In this document: positions 1 through 64,000 of the stretch, piece by piece
How positions within the stretch are numbered: position 1 is the first letter of the stretch
How the letters are laid out: every line of letters begins with the position of its first letter
Source: Lacticaseibacillus suibinensis
Lineage (GTDB): Bacteria; Bacillota; Bacilli; Lactobacillales; Lactobacillaceae
Direction of reading: 5' to 3'
Assembly: GCF_003946175.1 (NCBI RefSeq)
Contig: NZ_RHOK01000010.1
Span: 1-64,000 of the forward strand
DNA length: 64,000 bases
Position numbers and translations under genes: made by a program
Notes under the pieces: generated by a model
Databases searched by the model: none
The model's input: only the letters and a program-made list of their open reading frames with translations
Told to the model about the DNA's origin: nothing

Positions 1-148
1 ATTCAAGCAGTCCAATCCGCACTGAACCATCGTCCCAGACGTATTCTGAACTATCTTCGCCCATGCGATTACTACCGATGCATGGCGTAACAGCCTAGAC
101 CACTATCAAGAATTCGTTATCATCGTTGCACTTGACTTGAAAATTGAG
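1..148 (-). pseudogene. Fragment of an unidentified phage gene at window edge
   Basis: A second minus-strand frame takes over where the neighbouring metallophosphoesterase-like gene loses its family pattern. From about 148 down to the edge it reads as plausible protein (LNFQVKCNDDNEF, then after a TAG at 95-97, SSEYVWDDGSVRIGLLE). The ATG at 62-64 could start a separate gene running out of the window, but no good ribosome site precedes it. I cannot name the family. It may be the tail of a gene joined here by deletion or recombination. Confidence 0.3.
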
Positions 149-908
149 GCAGCGGAATAATCTGATCAAACAACTTCACAGCATCATGGAATGCCTGACG
201 CATGTTTGCGTGATCTAATTGTGTTCCTCTAACCGTTTGTGTTGCATGAATCTGATCACTATGGAACAGATCTCCCAACTGCTCGATCACAATCTCGTTG
301 TAGCCGTCCATGATGATCTCTCTAAGTTGGCTCACCATGTCTTTTAGATCGGCGAATGTTGTCCAGCCAAAATGCAGGTCAGGCAATGGGATAACTAGGT
401 TGCGATCGCCAGATTTCTTCATGCCGTAATTGACCGGAATTATTTTGGTGTTGAACGCTTCAGCCATTTCACTTATCGATAAGCCTTGTTTCGGCTTTAC
501 GCGAATATGAATGCTGTACTGCGGAACTATGCCGTCTTCGGTACTATGCTGCTCATACACTTTGTAGTCGCCTAAGACCATCTCGAACTTATCAGGATCG
601 TATCCACACAACTCCATCAAAGTTCGTGGGTCTTTATTTGGCTCATGCTTGAGTCTCATTAAGGCCGTGACTGTTTGGCTACCATCAGCATTAAGAGCGA
701 CTTTTCTGTCAGCGGATGTAGCCTTTGTATTTGTACCATCTGAGTCATATTCATTAGGCATGGGTGATTGAAACTCAATTCCAAGCCGCCGCGATTTCTT
801 CTGGACTGCATCGTAGCTAATTCCTAGCTTGTCTGCTGTCTCGCGTCTGGTAAAGCCTTCAGAGGCGAGCTTCCTAATGCCACTGATTTGTTCATCTGTC
901 CATTGCAT
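120..908 (-). CDS. Phage HTH plus metallophosphoesterase-like protein, C-terminally truncated
   Basis: The 262-residue protein starts with a homeodomain-like helix-turn-helix (about residues 3-45, with TRRETADKLGISYDAVQKK) followed by a linker. A calcineurin-like phosphoesterase start follows: PDLHFG at about 174-179 gives the first metal-binding Asp and His, and GDLFHSDQ at about 212-219 gives the second Asp. The later GNH[DE] and C-terminal histidine motifs of the family are missing, because the frame stops shortly after LFDQIIP. It is probably an inactive remnant. The ATG follows a GGAGGCGAGTAG ribosome site. Family assignment is from motifs only. Confidence 0.6.
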   Translation of the reverse strand: MQWTDEQISGIRKLASEGFTRRETADKLGISYDAVQKKSRRLGIEFQSPMPNEYDSDGTNTKATSADRKVALNADGSQTVTALMRLKHEPNKDPRTLMELCGYDPDKFEMVLGDYKVYEQHSTEDGIVPQYSIHIRVKPKQGLSISEMAEAFNTKIIPVNYGMKKSGDRNLVIPLPDLHFGWTTFADLKDMVSQLREIIMDGYNEIVIEQLGDLFHSDQIHATQTVRGTQLDHANMRQAFHDAVKLFDQIIPLPQFSSQVQR

Positions 909-931
909 CTACTCGCCTCCTAAAATTTAAA

Positions 932-1186
932 CTAGATGTCCATTGGGTCGTCATAACACGGCCCTTCTTCCCACCATGATGCCACGCACGTGGATGAGCT
1001 GTCATCTTCCCAATAGTCCTTATCAAGCTCAATCTCGACCACATCTTCGGGGCTGACATTCCTAGAAGATACATAATCATCTAGCTTGGCTTTATCCGTG
1101 GCTGCAAATACAACGTCAACCTCTTCGGATCCGCCTTCCCATTGATCGGCGTATCAAAATTCGTGTGTCACTAAATACAGTTTCAA
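932..1186 (-). pseudogene. Small acidic phage protein interrupted by an in-frame TGA
   Basis: A TTG at 1184-1186 follows the ribosome site GGAGGCGAGGAC and opens a frame reading KLYLVTHEF, then TGA (1154-1156), then about 73 further codons of good coding quality (YADQWEGGSEEVDVVFAATD, later KAKLDDYVSSRN) to a TAG at 932-934. The reading on both sides of the TGA looks like one short phage protein of about 84 residues. A tryptophan codon changed to TGA by one G-to-A step would explain it. No start codon with a ribosome site lies just after the TGA, so the downstream part is probably not made. Function unknown. Confidence 0.6.
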
Positions 1187-1268
1187 GTCCTCGCCTCCAA
1201 AAATAAGTTGTTTGCAATATAACTCCAAATATAGGACAATGATGGTACACCAAAAGGAGGTAATATCT

Positions 1269-1478
1269 ATGAGCTTAGATGGTAAAGTTGATAGCACTAA
1301 GGACAAAATCTCCGGTAAAGCCAAAGAAGTTGAAGGTAAAGTTACTGGTGATAAGGCCCGTGAAGCACAAGGTAAGGCTGAAGGCATGCTTGGCAAAGTA
1401 AAAGAAAAATTAGACGATGCCAAAGATGCCGTTAAAGATACCGTTGATGATGTAAAAGAAAAGTTCGATAAAGATTAA
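1269..1478 (+). CDS. CsbD-like general stress protein (prophage cargo)
   Basis: This 69-residue, highly charged protein of lysine, aspartate, glutamate and alanine (KAKEVEGKVTGDKAREAQGK, AEGMLGKVKEKLDDAKDAVK) matches the CsbD family of small helical stress proteins. CsbD-like proteins are common in lactobacilli and often respond to general or envelope stress; their molecular role is not settled. The ATG has a strong AAAGGAGG site 9 bases upstream. It is transcribed rightward, against the surrounding phage genes, and ends in its own terminator at 1486. This makes it a candidate lysogenic-conversion (moron) gene. Confidence 0.85.
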   Translation: MSLDGKVDSTKDKISGKAKEVEGKVTGDKAREAQGKAEGMLGKVKEKLDDAKDAVKDTVDDVKEKFDKD

Positions 1479-1485
1479 TCTCTTG

Positions 1486-1511
1486 GCCGGCATTTGCCGG
1501 CTATTTGTTTG
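1486..1511 (+). terminator. Rho-independent terminator after the CsbD-like gene
   Basis: GCCGG CATTT GCCGG forms a short GC hairpin directly after the stop codon and is followed by a T-rich stretch (CTATTTGTTT). It closes the single-gene rightward unit. Confidence 0.75.
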
Positions 1512-1520
1512 CACAAAAAT

Positions 1521-1545
1521 AGCACCTCACCGTTTGGCGGAGTGC
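1521..1545 (-). terminator. Terminator of the leftward DUF4145 transcript
   Basis: Read on the minus strand, AGCACTC... pairs with ...GAGGTGCT and is followed by ATTTTTG. It lies 30-50 bases after the DUF4145 stop and faces the CsbD terminator, so the two transcripts are insulated. Confidence 0.7.
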
Positions 1546-1573
1546 TTGCATAAATAAAAAGACGCCTAAGCGT

Positions 1574-2206
1574 CTAATTGTTTTTCTGCTCATCCATTGC
1601 ACCCAGCAATGCCGGATACTCGAAATTAGACTTAAGTAACATTTCGCAAAATTTGATTATCAGTTCAGCCTGCTGCTGTGTATTAATAACTAGTCGATGC
1701 GTTGCTGCATTTCCATACTTACGAATAGCATCAATCCATTTAGTACTGTTCGTAGTGACATAATTATGGTCTGCAAGATAATCTACATAAAATTGAAAGC
1801 TTTGATTATCTTTCGCCCCGAAACTAACAGCCACGTGGTCTAGTAAGGTTCTGCATAACAGAATGACACCAGTATATGCCCCAACAGAATATGCAGATCG
1901 CGCTTCTTCATAAATCTCATTTACATCTGGTTCGACGTTTTGAACAGAATTGCCGAAGTTTTTACCTGGAACCTGAATTTCCATGCCCTCCTTGTCCTTT
2001 CCTATAAAAGTTGGCAAGTTACATGATGTGCATATATAAATACCCGCTGGCTGTGATGTTTTGTAGTTACCATACTTGTCATGATATCCCAAAGACATCC
2101 CCTTCTCACTGTTTACACGTTCTCCACAATATCCACATGTAAAACTTGCACTTCGTATTGTTCCTGAGTTCCAATCATGTGCGTAATCATTTAAATCGTA
2201 TTTCAT
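1574..2206 (-). CDS. DUF4145 domain protein with N-terminal zinc-ribbon cysteines
   Basis: The protein has 210 residues from an ATG preceded by TGAGGTGATAAGA. Two CxxC pairs (CGYC near 24-27 and CTSC near 60-63) suggest a zinc ribbon. The C-terminal half has the DUF4145 pattern: ARSAYSVGAYTGVILLCRTLL, then an IRKYGNAATH motif. DUF4145 occurs alone in phages and also attached to restriction and other defence proteins; its biochemical role is not established. The gene has its own terminator and sits just downstream of the structured RNA and tRNA. It may be a cargo gene acting on competing phages, which is inference. Confidence 0.75.
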   Translation of the reverse strand: MKYDLNDYAHDWNSGTIRSASFTCGYCGERVNSEKGMSLGYHDKYGNYKTSQPAGIYICTSCNLPTFIGKDKEGMEIQVPGKNFGNSVQNVEPDVNEIYEEARSAYSVGAYTGVILLCRTLLDHVAVSFGAKDNQSFQFYVDYLADHNYVTTNSTKWIDAIRKYGNAATHRLVINTQQQAELIIKFCEMLLKSNFEYPALLGAMDEQKNN

Positions 2207-2265
2207 TCTTATCACCTCAAAAAAATAGTACTCCAGCATGAACTGGAATACTACGTTGAGGTGAG

Positions 2266-2338
2266 TGTAGACGGCAGGGCTTTAACCTGCACCCACGCAA
2301 TTATAAGTTGCGCGCTCTACCGATTGAGCTACATCTAC
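2266..2338 (-). tRNA. tRNA-Ile(UAU), phage encoded
   Basis: A full cloverleaf is visible on the minus strand. The acceptor GTAGATG/CGTCTAC has one G-U pair; the D stem is GCTC/GAGC; the anticodon stem CGCAA/TTGCG closes the 7-base loop CTTATAA; the T stem is GCAGG/CCTGC with a non-canonical loop TTAAAGC. The anticodon is UAU, reading AUA directly. No CCA is encoded (discriminator A, then CTCA). Bacteria usually read AUA with a lysidine-modified CAU tRNA, so this is an uncommon choice. It directly follows the 3' end of the large structured RNA. Confidence 0.88.
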
Positions 2339-2632
2339 GTAAGCGAGCGGACGGAGTTGCACCGCCCTGTTTCAGCATTGCTTAACCGGTACCAATGCCT
2401 TCCCTCATCGTCTGTTGCTCGCATAATGCGCCACCGGTCGTACTTCCCAGCGACGACTTCTGGCGAGATTGACCAGCCCAGATTGTGCCGGACTTTCACC
2501 GGGCTTCACTGCTGACCGAAGCAATGCAGTATGCAGGGTGCGACCCCGCTCATCATATGAAGGTGTCAATTAGTCTTGGCAAACTCACAAAGTCCCACCA
2601 TCCAAAGGCTCTGTGGTTGCTATCCTTGACTA

Positions 2633-2705
2633 TGTGAGAGGTGGGAATCGAACCCGCATATTGCCCGCCTGATGACGGGGTGCCGTACCAATTGGCTACT
2701 CTCAC
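2633..2705 (-). tRNA. tRNA or tRNA-like domain embedded in the large RNA, anticodon unclear
   Basis: A 7-bp acceptor GTGAGAG/CTCTCAC, a TA GCC...GGC D arm and a canonical T arm (GCGGG TTCGATT CCCAC, one mismatch) form a 73-base tRNA shape. The anticodon arm is irregular: CCC/GGG pairs enclose an oversized loop containing CGTCATCAGGC, and no placement gives five clean pairs and seven loop bases. CAU preceded by U is the only reading with the usual U33. It may be a decayed tRNA or a structural mimic. Some GOLLD RNAs are known to carry a tRNA inside. Confidence 0.6.
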
Positions 2706-2842
2706 TCCATGCTATCCGAGGCGATGGTTTCTGAGCCCTCGGTTTCGGTGGTTCCCACATTGCCTTGAAGTGCAAGGCATGTGACCACGCTTTATATTCG
2801 CCCATTATCCGTGCTAGCAAACACGCCGGGCTTTACCGGTTC

Positions 2843-2913
2843 TATCGCTGGTCGGGATTTGCACCCGGCATGATGATCATCAACTAAGCGTCTACCTATT
2901 CCGCCACAGCGAC
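2843..2913 (-). other. tRNA-Leu-like fold lacking a normal anticodon arm
   Basis: The 5' part GTCGCTG TG GCGGAATAGGTAGACGC looks like a class II (leucine-type) acceptor and D arm, and CGGG TGCAAAT CCCG with CAGCGAT gives a T arm and 3' acceptor. Between them there is only a short palindrome, TGATGATCATCA, which cannot make a 7-base anticodon loop. It probably belongs to the large RNA as a tRNA mimic rather than being a decoding tRNA. Confidence 0.5.
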
Positions 2914-3150
2914 ACGACACGAATCCTAGATACCGCGCTAGGCCGCTAACGACAGATCTGTCATCCGGTGTAAGTGTGTCTTCTTACACTGGCCAATTGT
3001 GTTTGCTCGCTCTCCCAGTTTAGTATGGGGTCATCGCAAGCTATTCCCCGTGCCGGAATCGGACCGGCAGCCGTGCGTGGCTTCCATATCGGGGTGACCT
3101 GTCCATGGCTTTATCATCACCACAGACCGACATAAACCAAGAAAGAAGGC

Positions 3151-3176
3151 GTGCCTCTGGTTCCCACCTTTGGCAC
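3151..3176 (-). terminator. Hairpin between the ArpU gene and the large RNA
   Basis: GTGCC and GGCAC enclose GGT/ACC with a tetraloop, and a T-rich tract (CTTCTTTCTTGGTTT on the minus strand) follows. It could end the early transcript after ArpU, or be the 5' hairpin of the large RNA. The tract is interrupted, so termination would be partial. Confidence 0.45.
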
Positions 3177-3198
3177 AATACAATAATAACATGCAATT

Positions 3199-3681
3199 TC
3201 AGGGCAGATGTCCAGTCTTTGTCCGCTCTTTGTCCGGTGTTTGTCCGCTGTTTGTCCGGACCAGCAATCCATGGTCACCGACCGGCCATAGTCCGGCAAA
3301 GGTATAAAGCGCGTCCTTAAGAGCATCGTAGTACCCGCTTTTCTCATATCCAGAATCCGCAATCAACATTTCTACGGCAATGGGTCGCTTAATGTAATAG
3401 TCTTTCAGTATGTTTCGCCGAGCATCATCTTCGATGCACTCGATTGTCTTTTCACAGACTTCTACGTACGTTTCATCATCCAAATGGTTGGTAATCTTTA
3501 TTTCCATAACGTTGCCGATTGATGGCGACCTTGGCATGCCATCAAGCGATGGCGACTTGATCGAGGCTTTCACACGTGACCGCTGTTTTCGTCTGCGATA
3601 GTCTTCTAGCACATTGTCAGCTTCGGCCACAGATGCTTCATAATCCCACGGGCTCACAGCACTAGCTGTTGTCTTTCTCAC
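3199..3681 (-). CDS. ArpU/RinA-family late transcription regulator
   Basis: This protein of about 160 residues (GTG at 3681, ribosome site AGGAG) has the ArpU-family pattern. It has a basic N-terminal part (DYRRRKQRSRVKASIKSP), an acidic middle, and a C-terminal sigma-like helix-turn-helix region (RRNILKDYYIKRPIAVEMLI through GYEKSGYYDALKDALYTFAG). Such proteins end the early operon and switch on late packaging, structural and lysis genes. Here the next thing downstream is the large RNA, so that RNA may belong to the late transcript. The same frame stays open upstream to 3756 and would add a membrane segment; see the findings. Confidence 0.82.
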   Translation of the reverse strand: MRKTTASAVSPWDYEASVAEADNVLEDYRRRKQRSRVKASIKSPSLDGMPRSPSIGNVMEIKITNHLDDETYVEVCEKTIECIEDDARRNILKDYYIKRPIAVEMLIADSGYEKSGYYDALKDALYTFAGLWPVGDHGLLVRTNSGQTPDKERTKTGHLP

Positions 3682-3752
3682 TTGCGCATCACTCCTTTCC
3701 CAATTAGCCCAGAACCACACGCCCACCAAGGCTATGAACAGCATGACGGCAA

Positions 3753-3866
3753 TCAACGATCATGCCACCAGTTGTAAATTAGCCAGATAGCTAGCGCGGT
3801 TAATCCAATGATTGTAGCAGCGATCTCGAACCAGAATTTGAATCCAAGATAATCATATAAGCTCAT
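3753..3866 (-). CDS. Small phage membrane protein (37 residues)
   Basis: The ATG at 3866 follows an ideal GGGAGGAAGT site. The product has a single hydrophobic segment (FEIAATIIGLTALAIWLIYN) and a short basic tail ending HDR. Its TGA overlaps a TTG that opens the frame running into the ArpU gene. Small single-span proteins of this sort are frequent in early phage operons; function unknown. Confidence 0.65.
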   Translation of the reverse strand: MSLYDYLGFKFWFEIAATIIGLTALAIWLIYNWWHDR

Positions 3867-4231
3867 ACTTCCTCCCACTCGCCGCTCAGTCCCCCGGCGT
3901 TGCCATCCAAGTAGGCTTTGTACTGCACATCTGGAATTATTTCTGAAATGTCGGGGTATGAATCTCCGATAGGCTCATCTTGTATCGCATCGTCCGCCAA
4001 CGCGGCAATAAACTCGCGGCCGGTCATGAGCTGGTAGCGGTCACCATCTAGGTCTGTGTGAATGTCGTAGTCTTCCTCCAAGTGGCAGTACGCCTGCTGC
4101 AACCTGCGCTCCCACGCGAGGAGCGTCGTCCCGACAATGCGGTCAACATTCCGATTGACGTTTCCGGTTAGCCGCAGGCCTTCTGCCTCCATGTCGCATA
4201 GAACCGCACTCACGGTTTCAGTCTTCGTCAT
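3863..4231 (-). CDS. Hypothetical phage protein
   Basis: A 122-residue acidic protein starts at ATG 4231 with GGAGGTGGCC upstream, overlapping the end of the YopX gene by 14 bases. It contains ERRLQQAYCHLEEDYDIHTD and LMTGREFIAALADDAI. I do not recognise a family. Tight overlaps on both sides show that it is translated as part of the early operon. Confidence 0.65.
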   Translation of the reverse strand: MTKTETVSAVLCDMEAEGLRLTGNVNRNVDRIVGTTLLAWERRLQQAYCHLEEDYDIHTDLDGDRYQLMTGREFIAALADDAIQDEPIGDSYPDISEIIPDVQYKAYLDGNAGGLSGEWEEV

Positions 4232-4667
4232 GCTCGGCCACCTCCAGTAGCTGTTTGTCCTCAAATATGTTCCCGATGACCTCGTAGGTACGATATTCCC
4301 CGCTATAATACAGCCGAAAGTCGTGGCCATCCTTATCGTGGATGGTAAACGATGGGTCAACTCGTCCGTAGTGAACAGCCCCCACAAACGATTTTTCATG
4401 CTGCCTTCTCGGTTTGCTCCGAACGATGTCGCCTTCATAGATTTCCCGCCCGTTCTTGTCGTGCAGGCCGGTGTACTGCATGATCCGCCGGAACGGTACG
4501 CCGTTCATATCTTTTTCTTCCTCGCGATTGTCGTCTGACTCTTCGTGGTCGAAGACAAACATAGTCGCATTGTCTGACTCCAGCCGGTCGGAATAGCTCA
4601 TGCCGTGGCCTTTGCCATACATTTTTTCGCGCTCTGGATCCCACTCGCGAAACTTAATCTGTCTCAT
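4218..4667 (-). CDS. YopX family phage protein
   Basis: The 149-residue sequence opens IKFREWDPEREKMYG and contains MQYTGLHDKNGREIYEGDIV near the middle, followed by FVGAVHYGRV and YEVIGNIFED. This is the classic YopX layout of siphoviruses and the SPbeta prophage. The biochemical role of YopX is unknown. The ATG overlaps the end of the preceding damaged gene. Confidence 0.9.
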   Translation of the reverse strand: MRQIKFREWDPEREKMYGKGHGMSYSDRLESDNATMFVFDHEESDDNREEEKDMNGVPFRRIMQYTGLHDKNGREIYEGDIVRSKPRRQHEKSFVGAVHYGRVDPSFTIHDKDGHDFRLYYSGEYRTYEVIGNIFEDKQLLEVAEHDED

Positions 4668-4944
4668 CTCGCACCTCCGGGATATAGTCCTTGACCTTCA
4701 TATCGTCCACCCACACTTCGGCATTGATCGCATTGGTGCGCTCTCGCACAACATCTAAGACACGTTTCCGCCCCTTTTCGCTCCAAGTGCTGATGTCGGG
4801 TACAGGCATTAGGTTCGCGTCATATCACTGGAAGGCAAGCACATGGTCCTTGGTGCGTTTCTTATCAAGGAGAAGCTCATCGGTGCCAAATCCACGACCG
4901 ATCGAGAAGCCACCCTTAAAGTATTCAGCTAGATTAATTCTCAT
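4654..4944 (-). pseudogene. Phage protein gene interrupted by an in-frame TGA
   Basis: From ATG 4944 the frame reads RINLAEYFKGGFSIGRGFG and LLLDKKRTKDHVLAFQ, then TGA at 4825-4827, then YDANLMPVPDISTWSEKGRK and DVVRERTNAINAEVWVDD to a TAA at 4654. Codon use and sense are uninterrupted apart from the stop, giving a 96-residue product if TGA were read as an amino acid, most simply tryptophan. This is the second such lesion in the prophage. The first 39 codons may still be made. Function not recognised. Confidence 0.65.
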
Positions 4945-5365
4945 CTCGCACCTTCGCCTCCAGTTTCACGATTTCGCCAGTTTCCTCAACGCGCCAGACA
5001 CCGTACAGCCACGCACGGGCTATTACATCACTATGCAGGAGATAATATTTTCTAATATCTTCATGAATTGCTGAAACAACCTTTTCCACACCGATACGCC
5101 ATGGTTCAACTAGATCAAACAGTAAATCCGTTAAACCTTTTTCGCTGCCATAAGTCGTCCAATAAAACTTGATTGCATCACTTACCGCTTTCGGAATCAC
5201 CGGCAGATCATCTGGCAGAGCGGCATCATAACTTTTTTTAAAATACATAAAGTCCAATTCTGGAATGTGTTCATCTGGTTCATTGACGAGTTTATCAAGA
5301 CGTTTTTCGTCTTCAAGGTAAGCTGCTAATAATTTATTTAATACGTCCCGCTTCGTCTCAGTCAT
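4934..5365 (-). CDS. DUF1642-like phage protein
   Basis: A 143-residue acidic protein opens TETKRDVLNKLLAAYLEDEK and has the motif LPVIPKAVSDAIKFYWTTYG, which resembles the DUF1642 core of lactococcal and lactobacillus phages. Stop and start codons overlap with both neighbours. DUF1642 has no known function. The opening TETKRDV is shared with the next upstream gene, suggesting exchange or duplication of 5' ends. Confidence 0.65.
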   Translation of the reverse strand: MTETKRDVLNKLLAAYLEDEKRLDKLVNEPDEHIPELDFMYFKKSYDAALPDDLPVIPKAVSDAIKFYWTTYGSEKGLTDLLFDLVEPWRIGVEKVVSAIHEDIRKYYLLHSDVIARAWLYGVWRVEETGEIVKLEAKVRDEN

Positions 5366-5688
5366 TTCTCCACCTCAGGTAGATTGCGGCCACACATCGG
5401 GTATCGCTGAATTAGAATGCGCAAGTTGATGTGCGGTTCGTGCCCGTCATATTTGTCACGCATCAATAGCTGATCATCCACGATCCTGACCATGTAGCGT
5501 CCAGTGTCACGCAGGGGCTTAGGGTTATCGTCGCGGCAGTACGGGCAATCTGCCTGTTCTGCGTTGTCCAGTGCGGCGGCGTAACGCTGTCGTGCCTCAT
5601 TCACACATTCAGCAGCTAATGGGTCTTTAAGCGCCTTTATCATGTCGAGATAATACTCGAACACGTCCCGCTTCGTCTCCTCACTCAT
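5362..5688 (-). CDS. Hypothetical phage protein with CPYC motif
   Basis: A 108-residue product from ATG 5688 (site AGAAGGATAACG). It opens EETKRDVFEYYLDMIKALKD, has a CPYCRDDNPKPLRDTGRYMV segment that may bind a metal together with the late MCGRN cysteine, and ends LPEVEK. An in-frame ATG at 5706 is possible but lies inside the upstream gene. Family not recognised. Confidence 0.6.
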   Translation of the reverse strand: MSEETKRDVFEYYLDMIKALKDPLAAECVNEARQRYAAALDNAEQADCPYCRDDNPKPLRDTGRYMVRIVDDQLLMRDKYDGHEPHINLRILIQRYPMCGRNLPEVEK

Positions 5689-5690
5689 CG

Positions 5691-6275
5691 TTATCCTTCT
5701 CTCCACATGTTCATCTCGCAGTCCTGCAATCCGTATTGCTGAATCTCAGCCGCGGTGAACCAGGTCAATTCAAGCTGGCGACCAATTAATCCAGTATTTC
5801 GAACTGGGAATGTGTCACTGCGATTGTGGTGTTTGAGCTTTGACTCCGGTGAATACTTCTGGAAAATCCAACCGTCAGCATATGGCACTTTAAGTTGATA
5901 CCGTTTCTCCTTCGCCACCGTGTAGCCATTGGCGTAGGCGCGCATGAGGCGGTCTTGAATGTGTGTGCGGTTTAAGCTCCCATAGTCGTCCCAATGCTCA
6001 TCCACATAGTCAGAGATTAAACCGGCACCGTAGTTGTCGTCTTTCAAAGCCTCTTTTAGCATCTTCGCTTCATTCTGGCTCACCACTTCTGGCTCCGGCT
6101 TCTCGACTAGCGCGACCACGTGGCCGCCGCGTTCGAAAGCAATGCGATTTGCATATTCATGGTTCCCGTTTGTAGTCCAGATGCAGGCTTCACTCGGCCA
6201 AAACTTTTCATCGTAAAAATCAAACCACTCACCCTTTTCATTCTTCACTGCATACAGCTTTGCTTTATCTGTCAT
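5691..6275 (-). CDS. DUF1642 family phage protein
   Basis: The 194-residue product starts at ATG 6275 behind GGGAGGAAGC. It has an N-terminal part with WFDFYDEKFWPSEACIWTTN and a C-terminal part ending in LELTWFTAAEIQQYGLQDCE, the type of C-terminal signature seen in DUF1642 proteins of lactobacillus phages. Function unknown. It is the second DUF1642-like gene in this short cluster. Confidence 0.7.
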   Translation of the reverse strand: MTDKAKLYAVKNEKGEWFDFYDEKFWPSEACIWTTNGNHEYANRIAFERGGHVVALVEKPEPEVVSQNEAKMLKEALKDDNYGAGLISDYVDEHWDDYGSLNRTHIQDRLMRAYANGYTVAKEKRYQLKVPYADGWIFQKYSPESKLKHHNRSDTFPVRNTGLIGRQLELTWFTAAEIQQYGLQDCEMNMWREG

Positions 6276-6388
6276 GCTTGCTTCCTCCCAATCTCCCATG
6301 CTGCCCAGCCAATGATGTAAATGGCAGCTACCGTGGCAATGTCCCAATACTTCCACACCGTGACGACCAAACTCACGAAATCATCCAT
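6272..6388 (-). CDS. Small phage membrane protein (38 residues)
   Basis: The ATG at 6388 opens MDDFVSLVVTVWKYWDIATV and continues into a hydrophobic span (AAIYIIGWAAW) with a basic tail GRKQA. Its stop overlaps the next ATG as ATGA, typical of coupled translation. Function unknown. Confidence 0.6.
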   Translation of the reverse strand: MDDFVSLVVTVWKYWDIATVAAIYIIGWAAWEIGRKQA

Positions 6389-6636
6389 TGCTTGTTCTCC
6401 TCGTAGTATTCAGGCCCGATGGGACTCACAAGCTCGTCAAAAGTAATATTCATCACCTTGGCACACTCATGAAGCGCTGGCGAGCCAAGCTGGTCAAGCC
6501 TGTCTCGATTGACAAAATTGCTGACTGCCCCGGCCGAATGTCCAATTGCACGTGCGAAGTCCTTAACTTCGATATGGTGCCAGTCTAGATAGTTAAAGAT
6601 CCGCACCGCCGCATTTGCTTTCGGATTATTTTTCAT
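6373..6636 (-). CDS. XRE-like helix-turn-helix phage protein
   Basis: The 87-residue product has a helix-turn-helix around residues 12-60 (FNYLDWHHIEVKDFARAIGH followed by AGAVSNFVNR and CAKVMNITFDELVSP), the arrangement of small XRE/Cro-type DNA-binding proteins. I chose the ATG at 6636 because AAAGGCG precedes it; an ATG at 6651 overlapping the previous stop is also possible. Its target is unknown. It sits in mid-operon rather than in the switch region. Confidence 0.65.
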   Translation of the reverse strand: MKNNPKANAAVRIFNYLDWHHIEVKDFARAIGHSAGAVSNFVNRDRLDQLGSPALHECAKVMNITFDELVSPIGPEYYEENKQWMIS

Positions 6637-6647
6637 AATTTCGCCTT

Positions 6648-6830
6648 TCATGACTCGTAGCCGATTTTCGACACTATAACGGGCTCGCTCAGTGTGATGT
6701 GTACTCTTTGCTTGTCGCTCCGTGCATTACCTCGCTTTGATTGCCGGTTAATCCACTGATAGCAAAGTTCTTTGTATTTTGCCGTGAAGTAAGACTTACC
6801 GCTCTCGAAGCCAATAACTTGATAACTCAT
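6648..6830 (-). CDS. Hypothetical small phage protein
   Basis: A 60-residue basic protein (MSYQVIGFESGKSYFTAKYK, later KRGNARSDKQRVHITLSEP). Start and stop overlap the neighbouring genes by 4 bases each. No family recognised. Confidence 0.6.
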   Translation of the reverse strand: MSYQVIGFESGKSYFTAKYKELCYQWINRQSKRGNARSDKQRVHITLSEPVIVSKIGYES

Positions 6831-7246
6831 AGTTCCTCTACCTCAATTTCTACCCGCGGTGTGTCGCTGTACCACTTGCTGACGTGCATCTCAACGATTT
6901 GGTTGTCGTCTACCCATACAATCCCGGTCAGCGCATCAGACACCGCTTTGTAATAGTTGTCTGTATCCGGTTTAACAGTTGGCCTAATGATGCCGTCCTG
7001 TTTTTGCCGCTTAGTAAGCTTGCTACCGGCTTTTTGAATGCCCCTGTATACTTTCACGCTTATCCTGATAGAACCCGTCATAGGCTCAATATGGAGCTCC
7101 TGCCGTGCAATCTGCTTGACGTACTCCTTGTACGCTTTAGACTTGGGCGGATCATACGTACTTACATACTTTCCTCGCCGAGAAAACCTAGGCCGTCCTT
7201 GAGCAACCGGTTCACCGGGAATAGTTAATTTAACTGCTGGTTGCAT
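6827..7246 (-). CDS. rusA: RusA-type Holliday junction resolvase
   Basis: The 139-residue protein begins LTIPGEPVAQGRPRFSRRGK, the conserved RusA opening, and has the catalytic-site block KPDTDNYYKAVSDALTGIVW followed by VDDNQIV, supplying the conserved aspartates. RusA dimers cut four-way junctions at CC and act in phage recombination and replication. It lies just after the replisome organiser with overlapping ends, the usual siphovirus arrangement. Confidence 0.92.
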   Translation of the reverse strand: MQPAVKLTIPGEPVAQGRPRFSRRGKYVSTYDPPKSKAYKEYVKQIARQELHIEPMTGSIRISVKVYRGIQKAGSKLTKRQKQDGIIRPTVKPDTDNYYKAVSDALTGIVWVDDNQIVEMHVSKWYSDTPRVEIEVEEL

Positions 7247-8126
7247 TTCTACTCCTAAGTTGTTCTAATTCCTTGAGTTGCTCCGCCAGCTCCGCTTTAG
7301 CGTCTGCGCTGACCTCTTGCTTAGGTGCTTTGTAGCCTTCTTGCATCCATTCTGGCGTGGCCTCCTGTCTCGCAGGCGCACGTCTTGAGATGTATGGCCG
7401 GTTAGCCTGCGCCTTCATGGTGTCGTACTTCTCACGCAGCTTAGCGACACTCAAGATATTCGTTTGCCAGAACGTATCAGACTGGCACCAGTCGATCATG
7501 CGATGGATCTTGTCGAATGGTCGCTTGTCGATCTCGTGCATCTTGCGAATGTCATTTGCCCACGCTTGCAGGTTCGGCTTCCTGTGCTCTGGATTGTTGC
7601 TTTTGATTTTCTCCCAGAGGTAGGTCGCTTCGATCAGTTCCGGGGAGTCGTCGGCATATTCCCGCTTGCGGGAATGCTGACTATCTCTTTTATTAGCATT
7701 CTTTGCATTCTTAGCATTCTTGATTGTTGTCACTGGGTTGTCAGTGGATTGTCGTTGGGTTGTCATTGGGTTGTCACTGCTCTGATATTGAGGGTAGTTA
7801 ACTACAGTAATGACGCTGTATTTGTTGTTTGACTTGATTGTCAACATGCCTTCATTTTCAAATCGTTTTACCCAGCGCCAGACCTTTCGCCATGCCACTT
7901 GATTGTCACGAGGTACCCCGTTGTTGAACTCAAACGCCAATGCGTGGGCTCCCGTGACCAGTTGACCGCTTGTCACGTCCACCTGCTGACCGTTAAATAG
8001 GAAACGATTGCCATCGTGAGATGCCTTCATCAAAATTAACAGCCATAGCTTTAACTGATTTGCGTCAGTCCATACGAAGGACTGGCGTATTTTCCGATAT
8101 ACCTTGATCCAGCCTCCGTCTGCCAT
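7230..8126 (-). CDS. Phage replisome organiser (DnaD-like)
   Basis: The 298-residue protein has a winged-helix N-terminus (GWIKVYRKIRQSFVWTDANQ to about residue 115, with LVTGAHALAFEF and RWVKRFENEGMLTI). Next comes a low-complexity linker encoded by DNA repeats, then a C-terminal part (WANDIRKMHEIDKRPFDKIH, FWQTNILSVAKLREKYD) like the DnaD/DnaB2 helicase-loading domain. Such proteins bind the phage origin and recruit the host helicase machinery. The iterons at 7694-7779 lie inside this gene, as expected for an origin bound by its own product. Confidence 0.85.
   Translation of the reverse strand: MADGGWIKVYRKIRQSFVWTDANQLKLWLLILMKASHDGNRFLFNGQQVDVTSGQLVTGAHALAFEFNNGVPRDNQVAWRKVWRWVKRFENEGMLTIKSNNKYSVITVVNYPQYQSSDNPMTTQRQSTDNPVTTIKNAKNAKNANKRDSQHSRKREYADDSPELIEATYLWEKIKSNNPEHRKPNLQAWANDIRKMHEIDKRPFDKIHRMIDWCQSDTFWQTNILSVAKLREKYDTMKAQANRPYISRRAPARQEATPEWMQEGYKAPKQEVSADAKAELAEQLKELEQLRSRNATSS
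7694..7779. repeat. Iteron cluster, probable phage replication origin
   Basis: Five tandem 11-bp units of the form TTGTCANTGGG run from 7727 to 7779 (the last truncated to 9 bp). Beside them three copies of an A/T-rich unit GCATTCTT lie at about 7696-7720. An 11-bp period is not a multiple of three, so conservation is at the DNA level rather than imposed by the protein. Iterons plus an AT-rich stretch inside the replisome-organiser gene is the known arrangement of lactococcal and lactobacillus phage origins. Confidence 0.75.
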
Positions 8127-8140
8127 GTAATCACCTCAAT

Positions 8141-8536
8141 CTAGAAGGGAAGGCCATCATCATCTGCGACGTTTGCTGGCTGGCTACTGTTGGTTGGTGC
8201 TTGGTTAGCCGCCTGAGACCTCGGTTCAAGCAACGCGAAGTTCTCAACGACGACCTCAGTCACATACACTTTCTGGCCCTCTTTGTTGTCGTACGTGCGC
8301 GTTTGAATATGCCCCTCTACGCCAACGAGCGAACCCTTATGCGTGAATTTGGAGAAGTTTTCAGCACTCTTGCGCCAAACCACACAGTTGATGAAGTCGC
8401 TCTCTCGTTCGCCTTGTTGATTCGTAAACTGGCGGCTAACTGCCAGCGTGAACTGGGCTACAGCGGTCTCACCTTGCGTGTATTTCAATTCGGCATTACG
8501 GGTCAGACGACCCGTCAGTGATACGTTATTAATCAT
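8141..8536 (-). CDS. ssb: Single-stranded DNA-binding protein
   Basis: A 131-residue SSB: the opening [20 protein letters not shown], the OB-fold core ([40 protein letters not shown]) and an acidic tip DDDGLPF that binds partner proteins. It is phage encoded, placed between the recombination and replication genes. About 104 residues of OB fold and a short glutamine/proline-rich tail are typical for phage copies. Confidence 0.95.
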
Positions 8537-8538
8537 TA

Positions 8539-9225
8539 CTAATTCCTCCCATCAAATTTTTCGAATTGTTTTCTCGTATTGAGCCGGAGACTGACTAACG
8601 TTTCTTCGTCCAGTTTCACCGGCTTTATCTTGTAGAAATCCATAAACCAATTGATGCCTTTTTGGTGCCGAATTGTGTGATGCACTCGGCAAAGCGGCAT
8701 AAACTTGTATAGCCGGTTGTCTACGTCATTGCGGTTGCGTCCTGCTCCAAGCGGCGGCTCGTGGTCAATATCCGCATGCTTACCACAGATCACACACAGG
8801 CGATGTTTAAGACACTGCATCATCAGGGGATAGTCGTCTGGTATTGAGTCCATATGTTTGGTGCTCCATGGCAAGCCGTGGTCAAAGCCAAACGTGATAA
8901 CATAGCTCAGGTACTCACTGGCTTTACTCATCGAACAATTAGACATTGAGAAATATTCGGACCCCGTTTCAGCCATGTAGAACGCCTTAGTCCAGGCCTC
9001 CATCTCAAGTGGTGAATACCCCGTGTATAGCGCATAATCGTTGATCAGTGCCCATATCTTCTTACGCTGGTCAGGGCTGATACTCCGTCCGTCTTCAACC
9101 TCAACGGCGACACTTGGCTTCTTGCCGTTCGCAAGTTGATGTAACCGCAGTGTGTCAGGCATTTTGTTTAGCCTGACAGTAAGCTCATCACCGCTCAGCT
9201 TTTCAATGCTCCCGTTGAGTAGCAA
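8539..9225 (-). CDS. Putative HNH nuclease (HNHc_6 type)
   Basis: The C-terminal half carries [20 protein letters not shown] and later [12 protein letters not shown], the cysteine/histidine pattern of an HNH nuclease; the N-terminal half includes [20 protein letters not shown]. Proteins of this build lie between ERF or Sak annealing genes and SSB in many Firmicute phages and are thought to act in recombination. I chose TTG at 9225, 4 bases after the ERF stop and with GGGGTGATC before it, giving about 228 residues; earlier in-frame codons lie inside the ERF gene. Confidence 0.8.
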
Positions 9226-9229
9226 ACGA

Positions 9230-9901
9230 TCACCCCGTAATCTTGCTGAGTGCAATCTTTAACTTACCGAGTTCAGCCTCAGATAACTCAGTGAACCTTG
9301 TTGTGACTCCAGCAGAACTGGCAATACTCTTGTAGAGATCATTCGGCTGGGAACCGTCTTTCACCGCGAAGTCAGCCAGCAATTGCCTGAACGTGGCCCT
9401 ATCTTGCGCAGACGCAACGGGAGCATTTGTCTTGTCTGTTGAACGTGGACTTTCGTCAGCATCTCCATCTGTTTCTTGATCGCTAATGTTAAATAACTGC
9501 TTATAGAAGTTCTTCTGCGCAGCCGTGGCGGCCTTCATCATCGCTTTCTCAGCGGTATCTTGGCCGCTGCCAAGCATTGATCCGTGCAACGTTTCGTGAC
9601 CGTCTGTGATGTCATAACGGCCAAGTACGTCAACATAATGGTTGCTTCCTTTACGCCCCTGCCGATCTTCCTGATTGAGCATTTCGTATGAAGGAATGAT
9701 CATTAACCCGGTTGCTTCTAGCGCCGGCTTTACCGCGGCCTTAATGGCGGCTTCAGACTGAAACCGGTAGTTATTGAATGAATTCTCGCCATCTTTGGCC
9801 ACAGGTTTAATCATCTTGCTTGCCATCACAAGCTTCTGGACAATATTTAGTCCCTTCTGTTCAGACATTTCTTGAGTGGCTTCCTGCTTATCTTCTGCCA
9901 T
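9230..9901 (-). CDS. erf: ERF family single-strand annealing protein
   Basis: The 223-residue protein has the ERF core: MIKPVAKDGENSFNNYRFQS, AAIKAAVKPALEATGLMIIP, then DITDGHETLHGSMLGSGQDT and AEKAMMKAATAAQKNFYKQL. ERF proteins anneal complementary strands during phage circularisation and RecA-independent recombination. It is next to Gp157, HNH, SSB and RusA, which together form the recombination module. The variable C-terminus (about residues 145-223) is family typical. Confidence 0.93.
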   Translation of the reverse strand: MAEDKQEATQEMSEQKGLNIVQKLVMASKMIKPVAKDGENSFNNYRFQSEAAIKAAVKPALEATGLMIIPSYEMLNQEDRQGRKGSNHYVDVLGRYDITDGHETLHGSMLGSGQDTAEKAMMKAATAAQKNFYKQLFNISDQETDGDADESPRSTDKTNAPVASAQDRATFRQLLADFAVKDGSQPNDLYKSIASSAGVTTRFTELSEAELGKLKIALSKITG

Positions 9902-10387
9902 CTACCGCACCCCCAGTGACACGTTTTCGACCAGCCGTGCGTTCGGTACGTCACGGCCAGATTGCAATGCTTTCTTCAAGTCGGCTTTGTTGACCGCCAA
10001 CGTGGTCTTAATGAACTCCTGCGGCAGTTGGTTCGGGTCTTCTGGTGCTTGCACGCTGACTGTCCGCCGTGTGTAGATGGTGAACAGGGGCGTCTTGATG
10101 TGTTCGTGCCCGGTTTCAACCATTGCCTGCACTAGCCGTTGCTTAATCGTATTAGCATTGTTATTGAAGCTAGATCTGCGTTCTTGCAGACGCTTGATTT
10201 CGGCGTCAATCTCTTTGACGTCCGCGTCAATTGATTTGTAAACCTTGACATAGCCGACTGCCTTGTCTTCAAAGTCACCCTCAACCATTTCCATCGTGTC
10301 AGCAATCGCTTGTGGATCAGCGTTGCCGCTTTCTGCTTGTCGTTGTAGGCTGGTCAATTTATCTGTTAGGTCGTATAATATGTTCAT
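9902..10387 (-). CDS. Siphovirus Gp157 family protein
   Basis: The 161-residue protein has the Gp157 pattern: a helical coiled-coil middle (KVYKSIDADVKEIDAEIKRL, RRSSFNNNANTIKQRLVQAM) then HIKTPLFTIYTRRTVSVQ and IPKEF-like LPQEFIKTTLAVNKADLKKA. Gp157 in Streptococcus thermophilus phages was linked to phage resistance. It is regularly found directly before ERF or Sak, as here. Confidence 0.88.
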   Translation of the reverse strand: MNILYDLTDKLTSLQRQAESGNADPQAIADTMEMVEGDFEDKAVGYVKVYKSIDADVKEIDAEIKRLQERRSSFNNNANTIKQRLVQAMVETGHEHIKTPLFTIYTRRTVSVQAPEDPNQLPQEFIKTTLAVNKADLKKALQSGRDVPNARLVENVSLGVR

Positions 10388-10404
10388 ACCCCTTGGTTTC
10401 CTTT

Positions 10405-10629
10405 CTAGTCGTTGGCCTGAATGCCGGCGGCTTTTTGCGTGTCTTCAAGCAATTCACGGCGCTTGCTTTCGTTCATGTTCACAACCTGCGTATACACGCC
10501 AATCGCTTCAGAAAGCTTGCCGACTGCGTATGGATTGTCGCCATTTGACTCACCAACGTCTGCCTTAGCATTGCTGACATTGTCTAGTAGCACTTGCATG
10601 ATTTCTTGCGGTGTTAAGTACACAATCAT
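10405..10629 (-). CDS. Hypothetical phage protein
   Basis: A 74-residue protein (LTPQEIMQVLLDNVSNAKAD, later NMNESKRRELLEDTQKAAGI), predicted mostly helical. Its ATG overlaps the stop of the upstream 44-residue gene. It is commonly seen before Gp157 in lactobacillus phages, but I do not recognise a named family. Confidence 0.7.
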   Translation of the reverse strand: MIVYLTPQEIMQVLLDNVSNAKADVGESNGDNPYAVGKLSEAIGVYTQVVNMNESKRRELLEDTQKAAGIQAND

Positions 10630-10760
10630 TTCGTTTCACCTTCCTTCATGGTTTCCTGCATCTTCATCCACGCTAGTTTCTCCATCCATTCGTATCCGTT
10701 GCCGCGAATAATCGCTAGGTTCCTGATGCGGCGCAGGCGTTCATATGTGCTAAGGTTCAT
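10626..10760 (-). CDS. Small basic phage protein (44 residues)
   Basis: The ATG at 10760 opens MNLSTYERLRRIRNLAIIRG and the product ends MQETMKEGETK; the TGA overlaps the next ATG. It overlaps the end of the upstream gene by 11 bases. Helical and basic at the N-terminus; function unknown. Confidence 0.6.
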   Translation of the reverse strand: MNLSTYERLRRIRNLAIIRGNGYEWMEKLAWMKMQETMKEGETK

Positions 10761-10950
10761 AGTCTGTCGCCCCCAGTTCGTCGCGTACATAGTCTTCCAG
10801 TTCGTCTAGCAGAACCAGTTCGCCGTGGAAGTCGAGATAGTCGCGGCTTTCATCGATCGGGTTGCCCTTCCAGTCTTCAAACTGTTGCGGATCCCCTTCG
10901 GCTTCGTGCTGGCGTGATAGTTCAGCCTCGCGGAATTGATCGCGCATCAT
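10750..10950 (-). CDS. Hypothetical acidic phage protein
   Basis: A 66-residue acidic protein (MMRDQFREAELSRQHEAEGD, ending VRDELGATDYEP), tightly overlapped by both neighbours. No family recognised. Confidence 0.62.
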   Translation of the reverse strand: MMRDQFREAELSRQHEAEGDPQQFEDWKGNPIDESRDYLDFHGELVLLDELEDYVRDELGATDYEP

Positions 10951-11060
10951 TCGAAGTACCCCCTTGGATCACGTATGAAGTAACCGATCATGAGCGCCAT
11001 GATAACCGCCGGAATGGCCCGCGGGTATGATAATACAAATTCGATGAGTTGTTGCATCAT
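10947..11060 (-). CDS. Small phage membrane protein (37 residues)
   Basis: An ATG at 11060 (or the adjacent one at 11057) opens MQQLIEFVLSYPRAIPAVIM followed by ALMIGYFIRDPRGYFE, a single membrane span. It overlaps the DUF771 stop and the next start by 4 bases each, so it is translationally coupled. Function unknown. Confidence 0.62.
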   Translation of the reverse strand: MMQQLIEFVLSYPRAIPAVIMALMIGYFIRDPRGYFE

Positions 11061-11371
11061 GACTTAGCCTCCTTTGCTATGTTGCGGAACTCTTTCCGCA
11101 TGAACTCGCTGAACGCCAGCGGTTCGAACCGCCAGCCCATCTGGCCATGGTAGTTGAATGCGAACCCGTCAAGTTGTCGTTGGAACCGCGGCTGGTTGAG
11201 GATGTGCTCGCTCAGCCAGGTTGGCGTGATGCCATAGCGTTCTTGCACTTCCTTCGCTGACCACCAGCGGCGGTAGTCAGGTTCGTGCTTAAGATGGTCG
11301 GCAACGGCTCTATCCACGGCTGTTTTGATTGCCTCCTGAATTAATGGCATCAGGTCTAATGTGGGTGGCAT
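11057..11371 (-). CDS. DUF771 family phage protein
   Basis: A 104-residue protein with the DUF771 pattern: YRRWWSAKEVQERYGITPTW (a MerR/excisionase-like winged helix), then FNYHGQMGWRFEPLAFSEFM. DUF771 proteins are early-operon proteins of lactococcal and lactobacillus phages and are probably DNA binding. Its position behind the antirepressor segment is usual. Confidence 0.85.
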   Translation of the reverse strand: MPPTLDLMPLIQEAIKTAVDRAVADHLKHEPDYRRWWSAKEVQERYGITPTWLSEHILNQPRFQRQLDGFAFNYHGQMGWRFEPLAFSEFMRKEFRNIAKEAKS

Positions 11372-11389
11372 ATCTGATGCCTCCTTTTT

Positions 11390-11403
11390 GTGAGATAATT
11401 CAC
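11390..11403 (+). promoter_or_regulatory. Candidate promoter for the rightward mini-gene at 11423
   Basis: GTGAGATAATTCAC is an inverted repeat (GTGA/TCAC) around a GATAAT that could serve as a -10 box, 20 bases before the start of an opposing small gene. No good -35 is seen. The same design recurs at 12284 and 13419. Confidence 0.4.
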
Positions 11404-11422
11404 CTCGAAAGGAGGTGATAAA

Positions 11423-11671
11423 ATGAAACTCGATTCTAATAAGTTGACTGCTATCATCGAGACCATTAACGATGACATCTACGCCACAGATTTAACGACG
11501 GAGAAACTGCAAGAACGTGTGGCCGACTATACCGATGATGATGGCAAAATTGGTATAGGTGACTTCGCACAATGGATGATGCAGGAGAGCCGCGACTATA
11601 CGACGATTTACACTCGCCGTCTTATAGAAGCCCTCGCCGACGCCGGTTATTTGCACGACCCTGACGCGTGA
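11423..11671 (+). CDS. Small acidic phage protein encoded against the early operon
   Basis: The ATG follows a near-perfect AAAGGAGGTGATAAA. The 82-residue product (MKLDSNKLTAIIETINDDIY, later IGIGDFAQWMMQESRDYTTI) is acidic and helical. It is transcribed rightward, opposite to the surrounding early genes, and its last 50 bases overlap the end of a leftward gene. Family unknown. Being outside the lytic operon it may be made in the lysogen. Confidence 0.7.
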   Translation: MKLDSNKLTAIIETINDDIYATDLTTEKLQERVADYTDDDGKIGIGDFAQWMMQESRDYTTIYTRRLIEALADAGYLHDPDA

Positions 11672-11774
11672 TATATTTTGCCAACTTGTTTGCTTCTTCG
11701 TGCTCCTCGCTACCGTAAATAGCTTGGAGCACTTTTTTAATCTCATCTGTGGTACCTTCAATTGTCAGTTTCAT
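11622..11774 (-). CDS. Small phage protein (50 residues)
   Basis: The ATG at 11774 has an AAGGAGGCC site. The product begins MKLTIEGTTDEIKKVLQAIY and continues GSEEHEEANKLAKYITRQGR with an arginine-rich end. Small early-phage proteins with this opening are common in lactobacillus phages. Its 3' end is antisense to the last 50 bases of the rightward gene at 11423-11671. Confidence 0.65.
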   Translation of the reverse strand: MKLTIEGTTDEIKKVLQAIYGSEEHEEANKLAKYITRQGRANNRRRRGLL

Positions 11775-11795
11775 CTATACGGCCTCCTTAATTGA

Positions 11796-12242
11796 CTACT
11801 TCCACTCCTGGGCAAGCTTCGCAGCTCGATCGTCATATAGGGCCAAGAACTCATCCCTAAATTTCGAGTACGCCTCTCGTACTGTCGCGATGTCAGCGCG
11901 TGTAACCAGTCCATTCTTCGTTTCTCCGACTACCGCAAGCGCTAAGAAACGAAGCTTGTCATGCAGTTCTTTTGCACTAAATCCATCATTTCTAATAATG
12001 TTCCCGTCATCATATTGATGCCTGCTATAAACCGAACCAGGTACTCCGAATCGGTCTTTGGGCATTCCGTGGCGCTTGTTGATTGTTGCAATGTCGTTTG
12101 TGTCTACCGCAATCCCAGTAAATAACGTGTTCGCTGTGAAACCGGTGGGCTGTCGGATAGCCTCGGCAACACGTTGTCGGATAAGTTCTTCCAAGTCATG
12201 CCGCGACACAGTGATTAGGTCGCCGACGTTTTTGTCTATCAT
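11796..12242 (-). CDS. Hypothetical phage protein
   Basis: A 148-residue protein (MIDKNVGDLITVSRHDLEEL, middle DIATINKRHGMPKDRFGVPG, ending KFRDEFLALYDDRAAKLAQE). The ATG has an AGAAGGAGAAAA site. The first part looks helical with basic residues, possibly nucleic-acid binding, but I do not recognise the family. Confidence 0.68.
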   Translation of the reverse strand: MIDKNVGDLITVSRHDLEELIRQRVAEAIRQPTGFTANTLFTGIAVDTNDIATINKRHGMPKDRFGVPGSVYSRHQYDDGNIIRNDGFSAKELHDKLRFLALAVVGETKNGLVTRADIATVREAYSKFRDEFLALYDDRAAKLAQEWK

Positions 12243-12283
12243 TTTTATTTTCTCCTTCTAGAATGGTTGCGCTTACTTCATTA

Positions 12284-12299
12284 GTGAGATAATAGTCAC
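12284..12299 (+). promoter_or_regulatory. Candidate promoter for the rightward zinc-ribbon gene
   Basis: GTGAGATAATAGTCAC is a GTGA/TCAC inverted repeat centred on GATAAT, 26 bases before the start at 12325. It is nearly identical to the element at 11390. Confidence 0.4.
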
Positions 12300-12324
12300 A
12301 TCTCAAACAAAGGAGGCGAATTTC

Positions 12325-12462
12325 ATGTATCATACTGGCGATAAACCGGGTGCCGGCAATTATAAGTGCACCAACTGTGGCGAGATCATCACTCTCGACC
12401 AGTCTTCGGACACGCTTCCACCATGTCCGTCGTGCAACGGCACTAATTGGGTAAAGCTTTAA
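12325..12462 (+). CDS. Small zinc-ribbon protein (45 residues), rightward
   Basis: ATG at 12325 with an AAAGGAGGCG site. Two CxxC pairs (YKCTNCGEII and PPCPSCNGTNW) make a rubredoxin-like zinc ribbon with hardly any other sequence. It opposes the early operon and has its own terminator just after the stop. Short zinc-ribbon proteins of this type occur in phages and hosts; function unknown. Confidence 0.75.
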   Translation: MYHTGDKPGAGNYKCTNCGEIITLDQSSDTLPPCPSCNGTNWVKL

Positions 12463-12471
12463 TCAGTAATG

Positions 12472-12494
12472 AGGTGGCCTAAGCCACCTTTTTG
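12472..12494 (+). terminator. Terminator after the zinc-ribbon gene
   Basis: AGGTGGC CTAA GCCACCT followed by TTTTTGTG, right after the TAA. The hairpin overlaps the stop codon of the convergent 37-residue gene, so it is also read in the leftward message. Confidence 0.8.
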
Positions 12495-12592
12495 TGTTGG
12501 ACGAATAAGCACTTACCAAAAATCATGATCCACCGGCAGGTATACTTGCCTTTGCGATTGGAATAGTTAGTCTTGAAAAATCCTGTTTTCAT
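12479..12592 (-). CDS. Small basic phage protein (37 residues)
   Basis: ATG 12592 is preceded by AAGGAGGCAATTAAT. The product is MKTGFFKTNYSNRKGKYTCR followed by WIMIFGKCLFVQHKKVA, a basic short protein of a type repeatedly found before antirepressor genes in lactobacillus phages. Function unknown. Confidence 0.6.
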   Translation of the reverse strand: MKTGFFKTNYSNRKGKYTCRWIMIFGKCLFVQHKKVA

Positions 12593-12605
12593 ATTAATTG
12601 CCTCC

Positions 12606-13385
12606 TTAGGCTGTTTGTGGTTCGTTAGTCTGTAGAAACTTGTTGATAAAATACTGCTGACCTTTGCCGGTTACCTTTGGGGTCTTCTGAACTGTTACAT
12701 GGCCGTCCGAGTGACTGATCGCCGTTTCCTTGACCTCGAACAAGCCTAGCTCCATCGCTCGTTGTGTCGGCGAGTTATAGTCAGCACCAATCCGTTTGAT
12801 CAGATAACCTTTTTCACGTAACCAGGCGAACAACCGCTTGGCACCAATATCAATGCCGTTCTGTTTGAGCACCTTGGCAAGATCACCGACCAAGATAGTT
12901 GTGTGACTGGTGGCTACCGCGTCTGCGAACAACGCTTTGGGCTTCATCGTCTCGTTATCGGCCGTAAGTGCCGCCGTCTTGGCTTGCTCGTCCTTGAGCT
13001 GAGTTGCCAAGCCGATGATGAAGTCTGGATTGAGGATTGCTTTCTCAATCGTCTCAGGCGTCATATATGCACCATGCTTGCGGATTGATGGGAGGACTTC
13101 TGACGTAACCCAATGCTTGAACTCTTTTGCGTTCGGAAGCTTGCTTAAGAGAACTAAGCTATACAGGCCGGACTCGTTGATGACGGTCATCATTCGGTCC
13201 TGACCTGAGGTACTGATTTGGTACTTCAGCCTGTCTTCAGCGTCAACATGTGCATTGATGTCCCGGCTACCGTTTTGATAGCCAAGCACCTCGGCGACAT
13301 CTTTGCCGACAAACATTGGTTGATTGTCGACCAACACGGTGCGAACCTGTTGCCCGTGAAAATCAAACAGTTGTGGTTCATTCAA
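12606..13385 (-). CDS. Phage antirepressor (Bro-N plus KilAC/ANT)
   Basis: The 259-residue protein has an N-terminal Bro domain (FVGKDVAEVLGYQNGSRDIN, INESGLYSLVLLSKLPNAKE, HWVTSEVLPSIRKHGAYM). A C-terminal KilAC domain follows (VGDLAKVLKQNGIDIGAKRL, FAWLREKGYLIKRIGADYNS, PTQRAMELGLFEVKE). Antirepressors of this design counter the CI-type repressor or regulate early genes during induction. It is among the first genes transcribed from the leftward promoter. Confidence 0.93.
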   Translation of the reverse strand: MNEPQLFDFHGQQVRTVLVDNQPMFVGKDVAEVLGYQNGSRDINAHVDAEDRLKYQISTSGQDRMMTVINESGLYSLVLLSKLPNAKEFKHWVTSEVLPSIRKHGAYMTPETIEKAILNPDFIIGLATQLKDEQAKTAALTADNETMKPKALFADAVATSHTTILVGDLAKVLKQNGIDIGAKRLFAWLREKGYLIKRIGADYNSPTQRAMELGLFEVKETAISHSDGHVTVQKTPKVTGKGQQYFINKFLQTNEPQTA

Positions 13386-13418
13386 TTTGTTTCCTTCTTT
13401 CTTTTGGCCTCCCCTTGG

Positions 13419-13429
13419 CAGATAATCTG
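13419..13429 (+). promoter_or_regulatory. Candidate promoter for the rightward membrane-protein gene
   Basis: CAGATAATCTG is an inverted repeat centred on GATAAT, 20 bases before the ATG at 13449. It repeats the GATAAT-in-palindrome design seen at 11390 and 12284, with different arms. Confidence 0.35.
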
Positions 13430-13448
13430 GTGGGAAGGAGGTGAAAAA

Positions 13449-13910
13449 ATGGATTGGTCAAAATGGATTTCAGCAATCGCCTTAGTCATCAGTTTTCTCG
13501 CACTGTCTGTGCCGTTATATCGTTCGCGGCAATCGGCAAAAATTAAAGAAATTATCACCATTCCAACGCTTGAAAACGCCACGTGGGCATACGTTGTCGT
13601 TGCGAATTATTCAACAACATCGCTTTCAATTTATGGCGCAACGTTGAACGGGGTGCGCTTGTATCGCCACAAGCACTATTTTGCCGACAGGCCCGACGAG
13701 GGTAAACAATACTCAAGCGAGTTCCCAGTGAAAATTGCACCGCAGAGTTCTGACGGCCTTCTGTTAGAATTTGTAAATCGCGAAAAAGTTGCGTTCGATA
13801 GAACGGCTGAAATTGAATTGGTGCTCTTTGGAAATAGCGGAAACGTTAAGGCGAATTTGGTTATAAACCAAAGTAAGCTAACACCAGAGATAGCACTGAG
13901 AGAAATATAG
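13449..13910 (+). CDS. Single-span membrane protein of unknown function, rightward (phage cargo)
   Basis: The ATG follows GGAAGGAGGTGAAAAA. The 153-residue protein has one N-terminal membrane segment (about residues 5-25, SAIALVISFLALSVPLYRSR) and a beta-rich remainder (ATWAYVVVANYSTTSLSIYG, GLLLEFVNREKVAFDRTAEI). It is transcribed against the early operon between antirepressor and Cro-like genes. Placement and membrane anchoring would suit superinfection exclusion, but no known exclusion family is recognised and this is inference. Its last 50 bases overlap the leftward 30-residue gene. Confidence 0.7.
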   Translation: MDWSKWISAIALVISFLALSVPLYRSRQSAKIKEIITIPTLENATWAYVVVANYSTTSLSIYGATLNGVRLYRHKHYFADRPDEGKQYSSEFPVKIAPQSSDGLLLEFVNREKVAFDRTAEIELVLFGNSGNVKANLVINQSKLTPEIALREI

Positions 13911-13953
13911 CTATGACAGCAAGTGATATGCGTAATCGGTCATCGTTGTTCAT
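13861..13953 (-). CDS. Very small phage membrane protein (30 residues)
   Basis: The ATG at 13953 has GTGGAGGCGCT upstream. The product is MNNDDRLRISLAVIAIFLSV followed by LSLVLAYFGL, a single membrane span with an acidic N-terminus. Its 3' end lies antisense to the end of the opposing membrane-protein gene. Too short for family assignment. Confidence 0.55.
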   Translation of the reverse strand: MNNDDRLRISLAVIAIFLSVLSLVLAYFGL

Positions 13954-14299
13954 GGAGCGCCTCCACAAACGTCTTCACGGCATCAATCTGTTGTTCGTTC
14001 AATCCAAGGCGTTGAAGGTTTTCAACCGTGCTTTGTTCAAAGAGCCATTTGGTGGCGTCCGTGCGGGGCGTCACTTTTTGCTTGTCCGTCATCGAGTCTA
14101 AGTTGAACTCAACGCCGTCAATGTGCATGAATAGATTGCCAATGGTTTGCGGGAAGTCCTTCTGGATTTTCCGTTTTTCTTCATCTCGCATTGGAATGAG
14201 CATCGCTGGGCTTGATGTTGATCCCGATAGAATCGGAACGTTCTCTCCATCGACCGCATAGGGCTTTCGCTTGCCCTTGTAGTAGATAACGTAGTCCAT
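13940..14299 (-). CDS. Hypothetical early phage protein
   Basis: From ATG 14299 (site AAAAAGGGGGG) a 119-residue protein: DYVIYYKGKRKPYAVDGENV, MRDEEKRKIQKDFPQTIGNL, ending QIDAVKTFVEALHEQR. The sequence between 14316 and this start holds a repressor-type operator (14336-14351). Family not recognised; probably an early regulatory or host-interaction protein. Confidence 0.68.
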   Translation of the reverse strand: MDYVIYYKGKRKPYAVDGENVPILSGSTSSPAMLIPMRDEEKRKIQKDFPQTIGNLFMHIDGVEFNLDSMTDKQKVTPRTDATKWLFEQSTVENLQRLGLNEQQIDAVKTFVEALHEQR

Positions 14300-14315
14300 G
14301 GTTCTGCCCCCCTTT

Positions 14316-14564
14316 TTACACGGCTTCCTGCATAAGGTGCGTTTCTGCACCTTTTTCATCAAAAAAAATATCCATAATTTCTGCGGTTCCTAGATTTAGG
14401 GTAAGAATCATCGAATGAATGTCGCCAACGGTAAATGTTTCGCCGCCCTTTTTCATCTTTCGGTAGAAACTGCTACGATCGATTCCGATTTCTTTGGCAA
14501 CGCCTTCTTGTGTCATTTGTCGTTCGACAATTTTACCTTTGAGCTTAAGCGTATTAACGTGCAT
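14316..14564 (-). CDS. Cro-like early regulator
   Basis: An 82-residue helix-turn-helix protein from ATG 14564 (site AAGGGAGG): KIVERQMTQEGVAKEIGIDR, SSFYRKMKKGGETFTVGDIH. It is the first gene of the leftward unit, divergent from the repressor, in the Cro position. Its C-terminal codons contain an operator-like palindrome (14336-14351). It is expected to repress the CI-type gene and later its own promoter. Confidence 0.82.
   Translation of the reverse strand: MHVNTLKLKGKIVERQMTQEGVAKEIGIDRSSFYRKMKKGGETFTVGDIHSMILTLNLGTAEIMDIFFDEKGAETHLMQEAV
14336..14351. promoter_or_regulatory. Repressor-type operator inside the Cro-like gene
   Basis: GGTGCGTTTCTGCACC is a GGTGC/GCACC palindrome almost identical to the site at 14583-14598. 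It lies in the last codons of the Cro-like gene, upstream of the gene at 14299, and could act as a distal operator or roadblock. Confidence 0.65.
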
Positions 14565-14582
14565 TTTGGTGTCCTCCCTTCT

Positions 14583-14665
14583 GGTGCGTTCCTGCACCTT
14601 TTATGTTTTAATCATATATCGGCAAGTGCGTTTATGCAACTACAAGTTTGTTGCAATTATGCACC
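14583..14665. promoter_or_regulatory. Phage switch operator cluster (three sites)
   Basis: Three related palindromes lie between the divergent genes: GGTGCGTTCCTGCACC (14583-14598), AGTGCGTTTATGCAACT (14625-14641) and GTTGCAATTATGCACC (14650-14665). The common pattern is [AG]GTGCnnnnnTGCA[AC]C or its reverse. The second overlaps the leftward -35, the third the rightward -35, and the first lies after the leftward start, so repressor and Cro-like protein can select between the two promoters. Confidence 0.8.
14611..14639 (-). promoter_or_regulatory. Leftward early promoter
   Basis: On the minus strand TTGCAT, 17 bases, TATGAT. The -35 overlaps an operator. It drives the Cro-like gene and the early operon. 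Confidence 0.75.
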
Positions 14666-14679
14666 ATTTGATATAGAAT
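14651..14679 (+). promoter_or_regulatory. Repressor gene promoter
   Basis: TTGCAA, 17 bases, TAGAAT, ending about 20 bases before the repressor ATG. The -35 lies inside the third operator, giving autoregulation. Confidence 0.7.
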
Positions 14680-14699
14680 TTCCTCAAGAGGTGATCACC

Positions 14700-15485
14700 A
14701 TGGCAAATAGATGGCCAATAGAGCGCATAAGAGCCGTACTAAAGCAACGCCGTATTAATGCCGGTCTTTCTGCCGAGGAACTAGCGAAGCGGATTGGTGT
14801 TTCTAAAACCACCATATATAGGTATGAATCCGGAGAAATAGAAAAAATGCCCGTCAACGTTTTAAATAAGTTGGCCAATGAGCTGAACATTAACCCTTTC
14901 TTTGTTCTGGGAATTGACGACGATGATTCTCGTGCAGCTTTCGATGCCGTCAATTTAAAAAATGAAATTCAGAGAACACTTTCTTCAAAAGAAGCTAATC
15001 ACATTTCAACAGTAAGGAAGCTCCACCCTGAACGTCAGCAGAAAGTTTACACGTACGCAGAGAAGCAGCTTAACGAGCAGCAAAACGAGCACGTCGTCCC
15101 GTTCACTGAACAGCGTGAGATTGTGTGCGGGCGTGGCACAGCCGCCGGTGCTCCAATCGATGGCGATGCACAGGACGCTGAGGTGCGTAGGACGCGCGTC
15201 AATGTTGACGACATCCCAGCTAGTGCAGATGAAATCGTGACCGTTGAAGGCGACTCGATGGAGCCAGACTACCCGAAGTATTCGCAGATATTTGTTCGCT
15301 GGCAAGACACAATAGACGATGGCGATCTGGCCGTTGTCCGTGTGGCCGACGAGGGCGTCACATTCAAGCAGGTGTCCCGCGATTATCAACAAAAGAAAAT
15401 TGTTCTACACTCACTGAATGACAAGTATCCCGACAGATACCTAGATCCCGAAGATATAAGCATCATAGGCGTTGTGCTGAACTAA
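14700..15485 (+). CDS. CI/LexA-like phage repressor with S24 peptidase domain
   Basis: A 261-residue repressor: N-terminal XRE helix-turn-helix (RAVLKQRRINAGLSAEELAK, RIGVSKTTIYRYESGEIEKM, residues about 8-60), a linker, then an S24 self-cleavage domain. Visible are the likely cleavage region GRGTAAGAP, the nucleophile serine in EGDSMEPDY and the general-base lysine in GVTFKQVSRD. DNA-damage induction through RecA-stimulated self-cleavage is therefore expected. The ATG at 14700 follows AAGAGGTGATC. It maintains lysogeny by binding the operators at 14583-14665. Confidence 0.93.
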   Translation: MANRWPIERIRAVLKQRRINAGLSAEELAKRIGVSKTTIYRYESGEIEKMPVNVLNKLANELNINPFFVLGIDDDDSRAAFDAVNLKNEIQRTLSSKEANHISTVRKLHPERQQKVYTYAEKQLNEQQNEHVVPFTEQREIVCGRGTAAGAPIDGDAQDAEVRRTRVNVDDIPASADEIVTVEGDSMEPDYPKYSQIFVRWQDTIDDGDLAVVRVADEGVTFKQVSRDYQQKKIVLHSLNDKYPDRYLDPEDISIIGVVLN

Positions 15486-15547
15486 CCCACCAAGCAGCAG
15501 GCACGGGCAGGACGTGCCGTGGGCGTTAATCTGAAAGGAGAATCGAC

Positions 15548-15769
15548 ATGAAGATCAAGAACTTATATATGTATGCAGCATGCTTGGTTTGTCTTGTAGT
15601 TGCTTTGATTTCGCTATACACCGTTGTATCTGGTATTTCATCGCTGATCTGGTTCGACAAGTCCGCACAGCCCGGTATCTACCTCTACCAGCAGCTATTC
15701 AACGGGGCAATCATGCTAATAGTGTCTTCGTTGCTATTCATATTCCACTGGCGCCACACAGATAAGTAG
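15548..15769 (+). CDS. Small two-span membrane protein next to the repressor
   Basis: A 73-residue protein with two membrane segments (MYAACLVCLVVALISLYTVV and FNGAIMLIVSSLLFIFHW). The ATG has a GAAAGGAG site. It lies between repressor and integrase, in the part of the prophage expressed in the lysogen, where superinfection-immunity genes are often found. No family recognised. Confidence 0.68.
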   Translation: MKIKNLYMYAACLVCLVVALISLYTVVSGISSLIWFDKSAQPGIYLYQQLFNGAIMLIVSSLLFIFHWRHTDK

Positions 15770-15876
15770 CACCTGCGCAACAAAACCCGTCTAGCGGCAT
15801 GGTCGTGCGAGCCGACCAACGGGCGTTGAACCACTTATCCAATCAATGCCTAAAACGATTTATTGGAGGAACGCTT

Positions 15877-16131
15877 ATGGAAAACTCTGTAATAGTTAGC
15901 ATTTATAAGTTTGAGGATAAGAAGTGGACTAATTTCGAAGCCGTGCCAGTAAAAAAGTACGAGTGTTCCGTCTTGCTCGATATTTCAAATTCACAAGAGT
16001 TTACTGCCAAAGAAAAAGTTGAGCTTAATAATTGTATTGTTGTATCAATAAAGAAAATCAAGAATAAAAGTAAGCTTTCTGAAACGCCACAATTCATTAA
16101 GCATGTGTATGGCCCAAAATCAAACCAATAA
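15877..16131 (+). CDS. Hypothetical lysogeny-region protein
   Basis: An 84-residue protein from ATG 15877 (site TTGGAGGAAC): MENSVIVSIYKFEDKKWTNF, LDISNSQEFTAKEKVELNNC, VVSIKKIKNKSKLSETPQF. Basic and AT-rich compared with its surroundings. It is likely made in the lysogen, since it lies with repressor and integrase. Function unknown. Confidence 0.62.
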   Translation: MENSVIVSIYKFEDKKWTNFEAVPVKKYECSVLLDISNSQEFTAKEKVELNNCIVVSIKKIKNKSKLSETPQFIKHVYGPKSNQ

Positions 16132-16227
16132 TTTGCCATACATAAAGGAGGACCATATTATGAAACTCATAAAAGCTAGCATTACATCATAGCCAATGAA
16201 ATTGCTGTTCCAATATAGTATAGAAAA

Positions 16228-16265
16228 AGCGCCTACCCCACACCATGGCCGGTCGGGTAGACGCT
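16228..16265 (-). terminator. Hairpin upstream of the integrase, reads as a leftward terminator
   Basis: AGCGCCTACCC pairs with GGGTAGACGCT. On the minus strand the hairpin is followed by TTTTTC, on the plus strand by no T run. It would stop leftward transcription from the integrase side from entering the lysogeny region. Confidence 0.6.
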
Positions 16266-16328
16266 AGGGCAAACAGCACCACGAGTACGCTCTTTGCGTA
16301 CCCCAGTATAGCACACGGAGGTGAAATC

Positions 16329-17477
16329 ATGGCATCATTTCGGAAACGTAGCAGCAAGTGGGAATACCGAGTTTCTTACCTAGACAAAGATGGTGAGCAA
16401 AAAATCGTGTCACACGGTGGCTTCCGCACCAAGCAGCTAGCTTCCGCAGCGGCCGAAGAAGTAGAGAAAGCCAAGCGTAATGGCGGCGACCTCTCTAATC
16501 GTGACGTTACCCTAGCTGACTACTGGGATGCTTGGGTTGCCCGCTACAAGACTGGCAAGCACACTATGATAACAGAGAAGCGTTATCCCATTATTGGAAA
16601 AGAGTTGCGTGCCGGGTTCGGCAACCGGCTTCTGCGGGAAGTGAGACCTTCCGAATGGCAGGACTTCATGAACCAATTCGGTGAAACCCGCAGCCGGTCT
16701 ACCGCTCAGCGGTTAAATGGCTATGTCCGATCAATGGTCAAGAACGCCATCAACGATCAACTGATTTCTGTTGACTTCACCCTAAATGTTGAGCTGTCTG
16801 GTAGTCGTGGTAAAAGTGAGGCAGATAAGTTTCTGCAAGCTGATGAACTGCAAGCTATCATGACCGATGCACTCAGCCACGCCAGCTACAATAACATCTC
16901 TAACTGCTTAATTTATCTTGGCGCGGTTAGTGGTGCCCGGTACAGCGAGCTGGTCGGTCTGACATGGGGTGATGTTGATTGGGGCACCTCCTCAATCAAC
17001 ATCAACAAAACGTGGGACTATCACTTTGGCCAAGGGTTCCAGCCCACCAAGACACCCTCCAGCGTGCGAACGGTCAGCCTAACTCCGGAGGCCATGATGC
17101 TACTGCACAGGATCAAGTCAGAGCAGACCGCGTACTATATTCGCACAGGGAGGCGTGATGATCTACAAATGGTGTTTCGTAATAAGCAGAACACTGTGCC
17201 GACAAATGCTGCTGCCAATAAAGCGCTCAGGGCCATTGAAGATCGGGTGGAGAAAAAAATGGACCGGCCACTGTCTGCCCGAATTACCTTTCACGGACTG
17301 CGCCATTCCCATGTGTCATTTCTGCTCAGCAGGAACGTCGATATCTACTACATCTCAAAACGGCTCGGGCATTCTGACATTACCATCACTTTGCGCGTGT
17401 ATTCACACATGCTTGATGATAATCGGGAAAAAGAGAACAATCTTGCCCTGGAGGCCTTGGAAAGTCTGGAAAACTGA
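16329..17477 (+). CDS. int: Tyrosine integrase
   Basis: The 382-residue protein has an N-terminal arm-binding domain (WEYRVSYLDKDGEQKIVSHG), a SAM-like core-binding domain (about 60-165) and a catalytic domain. The catalytic residues are visible: Arg in SGARYSELVGLTWGDV, His-x-x-Arg in FHGLRHSHVSFLL, the second His in RLGHSDITITL, and Tyr in RVYSHMLDD. It integrates and excises the prophage. The ATG has a CACGGAGGTGAAATC site. It is the last phage gene, so attR should lie just beyond it. Confidence 0.96.
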   Translation: MASFRKRSSKWEYRVSYLDKDGEQKIVSHGGFRTKQLASAAAEEVEKAKRNGGDLSNRDVTLADYWDAWVARYKTGKHTMITEKRYPIIGKELRAGFGNRLLREVRPSEWQDFMNQFGETRSRSTAQRLNGYVRSMVKNAINDQLISVDFTLNVELSGSRGKSEADKFLQADELQAIMTDALSHASYNNISNCLIYLGAVSGARYSELVGLTWGDVDWGTSSININKTWDYHFGQGFQPTKTPSSVRTVSLTPEAMMLLHRIKSEQTAYYIRTGRRDDLQMVFRNKQNTVPTNAAANKALRAIEDRVEKKMDRPLSARITFHGLRHSHVSFLLSRNVDIYYISKRLGHSDITITLRVYSHMLDDNREKENNLALEALESLEN

Positions 17478-17640
17478 TTGGACGTCAGTTGGACAAAACG
17501 TGATGTAACGCCTGCTATAACTTAGTTCTGCCATGGACGTCGTCTCCATCATCAAGTCCGGGTTGGTTGAGGTTTCAACCGATGCGGACTTTTTCTTTGC
17601 CAGCTGATAAGAAAATTCTGCCTGACAAGTATGACTTTTC
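17478..17640. other. Probable prophage right attachment region
   Basis: Between the integrase stop and the first chromosomal gene there is no tRNA, and the sequence changes to chromosomal type. The att core cannot be identified because the left junction is outside the window. The 17554-17597 terminator may belong to the host gene that was interrupted downstream. Confidence 0.45.
17554..17597 (+). terminator. Terminator at the prophage-chromosome junction
   Basis: AAGTCCG (17554-17560) pairs with CGGACTT (17585-17591), an inner GGTTG/CAACC continues the stem, and TTTTC follows. It ends rightward transcription from the integrase, or is the host terminator used as the integration site. Confidence 0.7.
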
Positions 17641-17693
17641 TATGCCGAATGCCTAAACATTTCTTGCGACTCGCCGAGCTGACGCGAATTGGA

Positions 17694-17722
17694 TTGACAA
17701 GCCAGCCGATTCTTCGCATGAT
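17694..17722 (+). promoter_or_regulatory. Promoter of the lipoprotein gene
   Basis: TTGACA, 17 bases, CATGAT, placed about 30 bases before the GTG at 17754. The -35 is perfect, the -10 moderate. Confidence 0.55.
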
Positions 17723-17753
17723 GGCGATAGCGAAGCCTAATAGGAGAAAAAAC

Positions 17754-18887
17754 GTGAAAAAAACGATTCTGATGTTGCTGACGGTCGCCGCAGCTGGCCT
17801 GCTTGCCGCCTGCAAAAAGGCGCCGTCGACCGCGGCCGTTTACCAACATACCACCGCGGTACTGGCCCAAAGTGACCAGGTTTGGCGCGAGGTGCAAACC
17901 GCCACGGCCACTCAAACCGCCAGCGCTAGTCTCGGCAGTGAAACCGCTCAGGCCGCTAAACAGCTCAGCCCCTGGGTCACAGACGCCGGCAAATTTTATC
18001 ACGGGGCCGCCCAAAGCCAAACCACCTATCAGGCGGTGAAGGCAGGCGTGGCGAAGGTCAAAAATCCCAACCCCAAAATCAAAACCAAATGGGCAACGGT
18101 GAAGCAAATCAACCGCACCCTCAAGACTTTGGGCGCCACGAAACAAATCACCAGCCGTAACGACCTGGTTTACATCAAAGAAGCGGATGGCACCATTGCC
18201 CAAAGCCCAGTGGGCTATCTGATTCAAGGCGATAGTCTATACGCTGTGCAAATGGCTTACACGACTGGCGAAACCGGCGGCGTCATCAATCGCGGCAACA
18301 GGTTCACCCGCAAAATGGCCTACGCCAGCAATCAAGTGGTGAAACCCGCCGCCATTACAGGCACCTGGCAAACCAAAGCCGGCCAAACCGCTGTGGTCAA
18401 AAACGGCCAGCTCTTCGCCGCCCAAAATGGGGCCTATACTCGCGGCCAAATTGAGAACCTCGGCCAGTACAGCACCAAAACGCTTTACACCAAAATCGCC
18501 TATCAGCTGCGGCAAACCCAGCTCAGCAAGGCGCAAGTTAAACTCAGCCATCAGAGCCTAGCCAGCGGCGACGTCTACAACAACTTGTATGTCTTCTTGA
18601 CCCCATCCAAAATGGTTGCGGTCAATGCCACTGGTCAGGCCGTGCTTTATACCAAGCAAAGCACCAATCAGGCCAGCTTGCCAAGTGAAATCTTCACCAT
18701 TTTCAGCCAGCTAGATAAGCGCTCGTCCAGCACCCTCGCCGGTTCGCTGCGACCTCAAGGGGAACATCAATACTTGGTCGGTTTGACGGTGAACCTGCAT
18801 TTCATCACCCAGAATTACGCTGGCGGCGTGAATGGCACCGAGCCGGTCAGCATTCGCAAAGGCAAGATCAGCGCCCCATCCAATTAA
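17754..18887 (+). CDS. Cell-surface lipoprotein of unknown function
   Basis: A 377-residue protein from GTG 17754 (site TAGGAGAAAAAAC). It has a signal peptide with lipobox (LTVAAAGLLAAC, Cys near residue 20), so it should be attached to the outer face of the membrane. The body is rich in Gln, Thr and Ala (VWREVQTATATQTASASLGS) and ends with GGVNGTEPVSIRKGKISAPS. No transport or enzyme motif is visible. Lactobacilli commonly carry such lipoproteins. The gene is alone and ends at the terminator at 18908. Confidence 0.8.
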   Translation: MKKTILMLLTVAAAGLLAACKKAPSTAAVYQHTTAVLAQSDQVWREVQTATATQTASASLGSETAQAAKQLSPWVTDAGKFYHGAAQSQTTYQAVKAGVAKVKNPNPKIKTKWATVKQINRTLKTLGATKQITSRNDLVYIKEADGTIAQSPVGYLIQGDSLYAVQMAYTTGETGGVINRGNRFTRKMAYASNQVVKPAAITGTWQTKAGQTAVVKNGQLFAAQNGAYTRGQIENLGQYSTKTLYTKIAYQLRQTQLSKAQVKLSHQSLASGDVYNNLYVFLTPSKMVAVNATGQAVLYTKQSTNQASLPSEIFTIFSQLDKRSSSTLAGSLRPQGEHQYLVGLTVNLHFITQNYAGGVNGTEPVSIRKGKISAPSN

Positions 18888-18907
18888 CCCACCTCAAACC
18901 ACAAAAA

Positions 18908-18946
18908 AGCTGACTGTTTCCGATGACGGAATCAGTCAGCTATTTT
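18908..18946. terminator. Shared terminator of convergent genes
   Basis: AGCTGACTG and CAGTCAGCT form a 9-bp stem with A runs on the left and TATTTT on the right, so it can act in both directions. It overlaps the stop codon of the leftward permease gene. Confidence 0.75.
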
Positions 18947-20277
18947 CGTGCTTGCACCCAGGCCAGGCCGGTCAAAGCCAACAGTCCACCCCCTGCCGCC
19001 AGGGTGGCCGTGGCGGTATCGCGATTGAGAAACATCAAAACAAACACAAAAGCCAAAAAGCCAATCACATACCAGTCCCCCGCCGGAAACAATGGCGCCG
19101 CGAAAGTCTGCGCCGCCGCGTGCCGGCGATAGCGCAAATGGGCAATGATAATCATCAGCCAAACGAACAGGAAGGAGACTGTGGCGGCACTGGAAACCAG
19201 CGTAAACACCGAAGCCGGTAGCACCGCATTCAGCCCTACTGCTAGCGCAATCACCAGGCTGGAAACCATCAACGCCCGCACCGGCACCTGGCGCCGTGAC
19301 AATTTGGTCAAGCCTCGCAGCCGCGGTTGTTTGATGCTCAGCTCAAAGAGTAAGCGACCGGCGCTGTACAGGCACGCCATGCAGGCGGACGCCGCTGCCG
19401 TCAAGACAACAAAATTGATCAACCCCGCCGCACCGGGAATACCCAGACTGTGAAAGACCTGCACAAACGGGCTGCCGGTTTGATCAACCGCGGACCAAGG
19501 GAAAAGACTCATTAACACCACCAAAGCGCCGACGTAAAGCGTCAGCACGTTGATGGGCAGCCAGTTAATCACCTTCGGCAGGGTCTGGCGCGGATTATGG
19601 GTTTCGGCGGCGGTCAGGCCCACTTGCTCGATACTGGTGAAGCTAAAGGTCACCATCTGAAAACTAAGCAAAAAGCCGCGCACGCCGCGGGGAAACAGCC
19701 CACCATGCGCCGTCAAATTGGTCAAACTGGCGGTGCCACCAGCCGTCTGGACATGACCTGCGATCAGCACGACCCCGACACCGATCAGCGCTACAATCGC
19801 CACGACTTTAATCATGGCAAACCAGAATTCCAGCTCGCCAAACGTGCCCACTGAAGCGAGATTGACCAGTAGCAGCACCACCAACGCCACCAAGCCCGGC
19901 AACCACTGCGGCAACCCGGGCCACCAGAACCGAATGTAAACGCCAATCGCGGTTACTTGCGCCATGGCCACGGCCACCCAGCAGAACCAGTATGTCCAGC
20001 CCGCCACAAACGCGGCTTTGGGGCCCAGATGATGCTGGAGCAAGTCCAAAAACGACCGGTCCCCGCCATCAGCCAGCAGCAGTTCCCCTAACGCCCGGAG
20101 CAGGAAAAAGCACATCAGCCCAGCCAGGAGATACGCAAAAATCAAACTCGGCCCGGCAACATGAATCGACTGACCGGCGCCTAAAAAGAGCCCCGTGCCA
20201 ATCGTGCCGCCAATCGCGAGCAGCTGCAAATGCCGACTGGTCAGATGCCGTGCCAATTCTGGCGCCTCGCGCCTCAT
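18940..20277 (-). CDS. Amino-acid permease, APC superfamily (second of a tandem pair)
   Basis: A 445-residue transporter with about 12 membrane spans. The first-span signature HLQLLAIGGTIGTGLFLGAG and the following GPSLIFAYLLAGLMCFFLLR are those of the AAT family (basic, aromatic or branched amino acids). The substrate cannot be read from the sequence. Its ATG overlaps the TGA of the upstream paralogue (ATGA), so the two are co-translated. The two proteins share the same opening and many blocks, indicating tandem duplication. Confidence 0.9.
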   Translation of the reverse strand: MRREAPELARHLTSRHLQLLAIGGTIGTGLFLGAGQSIHVAGPSLIFAYLLAGLMCFFLLRALGELLLADGGDRSFLDLLQHHLGPKAAFVAGWTYWFCWVAVAMAQVTAIGVYIRFWWPGLPQWLPGLVALVVLLLVNLASVGTFGELEFWFAMIKVVAIVALIGVGVVLIAGHVQTAGGTASLTNLTAHGGLFPRGVRGFLLSFQMVTFSFTSIEQVGLTAAETHNPRQTLPKVINWLPINVLTLYVGALVVLMSLFPWSAVDQTGSPFVQVFHSLGIPGAAGLINFVVLTAAASACMACLYSAGRLLFELSIKQPRLRGLTKLSRRQVPVRALMVSSLVIALAVGLNAVLPASVFTLVSSAATVSFLFVWLMIIIAHLRYRRHAAAQTFAAPLFPAGDWYVIGFLAFVFVLMFLNRDTATATLAAGGGLLALTGLAWVQARK

Positions 20278-21638
20278 TGGCCCGCCCCCTGCCGGTCATG
20301 CCACCAGCGGCCGCCACTCAAAATCAGCATCCATAACAGTGCCAACGTCGCAGGCAGCACAGTCGCTTTGTTCAGCAGCATAATCACCCCGGTACCGGCC
20401 AAAAACAGCAGCACAAAGTAATCTGCCACCGGATACCATGGCGCCACATAGCCGCTAGGGTGCTGGTTCTGCCGGCGGTACCGCAAGTGGGCTAACACAA
20501 TCGCGCCCCACACAAACAGGAAGCTGGTGGTAGCAACACTAGAGATCAGCTGGAACACCGCGCCTGGTAAGAATAAATTCAGTACCACCGCCAGCGCAAT
20601 CAACAGGCTGGACGCCACAATGGCGTTCGCCGGCACCTGACGCCGGGACAGTCGCCCAAAGCGCTTGAGCAGTGGATTTTTGCTTTTAAAGGTCAAGGAA
20701 AACAGCATCCGGCCGGTGGTGAAAATGCTGGAGTTGCAAGCCGAAGCCGCTGCCGTCAGCACCACAAAGTTAATGATGTCAGCCGCGGCTTTGATGCCGA
20801 CGTTATTGAACACCTGGACAAACGGACTGGTGGCCGGACTCACGGCTGACCAAGGATAGATGCACATGATCACCGCCAAGGCGCCGACGTAAAATAAAAT
20901 AATGCGTAGCGGTAGCTCGTTAATGGCCTCCGGAATCACTTTTTTCGGATTGGCCGTTTCGCCGGCAGTCATCCCCACCATTTCGATGCCAGCAAAGCTA
21001 AAGGTCACCATTTGAAATGAGGCCAAAAAACCGCCCAGACCGCGCGGGAAAAAGCCACCATCGTTCACTAGATTCATGACACTGGCATGGCCACTGCTGG
21101 TCGGGTAATGCACGGCAATCATCCAGCCGCCAATCACAATCAAGCCAATAATGGCGCCGACTTTGATCAGGGCAAACCAAAACTCGGTTTCCCCGAACAA
21201 CCCCACTGAAATCAAATTTAGTAGCAGCAAAAGCACCAGCGCAATCAGCCCGGGCAGCCATTGCGGCAGCCCAGGCAGCCAGTAGCGAATATACATGCCA
21301 ATGGCCGTCACTTCGGCCATGGCAATGGCCAGCCAGCACAACCAATACGTCCAGCCCACCACAAAGCCGGCGCGCTCGCCGAGATAACGATGGATAAAAT
21401 CAACAAAGGAATGCTGTGAGAGATCCGACATCAACAACTCGCCCATGGCCCGCATCAGCAAAAAGCACATGCCTCCGGCCAGCAGATACGCCAAAATAAT
21501 CGACGGCCCGGCCAGATGAATCGATTGGCCGGCGCCGAGAAATAAGCCCGTGCCAATCGTGCCGCCAATGGCGATCAACTGCACATGGCGACTTTTGAGG
21601 CTGCGCGCCAAGTCGGCTTGTTGGTGCTGTGTTTCCAT
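20274..21638 (-). CDS. Amino-acid permease, APC superfamily (first of a tandem pair)
   Basis: A 454-residue transporter starting at ATG 21638 (site GGAGGGATTT). It has the AAT-family opening (SRHVQLIAIGGTIGTGLFLG), EVTAIGMYIRYWLPGLPQWL and ASACNSSIFTTGRMLFSLTF. It has about 12 spans and imports an amino acid by proton symport; the substrate is not determined. It is the first gene of a two-gene operon with its closely related paralogue. Confidence 0.9.
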   Translation of the reverse strand: METQHQQADLARSLKSRHVQLIAIGGTIGTGLFLGAGQSIHLAGPSIILAYLLAGGMCFLLMRAMGELLMSDLSQHSFVDFIHRYLGERAGFVVGWTYWLCWLAIAMAEVTAIGMYIRYWLPGLPQWLPGLIALVLLLLLNLISVGLFGETEFWFALIKVGAIIGLIVIGGWMIAVHYPTSSGHASVMNLVNDGGFFPRGLGGFLASFQMVTFSFAGIEMVGMTAGETANPKKVIPEAINELPLRIILFYVGALAVIMCIYPWSAVSPATSPFVQVFNNVGIKAAADIINFVVLTAAASACNSSIFTTGRMLFSLTFKSKNPLLKRFGRLSRRQVPANAIVASSLLIALAVVLNLFLPGAVFQLISSVATTSFLFVWGAIVLAHLRYRRQNQHPSGYVAPWYPVADYFVLLFLAGTGVIMLLNKATVLPATLALLWMLILSGGRWWHDRQGAGQ

Positions 21639-21715
21639 CAAAATCCCTCCAGACATGTTATCTATTGTAGCCTTCTTGCTGGGGAACCAAAAGGCCGCCG
21701 CACCGGCGTTTGCCA

Positions 21716-21750
21716 CGCAAAAACGCGGCCAGCTCCCGCTAGGCCGCGCT
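21716..21750 (-). terminator. Terminator of the 21786-22241 gene
   Basis: On the minus strand CGCGGCC and GGCCGCG enclose an 11-base loop and are followed by TTTTTGCG. Confidence 0.8.
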
Positions 21751-21785
21751 TTTACTCACTTATTGAACAGATAGATGAAAATTAT

Positions 21786-22241
21786 TCACTGCACAATGAC
21801 CACGCGCTTCGGCTCCATTTTCTCGCCTAAAAACGCCGCTACTGTTTCGGCGGACTGCCGCAGCTGCAACCTAGCCACTGTGACGGTGCCCACGGTGGCT
21901 TCGAGCACACAACCGCCAGCAACCGTGGTCAGTTGCACCGCGGCCAGCGTGTACAAGCCGGTCACGCGCCCGACGCCGGTAATCAGCGAATCCGCAGTGA
22001 CACCGCGGCGCCATAAGGCAAACAAGGCCAGCATGCCAGCGATGAAAAAGCCGCTGATGTAATCCGCCACCGAGCGGCTTGAGGCCACGGTGAAACCGCC
22101 AATCATCACTGCCGCCACGGCATAGAAGCCCACCAAAAACCGATTTGGGCGGGCCGTGAACACCAATTGCAGGCGCACGAAAATCAAAACGCCTAGCGCC
22201 AATACAAATACTGCAAGATAAATCCAGCTCAAAAAGTCCAT
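21786..22241 (-). CDS. Small membrane protein of unknown function
   Basis: A 151-residue protein with about four hydrophobic segments (YLAVFVLALGVLIFVRLQLV, FLVGFYAVAAVMIGGFTVAS, YISGFFIAGMLALFALW, then a more polar C-terminal half VAGGCVLEATVGTVTVARLQ). The ATG has GGAGGCTGGCC upstream. It follows ackA but is separated by a terminator. Family not recognised. Confidence 0.75.
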   Translation of the reverse strand: MDFLSWIYLAVFVLALGVLIFVRLQLVFTARPNRFLVGFYAVAAVMIGGFTVASSRSVADYISGFFIAGMLALFALWRRGVTADSLITGVGRVTGLYTLAAVQLTTVAGGCVLEATVGTVTVARLQLRQSAETVAAFLGEKMEPKRVVIVQ

Positions 22242-22260
22242 GGCCAGCCTCCTTCACATA

Positions 22261-22283
22261 AAAAAGGGCCGCAGCCCTTTTTG
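22261..22283 (-). terminator. Terminator of the ytxK-ackA unit
   Basis: AAAAAGGGC TGC GGCCCTTTTTT-type hairpin on the minus strand, immediately after the ackA stop. Confidence 0.85.
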
Positions 22284-22285
22284 AT

Positions 22286-23476
22286 TTACTTGCCTAAGCG
22301 CATGACGTCGCGGGCGATCATCAGTTCCTCGTTGGTTGGCACCAACAGGACCTTCACCTTCGAGTCATCACTGGAAATCAGCCGTTCTTTGGCCATGACA
22401 TTGTTACGCTCGTCATCAATCTTGGCGCCAAAGACACTCAAGGCATCAATGATTCGCTTACGCATCACAATGTCCCCTTCGCCCATGCCAGCCGTGAAGA
22501 CCAAGGCGTCGATGCCGCCCATTTCGGCGATGTAGCCAGCCACGTACTTCACAATGCGGTTGACGAAAATATCAATGGCGAGCTGAGATTCCGGCCGTTC
22601 ATGGCGCGTTTGTTCCAGTTCTCGCATGTCAGGCGACAAGCCTGACAAGGCATAAATCCCCGATTCCTTATTCAGGATATTCACCATGTCTTCAGGATCG
22701 GTGATGTGCAGCTTTTGCATCAGGAAAGCGACCAAGGAAGCGTCGATATCCCCACTGCGCGTGCTCATCGTTACCCCAGCCAGTGGGGTGAAGCCCATTG
22801 AGGTATCGAAGGACACGCCGTCTTTTTCGGCGGTGATGGAAACCCCAGAACCCAGATGCATGGTGACCATCTTCAAATCCTTGAGATCCTTGCCCAGCAT
22901 TTCAGCTGCGCGGTGGGAGACATAACGATGGCTGGTACCATGGGCACCGTACTTCCGAGCGCCATACTTTTCATAGTATTCGGGCTTGATGGAGTACAAG
23001 TAGTTCATCTTCGGCATCGTGCTGTGGAACGAGGTATCAAAGACCCCGATTTCTGGCACGCCAGGCAGCAGCTTCATGAACGCTTTGATGCCTTCCGCTT
23101 CGGCTGGGTTATGCAACGGGGCATATTCGGCCAAGGCTTCGACTTCCTTGAGCGACTTTTCGTCGAGTCGTTCGGATTTCTTGAAGCGCTCGCCACCTGC
23201 GACGATGCGGTGACCGACCCCTTGGATTTCCTTGTAGTCGGTAATGATTTTTAATTCGATCAAGGCTTTCAGCAGCATATCAACGGCCATTTCTGCCGTT
23301 GGAATATCCTGGTTCACGACGTATTTTTGACCGTCGCCATACTTGACCTTGAATTCGGAATTGGACAATCCCATCCGATCGACCATGCCGCTGGCGATCA
23401 CATGCTCTTCAGGCATCTGGAATAATTTCCACTTAAGCGTTGAACTACCGGCGTTGATTGCTAGAATTTTGGGCAT
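22286..23476 (-). CDS. ackA: Acetate kinase
   Basis: A 396-residue acetate kinase. KILAINAGSSTLKWKLF is the N-terminal ASKHA signature, and MVTMHLGSGVSITAEKDGVS, DTSMGFTPLAGVTMSTRSGD and FTAGMGEGDIVMRK cover the nucleotide- and acetate-binding motifs. It converts acetyl phosphate and ADP to acetate and ATP. The substrate partner Pta is encoded separately at 54816. The ATG at 23476 has GGAGATGTCAAA before it, 11 bases after the ytxK stop, the ytxK-ackA order also known in Bacillus. Confidence 0.97.
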   Translation of the reverse strand: MPKILAINAGSSTLKWKLFQMPEEHVIASGMVDRMGLSNSEFKVKYGDGQKYVVNQDIPTAEMAVDMLLKALIELKIITDYKEIQGVGHRIVAGGERFKKSERLDEKSLKEVEALAEYAPLHNPAEAEGIKAFMKLLPGVPEIGVFDTSFHSTMPKMNYLYSIKPEYYEKYGARKYGAHGTSHRYVSHRAAEMLGKDLKDLKMVTMHLGSGVSITAEKDGVSFDTSMGFTPLAGVTMSTRSGDIDASLVAFLMQKLHITDPEDMVNILNKESGIYALSGLSPDMRELEQTRHERPESQLAIDIFVNRIVKYVAGYIAEMGGIDALVFTAGMGEGDIVMRKRIIDALSVFGAKIDDERNNVMAKERLISSDDSKVKVLLVPTNEELMIARDVMRLGK

Positions 23477-23487
23477 TTTGACATCTC

Positions 23488-24498
23488 CTACGCTAAATTT
23501 TGCTTGGCCCAATCATGAACCGAAGCGATGAACTGGCGAAAAGCCGCTTGGTCAGTCAAGGCTGGGAACGCGCCCAGCAACACTTGTTTGACCTGATGCG
23601 TCTTGGAACCAGGGTTTTGCAAAATCAACAGGGACTTTTGGGCTTTGCTATCGGCAAATAAGTTTTGCGGTAGGTTCAAAAGCCCTTGAAAATGAACCGA
23701 ACGCGTTAACCAGGCGGTCAAGCTCTTGGCCTCATCAGATTGAAAGACACTGCTTGGCACAAAGAACAGGCCTAACCCACCAGGCTTCAAGGCGCGCAAG
23801 CTTTGTTCAATCAGCAAATGATGCGCATATGAATGGCCTTTAGGCGCAGCCGTTTCAAACTGTTTGGCCCGGTCATCCAAGGGATAGTACCCCACTGGCA
23901 AATCCGACACCACTAGATCCGCATCCTGAACCACCAGCGGCCCCAACGCATCTTGATGATAAAGCGCCACATCCAGTTGCTGGAGCGCACTACTCATCCC
24001 GGCGAAGGCCAGCAAAGTATCGTCGTTATCCACGCCGATGCCTTGCACCTTGAGCTTCAGTGCCGCGGCCAGTTGATTCATGGCGGCAAACAGCAAGTTG
24101 CCTGAGCCCACTGCCAAATCGGCGACTTTGACGGTTTCCGTTTGCGGCTTGATGAACACCGTGGCGATGAAGGTGGCCAGCTCGGCCATGGCATCAGGTG
24201 TCACCTGTTTATTCGGCTCCACCCCATCAATCGCAATGGCCTTCACCAGTAGTAGCTGCAGCGCTTGGCGGCATTCTTCAGCCGAAAACGTGCTCAAATC
24301 CAGTGGCGCGAATAACGCCTCCAACTTAGCCGTGGCGTCGGCATCGGGCACGCCATCTTGATGATTAATCATACCAGTTTGTAAGTCTTCGCCGGCTTCT
24401 GTGGCCGCCTCAACAAAACTAGTTTTGACTTGCTTGTGGAGCAAAGTCGCGGCCTGGTCTAAGGCCGAATATAACGATTCCATGTGCTCATTTGCCAC
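23488..24498 (-). CDS. ytxK: Class I SAM-dependent methyltransferase, YtxK family
   Basis: A 336-residue protein with a Rossmann methyltransferase core: VADLAVGSGNLLFAAMNQLA (motif I), KVQGIGVDNDDTLLAFAGMS (motif II) and ADLVVSDLPVGYYPLDDRAK, in which the usual NPPY of N6-adenine methylases reads SDLPVGYY. YtxK proteins sit between the comG operon and ackA in many Firmicutes. The substrate is unknown, and the altered catalytic tetrapeptide argues against ordinary DNA methylation. Confidence 0.88.
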   Translation of the reverse strand: MANEHMESLYSALDQAATLLHKQVKTSFVEAATEAGEDLQTGMINHQDGVPDADATAKLEALFAPLDLSTFSAEECRQALQLLLVKAIAIDGVEPNKQVTPDAMAELATFIATVFIKPQTETVKVADLAVGSGNLLFAAMNQLAAALKLKVQGIGVDNDDTLLAFAGMSSALQQLDVALYHQDALGPLVVQDADLVVSDLPVGYYPLDDRAKQFETAAPKGHSYAHHLLIEQSLRALKPGGLGLFFVPSSVFQSDEAKSLTAWLTRSVHFQGLLNLPQNLFADSKAQKSLLILQNPGSKTHQVKQVLLGAFPALTDQAAFRQFIASVHDWAKQNLA

Positions 24499-24528
24499 GC
24501 CTGTGGACCCCCTTAATCGTACAGAACC

Positions 24529-24557
24529 ATTCTACCGGTGCTTAAGGGGTTATTCAA
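24529..24557 (-). promoter_or_regulatory. Promoter of ytxK-ackA
   Basis: On the minus strand TTGAAT, 17 bases, TAGAAT, about 30 bases before the ytxK ATG. It lets ytxK and ackA be expressed without the upstream competence operon. Confidence 0.65.
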
Positions 24558-24596
24558 GCAAATAAATGAGCAAGCAATCGCCGCGAAGCGCCGCGT

Positions 24597-24779
24597 TTAC
24601 GGCAATGGAAGCCTTTTCCAGTGATTAAAGGCTTCACGCGTTGCTTGATCCTCTTTAGCCAATTGGGCCACATAATCGGCATGCCACACTGAAATCTGAT
24701 ACAAACTCCCTGCCCCTACCAATGTCGCTAGCGCCAGCAGCGCTAACGCAGAGATCAAAGCACTACCTCGCCGTCGCAT
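24597..24779 (-). CDS. comGG: ComGG-like minor pseudopilin
   Basis: A 60-residue protein from ATG 24779, overlapping the comGF end. It has a basic start (MRRRGSALISALALLALATL), a hydrophobic helix and a short polar tail. Its place at the end of the comG cluster and its prepilin-like N-terminus support ComGG. It is shorter than the usual ComGG of over 100 residues, so it may be truncated or divergent. Confidence 0.6.
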   Translation of the reverse strand: MRRRGSALISALALLALATLVGAGSLYQISVWHADYVAQLAKEDQATREAFNHWKRLPLP

Positions 24780-25227
24780 CGACCACCACCCCCGTGTACT
24801 GGCTGCCACTTAGCATGGTCAGTTGATACCGCACCACGCCTGGCTGCAGTAATGTGAACCGGATTTTCAAGGCGCCGTATAGCAAAGGGCTGTACCCTTT
24901 CTCACTGCCGTTGGTGCCCGCCGCAGAAAACTGTAAGTAATCGCGGCCATCCACTGAAGAGGCCAGCCGCTCTAAAATCCGAATTTGCTCCACTTGCGTT
25001 CGCGGCCCAATATGTTTGACCTTGAGTTGACTCGCCGCCACTGTCAGGATTTCACTTTCGCTCACATACCGCTCAATGGCAGCGGCGGCTTGATAATAAT
25101 CCAAGTCCGCCGCTGGTGGCGCGGCCGCTGTCACTTGAAAGAGCGGGCGCCACCACAACGCCAGACTCACCATCAAGCCCAAAGCCATCACGACTTCAGT
25201 CATCGTCGTTGCCGAATGTGAACGCAA
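24763..25227 (-). CDS. comGF: ComGF-like competence protein
   Basis: A 154-residue protein. I chose TTG 25227 because GGGAGG lies 7 bases upstream. It begins RSHSATTMTEVVMALGLMVS, a weak prepilin-like leader and helix, and carries FSAAGTNGSEKGYSPLLYGA near the middle, the kind of block conserved in ComGF. ComGF is needed for assembly of the competence pseudopilus. It overlaps comGE by 32 bases. Confidence 0.72.
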   Translation of the reverse strand: MRSHSATTMTEVVMALGLMVSLALWWRPLFQVTAAAPPAADLDYYQAAAAIERYVSESEILTVAASQLKVKHIGPRTQVEQIRILERLASSVDGRDYLQFSAAGTNGSEKGYSPLLYGALKIRFTLLQPGVVRYQLTMLSGSQYTGVVVDATAR

Positions 25228-25498
25228 ACCGCTGACCTCCCTCAAGCGCCTCCACGCTGCCGTTAGTGACGGTCACCTGCCAAGTATGTTGCCCAACGTT
25301 GATGTTTTGACTGCCAGTTTCACCTGGAGCAAGCAGGAGAAGCGCCACTTTAGCCGCGTAGCGTGCTTCCAGCGCGCGTTGCACTTGGGCGACCTGGGTT
25401 TGGTAAGCCGTTTGGACCAGCACCACCCACAACACCACCATGGCGACCACGGCAATGGCGGCCAGATGTTCCGCCAGCAAACTCGCGCGCCGTCTCAT
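25196..25498 (-). CDS. comGE: ComGE-like minor pseudopilin
   Basis: A 100-residue protein from ATG 25498 overlapping the comGD stop (ATGA). It has a basic start, RRRASLLAEHLAAIAVVAMV, a hydrophobic helix, then a short globular part with NINVGQHTWQVTVTNGSVEA. Assigned by position and prepilin-like start; sequence conservation in ComGE is low. Confidence 0.68.
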   Translation of the reverse strand: MRRRASLLAEHLAAIAVVAMVVLWVVLVQTAYQTQVAQVQRALEARYAAKVALLLLAPGETGSQNINVGQHTWQVTVTNGSVEALEGGQRFAFTFGNDDD

Positions 25499-25923
25499 TT
25501 GGCCGCCTCTTCTTTCTGGCGGAACAGGCCCCACTGCATCTGAAAACTCAGCGTCACCATTCGGCCATTACCGCGGGTCAATTTAATCGCCGTCACGCTA
25601 GAAAAGGCGCCGGCACCGCTATAGGTGATCACGCCGACACCAGCGGTCAACGCCATGCTGGCTGGCACCCGCAGGTAAGCAAAGCGGCCATCAGCGAGGG
25701 TAAAACTCAAAGCCCCTGCCGTCACGGTCAACTTGCCGGTTTGGCCGGTTTCATCCACCCGCCGGCGCAAGGTCGTCCAATTGACCGCCACGGCACGCAG
25801 AAACACTTCCTCTTGCTGATGCGCCAGCAACTGCCGACCTACCACCAGACTGCCGGCGGCCAGCAAGATAGTGACCGTTAACGCGGCCAACACTTCCATC
25901 AAGGTGAACGCTCGCCGGGTCAT
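25495..25923 (-). CDS. comGD: ComGD minor pseudopilin
   Basis: A 142-residue type IV pilin-like protein. RRAFTLMEVLAALTVTILLA is a clear class III leader with glutamate at +5 for cleavage and methylation by ComC peptidase. The remainder (LTVTAGALSFTLADGRFAYL) is the variable globular part. It belongs to the competence pseudopilus that brings DNA through the wall. Confidence 0.85.
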   Translation of the reverse strand: MTRRAFTLMEVLAALTVTILLAAGSLVVGRQLLAHQQEEVFLRAVAVNWTTLRRRVDETGQTGKLTVTAGALSFTLADGRFAYLRVPASMALTAGVGVITYSGAGAFSSVTAIKLTRGNGRMVTLSFQMQWGLFRQKEEAAK

Positions 25924-26225
25924 GGCGCGGTAAAGGCATGCGGCTGATAACTGGCCGCGCTGAGTTGCTCGACTTGTTTTTGGGTGATGATACCTGCCTT
26001 CACCAAACTAGCGGTAGTGGCAAAATCGGCCTCATTGCGGCCCGTCTGGCTGTAGGCAATCTCGATTTGGGCATTGACGGTGGCCACCATGCTTTGCAAC
26101 TGCCGGGCGTTAGCCTGATCGACTTGGGTTTTGATGGTCACCACCAAGGTCAAGGTCAGCACAATAATCAGCCCCAAAGCAGCAAGCACTTCAATCAAGG
26201 TAAAAGCCCGGCGGCGTTTTTTCAT
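25920..26225 (-). CDS. comGC: ComGC major pseudopilin
   Basis: A 101-residue protein starting KKRRRAFTLIEVLAALGLII, the type IV prepilin cleavage motif with Glu5, followed by QVDQANARQLQSMVATVNAQ and LVKAGIITQKQVEQLSAA, the ComGC C-terminal pattern. It is the main subunit of the DNA-uptake pseudopilus and is processed by ComC (not in this window). Confidence 0.93.
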   Translation of the reverse strand: MKKRRRAFTLIEVLAALGLIIVLTLTLVVTIKTQVDQANARQLQSMVATVNAQIEIAYSQTGRNEADFATTASLVKAGIITQKQVEQLSAASYQPHAFTAP

Positions 26226-26226
26226 G

Positions 26227-27195
26227 TCAGTAACCTCCTAAACCGCCATACAGCGGTAACAGCAGTTCACGATACATCAGGACGATTTGACCGCCAATCA
26301 ACAAAAACATCACCGGCTGCACCACTGCCAGCCACCGCGACAAGGTCGCCTCAAAAGCCTGCAGGCGCTGGGCCGCAAACACCCGCATTCCTTCCGCTAC
26401 CACTTTTTCGGACTGACCCAGGCTCATCAATTCCGCCACGGCCGGATCAATCAGCGGTTGCTGGAGGGCCGTGCTCGCCTTGGCGCCTTGGGCCAAAGCC
26501 GTTTGCACCGCCTCAGCAGTCGCATGCAACGGACTGGTCGCTAATTGACTCAGCTGGCGAAGATAATCCGGCAAGGTCAAGCCTGCCGCCAAAAATTGCG
26601 CTAAGCCGCTGGTAAAAAGATATTGATAATACTGCTTGGCCGCCCCCTGAACGCCAGGCAGGCCCAGGAGCCACTGCGCTTTTTTGGGGGCCGCGGCGCG
26701 GTGAAACTGCCAGCCCATGAGGCTGCCAAACACTGCCACCCCGGTGAGACCCAGGGCTTCTTCGGCCAACAGTGGCGACGGGCGTGAGCTTAACAACGGC
26801 AGCACACCAATCATCAAGCCTACTTGCAGCACCACCAGCAGCCCAATCAACACTGCCGGATACAAGAGCAGTAGTTGCAGTTTACGGCGACTTTGGGTTT
26901 GCACCTCCATGAATTGGCTGGCGGCGCCCAGTGCACCGGCCAAATCGCCGTGCCCAGCGGCCAGCGTCAGTTGTTGCACAATCACCGGATGAAACCCAAT
27001 CATTGCCACCCCTTCGGCCAACGGCGCTCCCGCCGCCAACTTGGCGGTGAGTTGCTGCCAGTGCGGTTGATACCCGGCAAAATTTAAGCCAATGATGGTC
27101 AGTGCCACCCGCAGCGAAAAGCCGGCCATCAGGAGCTGGCGCAACTGGCTGCAGACTGCCACCTGCACGGTCAGAGGAATCTTTTTACGCGTCAT
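26227..27195 (-). CDS. comGB: ComGB type II secretion/pilus F-like membrane protein
   Basis: A 322-residue GspF-domain protein from ATG 27195. It has two repeats of the T2SSF domain, AGAPLAEGVAMIGFHPVIVQ and AQGAKASTALQQPLIDPAVA, each ahead of hydrophobic segments. It is the polytopic platform of the competence pilus and works with the ATPase ComGA. It overlaps comGA by 11 bases. Confidence 0.92.
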   Translation of the reverse strand: MTRKKIPLTVQVAVCSQLRQLLMAGFSLRVALTIIGLNFAGYQPHWQQLTAKLAAGAPLAEGVAMIGFHPVIVQQLTLAAGHGDLAGALGAASQFMEVQTQSRRKLQLLLLYPAVLIGLLVVLQVGLMIGVLPLLSSRPSPLLAEEALGLTGVAVFGSLMGWQFHRAAAPKKAQWLLGLPGVQGAAKQYYQYLFTSGLAQFLAAGLTLPDYLRQLSQLATSPLHATAEAVQTALAQGAKASTALQQPLIDPAVAELMSLGQSEKVVAEGMRVFAAQRLQAFEATLSRWLAVVQPVMFLLIGGQIVLMYRELLLPLYGGLGGY

Positions 27196-28039
27196 GTCCT
27201 TCCTCCCGTCCAAACGCCAGCGTGACCTCGGGATGCACCACTGGCTTGAAGGCCAACTTCACCGCCGCAGCGGCTTGCACTGCGGCCTCGACTAACTGGG
27301 GCGCCACCCCAAGCGACTGTAGCCGTAGCCAGACCAAGTCGGCGCGATCGGCATGCACGGTTGTCAACACCGTGTGGCCGCTAATGGCCGCCTCACAAGC
27401 AGTCGTGGCCGTCTCCAAATCGCGAATTTCGCCAATCACCAACACATCAGGCCGGTGGCGCAGCGCTGCTTTGAGCAAAGCCGCATAGCTCATGGCCGCC
27501 TCGGGATTGACTTGGAGCTGCAAGAAAGTCGGTTGCCAAATTTCCACGGGATCTTCGATGGTCATCACCATCTGTGTTGCCGCCAGCTCAGTGGCAATCT
27601 GATACAGCAAGGTCGTTTTGCCGCTGCCAGTGGGGCCGCACAGCACCAGCATGCCAGAATGCTGCAGCGCGGCCAAGAGTTGTGTCACCACCGGCCGACT
27701 CCAGCCATCCAGCGGCGGCACCCCGTAAATCAGCCGCGCCACCAAGGTTTCTTGCGCCTGAAAATCGGCCACCGTGCTCAATCGCAGCGTTAATTGTAAG
27801 CTCGCCACCGTTACTGCCCCCAGCTGGACGCGCCGCGTTTCCGATACGTTCATCCCCGCGTCATATTTCAAAGCGTTGATCCAATTGCGGCCCTGCGCTG
27901 CGGCCACCACCTTCAGCAACGTCGGACCGCTGGGCGCGCGGAGCATAACCGCCAGGCCAGCGGGTTTGGGCAGCAAATACACATCGCTCGCCTGCTGGGC
28001 TTTAGCCTGACGAAAGATTTCAAGCAGGGCCGCATCCAT
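27185..28039 (-). CDS. comGA: ComGA traffic ATPase of the competence pilus
   Basis: A 284-residue secretion ATPase: Walker A LVLCGPTGSGKTTLLYQIA, Asp box MTIEDPVEIW, Walker B DVLVIGEIRDLETA and His box TVLTTVHADRADLVW. The N-terminal domain is short, as in other ComGA. It powers pseudopilus extension. ATG 28039 has GCGAGGTGGTCAAA before it; upstream in-frame codons are less well placed. All seven comG genes are open, so the operon looks intact. Confidence 0.94.
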   Translation of the reverse strand: MDAALLEIFRQAKAQQASDVYLLPKPAGLAVMLRAPSGPTLLKVVAAAQGRNWINALKYDAGMNVSETRRVQLGAVTVASLQLTLRLSTVADFQAQETLVARLIYGVPPLDGWSRPVVTQLLAALQHSGMLVLCGPTGSGKTTLLYQIATELAATQMVMTIEDPVEIWQPTFLQLQVNPEAAMSYAALLKAALRHRPDVLVIGEIRDLETATTACEAAISGHTVLTTVHADRADLVWLRLQSLGVAPQLVEAAVQAAAAVKLAFKPVVHPEVTLAFGREEGHDA

Positions 28040-28056
28040 TTTGACCACCTCGCATA

Positions 28057-28069
28057 GATATTTCGCAAA
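28057..28069 (-). promoter_or_regulatory. Candidate competence sigma-factor box upstream of comGA
   Basis: On the minus strand TTTGCGAAATATC lies about 20-30 bases before the comGA ATG. It resembles the cin/com box (TTTACGAATA-like) recognised by ComX-type sigma in streptococci and lactococci, with two differences. No ordinary -10/-35 pair fits the short gap after the yebC terminator. Confidence 0.35.
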
Positions 28070-28080
28070 GCGGCGCATCA

Positions 28081-28112
28081 AAAAAGCCCTGAGCTTAAGT
28101 TCAGCTCAGGGC
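28081..28112 (-). terminator. Terminator after yebC
   Basis: GCCCTGAGCT and AGCTCAGGGC form a 10-bp stem on the minus strand, followed by TTTTTTG. It separates yebC from the comG operon. Confidence 0.88.
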
Positions 28113-28125
28113 AACCGGTCGCCGC

Positions 28126-28863
28126 TTATTCAGCGTCGTCAGGCCATTGCGCGGAAGTGTAGACGTTTTGCACGTCATCGTTATCTTCAAGCGCATCAAT
28201 CAAGTTTTGGAAGGTTTCAAGCTTTTCTTCTGGAATCGGCACGGTGTTTTGGGGCACCATGGTCAATTCAGAGGTGGTGAAGTGGAAACCTTGTTCTTCC
28301 AAGGAATCCCGGACTTCAGTAAAGTCCTTAGGATCGGTGTAGATCTCGAATTCGTCGTCAGACGTTTGCAAATCTTCAGCCCCTGCTTCGAGCACCGCTT
28401 CAAGCATTTGGTCCTCATCCACATCGAGCCCTTCACGGTCGATCACGAAATAACCGCGCCGGTCGAACATGTAAGAAACGGCCCCAGCCGTCGCCATGGT
28501 GCCACCATGGCGCGTGATAGCCACCCGCACATCGGAGGATGTCCGGTTTTTGTTATCGGTCAAGGCTTCGACCAAAATCGCGATGCCGGCTGGCCCATAA
28601 CCTTCATAGGTCACTTCATCATAACGCGTCGCATCGCCGCCATCCGCTTTATCTAAGGCGCGTTTCACGTTGTCCTTAGGCATGTTGGCAGCGCGTGCTT
28701 TATCCATGACTAACCGAAGCGAAGGGTTGTTGTTGGGGTCAGAACCACCTTGCTTTGCTGCCATGAAAAGCTCACGGGAGATTTTCTGGAAAATTTTGCC
28801 GCGCTTGGCGTCCTGAGCGTTTTTACGGCCCTGGATGTTGTGCCATTTGGAATGTCCTGACAT
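28126..28863 (-). CDS. YebC/PmpR/TACO1 family protein
   Basis: A 245-residue protein opening [20 protein letters not shown] with the family blocks [10 protein letters not shown]-like [39 protein letters not shown] and [19 protein letters not shown]. Members have been described as transcriptional regulators and, more recently, as ribosome-associated factors relieving stalls at polyproline. Monocistronic here. Length and start agree with the family. Confidence 0.95.
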
Positions 28864-28957
28864 CGTAAACCCTCTTTTCGAATGAATGTAATATGCACAT
28901 AAACGCTATAGAGTATAGCAAAAAACGCTTGCCGGTTCAATCACTAACCGCCAGCGC

Positions 28958-29629
28958 TTACACGACCAAATGCCGATGCTTGAGCTGCGGAAACACCCAG
29001 CGGTCTGCCAGCCCCACAATCGCCCCTTGCGCCACCAGCGAGAATAAGGTGCCAATGTTCAAGGCATACGCCTGCCGCGTCGCCAAGACACAGATAATGA
29101 TCAAGGTAATTGGCGGCACATAAGACAGCGGCTGCGCCAGCGCGGCATTACCACGCAAAAAGTGAAACCGCAGAATCTGCATTAAATCATCGTTGGGGTG
29201 CAACATCACATTCAGCCGCTGATAAATCGAGACGGCTACCCCGGTGCACACAATCCCGAACAAATCCAAAACGACCCGCCAAAGTAGCGGCAACGCGACT
29301 AACGGGGTCATGCCAATCAAGCGGGCAAACCACGACACCAAAAACGAAAACGGAATCATAAAAATAAAGTTGCCCGCAATCCGCCGCCATTCCAGCCGCC
29401 GCAGCACCAAGGCGTTAAATAGCACCACCGCCACCCCTTCGGCCAGCAGCACCGTCAGCAGCGTTAAGTGCAGGGCATGGGCCAGGTTCACCGCCGAAGC
29501 CGTCCAAAGTGCCGAGCCTAGATTCATCGCGACGGTTAACCCGTTGCCAAAGCCATTCAGTAAAATCGAAAACACAAAATACCCGATTAATTGCCGCGAG
29601 CGCAGCGGCGCGTCATTTCTGGCCTTCAT
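28958..29629 (-). CDS. YczE/YitT-like integral membrane protein
   Basis: A 223-residue protein with five or six spans. It opens RSRQLIGYFVFSILLNGFGN, followed by LTVAMNLGSALWTASAVNLA, the type of N-terminal region seen in YczE-like proteins, and later has GIVCTGVAVSIYQRLNVMLH. The molecular function is unknown. It overlaps the VanZ-like gene by 4 bases, so the two are co-transcribed. Confidence 0.78.
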   Translation of the reverse strand: MKARNDAPLRSRQLIGYFVFSILLNGFGNGLTVAMNLGSALWTASAVNLAHALHLTLLTVLLAEGVAVVLFNALVLRRLEWRRIAGNFIFMIPFSFLVSWFARLIGMTPLVALPLLWRVVLDLFGIVCTGVAVSIYQRLNVMLHPNDDLMQILRFHFLRGNAALAQPLSYVPPITLIIICVLATRQAYALNIGTLFSLVAQGAIVGLADRWVFPQLKHRHLVV

Positions 29630-30111
29630 CCTCGCCGCCTCCTTGCCCGCACTGCCTGAATGGCCAGGGTCACCATAATACCCACCGCCGCCCCGGCCGC
29701 GTCCAACATCACATCTTGGAACAACGGCGAGCGGCCAGGCGTAAAGCCTTGATGAAATTCATCGAAAGCCGCCAGGCCGGTGCAGGCAAAAAATAGCAGT
29801 CCCGCGCGCAGCCACGTCGGCGTCACTGCTTTGCGCAGGGCCACGGTAAGCCCCGCTGCGAGTGCCAGGTAGGTGCCAAAATGCGCCAACTTCCGCAAGA
29901 AGAATTCGATCACCACCGCTGGCCCTTTCACCTGCGTGCTGATATGCTGATCAGCCCACCAAAAATCGACCCCAGCCAGCCACTTAGGCCCGCGCCGCCC
30001 AACCAACTGGGTCAGCCACGGCACCAGGGACTGCTGACGGTAAGTCATGCTCGAACTGATGAATAGTAGAATTAAGATTCCGGCAACAATCAACCAACCT
30101 CTGCGGCGCAC
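29626..30111 (-). CDS. VanZ-like family protein
   Basis: A 161-residue protein with four spans. The family motifs are RKLAHFGTYLALAAG and AFDEFHQGFTPGRSPLFQDV followed by LDAAGAAVGI. VanZ confers low-level teicoplanin resistance in enterococci; chromosomal homologues in lactobacilli have no proven role. It is the first gene of a two-gene unit with the YczE-like gene. Confidence 0.87.
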   Translation of the reverse strand: MRRRGWLIVAGILILLFISSSMTYRQQSLVPWLTQLVGRRGPKWLAGVDFWWADQHISTQVKGPAVVIEFFLRKLAHFGTYLALAAGLTVALRKAVTPTWLRAGLLFFACTGLAAFDEFHQGFTPGRSPLFQDVMLDAAGAAVGIMVTLAIQAVRARRRRG

Positions 30112-30162
30112 GTGATCCCCTCATTTCCTTTCGCTAGCATAGCACACGCCATAAGCCAGCGG

Positions 30163-30168
30163 TATAAT
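30163..30168 (+). promoter_or_regulatory. -10 box of the pepF promoter
   Basis: A perfect TATAAT lies 27 bases before the pepF ATG, with an AAGGAGG site between. The sequence 17 bases upstream is a poor -35. Confidence 0.5.
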
Positions 30169-30194
30169 GAGGAAAATTATAAGGAGGTTTTCCC

Positions 30195-32000
30195 ATGACC
30201 TATCCCCTGAACTGGCAGCTCGACAACATTTTCCCCGGTGGCATCGATTCCCCGCAGCTCAAAGCCCGGCTGGCCGATGTGGCGACCAAGTTGCCCGACT
30301 TACACACCCAGATCGCCGCGTGGCAGCCGACTGAAGATGCAGACTTCACTGCTTTCCAGACCCTCTTTGCCTTGCTAGAAGACGTGGAAAATGGCCTCGG
30401 CACAGTGGGCACGTTTGCCAACATGATTCACTCAGCCGACACGAAAAACGCTCAGGCCGGCGTGGTCAGCAACCAAGTCGCCCAACTGGCCACTGCACTC
30501 ACCGCGGCCAATAATGCCCTCACCAAGAAGCTCGTGGCGATGAGCGAAGCTGATTTCAAGGCTTTGATTGCGGTACCTACCATCGCCCCCAGCGCCTTTG
30601 GGCTCACGGAACAGCGTGAGCAAGGCCAGGAACTGTTAGACGATGCGACGGAATCGCTTATCAACCAGTTGGCCATTGATGGCTTCCACGGCTGGAGCGA
30701 CCATTACGATACCTTATCCGCTGATCTGCACTTTGACGTGACGCTGGATGGTGAAGCGCTCAGCTTATCGGCTGGGCAGGCGCAAAACCGCTTCGAAGGC
30801 GATCCTGAGCCGGCCCACCGCGAAGCCGTCTTCGACGCTTGGGAGAGCACTTGGGCCCAGCATGCCCAGCCGTTCGCCGACACCCTCAACCATTTGACCG
30901 GCTTCCGGTTGGCCAATTACCAAGCTCATCATTTTGACAACTATATGCATGTGCCGTTGCAGCTTAACCGCATGCAGCAAGCCACGGTGGATCAAATGTG
31001 GGCCACGGTCAGTGCGAACAAGGCCCCCTTCACTAAGTATCTGGACCAAAAGGCGCGCCTGATCGGCAAGCCGCAAATGCCGTGGCATGATCAATGGGCC
31101 CCAGTGGCGCTGGGTGGTTACCAGCCGAAAACCTACACCTTCGATGAAGCGGCGGCCTTTATCATCACGAACTTCCGCAAGTTCTCGCCGAAAATGGCGG
31201 ATTTTGCGCAGCATGCCTTTGCAAACGGCTGGATCGAGGCCGAAGATCGCCCTGGTAAAATTGCCGGTGGCTACATGACCGAAGTGCCAGACGTCAAGGA
31301 AAGTCGCATTTTCATGACCTTTGATGGGTCAGCCGCCGGCGTGTCCACCATCGCCCATGAACTCGGTCATGCCTTCCATGCCAGCATTCTCAAGGACTAC
31401 CCGCGGATGCGGCGCGAATATGCCATGAACGTCGCCGAAACCGCTTCGACTTTCGCCGAGCTGATCATCGCCGATGCCACGGTCAAGCAAGCGACCAGCG
31501 TGGAAGAACGCCTGAATTTACTCGATGCCAAAATGAGCAACCCGCTGGCCATGCTGCTGAACATTCACGCGCGCTACTTGTTCGAACGCAGCTTCTACGA
31601 TGCTCGCACCGAAGGCACTGTGACGGTGAAGCAGCTGCAAACCTTGATGCAAGAAGCACAGGCTAAAGCCTATGCCGGCGCCCTGAGCAGCTATGAGCCA
31701 ATGTACTGGGCGGACAAATTGCACTTCTTCATTGATGATGTGCCGTTCTACAACTTCCCGTACACCTTTGGCTACCTGTTCTCCAGCGGCATTTATGCCA
31801 AGGCCCAAACCCAAGGCGGAAACTTCGAAGATCATTACATTGCCCTGCTCAAGGACACGGCCAATATGACCACCGAAGCCCTGGCGCAAAAGCATCTCGG
31901 CGTCGATTTGACCAAGCCGGACTTTTGGCAGCAAGGCATTGACCTGGCCGCCAAAGATGCGCAAACCTTTATCGATCTGAGCCAGCCATTTTTAGCTTAA
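30195..32000 (+). CDS. pepF: Oligoendopeptidase F, M3 family
   Basis: A 601-residue cytosolic metallopeptidase. The zinc site HELGHAFH lies near residue 391 with the third ligand in NVAETASTFAELI. The C-terminal part YNFPYTFGYLFSSGIYAKAQ is typical of PepF. It degrades medium-length peptides taken up by Opp. Monocistronic, from an AAGGAGG ribosome site to the terminator at 32025. Confidence 0.95.
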   Translation: MTYPLNWQLDNIFPGGIDSPQLKARLADVATKLPDLHTQIAAWQPTEDADFTAFQTLFALLEDVENGLGTVGTFANMIHSADTKNAQAGVVSNQVAQLATALTAANNALTKKLVAMSEADFKALIAVPTIAPSAFGLTEQREQGQELLDDATESLINQLAIDGFHGWSDHYDTLSADLHFDVTLDGEALSLSAGQAQNRFEGDPEPAHREAVFDAWESTWAQHAQPFADTLNHLTGFRLANYQAHHFDNYMHVPLQLNRMQQATVDQMWATVSANKAPFTKYLDQKARLIGKPQMPWHDQWAPVALGGYQPKTYTFDEAAAFIITNFRKFSPKMADFAQHAFANGWIEAEDRPGKIAGGYMTEVPDVKESRIFMTFDGSAAGVSTIAHELGHAFHASILKDYPRMRREYAMNVAETASTFAELIIADATVKQATSVEERLNLLDAKMSNPLAMLLNIHARYLFERSFYDARTEGTVTVKQLQTLMQEAQAKAYAGALSSYEPMYWADKLHFFIDDVPFYNFPYTFGYLFSSGIYAKAQTQGGNFEDHYIALLKDTANMTTEALAQKHLGVDLTKPDFWQQGIDLAAKDAQTFIDLSQPFLA

Positions 32001-32024
32001 GGCTTCACCTGAATCACCAAAAAA

Positions 32025-32062
32025 CACGCCTGCCAAACCCCAGCTGAGGTTTGACAGGCGTA
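32025..32062. terminator. Shared terminator of pepF and glmS
   Basis: ACGCCTGcCAAACC and GGTTTGACAGGCGT form a long stem with AAAAAA before and TATTTAATT after, usable by both convergent genes. Confidence 0.85.
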
Positions 32063-32103
32063 TTTAATTGGTTTGGCTTAAACTCGCTTTTGGGTTGACC
32101 ACA

Positions 32104-33909
32104 TTATTCCACAGTCACAGATTTAGCCAAGTTGCGGGGCCGATCCACATCGTAGCCGCGGTCCAAGCTGGTGTAATACGCCAGTAGCTGCGCCGGGACA
32201 ATCGTCAAAAGCGGCGACAACAGCGGGTTCAGCGCCGGGACGATCAAGTCATCGCCAGGTTCAGCCAATGACTCAGCGACAATCCGGAGCACCTTGCCGC
32301 CGCGGGCTTCCACTTCCTCGGCATTGCTGCGGGTCCGAGCTGCAGTGGTGGGATCGGTAATGATGGCCACCACCGGCGTGCCCGGTTCAATCAAGGCAAT
32401 CGTGCCGTGTTTGAGCTCTCCGGCGGCAAACCCTTCTGCTTGCACGTAGGAAATTTCTTTGAGCTTCAAGGCTGATTCCAAGCTAACGTAATAATCCGTG
32501 CCACGACCAATGAAAAAGGCATTGCGCGTGGTGGCAAACATTTCCTTGGCCAGCTCATGAATCACATTTTGCTGATCAATCAGGGCTTGCTGGCCAGTTG
32601 CGGCTAAACTCAGCTCATGTTCAACGTCAAAGGCCTTGGCCGCCGGTTGGCCTTTGGCTGCCCCTAAGGCCTTGGCCAACAAGGCCTCCAAGGCGACCTG
32701 CGCTGTGTAGGCTTTGGTCGAGGCCACGGCGATTTCCGGCCCGGCGGCCAAATCTAGGGCAAAGGTGGCCTCCCGCGCCAACGTCGCCGTCAGCACATTG
32801 GTCATGGTCAAACTCGGCAAACCCTTGGCGTTGATTTGCACCAGTACTTGCCGTAAATCGGCGGTTTCGCCGCTTTGCGTGAGGAAAATGAAAAACGGTT
32901 TTTGACTGAGCAACGGCTGGTGATAGGCGAATTCGGACGCGAGAAATGCCGTGGTGCGGACGCCGGCGAGTTGTTCGAACAGTGCTTGGCCCACCAAGCC
33001 GGCATGATAGCTGGTCCCAGCGGCGACAATGTAGAGTTGGTCGGCTTCCTTTAGTGCCGCCAACAACGTGGCATCAAACTGCAGCGCCGCGCCGTTGGTG
33101 TAGCGACTGAGCAGACGCCGCATCACGGCAGGCTGTTCACTGACTTCCTTGAGCATGTAATAAGGGAAAGCCCCTTTTTCCGTATCTTGGGCATCCAGTT
33201 CAATGGTGATAGGATCACGCTTCAATGGTGTCCCGGCGGCATCTTCAATGGTGACCGCCTGCGCGGTTAAGATCACCAGTTCCCCATCATTCAATTCAAG
33301 AAACTGATGGGTTTGATCGATCATGGCCATCGCATCGGAAGCAATCACATTGAAGCCATTGCCCAAGCCTACCAGCAGCGGGCTTTGTTTCTTCGCCGCG
33401 TACAAAATATCTGGCGCCGTACGGTCAGCTAACGCAAAGGCGTAAGAGCCCTCCAGCAAGCTCAAGGTTTTACGCAACGCGGCCTTGGCCGAAAGCCCCT
33501 CCTGGGCAAACAAGGCAATCAGTTGCACCACCACTTCGGTATCGGTTTGACTCGCTAGCGTCACGTTTTGCAGGTAGGTTTGCTTCAGCTTGGCGGCGTT
33601 GGTAATCACGCCGTTGTGTACCAGGTAGAACCGGCCATCTGCTGACTGGTGCGGGTGGGCATTGGCCACCGTGGGCTCGCCATTGGTCGCCCAGCGGGTA
33701 TGCCCGATGCCCATTGTCCCTTGCATCTCAGGCCCAACTGCGTCCTTGAGGGCCTGAATGCGGCCGACGCGTTTAACCAAGTAATCTTGCCCAGCGCCAT
33801 TCACATACAAGCCAGCAGAGTCATAACCGCGATATTCCAACTTACTCAAGCCATGCAGTAACACTGTACTTGCATCTTCGCGCCCAATAACGCCAACGAT
33901 TCCACACAT
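32104..33909 (-). CDS. glmS: Glutamine-fructose-6-phosphate aminotransferase
   Basis: A 601-residue GlmS. Cys1 opens the glutaminase domain (CGIVGVIGREDAST, HTRWATNGEPTVANAHPHQS), followed by two SIS isomerase domains (AAGTSYHAGLVGQ, FLTQSGETADLRQVL, ASTKAYTAQVALEALL) and the C-terminal end YDVDRPRNLAKSVTVE. It makes glucosamine-6-phosphate for peptidoglycan. It lies downstream of cdaA-cdaR-glmM but has its own promoter with GntR-type sites. Confidence 0.97.
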   Translation of the reverse strand: MCGIVGVIGREDASTVLLHGLSKLEYRGYDSAGLYVNGAGQDYLVKRVGRIQALKDAVGPEMQGTMGIGHTRWATNGEPTVANAHPHQSADGRFYLVHNGVITNAAKLKQTYLQNVTLASQTDTEVVVQLIALFAQEGLSAKAALRKTLSLLEGSYAFALADRTAPDILYAAKKQSPLLVGLGNGFNVIASDAMAMIDQTHQFLELNDGELVILTAQAVTIEDAAGTPLKRDPITIELDAQDTEKGAFPYYMLKEVSEQPAVMRRLLSRYTNGAALQFDATLLAALKEADQLYIVAAGTSYHAGLVGQALFEQLAGVRTTAFLASEFAYHQPLLSQKPFFIFLTQSGETADLRQVLVQINAKGLPSLTMTNVLTATLAREATFALDLAAGPEIAVASTKAYTAQVALEALLAKALGAAKGQPAAKAFDVEHELSLAATGQQALIDQQNVIHELAKEMFATTRNAFFIGRGTDYYVSLESALKLKEISYVQAEGFAAGELKHGTIALIEPGTPVVAIITDPTTAARTRSNAEEVEARGGKVLRIVAESLAEPGDDLIVPALNPLLSPLLTIVPAQLLAYYTSLDRGYDVDRPRNLAKSVTVE

Positions 33910-33931
33910 ATTGCCACGTCCTCTATATTTT

Positions 33932-34059
33932 ATTGGTATACATCATGAATAGATATTGGTATGCCGGTAACGATTTCAAATATAGCGCCGTGAATAGCCC
34001 TTGTCAACGAAAAATAGATAGTGGTATAGATATTCTTAATAATATTGGTATATGTCAAT
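33932..34059. promoter_or_regulatory. Cluster of GntR/NagR-like operator sites upstream of glmS
   Basis: Four related sites surround the glmS promoter: ATTGGTATACATCATGAAT (33932-33950), ATTGGTATGCCGGTAAC (33955-33971), AGTGGTATAGATATTCT (34019-34035) and ATTGGTATATGTCAAT (34044-34059). They share TGGTATA, the half-site of GntR-family regulators NagR/YvoA that sense amino-sugar phosphates. Two lie downstream of the start and two upstream of -35. A GAAACCGGTTTC palindrome at 34066-34077 resembles a cre box. Confidence 0.6.
33979..34007 (-). promoter_or_regulatory. glmS promoter
   Basis: On the minus strand TTGACA, 17 bases, TATATT, about 70 bases before the glmS start. It is the strongest sigma-A match in the window. 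Confidence 0.8.
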
Positions 34060-34088
34060 TTTGACGAAACCGGTTTCATTTTGGGGAT

Positions 34089-34118
34089 AAAAAAACGTCA
34101 TCGCCGAAGCCATGACGT
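34089..34118 (-). terminator. Terminator after glmM
   Basis: AACGTCAT and ATGACGTT pair around an 11-base loop on the minus strand, followed by TTTTTT. It separates glmM from the glmS promoter. Confidence 0.85.
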
Positions 34119-34129
34119 TCATGCAACGA

Positions 34130-35491
34130 TTAGGCGTTAGCCCCCATTTGTTCTTCAACAACGGCAACGATTTGATCCACGTACTGGTTGACCAAAGCTT
34201 CCGTTTTGGCTTCCGCCATCACCCGCAGGAGCGGTTCGGTGCCGCTGGGGCGAACCAAGACGCGGCCGTCGCCGGCCATTTCTTTTTCCACGGTATCAAT
34301 GGCGGCTTGAATGGCCGGGTAACTTTGCCAGTTGTTCTTGTCGGCCACTTTGACGTTCACCAATTTTTGCGGATAGGTCTGCACCGGCGCGGCCAATTCG
34401 GAAAGTGGCTTGCCGGTTTGCTTCATGACATTCAGCAGCTGGATCCCAGTCAGCATCCCATCGCCGGTGTTGTGATAGTCAAACAAAATGACATGACCGG
34501 ATTGCTCGCCGCCGATGTTGTAGCCATGGGCGCGCATTTCTTCGGACACATGCCGGTCGCCCACTGCGGTTTGCACCGACTTCATGCCGTTAGCTTCCAG
34601 CGCCTTGTACATGCCTAGATTGCTCATCACGGTGGTCACCACGGTATCCTGCTTCAGGCGGCCATGTTCTTTCATGTAATTGCCTAAAATGAACATGATC
34701 TTATCGCCATCAACGATTTGACCCTTTTCATCCACGGCAATGCAGCGATCGCCATCGCCATCAAAAGCTAACCCAGCCTGGGCGCCTTTTTCCACCACAA
34801 ACTTGGCTAAAGCCTCTGGATGCGTGGAACCCACGTTTTTGTTGATGTTCAGGCCATCAGGATGGGTGGCCATGGTATCGAACTCCGTATCCAAGTCTGC
34901 AAACAAGCGGGCCACCAAATTGCTGGTGGCGCCGTTAGCCGCATCGAGGCACACATGGAGGCCAGTCAAGTCGTCGGATAAGGTCTGTTCCAAAAATTGG
35001 GTGTACTTTAACGCCCCTTCCGGATAGTCATTCACTCGGCCCAAACCTTCTGCCGCGGGCCGTGGGAGCGTGTCTTCTGGGGCATCCAGCAACGCTTCAA
35101 TTTCTTCTTCGGTGGCATCGGACAGCTTGTAGCCATCAGGGCCGAAGAACTTGATACCATTGTCAGCCGCGGGGTTGTGACTCGCGGAAATCTGGATCCC
35201 GGCATCGGCACTTTGCACCTTGATCAGGTATGCCACGGCTGGCGTGGTGATCACGCCTAAGGACAAGACCTCAATCCCGACGGATAAGAGGCCTGAAATC
35301 AGCGATTCCGCCAGCATTTCACCAGAGGCCCGGGTATCGCGTGCCACCAGCACCAACGGCTTTTTGGCAGCGTCTTTGGCATGCTGCGTCAGCACATACC
35401 CACCGCAGCGACCTAGCCGAAACGCCAGCTCCGGCGTTAATTCCTGATTAGCAATGCCCCGCACCCCATCGGTACCAAAATACTTCGTCAT
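34130..35491 (-). CDS. glmM: Phosphoglucosamine mutase
   Basis: A 453-residue alpha-D-phosphohexomutase. [16 protein letters not shown] gives the start, [17 protein letters not shown] the phosphoserine loop with the catalytic Ser, [17 protein letters not shown] the metal-binding loop and [16 protein letters not shown] the phosphate-binding end. It converts glucosamine-6-P to glucosamine-1-P. GlmM is known to inhibit CdaA in Firmicutes, and the two are in the same operon here. Confidence 0.97.
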
Positions 35492-35530
35492 GAAAATTTC
35501 CTCGTTTCTGTTTTTAGATTACAAATTGGC

Positions 35531-36571
35531 TTAATCGTTGCTCGAACTGCTACTACTGCTTGCTTCCGCACTACTGCTGGTTTCACCCGCTTGCGCAGCC
35601 GCGTCCGTGGTCATGGTGATGGTCACCTTAACCGTCTTCGGATCACTGGAGACGATCCCATCCACCACATCCGTTAGGCGCACGGTTTGCGTGGTGGTTT
35701 GGGTTAGTTTGGAAATGTCCACGGGAATCGTGACACTGTCCAGCTTCTTAAGCACTGCCGAACTGCCATACACCGTCACCGTGTCCGCACTGGTCTTAAA
35801 GCTGTAGCTCTGGCCGCGAATGCCAGTGCCGCTTTGCTTGACCGTCACGGGTAATTTTTTACTTGGTAGCGTGATTGGTAACCGTACATGCACCGTGGCT
35901 GGTGACAGCACCACGTTCAACGTGCTCCCGTCTTCCGCCAAGGCTTGCAGCAAGACTTCCTGATCGATGGTTGTTTTGGTATTGCGGCTCATCACCACAT
36001 TGGCCACCACTTGATAAACCCGATTGATTTCGCCTTTACCGCCAGTGACATCGACGGTTTCGCTGCTCAGTGTCGGATCGCCGGCGCTGTAGCCAGGCGC
36101 CAGCGAGTCATGATTGTACTTCACTTGAATCGGCATCCGCTTGGATTTGCGATCCTGAATGGTGACCTTGATGGTTTTCGGTTTGATCGCATAGGTCAAA
36201 TCTTTATTGAGTCCTTGCTGTTTCAAGGTGACCGTGTGCGTCCCGACTCCCAGACCACTCAGATCAGCCACCACGCGGAAGTTCAACGTGTTCGCTGTGA
36301 CCGTCACTAGACTACTACTGCCTTCGACTTCCACTGTGACATGCTGCGGATAGCCAGTGATGAAGTACTTGTCCGTGTCGGCTTTGAGCTCCAGCGGCAC
36401 CTTCAGGGAACGACTGGTGGTAGCAGTGATGGCCGTGTCGTTGTTGCCACTATTACGACTGCGGTTCAGGTCTTCCATGTTCACATAAGCGAACAACGCC
36501 ACCGCCAAAATCAAGGCCAGGAGGCAATAAAACCATTTGCTATCCCAAATTTGATTCAATTTGAATTTCAT
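35531..36571 (-). CDS. cdaR: CdaR, YbbR-domain regulator of CdaA
   Basis: A 346-residue protein with a short cytoplasmic start, one membrane span (FYCLLALILAVALFAYVNME) and an extracellular chain of about four YbbR repeats, ending in a serine-rich tail (ETSSSAEASSSSSSS). CdaR binds and controls the diadenylate cyclase CdaA. Its ATG overlaps the cdaA stop, the usual order. Confidence 0.93.
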   Translation of the reverse strand: MKFKLNQIWDSKWFYCLLALILAVALFAYVNMEDLNRSRNSGNNDTAITATTSRSLKVPLELKADTDKYFITGYPQHVTVEVEGSSSLVTVTANTLNFRVVADLSGLGVGTHTVTLKQQGLNKDLTYAIKPKTIKVTIQDRKSKRMPIQVKYNHDSLAPGYSAGDPTLSSETVDVTGGKGEINRVYQVVANVVMSRNTKTTIDQEVLLQALAEDGSTLNVVLSPATVHVRLPITLPSKKLPVTVKQSGTGIRGQSYSFKTSADTVTVYGSSAVLKKLDSVTIPVDISKLTQTTTQTVRLTDVVDGIVSSDPKTVKVTITMTTDAAAQAGETSSSAEASSSSSSSND

Positions 36572-37413
36572 CGCTTGTCTCCTCCTTTGTGCGTCAGATC
36601 AAAGAAGAAGTTCGCCACCGGATTACGCTTGGTTTCCTCTTTGGGAATCAGTTGCGCCCGGAATAACTTGAGATAATCCTCCCGCGTCAAGTCGCGAATC
36701 AGATGATTATTCAACGTGATCGTCACACCGCCAGTTTCTTCCGAAATGACCAGCGTTAAGGCATCAGTGACTTCACTGATCCCCACCGCCGCGCGGTGCC
36801 GGGTGCCCAGCTCCTTGGGGATCAGGCTACTTTCAGACAGCGGCAAATAGGCGGCGGCCACGGCAATCCGGTTATCGCGGATAATGACCGCCCCATCATG
36901 CAGCGGCGTGTTGGGAATGAAAATATTGATCAACAATTCCCCCGACACATCAGCGTCAATCGGAATCCCAGTTTCAATATAATCTTCCAAACCGGTATTT
37001 TGCTGAATGGTAATCAACGCCCCAATGCGGCGCTTGCTCATGTATTGAATGGCTTTATCCAGCTCTTTGACTAGGCGTTCCTCGGCCTGGTGCGCATCAT
37101 TGCGCGCCCATGGGAGCACCGAGCCGCGGCCCAAGTGTTCGAGGCCGCGCCGAATTTCCGGCTGAAAGATGATGACTAACGCCGGCACTGACCAAGTGAT
37201 GACCAAATCGACTAAGTAGCCCACGGTATGGAGCTGTAAATACAAAGACACCACTTTGATGACCACAATCACAAAGATGCCTTTAAGCAGCTGCACCGCC
37301 TTGGTGCCCCGCACCAGCATGATCAGGCGATAAATCACATACCAAACCACGAGGATATCGATCAGATTCGTCAACGTTGACCAATGGAAGAAATTACTCA
37401 GTAAATCCTGCAT
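36568..37413 (-). CDS. cdaA: Diadenylate cyclase CdaA
   Basis: A 281-residue enzyme with three N-terminal membrane spans and a DisA_N catalytic domain. The motifs DGAVIIRDNRIAVAAAYLPL and ELGTRHRAAVGISEVTDAL carry the DGA and RHR signatures. It makes c-di-AMP from two ATP. ATG 37413 has GGGAGGATCGG before it. The operon cdaA-cdaR-glmM links c-di-AMP with wall precursor supply. Confidence 0.97.
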   Translation of the reverse strand: MQDLLSNFFHWSTLTNLIDILVVWYVIYRLIMLVRGTKAVQLLKGIFVIVVIKVVSLYLQLHTVGYLVDLVITWSVPALVIIFQPEIRRGLEHLGRGSVLPWARNDAHQAEERLVKELDKAIQYMSKRRIGALITIQQNTGLEDYIETGIPIDADVSGELLINIFIPNTPLHDGAVIIRDNRIAVAAAYLPLSESSLIPKELGTRHRAAVGISEVTDALTLVISEETGGVTITLNNHLIRDLTREDYLKLFRAQLIPKEETKRNPVANFFFDLTHKGGDKR

Positions 37414-37441
37414 ATCCGATCCTCCCAAATGTTATCGACTT

Positions 37442-37450
37442 ATTATACCA
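37442..37450 (-). promoter_or_regulatory. Extended -10 promoter of cdaA-cdaR-glmM
   Basis: On the minus strand TGGTATAAT, an extended -10, lies about 30 bases before the cdaA ATG; the -35 is poor. The rest of the 37,414-37,727 gap holds a candidate Rex site and no gene. Confidence 0.55.
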
Positions 37451-37566
37451 CGTGGGCGGCTGGCGTTGGGACTGGGCTGAAGTGAGCAATGGCAAGGCTG
37501 TGCCGGGAAAATATTTTTCTGTACCAATCTCGCCAGGATGTATCCGCCACCATTTTCAAGAAATTT

Positions 37567-37584
37567 TCGTGAAATAATGTACAA
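37567..37584. promoter_or_regulatory. Candidate Rex operator upstream of the aldehyde dehydrogenase
   Basis: TCGTGAAATAATGTACAA matches the Rex consensus TTGTGAAnnnnTTCACAA except at three positions. It lies about 145 bases before an acetylating aldehyde dehydrogenase, an NADH-linked fermentative gene type that Rex controls in many Firmicutes. Confidence 0.45.
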
Positions 37585-37727
37585 AGGCCTACCGACACAC
37601 TGTTTGCTCGTTGTTCATTTGCCTGCTTTGCACACCAGTCTAAGCCTGTTACAGCACGTTTTCATGGTATTTACAACCAGGCGGGAGTTCGTTACGCTAG
37701 CCCTGTAATCTATGAATGGAGATGGCA

Positions 37728-39155
37728 ATGATGGCTCAAGTCACAGTCCTTAAACAATCCGTTGCCGCGGCAGACCCCGCGGCGGAAGTCGATGCCCTCG
37801 TCAACCAAGCCGAGCACGCCTTCAATCTTTATCAAAGCTTCACCCAGGTCCAGGTGGATCACGTGACGCATGCCGTGGTCGCTGCGGCCCGGGCGCACGC
37901 CAAAGACCTGGCGTTTTTAGCCTGGAAGGAAACCGGCCGCGGCAACGCCGAAGACAAGGCCATTAAAAATATTTACGCCAGTCAATATATTTGGAATGCG
38001 ATTAAGACCACCAAAACCGTGGGCAAAATCAGTGACGACCCGGCCAACGGGCTCACGCAATATGCCGAACCCCTTGGCATTCTGGCTGGCATTACGCCTG
38101 TGACTAATCCGACCTCGACCGTCATTTTTAAGGCCATTTTGGCCCTGAAGACCCGGAACGCGATTATTTTTGGCTTGCATCCCCAAGCACAGCAATGCGG
38201 TAGCGCCGCGGTCAAAATCATGGCTGATGCCGCCACCGCTGCTGGGGCGCCAGCCGGCCTTATTCAATGCATTGCTCACCCCAGCATCGAAGCCTCCAGT
38301 GCCCTAATGAATCACGACCGGGTAGCTTTGGTGTTGGCCACCGGTGGCCCTGGCATGGTCAAAGCGGCCTACTCTACCGGTAAACCGGCGCTGGGCGTGG
38401 GGCCAGGCAACGCGCCCGCCTACATTGAAAAAACCGCCGACATCACCGCTGCCGTGCAGGATATTCTGCTCAGCAAATCCTTCGATAACTCGATGATTTG
38501 CGCGTCAGAAAACAGCATTGTGGTCGACCGGAGCATTTACCCGGCCGTCAAGGCGGCCTTCCAAGCCGGCGGCGCCTACTTTGTTCCTGACCAAGAGGTC
38601 GCGAAACTGACCGCGGCGGTGATTGATCCGCAGCGTCGCACTGTGCGCGGTCCAGTGGCCGGACAAAGCGCGGAAAAAATCGCTCATTTAGCCGGCCTAA
38701 CCGTGCCTAAAGGAACCAAGTTGCTGATTGCCAAACTCGACGGTATCGGCAAAAACTTCCTATTATCTGGTGAAAAACTGTGTCCCGTGCTGTCGCTGTA
38801 TCTCGCCAACGACCATGCCTCGGCCTTCGACTTATGCCAGTCACTGCTTCACTATGGCGGCTTAGGCCATACTGCGGCGATTCACACCACTGACCAGGCT
38901 GTGATAGATGCGTTTGGGGCAGCCATGCCGGCCTGCCGCATTCTGGTGAATAGTCCAGCTAGTCTGGGTGGTATTGGCGGCCTCTTCAATCGCCTCACCC
39001 CTTCCTTGACGCTTGGCACCGGCTCTTACGGGAAGAACTCGATTTCCCACAACCTGACCGCGATGGATTTACTCAATATCAAAACCGTGGCCCGCGCCAC
39101 GCGCCATCCCAATGCTTTGATTGGCGAACTGCGCGATCTCATCCACGAAAATTAG
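37728..39155 (+). CDS. Acetaldehyde dehydrogenase (acetylating), stand-alone
   Basis: A 475-residue CoA-acylating aldehyde dehydrogenase like the N-terminal half of AdhE or EutE. It has the NAD-binding part GILAGITPVTNPTSTVIFKA, VLATGGPGMVKAAYSTGKPA and GVGPGNAPAYIEKTADI, and the catalytic cysteine in FDNSMICASENSIVVD. It interconverts acetyl-CoA and acetaldehyde with NADH. No alcohol dehydrogenase domain follows. Several ATGs are close together; 37728 is best spaced from GGAGATGG. It was probably acquired or kept for redox balance. Confidence 0.9.
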   Translation: MMAQVTVLKQSVAAADPAAEVDALVNQAEHAFNLYQSFTQVQVDHVTHAVVAAARAHAKDLAFLAWKETGRGNAEDKAIKNIYASQYIWNAIKTTKTVGKISDDPANGLTQYAEPLGILAGITPVTNPTSTVIFKAILALKTRNAIIFGLHPQAQQCGSAAVKIMADAATAAGAPAGLIQCIAHPSIEASSALMNHDRVALVLATGGPGMVKAAYSTGKPALGVGPGNAPAYIEKTADITAAVQDILLSKSFDNSMICASENSIVVDRSIYPAVKAAFQAGGAYFVPDQEVAKLTAAVIDPQRRTVRGPVAGQSAEKIAHLAGLTVPKGTKLLIAKLDGIGKNFLLSGEKLCPVLSLYLANDHASAFDLCQSLLHYGGLGHTAAIHTTDQAVIDAFGAAMPACRILVNSPASLGGIGGLFNRLTPSLTLGTGSYGKNSISHNLTAMDLLNIKTVARATRHPNALIGELRDLIHEN

Positions 39156-39174
39156 CATTTTCTCATATTCTGTT

Positions 39175-39215
39175 GGCCAGCCTGCGCAGTAAAACCGCGT
39201 CGGCTGGCCTTTTTG
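39175..39215 (+). terminator. Terminator after the aldehyde dehydrogenase gene
   Basis: GGCCAGCC and GGCTGGCC enclose a loop of about 19 bases and are followed by TTTTTGG. Confidence 0.85.
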
Positions 39216-39324
39216 GTAGTGGCCGATTGGGTTTTGCGAATTTTACCGAGAAAAGGTGTTCAATTAAGTGCAAAGCGTTAGAATAGCTCTATATACTGGA
39301 ACCATGCAAGGCTCTAGGGGGAAT

Positions 39325-39367
39325 GGCCTGCGCTAGCAGGCCGATCTTTGATTGGGTCACCCCAATC
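39325..39367 (+). promoter_or_regulatory. Two leader hairpins before the P-type ATPase gene
   Basis: GGCCTGC GCTA GCAGGCC (39325-39342) and GATTGGG TCAC CCCAATC (39350-39367) stand in tandem directly before the ribosome site GGAGG at 39371. No T run follows, so they are not terminators. They may stabilise or control the message; no known metal riboswitch consensus is matched. Confidence 0.45.
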
Positions 39368-39384
39368 ATGTGGAGGTTAGAAAG

Positions 39385-42168
39385 ATGACTGCAACAGATA
39401 AGCGGACGCAATATGCGACCCAGACGTCGGCCGAAGTGCTGAAGGATCTTGACAGCACGAACACCGGCCTCACTGAGGCTGAGGCGCAAAAGCGTTTAGC
39501 TCAATATGGGGAAAACACGATTACCCACACCCAAGGGGAATCGCAATTTAAAGCCTTTATCAAAAACTTTGGGAGCCTGATGGCAATTTTGCTTTGGGTG
39601 TCAGGGCTGGTCGCTATGATTAGTGGCACCATGGAACTGGGGATTGCCATTTGGCTCGTGAACATCATTAATGGGGTCTTCAGTTTCTGGCAGCAATTCC
39701 AAGCAAAAAAAGCCACTGATTCCCTGATGGCAATGTTGCCGACTTACACGCAGGTTTATCGCGACGGCAAAGTGCAACAAAAAGATGCCACGGCCTTGGT
39801 GCCCGGTGATGTCTTCCTTTTGCAAGCTGGTAACGCCATTCCCGTCGATGCGCGCTTGCTTGAAGCGACTTCCATGCAAGTCGATCAAAGTGCGCTGACC
39901 GGTGAATCCGTCCCAGAGTCCAAAGAAGTCAAATTCGACCCTGGCGAAGGCCAATTTGCCGAATCCAACCTGATTTATGCCGGGACCACCATCGGCGCTG
40001 GCACCGGGAAAGCGGTGGCGATTGCGACCGGCATGAATACCGAATTCGGGAAAATCGCCGCTTTGACCCAGCAGCAAAAGAAGGTTAAGAGTCCCCTTGC
40101 CATTGAGCTGGATCACCTAACTCGGCAGATTTCCATGATTGCCATTGCCATTGGGATTGCCTTTTTCATCTCGGCGATTTTCTTCGTTCACTACCCTGCC
40201 GCCAAGGCGTTCATTTTCGCCTTAGGGATGATCGTCGCGTTCATTCCTGAAGGCCTCTTGCCAACTGTCACCTTGAGTTTGGCCCAAGGTGTGACCCGCA
40301 TGGCCAAAAAGCATGCGCTGGTGAAGGATCTGAATTCCGTTGAAACCCTGGGCGAAACCACAGTGATCTGCTCGGATAAAACCGGGACCCTGACCCAAAA
40401 CCAAATGACCGTCAATCACGTCTGGACCCGGAGTAAGGAATACAAAATCACCGGCCAAGGCTATGTGAACAACGGCCACATCGAACTGGACGGCAAGCGC
40501 GTTGATCCAAGCACTGAACCGGAATTGGCCCTGCTGGTGCGGGTGGCTTCGCTGAATAACGATACCCAAGTGCAACAAGACAAAGACAGCGGCAAGCCGA
40601 AGATCCTCGGCACGCCAACCGAAGCCGCTTTGGTGATTTTAGCCGAAAAAGCCGGCTTTGATCTCGCCGCCGCGACCGCCAAAACCCCGCGGCTGAAGGA
40701 GTTCCCTTTTGACTCCGACCGCAAGCGGATGAGTACCGTGCACCGTCTCGATGATCAAACCCTGATGCTCTGCGTCAAAGGTTCCTTAAGCGATACGGTG
40801 CATCAGTGTGACACCATTCAAGTCGACGGCAAAGTGCGGCCGATCACCGAAGATGACCGCCGCGCGATCAACGCTGCGAACAACAAGTACGCCAAGTTAG
40901 GCTTACGTAGTCTGGCTGCCGCCTACCGTGAGTTCCCGGCTGAAGCCGACACCGCCAGTCAGTTGGACAAAATGACCATCGAAGACGCCGAAAACCATTT
41001 GACCTTCGTCGGCTTGACCGTCATGGCTGACCCACCGCGCCCAGAAATTTACGAAGCGGTGCGCAAGTGCCACGAAGCCAACATCAAGATCATCATGGTG
41101 ACTGGTGACTCCACATTAACCGCGAAGTCGATTGCCGTTAAAATCGGCCTGACCTCGGATCAAGCCCGTGTCGTGACCGGCACGGAACTGGATGCCATGA
41201 CTGAAGATCAGTTGCAAGACGCCTTGAAAGGTGAAATCATTTTCGCCCGGGTTGCGCCTGAGCAAAAGTACAAGATCGTCTCCACCTTGCAAAAGAACGG
41301 TGAAATCGTGGCTTCCACCGGCGATGGCGTGAATGATGCCCCTGCCCTCAAGAAAGCCGATATCGGCGTTGCCATGGGTGTTACTGGGACTGACGTGGCT
41401 AAGGATGCCGCAGATATGATTTTGACCGACGACAACTTCGCCTCCATCGTGGCCGCGATTGAAGAAGGCCGCACGGTGTACGCCAACTTGCAAAAGTTCC
41501 TGACTTACATCTTGACCTCCAACGTGCCTGAAGCCATTCCTTCTGCGCTGTTCCTGTTCTCTGGTGGCCTCATTCCGCTGCCGATGACCGTCATGCAGAT
41601 TTTGACTGTCGACTTAGGGACGGACATGTTGCCAGCGCTGGGGCTGGGCTCTGAAAAAGCGGAACCCGGCATCATGCACCAGCCGCCGCGCGCCAAGAAC
41701 GCGCACTTGCTGAGTAAGCGGGTCATCTGGAAGGCATTTGCCTGGTACGGCTTGATCTCTAGTGTGATTTCCACCGCCGCCTACTTCTTCGTCAATTACC
41801 AAAACGGTTGGCCTAACGTGGCCCTGGCTGCCAGCGGCAACGTGTACGCGCGGGCGACCACCATGGTCCTTGGGGCGATTGTCTTCTCCCAGATTGCCAA
41901 TGCCTTGAACTGCCGGACCAACATGGCTTCGGTGTTCAAAGTCGGGTTGTTCAGCAACCGGCGCGTTTGGTATGGGATTGCGTTTGAAATCGTCCTGTTT
42001 GCCTTCCTGACCGTGACCCCTGGGGTGCAAGAATTGTTCAACACCACGGTGCTCAACCCTGGTGATTGGCTGTTCCTGTTCATCATTCCGTTCCCGATTG
42101 TCTTAATCGAAGAAATTCGCAAACGCTTCGCGCGGCGCAAGGATCCACTTGCCGACGCGGCCGATTAA
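39385..42168 (+). CDS. P2-type cation-transporting ATPase
   Basis: A 927-residue P-type ATPase. Present are the actuator TGES, the phosphorylation site ICSDKTGTLTQNQM, KGSLSD nucleotide-binding region, TGDGVNDAPALKKADIGVAM hinge, and PEGLLPTVT in the fourth span. The PEGL motif places it with the calcium and sodium/potassium pumps rather than heavy-metal pumps; the exact ion is not certain. Ten membrane segments are expected. ATG 39385 follows TGGAGGTTAGAAAG. It probably exports calcium or sodium. Confidence 0.92.
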   Translation: MTATDKRTQYATQTSAEVLKDLDSTNTGLTEAEAQKRLAQYGENTITHTQGESQFKAFIKNFGSLMAILLWVSGLVAMISGTMELGIAIWLVNIINGVFSFWQQFQAKKATDSLMAMLPTYTQVYRDGKVQQKDATALVPGDVFLLQAGNAIPVDARLLEATSMQVDQSALTGESVPESKEVKFDPGEGQFAESNLIYAGTTIGAGTGKAVAIATGMNTEFGKIAALTQQQKKVKSPLAIELDHLTRQISMIAIAIGIAFFISAIFFVHYPAAKAFIFALGMIVAFIPEGLLPTVTLSLAQGVTRMAKKHALVKDLNSVETLGETTVICSDKTGTLTQNQMTVNHVWTRSKEYKITGQGYVNNGHIELDGKRVDPSTEPELALLVRVASLNNDTQVQQDKDSGKPKILGTPTEAALVILAEKAGFDLAAATAKTPRLKEFPFDSDRKRMSTVHRLDDQTLMLCVKGSLSDTVHQCDTIQVDGKVRPITEDDRRAINAANNKYAKLGLRSLAAAYREFPAEADTASQLDKMTIEDAENHLTFVGLTVMADPPRPEIYEAVRKCHEANIKIIMVTGDSTLTAKSIAVKIGLTSDQARVVTGTELDAMTEDQLQDALKGEIIFARVAPEQKYKIVSTLQKNGEIVASTGDGVNDAPALKKADIGVAMGVTGTDVAKDAADMILTDDNFASIVAAIEEGRTVYANLQKFLTYILTSNVPEAIPSALFLFSGGLIPLPMTVMQILTVDLGTDMLPALGLGSEKAEPGIMHQPPRAKNAHLLSKRVIWKAFAWYGLISSVISTAAYFFVNYQNGWPNVALAASGNVYARATTMVLGAIVFSQIANALNCRTNMASVFKVGLFSNRRVWYGIAFEIVLFAFLTVTPGVQELFNTTVLNPGDWLFLFIIPFPIVLIEEIRKRFARRKDPLADAAD

Positions 42169-42180
42169 AGCTAGCGGACA

Positions 42181-42210
42181 AAAAAACCCAGCCACTTGGC
42201 TGGGTTTTTG
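42181..42210. terminator. Shared terminator of the ATPase gene and the 42218 gene
   Basis: AAAAAACCCAGCC ACTT GGCTGGGTTTTT is symmetric, with A and T runs on both sides, so both convergent genes can use it. Confidence 0.9.
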
Positions 42211-42217
42211 CTTGCCC

Positions 42218-42478
42218 TCAGTACCGGCGATCAAACGCGGCACTGGTAGAGCGTAATTGAAATTGGTCAGGAGTCAGGGTCAAGGCATGCTGCAAGCGCA
42301 CCTTTAAGCTGGTCGGGCCCAGTAATGAATTGAACCGGTAGCCATCTTGATAACGCCGCAGATAAGTCACCACAGGATCGAGCGCCAGCCGCACCGAGCG
42401 TTCTGCTGGCGCGGTCGTAAAGGTCAAAAGATAATCCACGCCCAAAGCCGTTGGGGTCGAAATTGGATCTGTTGCCAT
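42218..42478 (-). CDS. Hypothetical protein
   Basis: An 86-residue protein from ATG 42478 (site GGAGGCGAGAAC). The sequence (ALGVDYLLTFTTAPAERSVR, DPVVTYLRRYQDGYRFNSLL) has no recognised family and no membrane span. It is alone between queH and the shared terminator. Confidence 0.7.
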   Translation of the reverse strand: MATDPISTPTALGVDYLLTFTTAPAERSVRLALDPVVTYLRRYQDGYRFNSLLGPTSLKVRLQHALTLTPDQFQLRSTSAAFDRRY

Positions 42479-42547
42479 GTTCTCGCCTCCTCTACTGCTC
42501 AAAGTGTAAAACGTTGAGCAAGGGAAAACAAGGTTCAACCCTTCACT

Positions 42548-43312
42548 TTAATTCGCCTGTTCAGCAATGTGAAATTGGATCTTCGCAAAGTCATCCGCCT
42601 CGTGGGCCGCCACATACTTGGTGGCTTCGCGGTTGATGGCGGCCAGGTCAATCCCTTGCGCCTTGGCCGCAAACAGGCAGCCGCAATAGCACTGGCGATA
42701 AACATTGTAGTCTTTGCACATCTGCACCGACCGCGCATAGCCGCCACGCTTTTTGAAGTCACTCGGCAGGTAAGCCACATTGTACAGATGCTGAATTTCC
42801 AGCCCGCCTTCATTGATCCACTGCGCATTCTTGTTCGGCGAAATGGTCAGCGTGCTACCAAAGTAATCAAAGCCTAATTCCTGCGCCTTAGCCGCCACAG
42901 CATCCAGCCGGAAATCATAGCAGACGCGGCAACGCGCGCCGCCTTCTGGCTCATTCTTCAGTGTCTTGGTTTGCGCCAACCAATCGCTGGGTTTGTAGTC
43001 GGCACTGATGAATTGAACATGGTTGTTGGTGCGGGCGTTAAAATCGAGAATAAACTGTTGCTGCACCAGCTTGCGCCGTTCATACTCCATCCGCGGGTGA
43101 ATATTGGGGTTGAAGAAGAAAATCGTCACGTCAGCAAACTGCGTGAGATATTCCAGCGTGTACGTGCTACAAGGCGCGCAGCACGCGTGCATCAACAGCC
43201 GCGGGCGCAGCTTTTGCTCCTGCCAGCCCTTGATGACCTTCTGCAAAATCAGGTCAAAATTGATTTTTTGGTCTTTTTCGAATTGACTGGCAATTTCTGC
43301 ATATTCCAACAT
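42548..43312 (-). CDS. queH: Epoxyqueuosine reductase QueH
   Basis: A 254-residue DUF208 protein: LLMHACCAPCSTYTLEYLTQ with the adjacent CC and further cysteine, NPNIHPRMEYERRKLVQQQF, and CRVCYDFRLDAVAAKAQELG plus the later CKDYNVYRQCYCGC. QueH reduces epoxyqueuosine to queuosine in tRNA anticodons using an iron-sulfur cluster. ATG 43312 lies 3 codons inside the longest frame and has a GGAGGTGAGGCGG site. Confidence 0.93.
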   Translation of the reverse strand: MLEYAEIASQFEKDQKINFDLILQKVIKGWQEQKLRPRLLMHACCAPCSTYTLEYLTQFADVTIFFFNPNIHPRMEYERRKLVQQQFILDFNARTNNHVQFISADYKPSDWLAQTKTLKNEPEGGARCRVCYDFRLDAVAAKAQELGFDYFGSTLTISPNKNAQWINEGGLEIQHLYNVAYLPSDFKKRGGYARSVQMCKDYNVYRQCYCGCLFAAKAQGIDLAAINREATKYVAAHEADDFAKIQFHIAEQAN

Positions 43313-43375
43313 CCGCCTCACCTCCGTGGCCTAAGTATACAAAAGTTGGGGTGGGATGACAATTTGAGCCCATGC

Positions 43376-43417
43376 AAAAACCGAGGCGCGCTGACAATGT
43401 CGGCGGGCCTCGGTTTC
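43376..43417 (-). terminator. Terminator of the pot operon
   Basis: AAACCGAGGC and GCCTCGGTTT form the stem; on the minus strand it ends in TTTTTGC, just after potD. Confidence 0.85.
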
Positions 43418-43421
43418 GATA

Positions 43422-44495
43422 CTACTTGCGGTACATCTTAAACTCGAGGTACAAATCGTTGTACAGCCCTACTGTCTTCGGGGCTAGGTCGCTATACACT
43501 TCCGACTTCTTGATCACATTTTCATCGGGATAGAACTGCTTATCATTGCGTACCGCTTTCGGCAGCAGCTTAAGCGCGGCCACATTCGGCGTGGAATACC
43601 CAACGTAATCTGCGTTCTGCGCAGCATTTTTAGCGTTCGTGAGGAAGTTCAAGAAGGCATAAATGGCCTTGAAATGCTTCGCAGTCTTGGGAATGACCAA
43701 GTTGTCAAACCACAAGTTCGAGCCTTCACTCGGGACCACATAGTGCAGATGCGAGTTATTGGCCATCATATCCGCCGCTTCCCCCGACCAGTCCACTGCC
43801 AGCGCCGATTCATCGGCGGCCATGTACATCTTGATTTCATCGGCCACCACGGCTTTAACATTCGGTGACATCTGATCAAGCTTCGCCTTGGCCAAAGCCA
43901 AGGTATTGGGGTCGGTGGTGTTCATCGACTTACCCATCGACCGCAGGGAAAAGCCCATGATGTCGCGCGCCGAGTCAATCAGCATGATGTTATCGCGATA
44001 TTTACTCTTCCACAGGTCATTCCAATGCTGAATTTCACCCGGCTTAACGAACTTGTCGTTGTAGATGATTCCCAAGGTGCCCCAGAAATACGGCAGGCTG
44101 TACTTATTGCCAGGATCAAAGGAGCGATTCATGTACAGCGAGCCGAAATTGCTAAGACCTTTGAGCTTGCTTTTATCCAGTGGCACCAGCATCTTGGCGT
44201 TACGCATTTTTTCGACCATGTATTCAGAAGGCACCGTCAAGTCATAGGAAGTCCCGCCTTGCTGAATCTTGGTGTACATCGCCTCGTTGGAGTCGAAGGT
44301 TTCCAAGTTGACATGATAGCCAGTCTGCTTTTCAAACTTTTTGATCAAAGCCGGGTCGATGTAATCGCCCCAGTTGGCCAGGTTCAACGTGTTATCGCCG
44401 GTGGCCCCTTGCGCTTTGGCCAAGGAGTGGCTCCAAAAAGCCAAGCCAAGCACCGCAGCCAAGATAATGGCGGCCATACTAATGAGTCGCTTCAT
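43422..44495 (-). CDS. potD: Spermidine/putrescine-binding protein PotD
   Basis: A 357-residue substrate-binding protein: LNLANWGDYIDPALIKKFEK, YDLTVPSEYMVEKMRNAKML, ALAVDWSGEAADMM, with polyamine-binding acidic and aromatic residues. The signal segment (ISMAAIILAAVLGLAFWSHS) has no lipobox cysteine, so it is probably held by an uncleaved anchor or released. It overlaps potC by 17 bases, the last gene of potABCD. Confidence 0.95.
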   Translation of the reverse strand: MKRLISMAAIILAAVLGLAFWSHSLAKAQGATGDNTLNLANWGDYIDPALIKKFEKQTGYHVNLETFDSNEAMYTKIQQGGTSYDLTVPSEYMVEKMRNAKMLVPLDKSKLKGLSNFGSLYMNRSFDPGNKYSLPYFWGTLGIIYNDKFVKPGEIQHWNDLWKSKYRDNIMLIDSARDIMGFSLRSMGKSMNTTDPNTLALAKAKLDQMSPNVKAVVADEIKMYMAADESALAVDWSGEAADMMANNSHLHYVVPSEGSNLWFDNLVIPKTAKHFKAIYAFLNFLTNAKNAAQNADYVGYSTPNVAALKLLPKAVRNDKQFYPDENVIKKSEVYSDLAPKTVGLYNDLYLEFKMYRK

Positions 44496-45315
44496 TGGTG
44501 ACTGCCCCCTTTGCTTTCAGCTTCGCCTTGTGGGACTTGGTGCCGCGCTGGATGAAGTAATAGCCCACCACCAGCACCAAGGAGAACAGGAACATCACGC
44601 CAGACAGCGCATTGATTTCCAGGCTGATGCCTTGCCGTGCCCGCGCGTATATTTCGACCGACAGCGTTTCAAAGCCATTTCCAGTGACGAAGAAGGTCAC
44701 GGCAAAATCATCCAGCGAGTAAGTGAACGCCATGAAGAACCCGCTTAAAATCCCTGGCGTGATGAACGGCATAATGACGCGGGTCAACACCTGCAGGTTG
44801 GTGGAGCCCAAATCGCGCGCCGCATCCAGCATCGTGTTGCTCATTTCCTGCAGCCGCGGCAGCACCATCAACACCACAATCGGAATGGAAAAGGCGATAT
44901 GGCTCAGCAGGACTGACAAGAACCCTAACGGAATGTGCAGCGCGGTGAAGAAGATCAGAAAACTGGCACCGATGATGACATCCGGTGACACCATCAAGAT
45001 GTTGTTCAGCGAGAGAATCGAGTTTTTGACCACTGGCCGGCTGGTACGGCTAATCGCCAGCGCCCCTAGCGTGCCAACAATCGTCGCAATCAGGCTGGCG
45101 AGCAAGGCCAGCATCAACGTATCCACCACAATTTGAATCATCCGGGTATCGGCGAACAGTTCCTGGTAATGGGTCCAGGTGAAGCCATGAAAGTTGCTCA
45201 TGGTATCTCCTGCCGAGAAGGAGTAGAAAATCAGGTACGCAATTGGGACGTACAACATGATGAAGACAAAAATCAAATAGAGATTAGTCCATTTCCATTT
45301 TTTCAGTGACTTCAT
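44479..45315 (-). CDS. potC: Polyamine ABC transporter permease PotC
   Basis: A 278-residue permease with six spans and the EAA-type loop (LQEMSNTMLDAARDLGSTNL followed by QVLTRVIMPFITPGILSGF). It is one half of the membrane channel with PotB. ATG overlaps the potB stop by 4 bases. Confidence 0.94.
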   Translation of the reverse strand: MKSLKKWKWTNLYLIFVFIMLYVPIAYLIFYSFSAGDTMSNFHGFTWTHYQELFADTRMIQIVVDTLMLALLASLIATIVGTLGALAISRTSRPVVKNSILSLNNILMVSPDVIIGASFLIFFTALHIPLGFLSVLLSHIAFSIPIVVLMVLPRLQEMSNTMLDAARDLGSTNLQVLTRVIMPFITPGILSGFFMAFTYSLDDFAVTFFVTGNGFETLSVEIYARARQGISLEINALSGVMFLFSLVLVVGYYFIQRGTKSHKAKLKAKGAVTNEATH

Positions 45316-46127
45316 GCCCGGCGGCCTCCTTTCTTCTTCCGTTCACCCGTCAGGAACATGATGACCACCATCGCAATGATCAAGATGACCCCGATGGTTG
45401 AGCCCATCCCCCAGTTCATGGTGGTCAGGAAGTGTTCTTCAATCGCGGTCCCCAAGGTGATGACCCGATTACCACCAATCAGACGCGTCAGCATGAATAA
45501 GCTCAGGCTGGGAATGAACACCGCTTGCACCCCGCTTTTGACGCCACTCATGGTTAGCGGCAGAATCACGCGCGTGAACGTCTGCCACCACTTGGCCCCG
45601 AGGTCGCGGCTGGCGTTGACCAAGCCCTCATTCAGTTCCTCAATGCCGTTGAAAATCGGCAAAATCATAAACGGAATTTCGATGTAACTCGCCACGAAAA
45701 TGAAGGAGAAATCCGTGAACAAGAACTGGTGCGTGCCCAGCCCCATCATCTGGAGGAAAGTATTGATGCCGCCATCTTGGCTGAAGATACCGATGAAGGC
45801 ATAAGCTTTCAGCAACAAGTTGATCCAGGTCGGCAAAATAATCAGCAGCAACCACAGCTCTTTATGCTTCGCGTAGTGCAGCAGGTACGCCGCCGGATAG
45901 GAAATCACCAACGTCAGCGCGGTAATCAAGAAGGCGTACCACACTGAGTTGATGGTCATCATGATATAGGTGCTGGAATGAAAATAAGTCGCATAATTGC
46001 TGAAGGTGAACTGGCCTTCAATGTTGAAGAAGGATTGATAAACAATCAGCAGCATCGGCGCTATGACAAACAGTAGAATCCAGAGGATATACGGCACATA
46101 GAAGGCCATATTGGTGGTTTTTTTCAT
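45312..46127 (-). CDS. potB: Polyamine ABC transporter permease PotB
   Basis: A 271-residue permease: VPYILWILLFVIAPMLLIVY as first span and the coupling loop EELNEGLVNASRDLGAKWWQ followed by TFTRVILPLTMSGVKSG. It forms the channel with PotC and couples to PotA. It starts 10 bases after potA. Confidence 0.94.
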   Translation of the reverse strand: MKKTTNMAFYVPYILWILLFVIAPMLLIVYQSFFNIEGQFTFSNYATYFHSSTYIMMTINSVWYAFLITALTLVISYPAAYLLHYAKHKELWLLLIILPTWINLLLKAYAFIGIFSQDGGINTFLQMMGLGTHQFLFTDFSFIFVASYIEIPFMILPIFNGIEELNEGLVNASRDLGAKWWQTFTRVILPLTMSGVKSGVQAVFIPSLSLFMLTRLIGGNRVITLGTAIEEHFLTTMNWGMGSTIGVILIIAMVVIMFLTGERKKKGGRRA

Positions 46128-46137
46128 CAGCGGCCTC

Positions 46138-47226
46138 CTATTCCCCTTCGTAGCTTTCCAGCCGCGCGTCGAAGTCCTCCTCCGATTCGTTCAAGCGCAT
46201 AACGTGAATGTCTTCAGGATCAAAGGTCAAGTCGACGCGTTCGCCGTCTTTGGCTGGGTTGGTGGAGTGAATCAGCCATTCATTTTTGGCATCATCGTAG
46301 GCCACGATTTCGTAATAATCCCCGCGGAACAACTGGGTGTCCACATCCACCGTCACCTTGCCGCCGCCCAGGGCCGTGATGTCAAGGTCTTCCGGCCGGA
46401 GCACGACCTCAACGGATTCGTTCGGGCGCATGCCGGCATCAGCACATTCAAACTGCTTGCCGTTGAATTCCACTAGGTAGTCCTGCACCATGTGACCGGC
46501 CACGATATTACTTTCGCCAATAAAGTCGGCAACAAAATGGTTGACCGGTTCATCGTAAATGTCCACTGGTGTGCCCGATTGCTGCACTTCGCCGTCATTC
46601 ATGACGAAGATTTCGTCTGACAGCGCCAGCGCTTCTTCCTGGTCATGCGTCACGAACAAGAAAGTGATGCCGAGGCGCTGCTGCAATTCGCGCAATTCAT
46701 ATTGCATATCCTTGCGCAACTTGGCATCCAGCGCTGACAGCGGTTCGTCCAGCAGGAGCACCTCTGGCTCCAATACAATCGCCCGAGCAATCGCGACCCG
46801 CTGCTGTTGGCCGCCAGATAATTCGGAAATTTCCCGATCAGCTAAGCCGTTGAGCCGCACCATTTTCAGCGCTGCGTCCACACGAGTTTCGATGTCGGCT
46901 TTGGCGATTTTTTGCACCCGCAAGCCGTAAGCGACGTTTTCAAACACATTCAAATGCGGGAACAGTGCGTAGTCCTGGAACACGGTGTTCACCTTACGCT
47001 CGTTGGCCGGGATATCATTGATGCGCTGACCATTGAACAGCACATCCCCTTTGGTCGGATCCAAAAAGCCGGCAATCGCCCGCAAAATCGTGGTTTTACC
47101 GGAGCCACTCGGACCCAGCAAGGTGTAGAACTTGCCTTGTTCGATTTCGATATTGATATCTTTTAAAACCTCAGTGTCACCATATTGTTTGCTGACATGT
47201 TGCAGTTCGATGATGGTATTGCTCAA
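46138..47226 (-). CDS. potA: Polyamine ABC transporter ATPase PotA
   Basis: A 362-residue ATPase: Walker [22 protein letters not shown] loop [20 protein letters not shown], signature [19 protein letters not shown], Walker [18 protein letters not shown], and a C-terminal TOBE domain ([18 protein letters not shown]). Start is TTG 47226 after GGGGGAATCAGA. It drives import of spermidine and putrescine. Confidence 0.95.
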
Positions 47227-47291
47227 TCTGATTCCCCCTAATCCTCGATGCATCCCCTGATGTGTGCTGGTGATGGCCTACGAGCGGACCT

Positions 47292-47349
47292 GCTCCGCAG
47301 CCTGTAGTTGCGCTGCGACGGGCTAAAGACGTCCCGCTCCGCAGCCTGT
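47292..47349. repeat. Direct repeat in the regulator-potA gap
   Basis: GCTCCGCAGCCTGT occurs at 47292-47305 and 47336-47349; the second copy touches the stop of the regulator gene. The 120-base gap otherwise holds no gene. It may be a short duplication, or part of an attenuating structure in the potA leader. Confidence 0.5.
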
Positions 47350-47888
47350 TATAAATACGATGCAGTTGCGACCAGCAGAATCGTCGACGGGCCTTTGGCG
47401 GCGTTGACGATGCGGTGCTGCTGGGTAGCGTGAAAGTAAATGGTTTCTCCGCGCTTGGCGCTATAGGTGTGGTGACCTAGCTGGAGCGTCACGCGCCCTT
47501 TTATGACATAAATAAACGTTTCCGCCGGCGAGGGTTCGAAGGTTTTGAATTCCCCGCCTTCGTTGAATTCAATGCGCACCGGTTCCATTTCGTTTTCATT
47601 GGATTCCGGGACCAGCCAGCGCAATAGATAGCCGCGCTCTTCGTCCTCATATTCAACCTGATCAGCCACTGGGTATACCAGCTGCTGCGTTTGGTCTTCG
47701 GTGAAAAATTCAGCCGGCGTTTGCCCCAAGACATTGAGAAGGTCGAAGAAGGTTTCCATCGACGGTGAGCTTTGATTATGTTCCAACTGTGAGATGTATC
47801 CCTTGGTTAGATCAGTGCGCTCGCCTAGTTCCTCTTGAGTCAAATTCTTCTGAATTCGCAGATCCCGGATTTTTTGGCCTATATCCAT
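47349..47888 (-). CDS. XRE-cupin regulator of the pot operon
   Basis: A 179-residue protein: helix-turn-helix at about 6-60 (IRDLRIQKNLTQEELGERTD, TKGYISQLEHNQSSPSMETF) and a C-terminal cupin domain (PAETFIYVIKGRVTLQLGHH, GETIYFHATQQHRIVNAAKG). Genes of this form precede potABCD in lactobacilli and streptococci, and the PuuR-like cupin probably senses polyamines. A palindromic site overlaps its own start region. Confidence 0.93.
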   Translation of the reverse strand: MDIGQKIRDLRIQKNLTQEELGERTDLTKGYISQLEHNQSSPSMETFFDLLNVLGQTPAEFFTEDQTQQLVYPVADQVEYEDEERGYLLRWLVPESNENEMEPVRIEFNEGGEFKTFEPSPAETFIYVIKGRVTLQLGHHTYSAKRGETIYFHATQQHRIVNAAKGPSTILLVATASYL

Positions 47889-47920
47889 CTAGTCACCTCC
47901 ACAGTGCAAGTTTCGTTAAA

Positions 47921-47977
47921 CTAAACTAAAAGTTTAGTACGCTTTGCTAATTATACTGAGTATGAAGTGAATTTCAA
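47921..47977 (-). promoter_or_regulatory. Promoter and operator of the regulator-pot operon
   Basis: On the minus strand TTGAAA, 16 bases, TATAAT (47950-47977), followed at the start point by CTAAAC TAAAA GTTTAG (47921-47937), a palindrome likely to be the regulator's own operator. A second palindrome, TGTGACCGGTTTCACA (48008-48023), lies upstream of -35 and resembles a cre site. Confidence 0.65.
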
Positions 47978-48041
47978 GCGTCACTGTCAACTTTTTACAA
48001 GAAAAATTGTGACCGGTTTCACATGATCAACTGCCGCATGC

Positions 48042-48087
48042 AAAAACACCGCCCCACCTTGCCAGCACAAGCAAGGTGAAGCGGTGC
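48042..48087 (-). terminator. Terminator of the malY-like gene
   Basis: CACCGC and GCGGTG outer arms with CACCTTGC/GCAAGGTG inner arms on the minus strand, then TTTTTGC. Confidence 0.85.
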
Positions 48088-48096
48088 GCTGAAGCC

Positions 48097-49263
48097 TTAT
48101 GAAGCGTGCGAATACTTGGTCACGCCAGCGACTAGGCGCTGCAAGCCATCATCCAGCATCTGCGGTGGGCAGGCCAGATTCAGGCGCAGGAAGTGATTGC
48201 CATTGCCGTGGTACCCAGCCCCGGCCGCCAGGATCAAACCGGTTTCGGCACGCAGCCACTGGCAAAAAGCGGCGCTATCCTCACTCACTTGACTGATATC
48301 GAGCCAGGCCAAGTAAGTGGCATTTTCTGAGGCCAACCGCACACTCGGTAGCGCCGTCGCCAGAACGGTGGCCAAGGTCTGGCGATTAGTCGTCAACTGC
48401 GCCTTCAAGGCGTCCAGCCACTGGCCGCCTTGGGTGTACGCCGCAATGGTCGCCGTGGTGGCCAAGGCATTAGGCTCGGCCACTTGCGTTGTGGCCAGCG
48501 CCCGGTCCACCTGGGCATGCAAGGCGGCATCTGGCACGATCACCGTGGCGGCATGAATGCCAGCCAAGTTGAAGGTTTTGGACGGTGAGACACAGACGAT
48601 GCTGTTAGCGCGCAGTTCATCAGGCAAACTGAAAACTGGCGTGTACGCCGGCTCCCCGAAAACCAAATCGCCGTGAATTTCATCGGCAATCAGCCGGACA
48701 TGATGCTTCACGCACAGCGTGGCAATCTGGGTTAACTCGGCCTTAGACCAAGCCTTACCGATGGGATTGTGCGGGTTGCACAGTAGCATCAGCGTGCTCG
48801 CCGGCTGGGCCAGCACCGACTCGAGCCGGTCAAAGTCAATCGCGTAGCGGGCGGTTTGCGGATCATAGCTTAAGTCCGCCGAGGCAGCGGTGCGGCCATT
48901 TTCAGCAATGGTTGAGAAAAACATGTTGTACACTGGCGCCTGCACCACGATTTGATCGCCGGGCTGGGTCAGCTGGCGAATCATCGCCCCAATCGCTGGC
49001 ATCACCCCGCTGGCAAAACTCATCCAAGCCGGGTCTGGGCGCTTTTGGTGCCGTGCCCCATACCAATCAGCGACAGCCGTGAAATACGCCGCGGGTACCT
49101 CTTCATAGCCAAAAACACCGCTGTTAATTTTGGCTTGCATCGCCGCGACCACTGCTGGCGCCGTGGCAAAATCCATATCGGCAATCCACATCGGTAATTC
49201 GCCGGGTTGCACCTGCCATTTGATGGCGTTGCTCCCCCGACGATTGATTATTTTGTCAAACAT
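48097..49263 (-). CDS. MalY/PatB family C-S lyase (cystathionine beta-lyase)
   Basis: A 388-residue PLP fold-type I enzyme: NAIKWQVQPGELPMWIADMD at the start, LLCNPHNPIGKAWSKAEL, LIADEIHGDLVFGEP with the PLP-binding Asp, and VCVSPSKTFNLAGIHAATV with the Schiff-base Lys. Members cleave cystathionine or cysteine conjugates and may also act as regulators. It starts 15 bases after the antiporter stop. Substrate not certain. Confidence 0.92.
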   Translation of the reverse strand: MFDKIINRRGSNAIKWQVQPGELPMWIADMDFATAPAVVAAMQAKINSGVFGYEEVPAAYFTAVADWYGARHQKRPDPAWMSFASGVMPAIGAMIRQLTQPGDQIVVQAPVYNMFFSTIAENGRTAASADLSYDPQTARYAIDFDRLESVLAQPASTLMLLCNPHNPIGKAWSKAELTQIATLCVKHHVRLIADEIHGDLVFGEPAYTPVFSLPDELRANSIVCVSPSKTFNLAGIHAATVIVPDAALHAQVDRALATTQVAEPNALATTATIAAYTQGGQWLDALKAQLTTNRQTLATVLATALPSVRLASENATYLAWLDISQVSEDSAAFCQWLRAETGLILAAGAGYHGNGNHFLRLNLACPPQMLDDGLQRLVAGVTKYSHAS

Positions 49264-49277
49264 GCCTGCATGCCTCC

Positions 49278-51374
49278 TTATGAGTCTGCCAATTCAGCCA
49301 TGGCGGCCGCATTCTCGGTGTAATTCACACCTTGAATGAGGCGCTGGGCCAAACTGGTATTGATATAGCCCTGTTCCCGCAATTCATGAATCGCTGCGCG
49401 TTCCGCCGCCAAGGCCAGCGTCCGCAAACGCGCCATTTCCTTTTCGTACTGCACACTTTTATGCGTGGTTTTGGCTTTCACTGTGGCGATCCGGCTGCGA
49501 TATTGAACAATCAAGGCATAAATCACCTGGCGATTGTAATGATGCGCGCGGTTTTCCGGTTGGCGCAGGAAGGCACTGACCGCCTTCAAGCCGCCTTTGG
49601 CCAGCGCTTTTTCCACCGCCAGCCGCTCATGGTAACGCGCCGGCTGTTTAACCCGCGAAGCGAGTATCTGTTGCCACCAGGTGGCGACAGTAAAGCGAAT
49701 GCGGTCCCAGACAATATGGCTGGTCACGGTGCCTTGCTTCGCATTCATGCTTTGCAAATCGCGCTGTTTGGCTTGCAACCGGCGCTGAAAGCGCTGATAG
49801 GTGCCGGGATGAATGTCGTTTGCTTCTTTCAAGGTCGCTAATGCGGCCAGCTCGCCTGCCAAACCAACCAACCGCAGATCCACCTCGTCTTGCACAAACG
49901 GCGGCAACCCTTCACTATCATCGGCTTGCAAGTCGATCCGTCTAATCAGGTGTTGATACTCGGTGATCAAATCCAGCACAGGCTTTTGGTTGTCCTCCCG
50001 ACGTTCACTTTCCAGCTTGCGCACTGCCATTTGATAGAGGTACCGCTGCGCCTGCGGCAAGGAAATCAGGCGCACCGAATCCGGGTCAGTTGCCGGCTCT
50101 TCGCTGACGCTGGAACCCCGCAGCTTCAAAGGCGCTCGGTTTTTGGTCATGATTGGCAAGAGCAGCGTCGCCACTACCATGCTCAAAATAATATACCCGG
50201 CGGCGATAAACAACATCAAACTGCGCTCAGGAAAGGCCTGACCATTGGCAAGCACCACCGGTACCGCCAGCACGCCGACCAAACTAATCGCGCCGCGCAC
50301 GCCGGCAATCCCATTGAGCAAGGCCAACTTCAAACTTGGCGCTTCAGCATTGGGGCGATGGGCCGTGGCCAGCATGTAGCCATAGGTCCACAAGGTTCTA
50401 ATCACGAGCATCACCAGGTAGACCAACACCACATCCAGCACGGCCTGCCAGGTCGACACTTCCCGGCTTTCGATGGTCATCCGCATCGCCACTGGCAGCT
50501 CCAGTCCCAAAATCAAGAAAATCAGTCCGTTGAGCACATACACCAGGAGCTCCCATGATTTTTCTGCCACAATCCGCAGCTCAGGCAACGCTGAAATGTA
50601 CCGATTACCGACGACATTGGTCAAAAGACCGGCGACCACGACCGCAATCACGCCGCTCGCGCCGAGGCCGTCATCCACCACTAGGTAAATCACAAACGGC
50701 GTGATTAATTGGAGCACCGTATGCAAAATCGTATCGTTGATGCCTTGCTGCAGCAGCCACAGCCGGAGCAAATTGATCAGCCCCATCAGCGCCGCCCCAG
50801 CGAAGGCCCCAATAATGGCGATATACAGAAAGTCGCCCACCGCTCGCGTCAGCACAAAACTGCCGGTCATCGCGGCGGCAATACCGTATTTGAACCCAAT
50901 CAAACCGCTAGCGTCATTGATCAAGCTTTCCCCGCTGATCAAATGGAGCAAGCCGCTGGGCAAATGCACGCGCTGCGCCAGGGACTGAACCGCGATGGGA
51001 TCCGTTGGGGCCATGATCGCCGCCAACGCAAAGCTGGCCGCCAGCGGCATTTTCGGCACTAACCAGTGGAGGAAAAAGCCGCCCAGGAACGTAATGACAA
51101 ACACCAGCACAATGGCATTCCCAATAATGGGTCCTCGCAGATTCCACAACTCTCGCCGCGGGAACCGTCGCCCATCGTTGTACAAGAGCGGTGCCGTGAA
51201 CAGCACCATAAACCAGCTGGTCTGCATATCCAGCGTGACATGAAACAACAAAGCCGCGCCTAACCCCAGCGCGGCTTGAATCAGGGAGACTGGCACAGCC
51301 ACTAAATAATGACTGATGACATTCGAGACAACGACCAAACTAATCAGTAACAGTCCAGCTTCAACTAGATGCAC
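49278..51374 (-). CDS. CPA1 family Na+/H+ antiporter
   Basis: A 698-residue protein: about 12 N-terminal spans with the ion-binding ND-type region AIMAPTDPIAVQSLAQRVHL and ISGESLINDASGLIGFKYGI, and ISLVGVLAVPVV later. A cytoplasmic tail of about 280 residues rich in helices follows (QYLYQMAVRKLESE-like region, RLAVEKALAKGGLKAVSAFL). It exchanges sodium (or potassium) for protons; the long tail is probably regulatory. It lies between murB and the MalY-like gene on the same strand. Confidence 0.92.
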   Translation of the reverse strand: MHLVEAGLLLISLVVVSNVISHYLVAVPVSLIQAALGLGAALLFHVTLDMQTSWFMVLFTAPLLYNDGRRFPRRELWNLRGPIIGNAIVLVFVITFLGGFFLHWLVPKMPLAASFALAAIMAPTDPIAVQSLAQRVHLPSGLLHLISGESLINDASGLIGFKYGIAAAMTGSFVLTRAVGDFLYIAIIGAFAGAALMGLINLLRLWLLQQGINDTILHTVLQLITPFVIYLVVDDGLGASGVIAVVVAGLLTNVVGNRYISALPELRIVAEKSWELLVYVLNGLIFLILGLELPVAMRMTIESREVSTWQAVLDVVLVYLVMLVIRTLWTYGYMLATAHRPNAEAPSLKLALLNGIAGVRGAISLVGVLAVPVVLANGQAFPERSLMLFIAAGYIILSMVVATLLLPIMTKNRAPLKLRGSSVSEEPATDPDSVRLISLPQAQRYLYQMAVRKLESERREDNQKPVLDLITEYQHLIRRIDLQADDSEGLPPFVQDEVDLRLVGLAGELAALATLKEANDIHPGTYQRFQRRLQAKQRDLQSMNAKQGTVTSHIVWDRIRFTVATWWQQILASRVKQPARYHERLAVEKALAKGGLKAVSAFLRQPENRAHHYNRQVIYALIVQYRSRIATVKAKTTHKSVQYEKEMARLRTLALAAERAAIHELREQGYINTSLAQRLIQGVNYTENAAAMAELADS

Positions 51375-51395
51375 GAATGCGCCACTCCTTTCTGG

Positions 51396-52286
51396 TTATG
51401 AGGCAGTTTCACCAATGATCCGCACTTCCGGCTCCAGATGCACACCGAACTTGGCAAACACATTAGTTTGAACATATTTAATCATGTTCATGTAATCCGT
51501 CGCCGTGGCCTGGGCGATATTGACGATAAAGCCGGCATGCTTCATCGAAATCTGGGCGCCGCCAATCGTATGTCCTTGCAGCCCGGCTTGCTGAATCATG
51601 GGGCCAACGTAATGTCCCACCGGCCGCTTGAACACGGAACCGCAGGAAGGATATTCCAGCGGCTGCTTGCTCGCGCGGCGGGCATTGAGCTTGTCCATCC
51701 GGGCCCTAATATCAGGCTTAGGCGCTGGTATCAATGAGAAGGTGGCACTAAGCACCACTTCGCCAGTTTCCTGCACCAGACTATGCCGATAAGTGAAATT
51801 CATCGCCGTATTGTCGTAGGTTTTGATTTTGCCGGCCTTGGTCAGCACCGTCGCTGACGTTAGCACGTCTTTGATTTCGCCGCCATACGCCCCAGCGTTC
51901 ATGTACACGGCGCCGCCGATGCTTCCGGGAATCCCGCAGGCAAATTCAAACCCGGATAAACCGCCGCGATAAGCAGCCTCGGTGGTATCGATCAGCCGCG
52001 CACCGGCTTGCGCCGTGACCGTGGTGCCATTGACTTCGATGGCTGCCATTTCGGTTAAAATCAAAGTCAGCCCGCGAATGCCACCATCCCGCACGATTAA
52101 ATTCGAGGCGTTACCAATCACCGTCAGCGGCCATCCATGCTCCTGGGCCGCCACCACTAACCGCTGCACCTCCGCCACCGACTTGGGGAAGGCCAACTGA
52201 TCCGCTGGGCCGCCGGTGCGCGTAAAGGTATACCGACTAAGCGGTTCGTTCGTTAAAATTCGAATACCATCAAGGGTTTCTGCCAT
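51396..52286 (-). CDS. murB: UDP-N-acetylenolpyruvoylglucosamine reductase
   Basis: A 296-residue type II Mur[34 protein letters not shown]-like [60 protein letters not shown] with the proton donor Ser, and [11 protein letters not shown]. It makes UDP-MurNAc in the cytosol. I chose ATG 52286 because GGAGGCTAACC precedes it. Confidence 0.96.
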
Positions 52287-52353
52287 GGTTAGCCTCCGCA
52301 AAAAGTTTACAGGTCTAGTTTAGCATACCCTTACTGAATCCGTTTAATATGTC

Positions 52354-52508
52354 GGGCAGGGCAACCTCCGCTGGCATGGGCTGGAACGTGGTGGCCGTCG
52401 CTTTGAGCCAAGCGTTGCTTGTCTCAAAGTCGAGGCTTGTTCTAAGCCAACCAGTTGGCAAAGAACAATTTCACCACTGAGCCCATGCCAGCTCCGGTTG
52501 CCCTGCCC
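52354..52508. repeat. Palindromic element A (155 bp) in the murB-exoA gap
   Basis: The ends GGGCAGGGCAACC and GGTTGCCCTGCCC are perfect complements, and further in GCTGGCATGGGCT faces AGCCCATGCCAGC. The centre carries CGCTTTGAGCC and GGCTTGTTCTAAGCC. It is a relative of element B in the opposite orientation. No protein gene is present. It may be a non-autonomous repeat or a structured RNA. Confidence 0.8.
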
Positions 52509-52745
52509 TACGGTGGTTGTTCACTGCCGTACTTGAGTCTCCTTAGATAGCGAACCTTCTCAACCGCCTGGTCGGTATGCTTGCGTCCAGCAAATGAACC
52601 ATTCAAAGTGGCATCCAGAACCGACAAAAAGCGCGTCTTTGTCAGCTAATTGAGCAAGACAGTATCTGAGCAGTACCACTGCCTTGCATTCAGTGTAGGC
52701 CTTTCCTTATCAGTTATACCAACAGTCGCTGAAACCACCACCCTA

Positions 52746-52905
52746 GGGCCGGCCGGCTGGAGCGAGCATGGGCTCAGTGGTGACATTGTTCTTAGCTGGC
52801 GGGTTTGGCCAGCTTAGAACAAGCCGCGACTTCAAGACTCGCGCAGCGAGGCTCGAAGCGCTGGCCACCACGTTCCAGCCCATGCTCGCTCCAGCCGGCC
52901 GGCCC
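52746..52905. repeat. Palindromic element B (160 bp) in the murB-exoA gap
   Basis: The ends GGGCCGGCCGGCTGGAGCG and CGCTCCAGCCGGCCGGCCC are perfect complements. Read on the minus strand its inside matches element A: GCATGGGCTGGAACGTGGTG, GGCTTGTTCTAAGC, AAGAACAAT and TCACCACTGAGCCCATGC are shared. The outer arms differ completely from those of element A yet stay paired. The 237 bases between A and B hold no gene that I can support. Confidence 0.8.
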
Positions 52906-52992
52906 GGCAGCCAACCGCAGTCGCCCGCGATTTGAGCCGCCTTCTCTTTTCTTATATACTAGGGGCAAATACCGAAGAAGGAAGTTGAGCTC

Positions 52993-53760
52993 ATGAAACT
53001 CATTTCTTGGAACGTCAACGGCCTGCGCGCCGTGTTGAAACACGATTTTATGACGAGCTTCAATGACTTGGACGCCGATTGGTTCTGCATCCAGGAAACC
53101 AAGATGCAGGAAGGCCAAGCCACCTTGGACCTGCCCGGCTACCACCAATACTTTAACTATGCCGAACGCAAAGGCTACTCTGGCACCGCCATTTTCACTA
53201 AGCACGAACCACTGGCGGTGACCTATGGCATCGGCCAGCCCGAGTTTGATGATGAAGGCCGCGTCATCACTCTGGAATACCCGAAATTTTACCTGATCAC
53301 GGTGTACACGCCGAATTCAGGGAGCGAATTGAAGCGCCTCGAGTATCGCCAGGCCTGGGACCAAGCCTTCCTGGCCTACACCAAAGACCTGGCCGCCAAA
53401 ATGCCGTTGGTTTACTGCGGCGATTTGAATGTCGCGCATCATGAGATTGATTTGAAGAATCCGAGTTCGAATCATCACAACGCCGGCTTCACAGATGAAG
53501 AACGCAATGACTTCACCACGCAGCTTGAGGCAGGCTTTACCGACACCTTCCGTCACTTCTATCCGGACCTTGAAGACGTGTATTCCTGGTGGAGCTATCG
53601 CTTCAGCGCTCGCTCCCGCAACGCCGGTTGGCGCATCGACTATTTCGTCGCCAGCGACAATTTCGTGCCGTTCATCAAGGATGCCAAGATTCACAACGAA
53701 GTGCTCGGCTCTGACCATTGCCCAGTTGAGCTGGAAACCGTTGATTTATTAGGAGATTAA
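52993..53760 (+). CDS. exoA: Exodeoxyribonuclease III
   Basis: A 255-residue endonuclease/exonuclease/phosphatase fold enzyme: KLISWNVNGLRAVLKHDFMT, CIQETKMQEGQATLDLPGYH (catalytic Glu), VYCGDLNVAHHEIDLKNPSS and GWRIDYFVASDNF, LGSDHCPVELE (catalytic Asp-His). It cuts at abasic sites in base excision repair. The start overlaps no gene and follows GAAGGAAGTTGAGCTC. Confidence 0.96.
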   Translation: MKLISWNVNGLRAVLKHDFMTSFNDLDADWFCIQETKMQEGQATLDLPGYHQYFNYAERKGYSGTAIFTKHEPLAVTYGIGQPEFDDEGRVITLEYPKFYLITVYTPNSGSELKRLEYRQAWDQAFLAYTKDLAAKMPLVYCGDLNVAHHEIDLKNPSSNHHNAGFTDEERNDFTTQLEAGFTDTFRHFYPDLEDVYSWWSYRFSARSRNAGWRIDYFVASDNFVPFIKDAKIHNEVLGSDHCPVELETVDLLGD

Positions 53761-53761
53761 A

Positions 53762-54298
53762 ATGGATTTTATCGCAATGGATTTTGAAACGGCCAACCGG
53801 CAGCGCGCCAGTGCCTGCTCTTTGGCTTTGGTGGTGGTGCGGCAAAGCCAAGTGGTGGATAGCTTTTACACCTTGATTGATCCAGAGGTGCCCTTCGAAA
53901 GCCAAAACGTGCGGATCCATGGCATCACGGAAGCCCAAGTCGTCGGTGAGCCGACTTTTCCGCAAGTTTGGCCTCATATTGCCAGCTTCTTCGCCCCAAC
54001 CCGCCTTGTCACGGCACACAACTCGCCCTTCGATGTGTCGGTACTCAAACGGACGCTGGAGCGCTATGACATTCCCGTCCCGCGCTATCAAGTGATTGAT
54101 ACGGCGCGCACGGCCAAGCGGCTGATGCCAGAGCTGCCTAATCACCGACTGGACACCGTGTCGGCGGCGCTGCACATCCCCTTGGCCCATCACCACAACG
54201 CTTTGCAGGACAGTTACGCCTGCGCTCGCATTTTGCTCGCGCAGGAGCAGCAGTTCGGCGATGCTACCTTGGCTAGCATGTTAAAAATCACCGCTTAA
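53762..54298 (+). CDS. DEDDh 3'-5' exonuclease (DnaQ-like)
   Basis: A 178-residue protein: DFIAMDFETANRQRASACSL (DE of motif I), LVTAHNSPFDVSVLKRTLER (motif II Asp), and HHHNALQDSYACARILLAQE (motif III His and Asp). Such proteins proofread or degrade single strands. It begins 1 base after exoA, so the two repair genes form an operon. Confidence 0.93.
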   Translation: MDFIAMDFETANRQRASACSLALVVVRQSQVVDSFYTLIDPEVPFESQNVRIHGITEAQVVGEPTFPQVWPHIASFFAPTRLVTAHNSPFDVSVLKRTLERYDIPVPRYQVIDTARTAKRLMPELPNHRLDTVSAALHIPLAHHHNALQDSYACARILLAQEQQFGDATLASMLKITA

Positions 54299-54305
54299 CG
54301 GATTC

Positions 54306-54346
54306 AAAAACGTGCTCCTCACAACAGCGTGAGGAGCACGTTTTTG
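54306..54346. terminator. Shared terminator of the exonuclease gene and tsaE
   Basis: AAAAACGTGCTCCTCAC and GTGAGGAGCACGTTTTT form a perfect 17-bp arm pair around a short loop, bidirectional. Confidence 0.92.
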
Positions 54347-54348
54347 CA

Positions 54349-54801
54349 TTACGCCTGAATGGATGTCAGCAGCGCTTGGGCACGGGGCCCCACGGCTTCA
54401 AAGGTCAAGGTGCGTTTGTGATCGTCATCTGGATCTTTGAGAAAATGAATCAGCAAGTAGTCCTCAGGTGTGGCTTCACCCAGAAAATCGGGCCATTCCA
54501 CCACTGACACCCCATCGCCTTCAAAATATTCCTCTAGGCCCAAATCGCCGGCGCCCCCATTTTCCAACCGGTACAGGTCCATATGATACAGCGGCAAAGC
54601 GCCATCTGGATACTCACGGATAATGGTGAAGGTCGGGCTTTTGATGTAATCCGCAATGCCAAGTCCGCGTGCTAGCCCCTTGGTAAAACTGGTTTTGCCG
54701 GCGCCCAGGTCGCCATCCAGCAGCAGAATGTCCCCTGCTTGCAGGTGGGGCGCCAAGCTTTGGGCAAAGGCTTGTAAACTTGCTTCATCGCTAAATTCCA
54801 T
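54349..54801 (-). CDS. tsaE: tRNA threonylcarbamoyladenosine ATPase TsaE
   Basis: A 150-residue P-loop protein: LLLDGDLGAGKTSFTKGLAR (Walker A), IKSPTFTIIREYPDGALPLY, HMDLYRLENG, VVEWPDFLGEA. It assists TsaB and TsaD in making t6A37 on ANN-decoding tRNAs. It is downstream of pta and separated from it by 14 bases, so it is in the pta operon. Confidence 0.95.
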   Translation of the reverse strand: MEFSDEASLQAFAQSLAPHLQAGDILLLDGDLGAGKTSFTKGLARGLGIADYIKSPTFTIIREYPDGALPLYHMDLYRLENGGAGDLGLEEYFEGDGVSVVEWPDFLGEATPEDYLLIHFLKDPDDDHKRTLTFEAVGPRAQALLTSIQA

Positions 54802-54815
54802 CCAATCACGACTCC

Positions 54816-55793
54816 TTAGTTGATCAAGTTCTGCGCCGCCGTAATGATGGCGACTTTGTACACATCTTCTTCATTCGCGCCGCGTGACAAGTCAGACACT
54901 GGTTTGTTCAGGCCTTGCAAAATTGGCCCCATGGCTTCAAAGCCGCCGAGCCGTTGGGCAATCTTGTAACCAATATTACCAGATTGCAGGTCTGGGAAGA
55001 TAAAGACGTTCGCATAACCTGCCACCTTTGAATCAGGCGCCTTGAGCTTCGCCACCGTTGGGACAAAGGCCGCGTCAAACTGTAATTCACCATCCAAAGC
55101 CAAATCTGGGGCCAATTCATGGGCAAGCTTGGTCGCCTCAATCACTTTGTCCACTTGCGGTGCCTTGGCGGAGCCTTTGGTGGAGAAGGATAACATAGCC
55201 ACTTTCGGGTCGATGTCGAATAGTTTAGCCGTTTTGGCCGATTCAACGGCGGTTTCCGCTAAGGTCTGGGCATCAGGATCGATGTTAATGGCATTGTCAG
55301 CAAACAGATAGCGTTCGTCGCGGCCGCGTTGCATGATGAAGGCGCCACTGGTCCGGGAAACACCAGGGCGGGTCTTGATGATTTGCAAAGCGGGCCGCAC
55401 GGTATCTGCCGTGGAGTGCACAGCGCCAGACACCATGCCGTCTGCCTTACCCATGTACACGAGCATCGTGCCGAAGTAATTCGGATCCTTAACCATGGCT
55501 TGGGCTTGTTCTTCAGTGGCCTTACCATTGCGCCGGTCGAAAAAGGCCTGCGCCATTTCTGGCAAAATGGCATCGCTTTGCGGATCACGAAGTTCCAGCT
55601 TGCTAATGTCCAACCCTTTAGCTTCAGCCACAGCGGCAATCTCGCTGGTGGTACCCAGCAGGACTGGCTTAATCAGCCCTTCTGCCGCCAAGCGCACTGC
55701 GGCGCCTAAAATCCGTGCGTCGTTGCCTTCAGGAAAGACAATCGACAAGTTTTTGCCCGTAATCTTTTGCTCTAAGCTTTCAAATAAATCCAA
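54816..55793 (-). CDS. pta: Phosphate acetyltransferase
   Basis: A 325-residue Pta: NLSIVFPEGNDARILGAAVR, MVSGAVHSTADTVRPALQII, VAMLSFSTKGSAKAPQVDKV, LDGELQFDAAFVPTVAKLKA, ANVFIFPDLQSGNIGYKIAQ. It interconverts acetyl-CoA and acetyl phosphate and supplies AckA. Length is the usual short Firmicute form. Confidence 0.97.
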   Translation of the reverse strand: MDLFESLEQKITGKNLSIVFPEGNDARILGAAVRLAAEGLIKPVLLGTTSEIAAVAEAKGLDISKLELRDPQSDAILPEMAQAFFDRRNGKATEEQAQAMVKDPNYFGTMLVYMGKADGMVSGAVHSTADTVRPALQIIKTRPGVSRTSGAFIMQRGRDERYLFADNAINIDPDAQTLAETAVESAKTAKLFDIDPKVAMLSFSTKGSAKAPQVDKVIEATKLAHELAPDLALDGELQFDAAFVPTVAKLKAPDSKVAGYANVFIFPDLQSGNIGYKIAQRLGGFEAMGPILQGLNKPVSDLSRGANEEDVYKVAIITAAQNLIN

Positions 55794-55879
55794 GATGATC
55801 CCTCCAAATTGCGAATTGTTAGCGCCTTCAACGCTCGCCTTCTATCATATCAGTCCTCTTTACCGCTTGCACTCATAAA

Positions 55880-56572
55880 TTACTGGCGGGTGAGGTCTGG
55901 CTGCGCTGGCAGCTGCCAATTGATTGGGGGCTCACCCATTTGCGTCAGTAGCGCATTGGTTTTAGAAAACGGCTTGCTGCCAAAAAAGCCGCGATAAGCC
56001 GACAAGGGACTGGGATGCGGCGAGGTGATAATGGCATTTTTGCTCTGGTCAATCAAGCTGGTTTTAGCTCGCGCCGAGCTGCCCCACAGGATGAACACCA
56101 CCCGGCCGCGATCTGACAGCGCCGCAATGGCCGCGTCCGTCAGCTCCTCCCAGCCTTGGCCGCGGTGCGAATTCGCCTGCCCGGCACGGACGGTCAGCAC
56201 CGCGTTTAGGAGCAAGACCCCTTGCTGCGCCCAACTTTTCAGATAGCCATGCGTCACTGGCGGATAACCGAGGTCGCTTTGCAGCTCTTTGTAGATATTT
56301 TGCAGTGACGGCGGCAAGGCGATGCCTGGCGCCACGGCAAAACTCGCTCCAACCGCCTGGTTAGGCCCATGGTACGGATCCTGACCCAAGATCACCACCT
56401 TGACGGCTTCAAATGGGGTCCACTCAAAGGCCTGAAAAATGTGATGCATCTCGGGATAGATGGTTTGCGTTTGATATTCCTGCTTAAGAAATTGGTGCAG
56501 CCGCGCATAGGTGGGACCTTCAAATACCGGTGCGAGCACGGTCTGCCAATCATTATGAATCAGTGTTTTCAT
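55880..56572 (-). CDS. ung: Uracil-DNA glycosylase
   Basis: A 230-residue family 1 [23 protein letters not shown] with the water-activating Asp, [37 protein letters not shown] and [20 protein letters not shown] with the leucine-loop HPSPLS. It removes uracil from DNA. I chose ATG 56572 (site GGAGGTTGCCT). It lies 86 bases upstream of pta on the same strand. Confidence 0.97.
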
Positions 56573-56660
56573 AGGCAACCTCCGCCTTCTAGTGTACTCA
56601 AAGGCCCCAGCCTTTGCATCCGCTTTTATGCTAAAATTGAGCTCGAATGGAGGTTTTTGC

Positions 56661-57566
56661 ATGATCAAACTGATTGCGTCCGATATGGACGGCACCTTGC
56701 TCAACGATAAGATTGAAGTGTCCGCCAAAAACGCCGCGGCCATTCGCCAAGCTCAAGCCGCCGGGATCGAGTTCATTGTCGCTACGGGCCGCAACCTGCC
56801 CCAAGCGCAAGTCGAGCTGCTCGCTCATGACCTGCACCCAGCTTATATCACGATTAATGGCGCGCTGGTTTACGATGAAGCCGAAACGATTACCGTTCAA
56901 GTGCCGCTCACCAACGCCAAACTGCAAGCCTTGTTTGAGGTGCTTGATGCCAGCGGCCTCTACTACGAACTGGAAGCCGCTGATGGCGTCATCTCCAATG
57001 CCAAAGCCGGGCGTATTGCCAATTTGATGGCGATGTACCGTGGCCAAGATGCCACGATGAATGTCGCCACGGCGCGGCAGAAAGCCGAAGCTCGCACCCA
57101 GCAAATCAAAACCACTTACGTCACTGACTATCGTGAAGTCTTCACGAACCCGGCGCTGGAAGCCTATAAGGTGATTGTGTTCTCCGACGATGAGCAAGCC
57201 GGCTTAGCCCCGGTCAAAGCCCGCGTCGAAGCGCTAGGCGGTTTGGTCGTCACTTCCAGCGGCGCGCGCAATATTGAAATCAATGATCTCAAGGCGCAGA
57301 AAGGCCCGGCGCTCGCCGCTTATGCCGAAAAGCGCGGCTACACCATGGATGAGGTCATGGCCATCGGCGACAATCTCAATGATGAGTCCATGATCAGGCA
57401 AGCCAAATACAGCGTCGCGATGGGGAACGCCATCCCGTTGATTAAAGAACTGGCATGGCACACGACCCTGACCAACCGCGAAGACGGCGTGGCCAAGGCC
57501 ATTCAACGCGCCATTGCTCTCAACCAAGCGGAAAGCCAAGGTGAGCGCAGTGATTTACTACATTGA
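56661..57566 (+). CDS. Cof-type HAD phosphatase
   Basis: A 301-residue HAD hydrolase: [20 protein letters not shown] (motif I nucleophile Asp), [20 protein letters not shown] (motif II), and [35 protein letters not shown] (motifs III/IV). The class IIB cap fits sugar-phosphate or FMN-type substrates; the true one is unknown. It is followed by an overlapping LURP-one gene. Confidence 0.93.
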
Positions 57567-58062
57567 TGCACAATCGCTCCATGATACCGGCGTGACGGTG
57601 GTCAAAGACCACCACAATCAGCCGGCTTACATTCTTAATGGGAAGCACGGCCTCGCTAATGACCGCATCAACTTGCACACGATCGCCGGTCAGGAACTTG
57701 GCGACATTCGCCAGCGCACGGTGGGCATGTCGCCGCGTTATGATTTGACCCTGAATGGCCAAAAAGCCGGCAGCGTCAAAAAGCTGTTCGGCGTCTGGCA
57801 TGAGTTTGTCTTTGTGTCTGATTTGAACTGGCTAATCTTTGGTAATCTGCTGGCCAATGAATATCATATTTACCACGGTGTCAAAACCGTTACCACCATT
57901 GCGGCAGTCGGCGCCGCCACCAGCCGCACGTTCCAAATCGATATTTTGGATCCGCGCAACGTCGCGGCCGGCTTACTAGTAGCGGCCATCTTGGACCGTT
58001 GGCGCTTCGTCCACCAAACGAATCCGCTTAGCCGCCGCAATCCTGCGTATGGGCTAGGATAG
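57550..58062 (+). CDS. LURP-one-related (YxjI/tubby-like) protein
   Basis: A 170-residue protein with the LURP-one beta-barrel blocks: GMSPRYDLTLNGQKAGSVKK, FVFVSDLNWLIFGNLLANEY, and the C-terminal end NVAAGLLVAAILDRWRFVHQ. The role in bacteria is unknown; a phospholipid-scramblase-like fold is suspected. Start GTG 57550 has AAGGTGAGCGCA before it and lies inside the end of the HAD gene. Confidence 0.87.
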   Translation: MIYYIDAQSLHDTGVTVVKDHHNQPAYILNGKHGLANDRINLHTIAGQELGDIRQRTVGMSPRYDLTLNGQKAGSVKKLFGVWHEFVFVSDLNWLIFGNLLANEYHIYHGVKTVTTIAAVGAATSRTFQIDILDPRNVAAGLLVAAILDRWRFVHQTNPLSRRNPAYGLG

Positions 58063-58071
58063 TCAAAGGCT

Positions 58072-58181
58072 GAGACAAAATGCGGTTTTAGCCCAGAGTA
58101 TAAGCCGAACGGCCTGTAAAACCTGTACTTAGGTTTTGCAGGCCGTTTGGCTTATACGGCTAGGGCGTCGCATTTTGGCTC
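58072..58181. repeat. 110-bp near-perfect hairpin element
   Basis: From GAG at 58072 to CTC at 58181 the sequence folds back on itself: CAAAATGCG/CGCATTTTG, TATAAGCC/GGCTTATA, AACGGCCTG/CAGGCCGTT and AAAACCT/AGGTTTT pair in order around a short central loop GTACTT. It lies between convergent genes with no T run, so it is more likely a mobile palindromic repeat than a simple terminator, though it may also stop transcription. Confidence 0.8.
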
Positions 58182-58248
58182 GTACTGTTCCGGAATCGTC
58201 GTGCGTCCACCCTCAGCTCAAATTATGGCTCAATCATTTTATGTTTAA

Positions 58249-58854
58249 TCAAATGGCTTTGGTCATATGGTTGTAGCGATGCGAGCCAATCATCAGCTCA
58301 CGGGTTTTCTTGAAGCCTTGCCGGCGGTACAGTTGCTCCGCGCGCGGATTCGTTTGGTCCACATTCAGCGACAGCAGCTTTTCGCCGCGGGCTTTCACAA
58401 TCGGCTCAATGCCGGTTAACAGTGCAGTACCCACGCCATGATCTTGGGCACTTTCGGCCACCGCCAAGGTATCGATGTACCATTCGCCAGGGTCGGTTTC
58501 GACGTCTGGGAACAGTTCATGGTCGACGGGCAAGCCGACACTGGGCAAAAGCGGCTTGAACGCGTCATCGATGGTGGCTTCTTGCGCATGGGAATAACCC
58601 ACTAAAATGCCATCGATGCCATTTGGGCCTTCATGGACAATGGTTTGGGGATAACCGTAGCGATAATCCGGCAGCAAGAAAGCTTGCTCGAACACCCGAT
58701 ACAAATCGGGCTTGGCCATTTTCATCAACTGCGGGACTTCCATTTCTTCGAACACTAAGTCGATCAATGGCACGACTTGAGCGGCATCTTCAGGGTGACT
58801 TTGACGAATCATAATCTGTTGCGGTCTCAGCCCGCCAAAACGGTGCGACCGCAA
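58249..58854 (-). CDS. GNAT family N-acetyltransferase
   Basis: A protein of about 190-200 residues with the GNAT core: MIRQSHPEDAAQVVPLIDLV, EWYIDTLAVAESAQDHGVGT (acetyl-CoA loop), ALLTGIEPIVKARGEKLLSL, NPRAEQLYRRQGFKKTRELM. The substrate is unknown. I chose TTG 58854 because AGGAGGG lies at good distance; ATG 58812, where the family homology starts, has no clear site. Confidence 0.87.
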   Translation of the reverse strand: MRSHRFGGLRPQQIMIRQSHPEDAAQVVPLIDLVFEEMEVPQLMKMAKPDLYRVFEQAFLLPDYRYGYPQTIVHEGPNGIDGILVGYSHAQEATIDDAFKPLLPSVGLPVDHELFPDVETDPGEWYIDTLAVAESAQDHGVGTALLTGIEPIVKARGEKLLSLNVDQTNPRAEQLYRRQGFKKTRELMIGSHRYNHMTKAI

Positions 58855-58893
58855 CTTTTCCCTCCTCAGGCGCCGCTTCGGTTCGGGTAACAT

Positions 58894-59336
58894 CTAGTAT
58901 ATCAAAGTTTCAGGTCAAACCCTATTCCAGGCCGAAAGAAAAACTATCTTTTAGTACCCGCTGTTTCGCGGCTCGTCTGAGAATAGAACATGATTTTATT
59001 CTTAGTTCCTGCTTTTTCTCTTAATGGCAAGTATAAGTAAATGCCACCATTATTTGTTCACACCCATTAGCTCCGCGGTTGGCGCGCGCTACAAAAACGT
59101 CACACATTTGTAATGAAGAAACCGACAATGGTTTGAGTATGTTGCAAGACCGGTAGAGACTGTTCAAGGATAAAAGCGATAAGAAGCGCCTTAACCAGCA
59201 ATATGGCCCATATTTTGGGAGTGGAATCTGCGCCACTACTGCATCTTGTGGGATTTTGGCATTTTTGCTAACATTAGCACTGACGACACTTCTCGGTAAC
59301 CAGTGTCGCCAGAATACAGTTGAAGGAGCGTTAAGG
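58894..59336. other. Gene-free region upstream of the ABC importer
   Basis: About 440 bases without a supportable gene. It holds AGAATA/TATTCT arms near 58,980-59,005 and a palindrome TGCTAACATTAGCA (59266-59279) overlapping a weak promoter (TTGTGG, 17 bases, TAACAT), consistent with a LacI-type operator for the sugar importer downstream. Confidence 0.5.
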
Positions 59337-60398
59337 GTGAAAGTAACGTTTAAGGACGTCACTTTGTCCTACGATGGGAAAAAAGATACGCTGAAGAATC
59401 TGAATTTTACGATTCCAGATGGCGCCCTAGTTTCTCTCTTGGGGCCAAGCGGCGGGGGCAAAACAACAACGCTGAATTTGATTTCAGGGTTGCTTCCTGC
59501 CACGAGTGGTCACATCTATTTTGGGGATGAAGATGTCACCAAGAAAGATGCGCTCGCGCGCAAAGTTGGCATGGTATTTCAGAACTACTCACTTTATCCA
59601 CACCTGACCGTGCGTGATAACATCGCCTTTCCGCTGAAAATGCAAAAGGTGAGCAAAGCCGAACGCTACAAGCGGGCCGAAGAACTAGCCAAACTGGTTC
59701 ACGTCGACGATCAGCTCGACAAAAAACCAGCGGGGCTCTCTGGTGGTCAGCAGCAGCGGGTCGCGATTGCGCGCGCCTTGGCGAAATCGCCGTCCCTGCT
59801 CTTGCTGGACGAGCCTCTGTCCAACTTGGACGCCCGGCTGCGCATTGAGATGCGGCAAGAAATTCGCCGGATTCAGCAAGAAACTGGCGTGACGACCATT
59901 TTCGTCACGCATGACCAAGATGAGGCCTTACACATTTCAGACCACATCATGGTGCTCAGTTTCGGCTCGATTCAGCAATTCTCCACCCCGGCGGAGCTTT
60001 ACGAGCGGCCAAGCAATCTGTTTGTCGCGAAGTTCATCGGCGAGCCTGTGATCAATTCAGTGCCCGCTGATGTCTTGCGGGCAGATTTGGTTGAGTCAGT
60101 GCCAGCCAGCGTGCTGGCGCAGGCGCACACCGTTGGCATTCGCAGCGAGGCCATTGTGCCGTTTGACAATGGCCAAGGCATGGTTGCGAAGATTCATGCC
60201 ACCTTGCAGCAATCACAGAAGTACGGCCGCGAGTCCACCGCCTACCTCACCTACAATGGTCAGCAACTTTTGTCGACCGAGTTGGCGGGGCTGCCGGCAT
60301 CACAAACGGAGGGTGACTTCTTCCTGACAAAAGCTGGCTTCTTCCTCTTTAATGAGCAAGGCGCCTTGATCTTTGGCGGTGAAGCCCATGATAAATGA
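59337..60398 (+). CDS. ABC importer ATPase (MsmK/UgpC type)
   Basis: A 353-residue ATPase from GTG 59337 (site GGAGCGTTAAGG): SLLGPSGGGKTTTLNLISGL (Walker A), GMVFQNYSLYPHLTVRDNIA (Q loop), [19 protein letters not shown] (signature), [19 protein letters not shown] (Walker B) and a C-terminal TOBE part. It energises a carbohydrate or glycerol-3-phosphate importer. First gene of a four-gene operon. Confidence 0.93.
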   Translation: MKVTFKDVTLSYDGKKDTLKNLNFTIPDGALVSLLGPSGGGKTTTLNLISGLLPATSGHIYFGDEDVTKKDALARKVGMVFQNYSLYPHLTVRDNIAFPLKMQKVSKAERYKRAEELAKLVHVDDQLDKKPAGLSGGQQQRVAIARALAKSPSLLLLDEPLSNLDARLRIEMRQEIRRIQQETGVTTIFVTHDQDEALHISDHIMVLSFGSIQQFSTPAELYERPSNLFVAKFIGEPVINSVPADVLRADLVESVPASVLAQAHTVGIRSEAIVPFDNGQGMVAKIHATLQQSQKYGRESTAYLTYNGQQLLSTELAGLPASQTEGDFFLTKAGFFLFNEQGALIFGGEAHDK

Positions 60399-61281
60399 GA
60401 AACCCACCCTTAAGTCTTCACTGAAGGCTTACCTGTACCTGCTGCCGATGCTGGTGATTTCGCTGACGTTCAATATTTGGCCGATCATCTCATCATTTCT
60501 GATGAGCTTGTACACCAAATACAACTTCTACACCGACAAAGTCGACGCCATGGGGTTCGACAACTTTGTCTACCTTTGGAATGATCCAGACTTTCACCTG
60601 GCCGTGCGCAACACGTTGGTCTTTGTGGCTGGCGTGGTGCCTGTCACCGTGATTTTGTCGCTGATCATCGCGCTGCTCCTCAACCAGGTCAAATGGCTGT
60701 CTGGGTTCTTCCGCACGGTGTACTTCCTGCCGTTTGTGACATCAACGGTGGCGATTGCCATGGTGTGGAACTGGATTTACCATTCTGACTACGGGCTGAT
60801 GAATTACTTCATGGGCCTGGTGGGGCTGCATCCGATTAATTGGTTGACGGACCCACATTGGTCACTGCTCGCCTTGATCATTATGTCCATTTGGAAAAAC
60901 CTGGGTTTCAATATCATTTTGTTCCTCGTGGGGCTGAACAACATTGACAAAGGCTACTACCAAGCCGCCGAAATCGATGGCGCTAATGCCTGGCAACGGT
61001 TCTGGAATGTGACGATTCCCATGATTTCTCCGATCACCTTCTTGGTGTCAGTCAATGGCGTCATTGGCTCGTTCAAAGTGTTCGACCAGATTTTTGCCTT
61101 GTTCCAAGGCCAGCCTGGCCCGGCAAACGCGGATTTGACCATCGTGTATTACTTGTATCAAAAGTTCTACACGGAATACAAATACCCCATTGCCGCCGCC
61201 AGCGGTGTGATCTTGTTCTTCTTGATCTTACTGGTCACGTTGGTGCAGCTGTGGTACTCGCGCAAGCACGTGCACTATTAG
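60388..61281 (+). CDS. ABC importer permease, UgpA/MalF type
   Basis: A 297-residue permease with six spans and the EAA loop DKGYYQAAEIDGANAWQRFW followed by NVTIPMISPITFLVSVNG. One of two permeases of the sugar-type importer. Its ATG lies within the end of the ATPase gene. Confidence 0.92.
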   Translation: MINEKPTLKSSLKAYLYLLPMLVISLTFNIWPIISSFLMSLYTKYNFYTDKVDAMGFDNFVYLWNDPDFHLAVRNTLVFVAGVVPVTVILSLIIALLLNQVKWLSGFFRTVYFLPFVTSTVAIAMVWNWIYHSDYGLMNYFMGLVGLHPINWLTDPHWSLLALIIMSIWKNLGFNIILFLVGLNNIDKGYYQAAEIDGANAWQRFWNVTIPMISPITFLVSVNGVIGSFKVFDQIFALFQGQPGPANADLTIVYYLYQKFYTEYKYPIAAASGVILFFLILLVTLVQLWYSRKHVHY

Positions 61282-61290
61282 GAGGCAACC

Positions 61291-62112
61291 ATGGCAAAAA
61301 AAATCAGTCGGATATTGTTGTATGTGATTGTGACGTTAGGTGCAATCACGATGCTGATTCCATTTTTGTGGATGGTGTCAACATCCCTTAAAACCAGTCC
61401 GGAAACCATCAAGATTCCCCCGGTTTGGATCCCGAAAGTCTTGCAGTGGCATAACTATGTCGAGGCCTTTAACGCCGCGCCATTCGCTCGCTACTTCATC
61501 AACAGTGTCATCGTCACGGTGGTCACCACCGTGGGCCAATTGTTCACCAGTATTCTGGCGGCTTTTGCCTTCTCACGGTTACACTTTTGGGGTAAAAACC
61601 TGCTCTTCATGTTGTTCTTAGGCACGATGATGATCCCAGGCGAAATGCTGATCATCCCGAACTTCGTTACCTTGTCTAAGATTGGCTTGATCGATCACTA
61701 CGGGGCCTTGATTGTGCCGTGGCTGGCCAGTTTCTTCACTGTCTTCACTTTGCGGCAGGCCTTTCAGTCCACGCCTGAGCAAATTTACTACGCCGCCAAA
61801 ATGGACGGCGCCACGGACTGGAAATATTTGTGGACGGTGTTGGTGCCAATGAGTAAGTCCACCATCACTGCGGTTACCGTGTTATCCGTCATTGGGAGTT
61901 GGAATTCCTTCATGTGGCCGCTGATTGTCACGAACAGCGAAAACATGCGCACCTTGCCGGTTGGGCTGCAAGCCTTCACCACTGATGCGGGGACCCAATA
62001 CCAATTGCTGATGGCAGCATCAACTTTCGTCATCATCCCAATGGTGATTGTTTATATCTTCTTGCAAAAATACATTATTGCTGGCATATCCAAAGCTGGA
62101 TTGAAAGGATGA
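61291..62112 (+). CDS. ABC importer permease, UgpE/MalG type
   Basis: A 273-residue permease: ITMLIPFLWMVSTSLKTSPE, the coupling loop EQIYYAAKMDGATDWKYLWT, VPMSKSTITAVTVLSVIGSW. Partner of the permease before it. The ATG has GGAGGCAACC upstream. It starts 9 bases after the first permease. Confidence 0.93.
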   Translation: MAKKISRILLYVIVTLGAITMLIPFLWMVSTSLKTSPETIKIPPVWIPKVLQWHNYVEAFNAAPFARYFINSVIVTVVTTVGQLFTSILAAFAFSRLHFWGKNLLFMLFLGTMMIPGEMLIIPNFVTLSKIGLIDHYGALIVPWLASFFTVFTLRQAFQSTPEQIYYAAKMDGATDWKYLWTVLVPMSKSTITAVTVLSVIGSWNSFMWPLIVTNSENMRTLPVGLQAFTTDAGTQYQLLMAASTFVIIPMVIVYIFLQKYIIAGISKAGLKG

Positions 62113-62121
62113 GTTCAACTC

Positions 62122-63417
62122 ATGAAAAAGAGTGTTTGGGGTAAATCATTACTTGGGGCAGCTGCTGTTGTGCTGGGCCTAGGCCTGGCTGCATGCGGCA
62201 ACTCCTCTTCTGATAAGAGTAGTGATAGTGGCAAAAAAGTGACCATTACTTTCTGGCACGGGATGAATGGCCCGTACCAAAAAGCCTTAAACGGCATTAT
62301 CAGCGATTTCAACAAGTCCCAGGATAAGTATGTGGTTAAAGGCACGGCGCAAGGCAACTACACTGCCCTGCAACAAAAGATCATGGCGGCAGCTAAGTCC
62401 AAGAAACTGCCAACAATTGCCCAGACAACCTACACCACCGTTCCTGACTATGTTTCCAACGGGTTCATCACCCCGCTGGATCCGTACATGCTCAAAGGCT
62501 CTGACAAGCTGAGCCAAAGCAGTTTGGACGATATTTACCCAGCGTTCATCACCAGTTCCAAGTATGAAGGCAAGTACTACTCCATGCCATTTTCCAAGTC
62601 AACGCGGATTATGTACTACAACCCAACTTTGATGAAGAAGCTTGGCGTGGACATGCCAAAGAGCTGGGAAGACCTTGAAGCCCTCGGGCCAAAGTTGAAG
62701 GCTCAAGGCGTGATGGTTATGGGCTTTGACTCCAGCTTTGATATGGAACTTGAAGGCTTGGCGCGCCAGGCCGGCAACCCATTTGTTTCCAAGGACCTGA
62801 AGGCTAACTTGGACTCCAAGAAGACCCTCAAAGTCACGAACATGATTTACAACATGATCCAAAACGGCGAAGCCAAGACCGCCGGCGAAGACTTCTACGG
62901 TGATAAGAGCTTCACTTCTGGTAAGACGCTGTTCTACTTCGGTTCTTCAGCTGGTATCTCTTCCATGAAGCAAAACGCACCTAAAGGCTTCACCTGGGGC
63001 ACCGCACCGCTACCAACCTACAATGGCAAAAAAGCCACTGAATTGGCCGGCAACGACATTGTGATGTTCAAGTCTGCCTCAACCGACGAACAAAAAGGCG
63101 CTTGGGCCTTCATGAAGTACCTGACCTCGAAGAAAGAAACCATCAAGTGGGCTGAAGCGACCGGCTATGTGCCGCTGCGTAAGTCTGCCGTTAAGGATGC
63201 TTCCTTCCAGGCTTATCTGAAGAAGAACCCAACCTCCAAGGCTGCGGTTGACTCCCTGAGCTTTGGTTTCCAGTCCACGGCGTTCAAAGGCTTTACTGAA
63301 TACCGTAACGATCTGCTCGATGCTGTTGACAACATGACGACCAAGGGCACCAAGCCTGAAACCGCCATGGCAGACCTGCAAAAGAAGACAGAAGTCATCT
63401 TAAAGGATGCCAAATAA
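62122..63417 (+). CDS. ABC importer substrate-binding lipoprotein (UgpB-like)
   Basis: A 431-residue lipoprotein: signal peptide and lipobox VVLGLGLAACGN, then family 1 solute-binding protein blocks KKVTITFWHGMNGPYQKALN, GTAQGNYTALQQKIMAAAKS, LPTIAQTTYTTVPDYVSNGF. The closest resemblance is to glycerol-3-phosphate-binding UgpB-like proteins; a sugar substrate is possible. Last gene of the importer. Confidence 0.92.
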   Translation: MKKSVWGKSLLGAAAVVLGLGLAACGNSSSDKSSDSGKKVTITFWHGMNGPYQKALNGIISDFNKSQDKYVVKGTAQGNYTALQQKIMAAAKSKKLPTIAQTTYTTVPDYVSNGFITPLDPYMLKGSDKLSQSSLDDIYPAFITSSKYEGKYYSMPFSKSTRIMYYNPTLMKKLGVDMPKSWEDLEALGPKLKAQGVMVMGFDSSFDMELEGLARQAGNPFVSKDLKANLDSKKTLKVTNMIYNMIQNGEAKTAGEDFYGDKSFTSGKTLFYFGSSAGISSMKQNAPKGFTWGTAPLPTYNGKKATELAGNDIVMFKSASTDEQKGAWAFMKYLTSKKETIKWAEATGYVPLRKSAVKDASFQAYLKKNPTSKAAVDSLSFGFQSTAFKGFTEYRNDLLDAVDNMTTKGTKPETAMADLQKKTEVILKDAK

Positions 63418-63433
63418 GCAATTTGTATTTTTG

Positions 63434-63461
63434 AACCGTCGCCTCGCGCGACGGTTTTTTG
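63434..63461 (+). terminator. Terminator of the importer operon
   Basis: AACCGTCGC CTCGC GCGACGGTT followed by TTTTTTG, just after the binding-protein gene. Confidence 0.9.
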
Positions 63462-63528
63462 TTGCCTGTCGTTTCGCGTTTTGGCTTAGTCAGTTAAAAT
63501 AAAGACAAATCAAACGGAGGTGGCGCCC

Positions 63529-63870
63529 ATGCGTAAACCCATTCAGGAAATGCCATTCAACCAAATCTACCCGCTGTACGTCAGCAAAGTGACGCGCAAA
63601 GGCCGCACACAAGCCGAGCTTGACGCTGTGCTCACCTGGCTCACCGGTTACCCTGCAGCGCAGCTGGCGACCAGCACGCTCCCCTTAAGCGACTTTTTCG
63701 CCCAAGCCACTATGGCAAAGACTGCCAACCAAATCACCGGCGTCATTTGCGGCGTGCGGGTGGAAACCATTGAAGACCCCCTGCTACAGAAAATTCGGCA
63801 GATGGACAAAGTCGTTGATGAACTCGCCAAAGGCAAAGCCGTGGTAAAAATCGAACGAAAAAACTTGTAA
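63529..63870 (+). CDS. DUF2200 family protein
   Basis: A 113-residue protein with the DUF2200 blocks EMPFNQIYPLYVSKVTRKGR, LDAVLTWLTGYPAAQL, ANQITGVICGVRVETIEDPL and VVDELAKGKAVVKI. The fold and function are not established. The ATG at 63529 follows GGAGGTGGCGCCC. The 130 bases to the window end hold nothing I can support. Confidence 0.9.
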   Translation: MRKPIQEMPFNQIYPLYVSKVTRKGRTQAELDAVLTWLTGYPAAQLATSTLPLSDFFAQATMAKTANQITGVICGVRVETIEDPLLQKIRQMDKVVDELAKGKAVVKIERKNL

Positions 63871-64000
63871 GGCTCTGGACATTTAAACATCATCTAGTCA
63901 CTTATGCATGATGAACCGCTTTGGAGAAACAGTCATACAACGTAACCTCTCTGCTGCAGCGTTGGCGATCAAACATGTTTGCTCTGCATATGAGGCCGAA

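What the first reader, a model, noticed from the sequence alone, without database searches (positions are those of the whole stretch)
2342..3120. Giant structured phage RNA (GOLLD/ROOL-like) between the late regulator and the cargo genes
About 780 gene-free bases in a prophage carry many long-range and local helices on the minus strand, at least five T-loop hairpins, one embedded tRNA shape and a flanking tRNA. GOLLD RNAs, known from Lactobacillales phages, share exactly these traits (about 800 nt, next to or containing tRNAs, abundant in the lytic phase), and recent structures show such RNAs form large multimers. The sequence may be a divergent member or a new class.
Basis: partly seen in the sequence, partly recalled or inferred. 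Interest (0 to 1): 0.88.

Follow-up and report, generated by a model that had tools for sequence, protein, structure and literature searches.

The report
Late phage array of tRNA-like RNA cassettes
Lacticaseibacillus phages carry, right after their late-gene switch, a gene-free stretch that looks like the gene of a mosaic RNA built from broken, mostly non-decoding tRNA look-alikes and other cassettes, one of which resembles the RNA next to a predicted toxin gene, so it may be a set of RNA decoys against bacterial defence rather than a known giant phage RNA.

Summary
The region is a real structured-RNA locus of a Lacticaseibacillus prophage, but neither GOLLD nor ROOL (no hit at E<=10). It is laid out as a minus-strand transcription unit: 11-bp iterons in the 3' end of a late-activator gene, a conserved -10/start core, leader hairpin, tRNA-like structure without D arm, kink-turn-like hairpin, exchangeable cassettes, intrinsic terminator. 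I collected 90 non-redundant relatives. Many cassettes are tRNA "top halves" (acceptor plus T arm) with very different bottom halves; within the first 700 nt ARAGORN finds a standard-anticodon tRNA in 7 of 90. Cassette D is a covariation-supported pseudoknot. A divergent D (40.4 bits) lies in the same genome directly upstream of a PBECR4 predicted RNase gene, and a weaker one (16.8 bits) in another genus, as in type III toxin-antitoxin loci; 298 core-bearing loci held show no PBECR4 match. In phages Lb338-1 and Lbab1 such cassettes follow a true ROOL RNA. Best reading: a late-made RNA array acting in trans as antitoxin/tRNA decoys (D: moderate support; tRNA-like cassettes: inference). Rivals: a lambda pR'-like late leader, or decayed tRNAs. 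No expression data were available.

The parts
3199..3756 (-). Late transcriptional activator gene (ArpU/RinA-type, phrog_248) just upstream
   Evidence: phrog_248 E 1.4e-23; the same family sits directly upstream of the array in 6 of 6 phages tested
3209..3259 (-). 11-bp iterons (CNGGACAAANA), overlapping the 3' end of the activator gene; probable activator sites (inferred)
   Evidence: TRF period 11 and 22; best period 11 in 73 and 22 in 14 of 95 arrays scored
3174..3188 (-). Conserved promoter core TATTATTGTATTGTG (-10 TATTAT; no sigma-70-type site called here by the consensus scan)
   Evidence: Near-invariant in 96 arrays, but part of it was the search pattern; one copy in the window and in each of 3 complete phage genomes; promoter scan
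3151..3176 (-). Leader hairpin GTGCC...GGCAC
   Evidence: Read from the sequence; shared by the leaders collected
3046..3094 (-). TLS1: tRNA-like structure without D arm (acceptor CCCCG/CGGGG, 4-bp arm, T arm GCCGG-TCCGATT-CCGGC)
   Evidence: Fold (z -1.04); other phages have GTGGCA/TGCCAC, GCTCCG/CGGAGC or ATCCCG/CGGGAT here; a few have a different, T-arm-less module (L010, L217)
3005..3041 (-). C element: GCTTGC-GAT-GA-CCCCA..TGGG-A-GA-GCGAGC hairpin, kink-turn-like
   Evidence: Alignment of 18; too conserved for covariation; the kink-turn reading is mine from a recalled consensus
2916..3000 (-). D cassette: three hairpins and a pseudoknot; relative of an RNA upstream of PBECR4 nuclease genes
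   Evidence: 10 pairs with changes on both sides, 0 of 500 shuffles; relatives at L307/L365 and, weakly, L372
2843..2913 (-). E cassette: tRNA-Leu-like acceptor, D arm and T arm, with a 12-nt palindrome TGATGATCATCA in place of an anticodon arm
   Evidence: Rfam tRNA 21.9 bits, below cut-off; this family has 19 distinct inserts of 20-104 nt; single-sequence fold not exceptional, z -0.32
2707..2844 (-). E2 cassette: non-tRNA stem-rich segment, also 3' of ROOL in Lb338-1 and Lbab1
   Evidence: Alignment of 9; fold z -1.13
2633..2705 (-). F cassette: tRNA-like with an abnormal anticodon loop, annotated tRNA-OTHER in phage CL2
2432..2632 (-). G segment: the fifth T-arm-like hairpin at 2503-2487; 2457-2432 shared with another array (L019), no relative found for the rest
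2343..2422 (-). H cassette: tRNA-like GCGAGCA...CGCTCGC with a hairpin in place of the D/anticodon arms
   Evidence: covariation NOT supported
2265..2338 (-). tRNA-Ile (TAT anticodon), the only tRNA with a standard anticodon called in the unit
2225..2254 (-). Intrinsic terminator, 13-bp stem followed by TTTTTT
   Evidence: a terminator of this sequence type occurs within 1400 nt in 19 of 90 arrays

Best explanation
Shown by sequence: a unit laid out for late transcription encodes a modular RNA: a constant 5' part (leader hairpin, D-armless tRNA-like TLS1, C hairpin) followed by none to several exchangeable cassettes (tRNA-like structures with paired acceptor/T arm and very variable bottom half, plus non-tRNA domains such as the D pseudoknot) and a terminator. 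Inferred: the ArpU-type activator switches it on late; host tRNA-processing enzymes cut at the tRNA-like parts and free the pieces; the pieces act in trans as decoys. For D the target is predicted: PBECR4-type RNases, of which one gene carries a clear and a second a weaker D-like RNA directly upstream, so D would act as a stand-alone RNA antitoxin that protects the phage from such a toxin-antitoxin locus in the host or a resident prophage (as pseudo-ToxI does for phage PhiTE). For the tRNA-like cassettes, which rarely look able to decode, the likeliest target is an enzyme or toxin that binds tRNA; this step has no direct evidence.
For: 90 non-redundant arrays; tRNA-like structures 1.92 per first 700 nt against 0.0 antisense and 0.031 shuffled (arrays were pre-filtered for at least one). 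Position-defined test: of 80 unique stretches after the C element, 40 distinct ones have a T arm, and 33 of these 40 have a >=6-WC acceptor strand 0-3 nt after the C element with inserts of 12-86 nt; shuffled mean 0.94, max 5 in 500 trials; 3' strand shifted: 0 of 37-40. Standard-anticodon tRNA within the first 700 nt in 7 of 90. D: 96.4% of cells paired, 10 pairs changed on both sides, 0 of 500 shuffles. D-like element of 40.4 bits, E 2.3e-9 for the genome, directly upstream of PBECR4 (PF18813, E 8.9e-13); a second of 16.8 bits in another genus. Both share hairpin-1/pseudoknot/hairpin-3 layout with the 11 array copies compared (the layout check had no shuffle control). No PBECR4 match in 298 core-bearing loci. 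Terminators in the first 1000 nt: 73 of 85 sense, 20 antisense, 11 shuffled. Cassettes C, D, E, E2, F stand 3' of ROOL in Lbab1, with no late-promoter core or leader in the stretch read.
Against: No transcript, processing or binding was tested. Only one cassette type links to a toxin, and only 2 of 33 PBECR4 loci searched carry a D-like RNA. The second one is weak: random DNA gives up to 13.9 bits in 573 kb and a probably chance hit of 23.5 bits in a coding gene came up in 295 genomes; it counts only because of its place and layout. Both D-like loci are among the 8 of 31 PBECR4 loci without a terminator call upstream. H shows no covariation, C no variation. The search for targets of the variable parts was local and only the top 40 of 266 hits were shown, those being other array copies. 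The iteron promoter is the only one of its type found in three phage genomes, so a role in cis for the late operon is not excluded.
Confidence: 0.45

Rival explanations
1. A cis-acting late leader: the iteron promoter is the late promoter, and the constant 5' RNA with its terminator forms a short terminated RNA that late antitermination or read-through turns into the late mRNA (compare lambda pR'/6S RNA, recalled). Cassettes are passengers.
For: The promoter core occurs once in each of three complete phage genomes and the window, and the iteron sequences cluster there; by gene order the unit lies between late activator and terminase; minimal units are leader-TLS1-C-terminator of roughly 225-265 nt.
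Against: Cassettes occur 3' of ROOL in Lbab1 and Lb338-1 without this promoter or leader in the stretch read; cassette structure is kept.
Confidence: 0.25
2. A decaying phage tRNA island: former tRNAs that lost anticodon arms and are kept only by recombination.
For: One normal tRNA remains in the window; bottom halves vary widely; in H one acceptor pair is broken in 7 of 18 and there is no covariation.
Against: Acceptor and T arms stay paired across different cassettes; TLS1 sits at about the same place in most arrays listed; D is no tRNA and covaries.
Confidence: 0.12
3. An RNA assembly or compartment related in function to ROOL/GOLLD cages, with the tRNA-like cassettes as cargo or scaffold.
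For: Such cassettes lie directly 3' of ROOL in two Herelleviridae phages; D hairpin 2 has a self-complementary loop in 12 of 13 array copies of the main type (GATC, GCGC, GTAC), which could dimerise.
Against: No homology to ROOL/GOLLD; minimal units of roughly 225-265 nt are far smaller; the Lbab1 copy (GCTC) breaks the palindrome and the 4 copies of a second D type lack it.
Confidence: 0.08
4. A divergent GOLLD or ROOL RNA.
For: Size, tRNA neighbours, prophage location.
Against: No match at E<=10; models shown to work on true members; 0 of 30 genus genomes match either, though in those two searches no control genome rang.
Confidence: 0.02

Closest known systems
Type III toxin-antitoxin RNA antitoxins and the phage PhiTE pseudo-ToxI decoy (review PMC5086642, passages seen)
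   Same: Pseudoknotted RNA upstream of an endoribonuclease gene; a phage copy without the toxin gene. In 23 of 31 PBECR4 loci a terminator lies within 160 nt upstream of the start (3.3 expected from shuffles).
   Different: PBECR4 is not one of the type III toxin families I recall (ToxN, CptN, TenpN); D is a single ~85-nt unit, not a tandem repeat; the two D-like PBECR4 loci lack a terminator call; the phage copy sits in a tRNA-like array behind a late-type promoter.
ROOL RNA (RF03087)
   Same: Phage RNA near tRNA-like genes; in Lb338-1 and Lbab1 ROOL lies directly 5' of such cassettes.
   Different: No covariance-model match; cassette array, not one fold.
GOLLD RNA (RF02032)
   Same: Phage-borne, about 800 nt, near or containing tRNAs (Kretsch et al., PMC12286853, passages seen).
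   Different: No model match; the size here is a sum of exchangeable modules.
Phage tRNA arrays
   Same: Several tRNA-shaped units in a row, one normal tRNA-Ile.
   Different: Few units are called as tRNAs with a standard anticodon; inserts of 12 to ~100 nt replace D/anticodon arms.
Lambda pR' / 6S RNA late leader (recalled)
   Same: Short terminated RNA at the late promoter.
   Different: Activator-type promoter with iterons; tRNA-like content.

Membership tests
GOLLD (RF02032) | Match to the covariance model | tested here: not met
   No hit at E<=10 in window 2200-3260; the model works on 2 of 301 family genomes
ROOL (RF03087) | Match to the covariance model | tested here: not met
   No hit at E<=10; 213.5 and 201.5 bits in L006 and L002
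ROOL / GOLLD | Homo-oligomeric RNA cage | not testable with these tools
   needs native gels or cryo-EM
Phage tRNA array | Units are decoding tRNAs with normal anticodon loops | tested here: not met
   Standard anticodon within the first 700 nt in 7 of 90 arrays by ARAGORN; in the window only tRNA-Ile, beyond those 700 nt
tRNA-like structures | T arm next to a 7-bp acceptor closed by a 5' strand | tested here: met
   33 of 40 at defined positions; 4 in 2261-3185 including tRNA-Ile; but no covariation within family H
Type III TA RNA antitoxin (D cassette) | Pseudoknotted RNA with covariation | tested here: met
   (pseudoknot pairs vary on one side only, G-U; the hairpins change on both sides); layout
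Type III TA RNA antitoxin (D cassette) | Adjacent endoribonuclease toxin gene | tested here: not met
   No PBECR4 match in 298 core-bearing loci; relatives L307/L365 and L372 do have it
Type III TA RNA antitoxin (D cassette) | Binds and silences the toxin | not tested
   needs co-expression or binding assay

The most novel reading that the evidence does not exclude
An RNA-only anti-defence island: a late-expressed, recombining array in which each cassette is an RNA mimic (RNA antitoxin or tRNA decoy) for a different RNase toxin of the host or of resident prophages, found across Lacticaseibacillus phages and shared with lytic Herelleviridae next to ROOL; with it, PBECR4 nucleases as a new family of RNA-controlled toxins.
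Probability: 0.35. Interest if true: 0.93.

Novelty: new variant of a known kind. Interest (0 to 1): 0.8.

Why it matters
If true, phages carry a swappable set of RNA decoys, comparable to protein anti-defence islands, and the function of phage tRNA-like genes next to ROOL becomes testable. It also points to PBECR4, a predicted RNase found here in 33 of 301 Lactobacillaceae genomes (30 over the family's cut-off), as the toxin of an RNA-controlled toxin-antitoxin system, and gives a clear test in food-grade bacteria.

Tried and rejected
GOLLD/ROOL membership: rejected. One giant fold: not supported (segment folds z between -2.49 and +0.21). Simple tRNA array: rejected as the main content. Guide-RNA idea (bottom halves matching genes): 108 inserts gave 266 hits in loci held; the top 40 shown are other array copies that my mask had not covered, the rest were not inspected. 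Covariation of C and H: none. Other cassettes as PBECR4-type antitoxins: besides D no match below E 0.09 between 90 arrays and 33 PBECR4 upstream stretches. A D-model hit in another family of the order (G457, 23.5 bits) lies in a coding gene and was set aside as probable chance. Of 39 contigs with a D-like DNA pattern, 8 were arrays already held and 31 new; of the 31 only 10 score as D (9 array-type, 1 the PBECR4 locus of the window's own genome), so 21 of 39 are not D. The wider ROOL survey of the family failed three times for technical reasons. Literature: ten searches of the open PMC library listed no description of this array or of an RNA with PBECR4; the phage BH1 paper PMC6950654 (passages only) lists the ArpU gene followed by a gap. 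Tested and left open: palindromic hairpin loops of D; alternative pairing of TLS1-alpha.

Full report
WHAT IS THERE. The stretch 2342-3120, minus strand, holds five T-arm hairpins (0 of 1000 shuffles; none on the other strand), a tRNA-like gene at 2633-2705 and, just outside, tRNA-Ile(TAT). It is gene-free (longest open run 70 codons). The overall fold is not exceptional (z -1.21, 20 shuffles). Rfam gives only tRNA matches above its thresholds; no GOLLD or ROOL at E up to 10.

RELATIVES AND HOST. Pieces of the region match 22 phage records, and a 671-base stretch of phage iLp84 (end of arpU to past its array) matches 47, all named Lactobacillus or Lacticaseibacillus phages. A covariance model of TLS1 plus C (R1) matches 9 of 301 Lactobacillaceae genomes, all in the window's own genus (1 of 40 genera sampled). 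That genus is Lacticaseibacillus: contig G013:C6 has the same length as a Lacticaseibacillus mingshuiensis contig with the same element. The window's genome has two further arrays, on contigs C1 and C19.

A MOSAIC OF CASSETTES. Matches break at the same places in many phages: 2916, about 2713, about 2431, 2341. From 267 places with the promoter-core pattern, 156 had at least one tRNA-like structure within 500 nt and enough sequence, 117 were non-redundant, 96 passed a first filter and 90 a stricter one (C element or TLS1-alpha). The filter selects for tRNA-like content, so the densities (1.92 per first 700 nt, antisense 0.0, shuffled 0.031; 3 of 90 with none) are biased upward. The position-defined test does not choose by acceptor pairing at that place: of 80 unique stretches after the C element, 40 distinct ones have a T arm, and 33 of the 40 have its acceptor partner 0-3 nt after the C element. 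Family 1 has the acceptor GCAACYG...CRGTTGC with 20 distinct inserts of 22-64 nt, family 2 a tRNA-Leu-like D arm with 19 distinct inserts of 20-104 nt, family 4 an insert of only 12-14 nt. Pairing of 22 position-defined family-1 top halves, including rows where another cassette sits, is 83.3% against a shuffled maximum of 73.5% in 1000 trials; for the acceptor alone it is 77.3% against 76.0%. Family H, however, gives no covariation signal, and C does not vary.

TRANSCRIPTION UNIT. Upstream lies an ArpU-type activator (phrog_248) in the window and in six of six phages tested. Eleven-bp iterons of differing sequence precede the core: best period 11 in 73 and 22 in 14 of 95 arrays of the looser set. 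In Lc-Nu, iLp84, R24.2 and the window the core occurs once. Downstream, strong terminators occur in 73 of 85 arrays with enough sequence in the first 1000 nt, against 20 antisense and 11 shuffled; the shortest units are leader-TLS1-C-terminator, roughly 225-265 nt. Of 186 tRNA-like units of the eight largest families none encodes CCA, and in 147 a T is the second base after the paired acceptor, which would suit RNase Z processing (recalled, not tested).

LINK TO ROOL. In Herelleviridae phages Lb338-1 and Lbab1 a true ROOL (213.5 and 201.5 bits) is directly followed by cassettes of this array: E, E2 and F in Lb338-1, and C, D, E, E2 and F in Lbab1, without the temperate-phage promoter core and leader in the stretch read. 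So cassettes travel and are kept apart from the late promoter.

LINK TO A PREDICTED TOXIN. Cassette D (2916-3000) has strong covariation in its hairpins; the pseudoknot is fully paired with G-U changes only (17 sequences). Its model R2 found three array copies in the window's genome and a fourth, divergent copy on contig C17 (40.4 bits, E 2.3e-9), 11 nt upstream of a 179-aa ORF (29 nt if an internal ATG is the start) that is PBECR4 (PF18813), just after a prophage endolysin. PBECR4 was then found in 33 of 301 Lactobacillaceae genomes, 19 of 40 genera, and in 31 phage records of Staphylococcus, Streptococcus and Listeria. Of 33 loci searched (30 of the 39 matches, plus one Listeria and two Staphylococcus phages), R2 hits two: C17 again and L372 in another genus (16.8 bits, E 0.0043). 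The second is weak: 75 loci, 573 kb, of mostly unrelated DNA give at most 13.9 bits, but a probably chance hit in a coding gene reached 23.5 bits in a search of 295 genomes; L372 counts because it lies directly upstream of PBECR4, on the right strand, with the same layout (hairpin 1 holding the pseudoknot strand, hairpin 3 paired with other letters). Most other PBECR4 genes looked at have other sequences upstream, three of them clear tandem repeats of 52-54 nt (88-93% alike; L347, L348, L353), and 23 of 31 have a terminator within 160 nt of the start (3.3 by shuffling; L365 and L372 are among the 8 without). This is broadly the layout of type III toxin-antitoxin loci. No PBECR4 match lies in the 298 loci held that contain the core pattern, a number that includes chance matches of the pattern.

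HOW IT MAY WORK. Shown: anatomy, conservation, mosaicism, D's relative beside PBECR4. Inferred: late expression, processing at tRNA-like ends, action in trans. Most likely D is a stand-alone copy of an RNA antitoxin that shields the phage from a PBECR4 toxin; pseudo-ToxI of phage PhiTE is the precedent (PMC5086642, passage seen). The tRNA-like units rarely look able to decode and vary where anticodon nucleases read, so decoys for tRNA-acting toxins are the natural extension, without direct evidence. The iteron promoter being single in the genomes checked keeps the late-leader rival alive.

LITERATURE. Kretsch et al. (PMC12286853, passages) note that ROOL and GOLLD lie near tRNA islands; Cousin et al. 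(PMC5643018, passages) describe a long RNA in L. salivarius; PBECR domains are predicted RNases (PMC5512222, passages). None of my ten searches of the open PMC library listed this array or an RNA partner of PBECR4; subscription papers were not searched.

Noticed in passing
L344-L373 (PBECR4 loci), L341-L343: Many PBECR4 nuclease genes of Lactobacillaceae, Listeria and Staphylococcus phages have a non-coding stretch and a terminator just upstream, three with clear tandem 52-54-nt repeats: looks like an RNA-controlled toxin-antitoxin family.
   Followed up: partly
window 3209-3259; 95 arrays: 11-bp iterons of different sequence in different phages lie at the 3' end of the late activator gene, suggesting co-evolving late activator binding sites.
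   Followed up: partly
window 2951-2962: D hairpin 2 is a 12-nt palindrome with self-complementary loop (GATC, GCGC, GTAC in different phages; GCTC in Lbab1 is an exception), a possible RNA dimerisation site.
   Followed up: no
window 7725-7779: Another 11-bp repeat cluster inside ORF 7230-8126 (minus strand), perhaps replication-origin iterons.
   Followed up: no
window 2633-2705 and relatives: The F tRNA-like unit has a highly conserved abnormal anticodon loop (CGTCATCAGGC, CGTCATTAGGC in Lb338-1) in Lacticaseibacillus and Herelleviridae phages.
   Followed up: partly
window 1574-2239 (-): DUF4145 protein gene just downstream of the array, of unknown role.
   Followed up: no
L005:2220-2351 and other TLS1-alpha copies: TLS1-alpha carries two copies of its 5' acceptor strand (GTGGCAAGGCGTGGCAA), which would allow two alternative pairings.
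   Followed up: no
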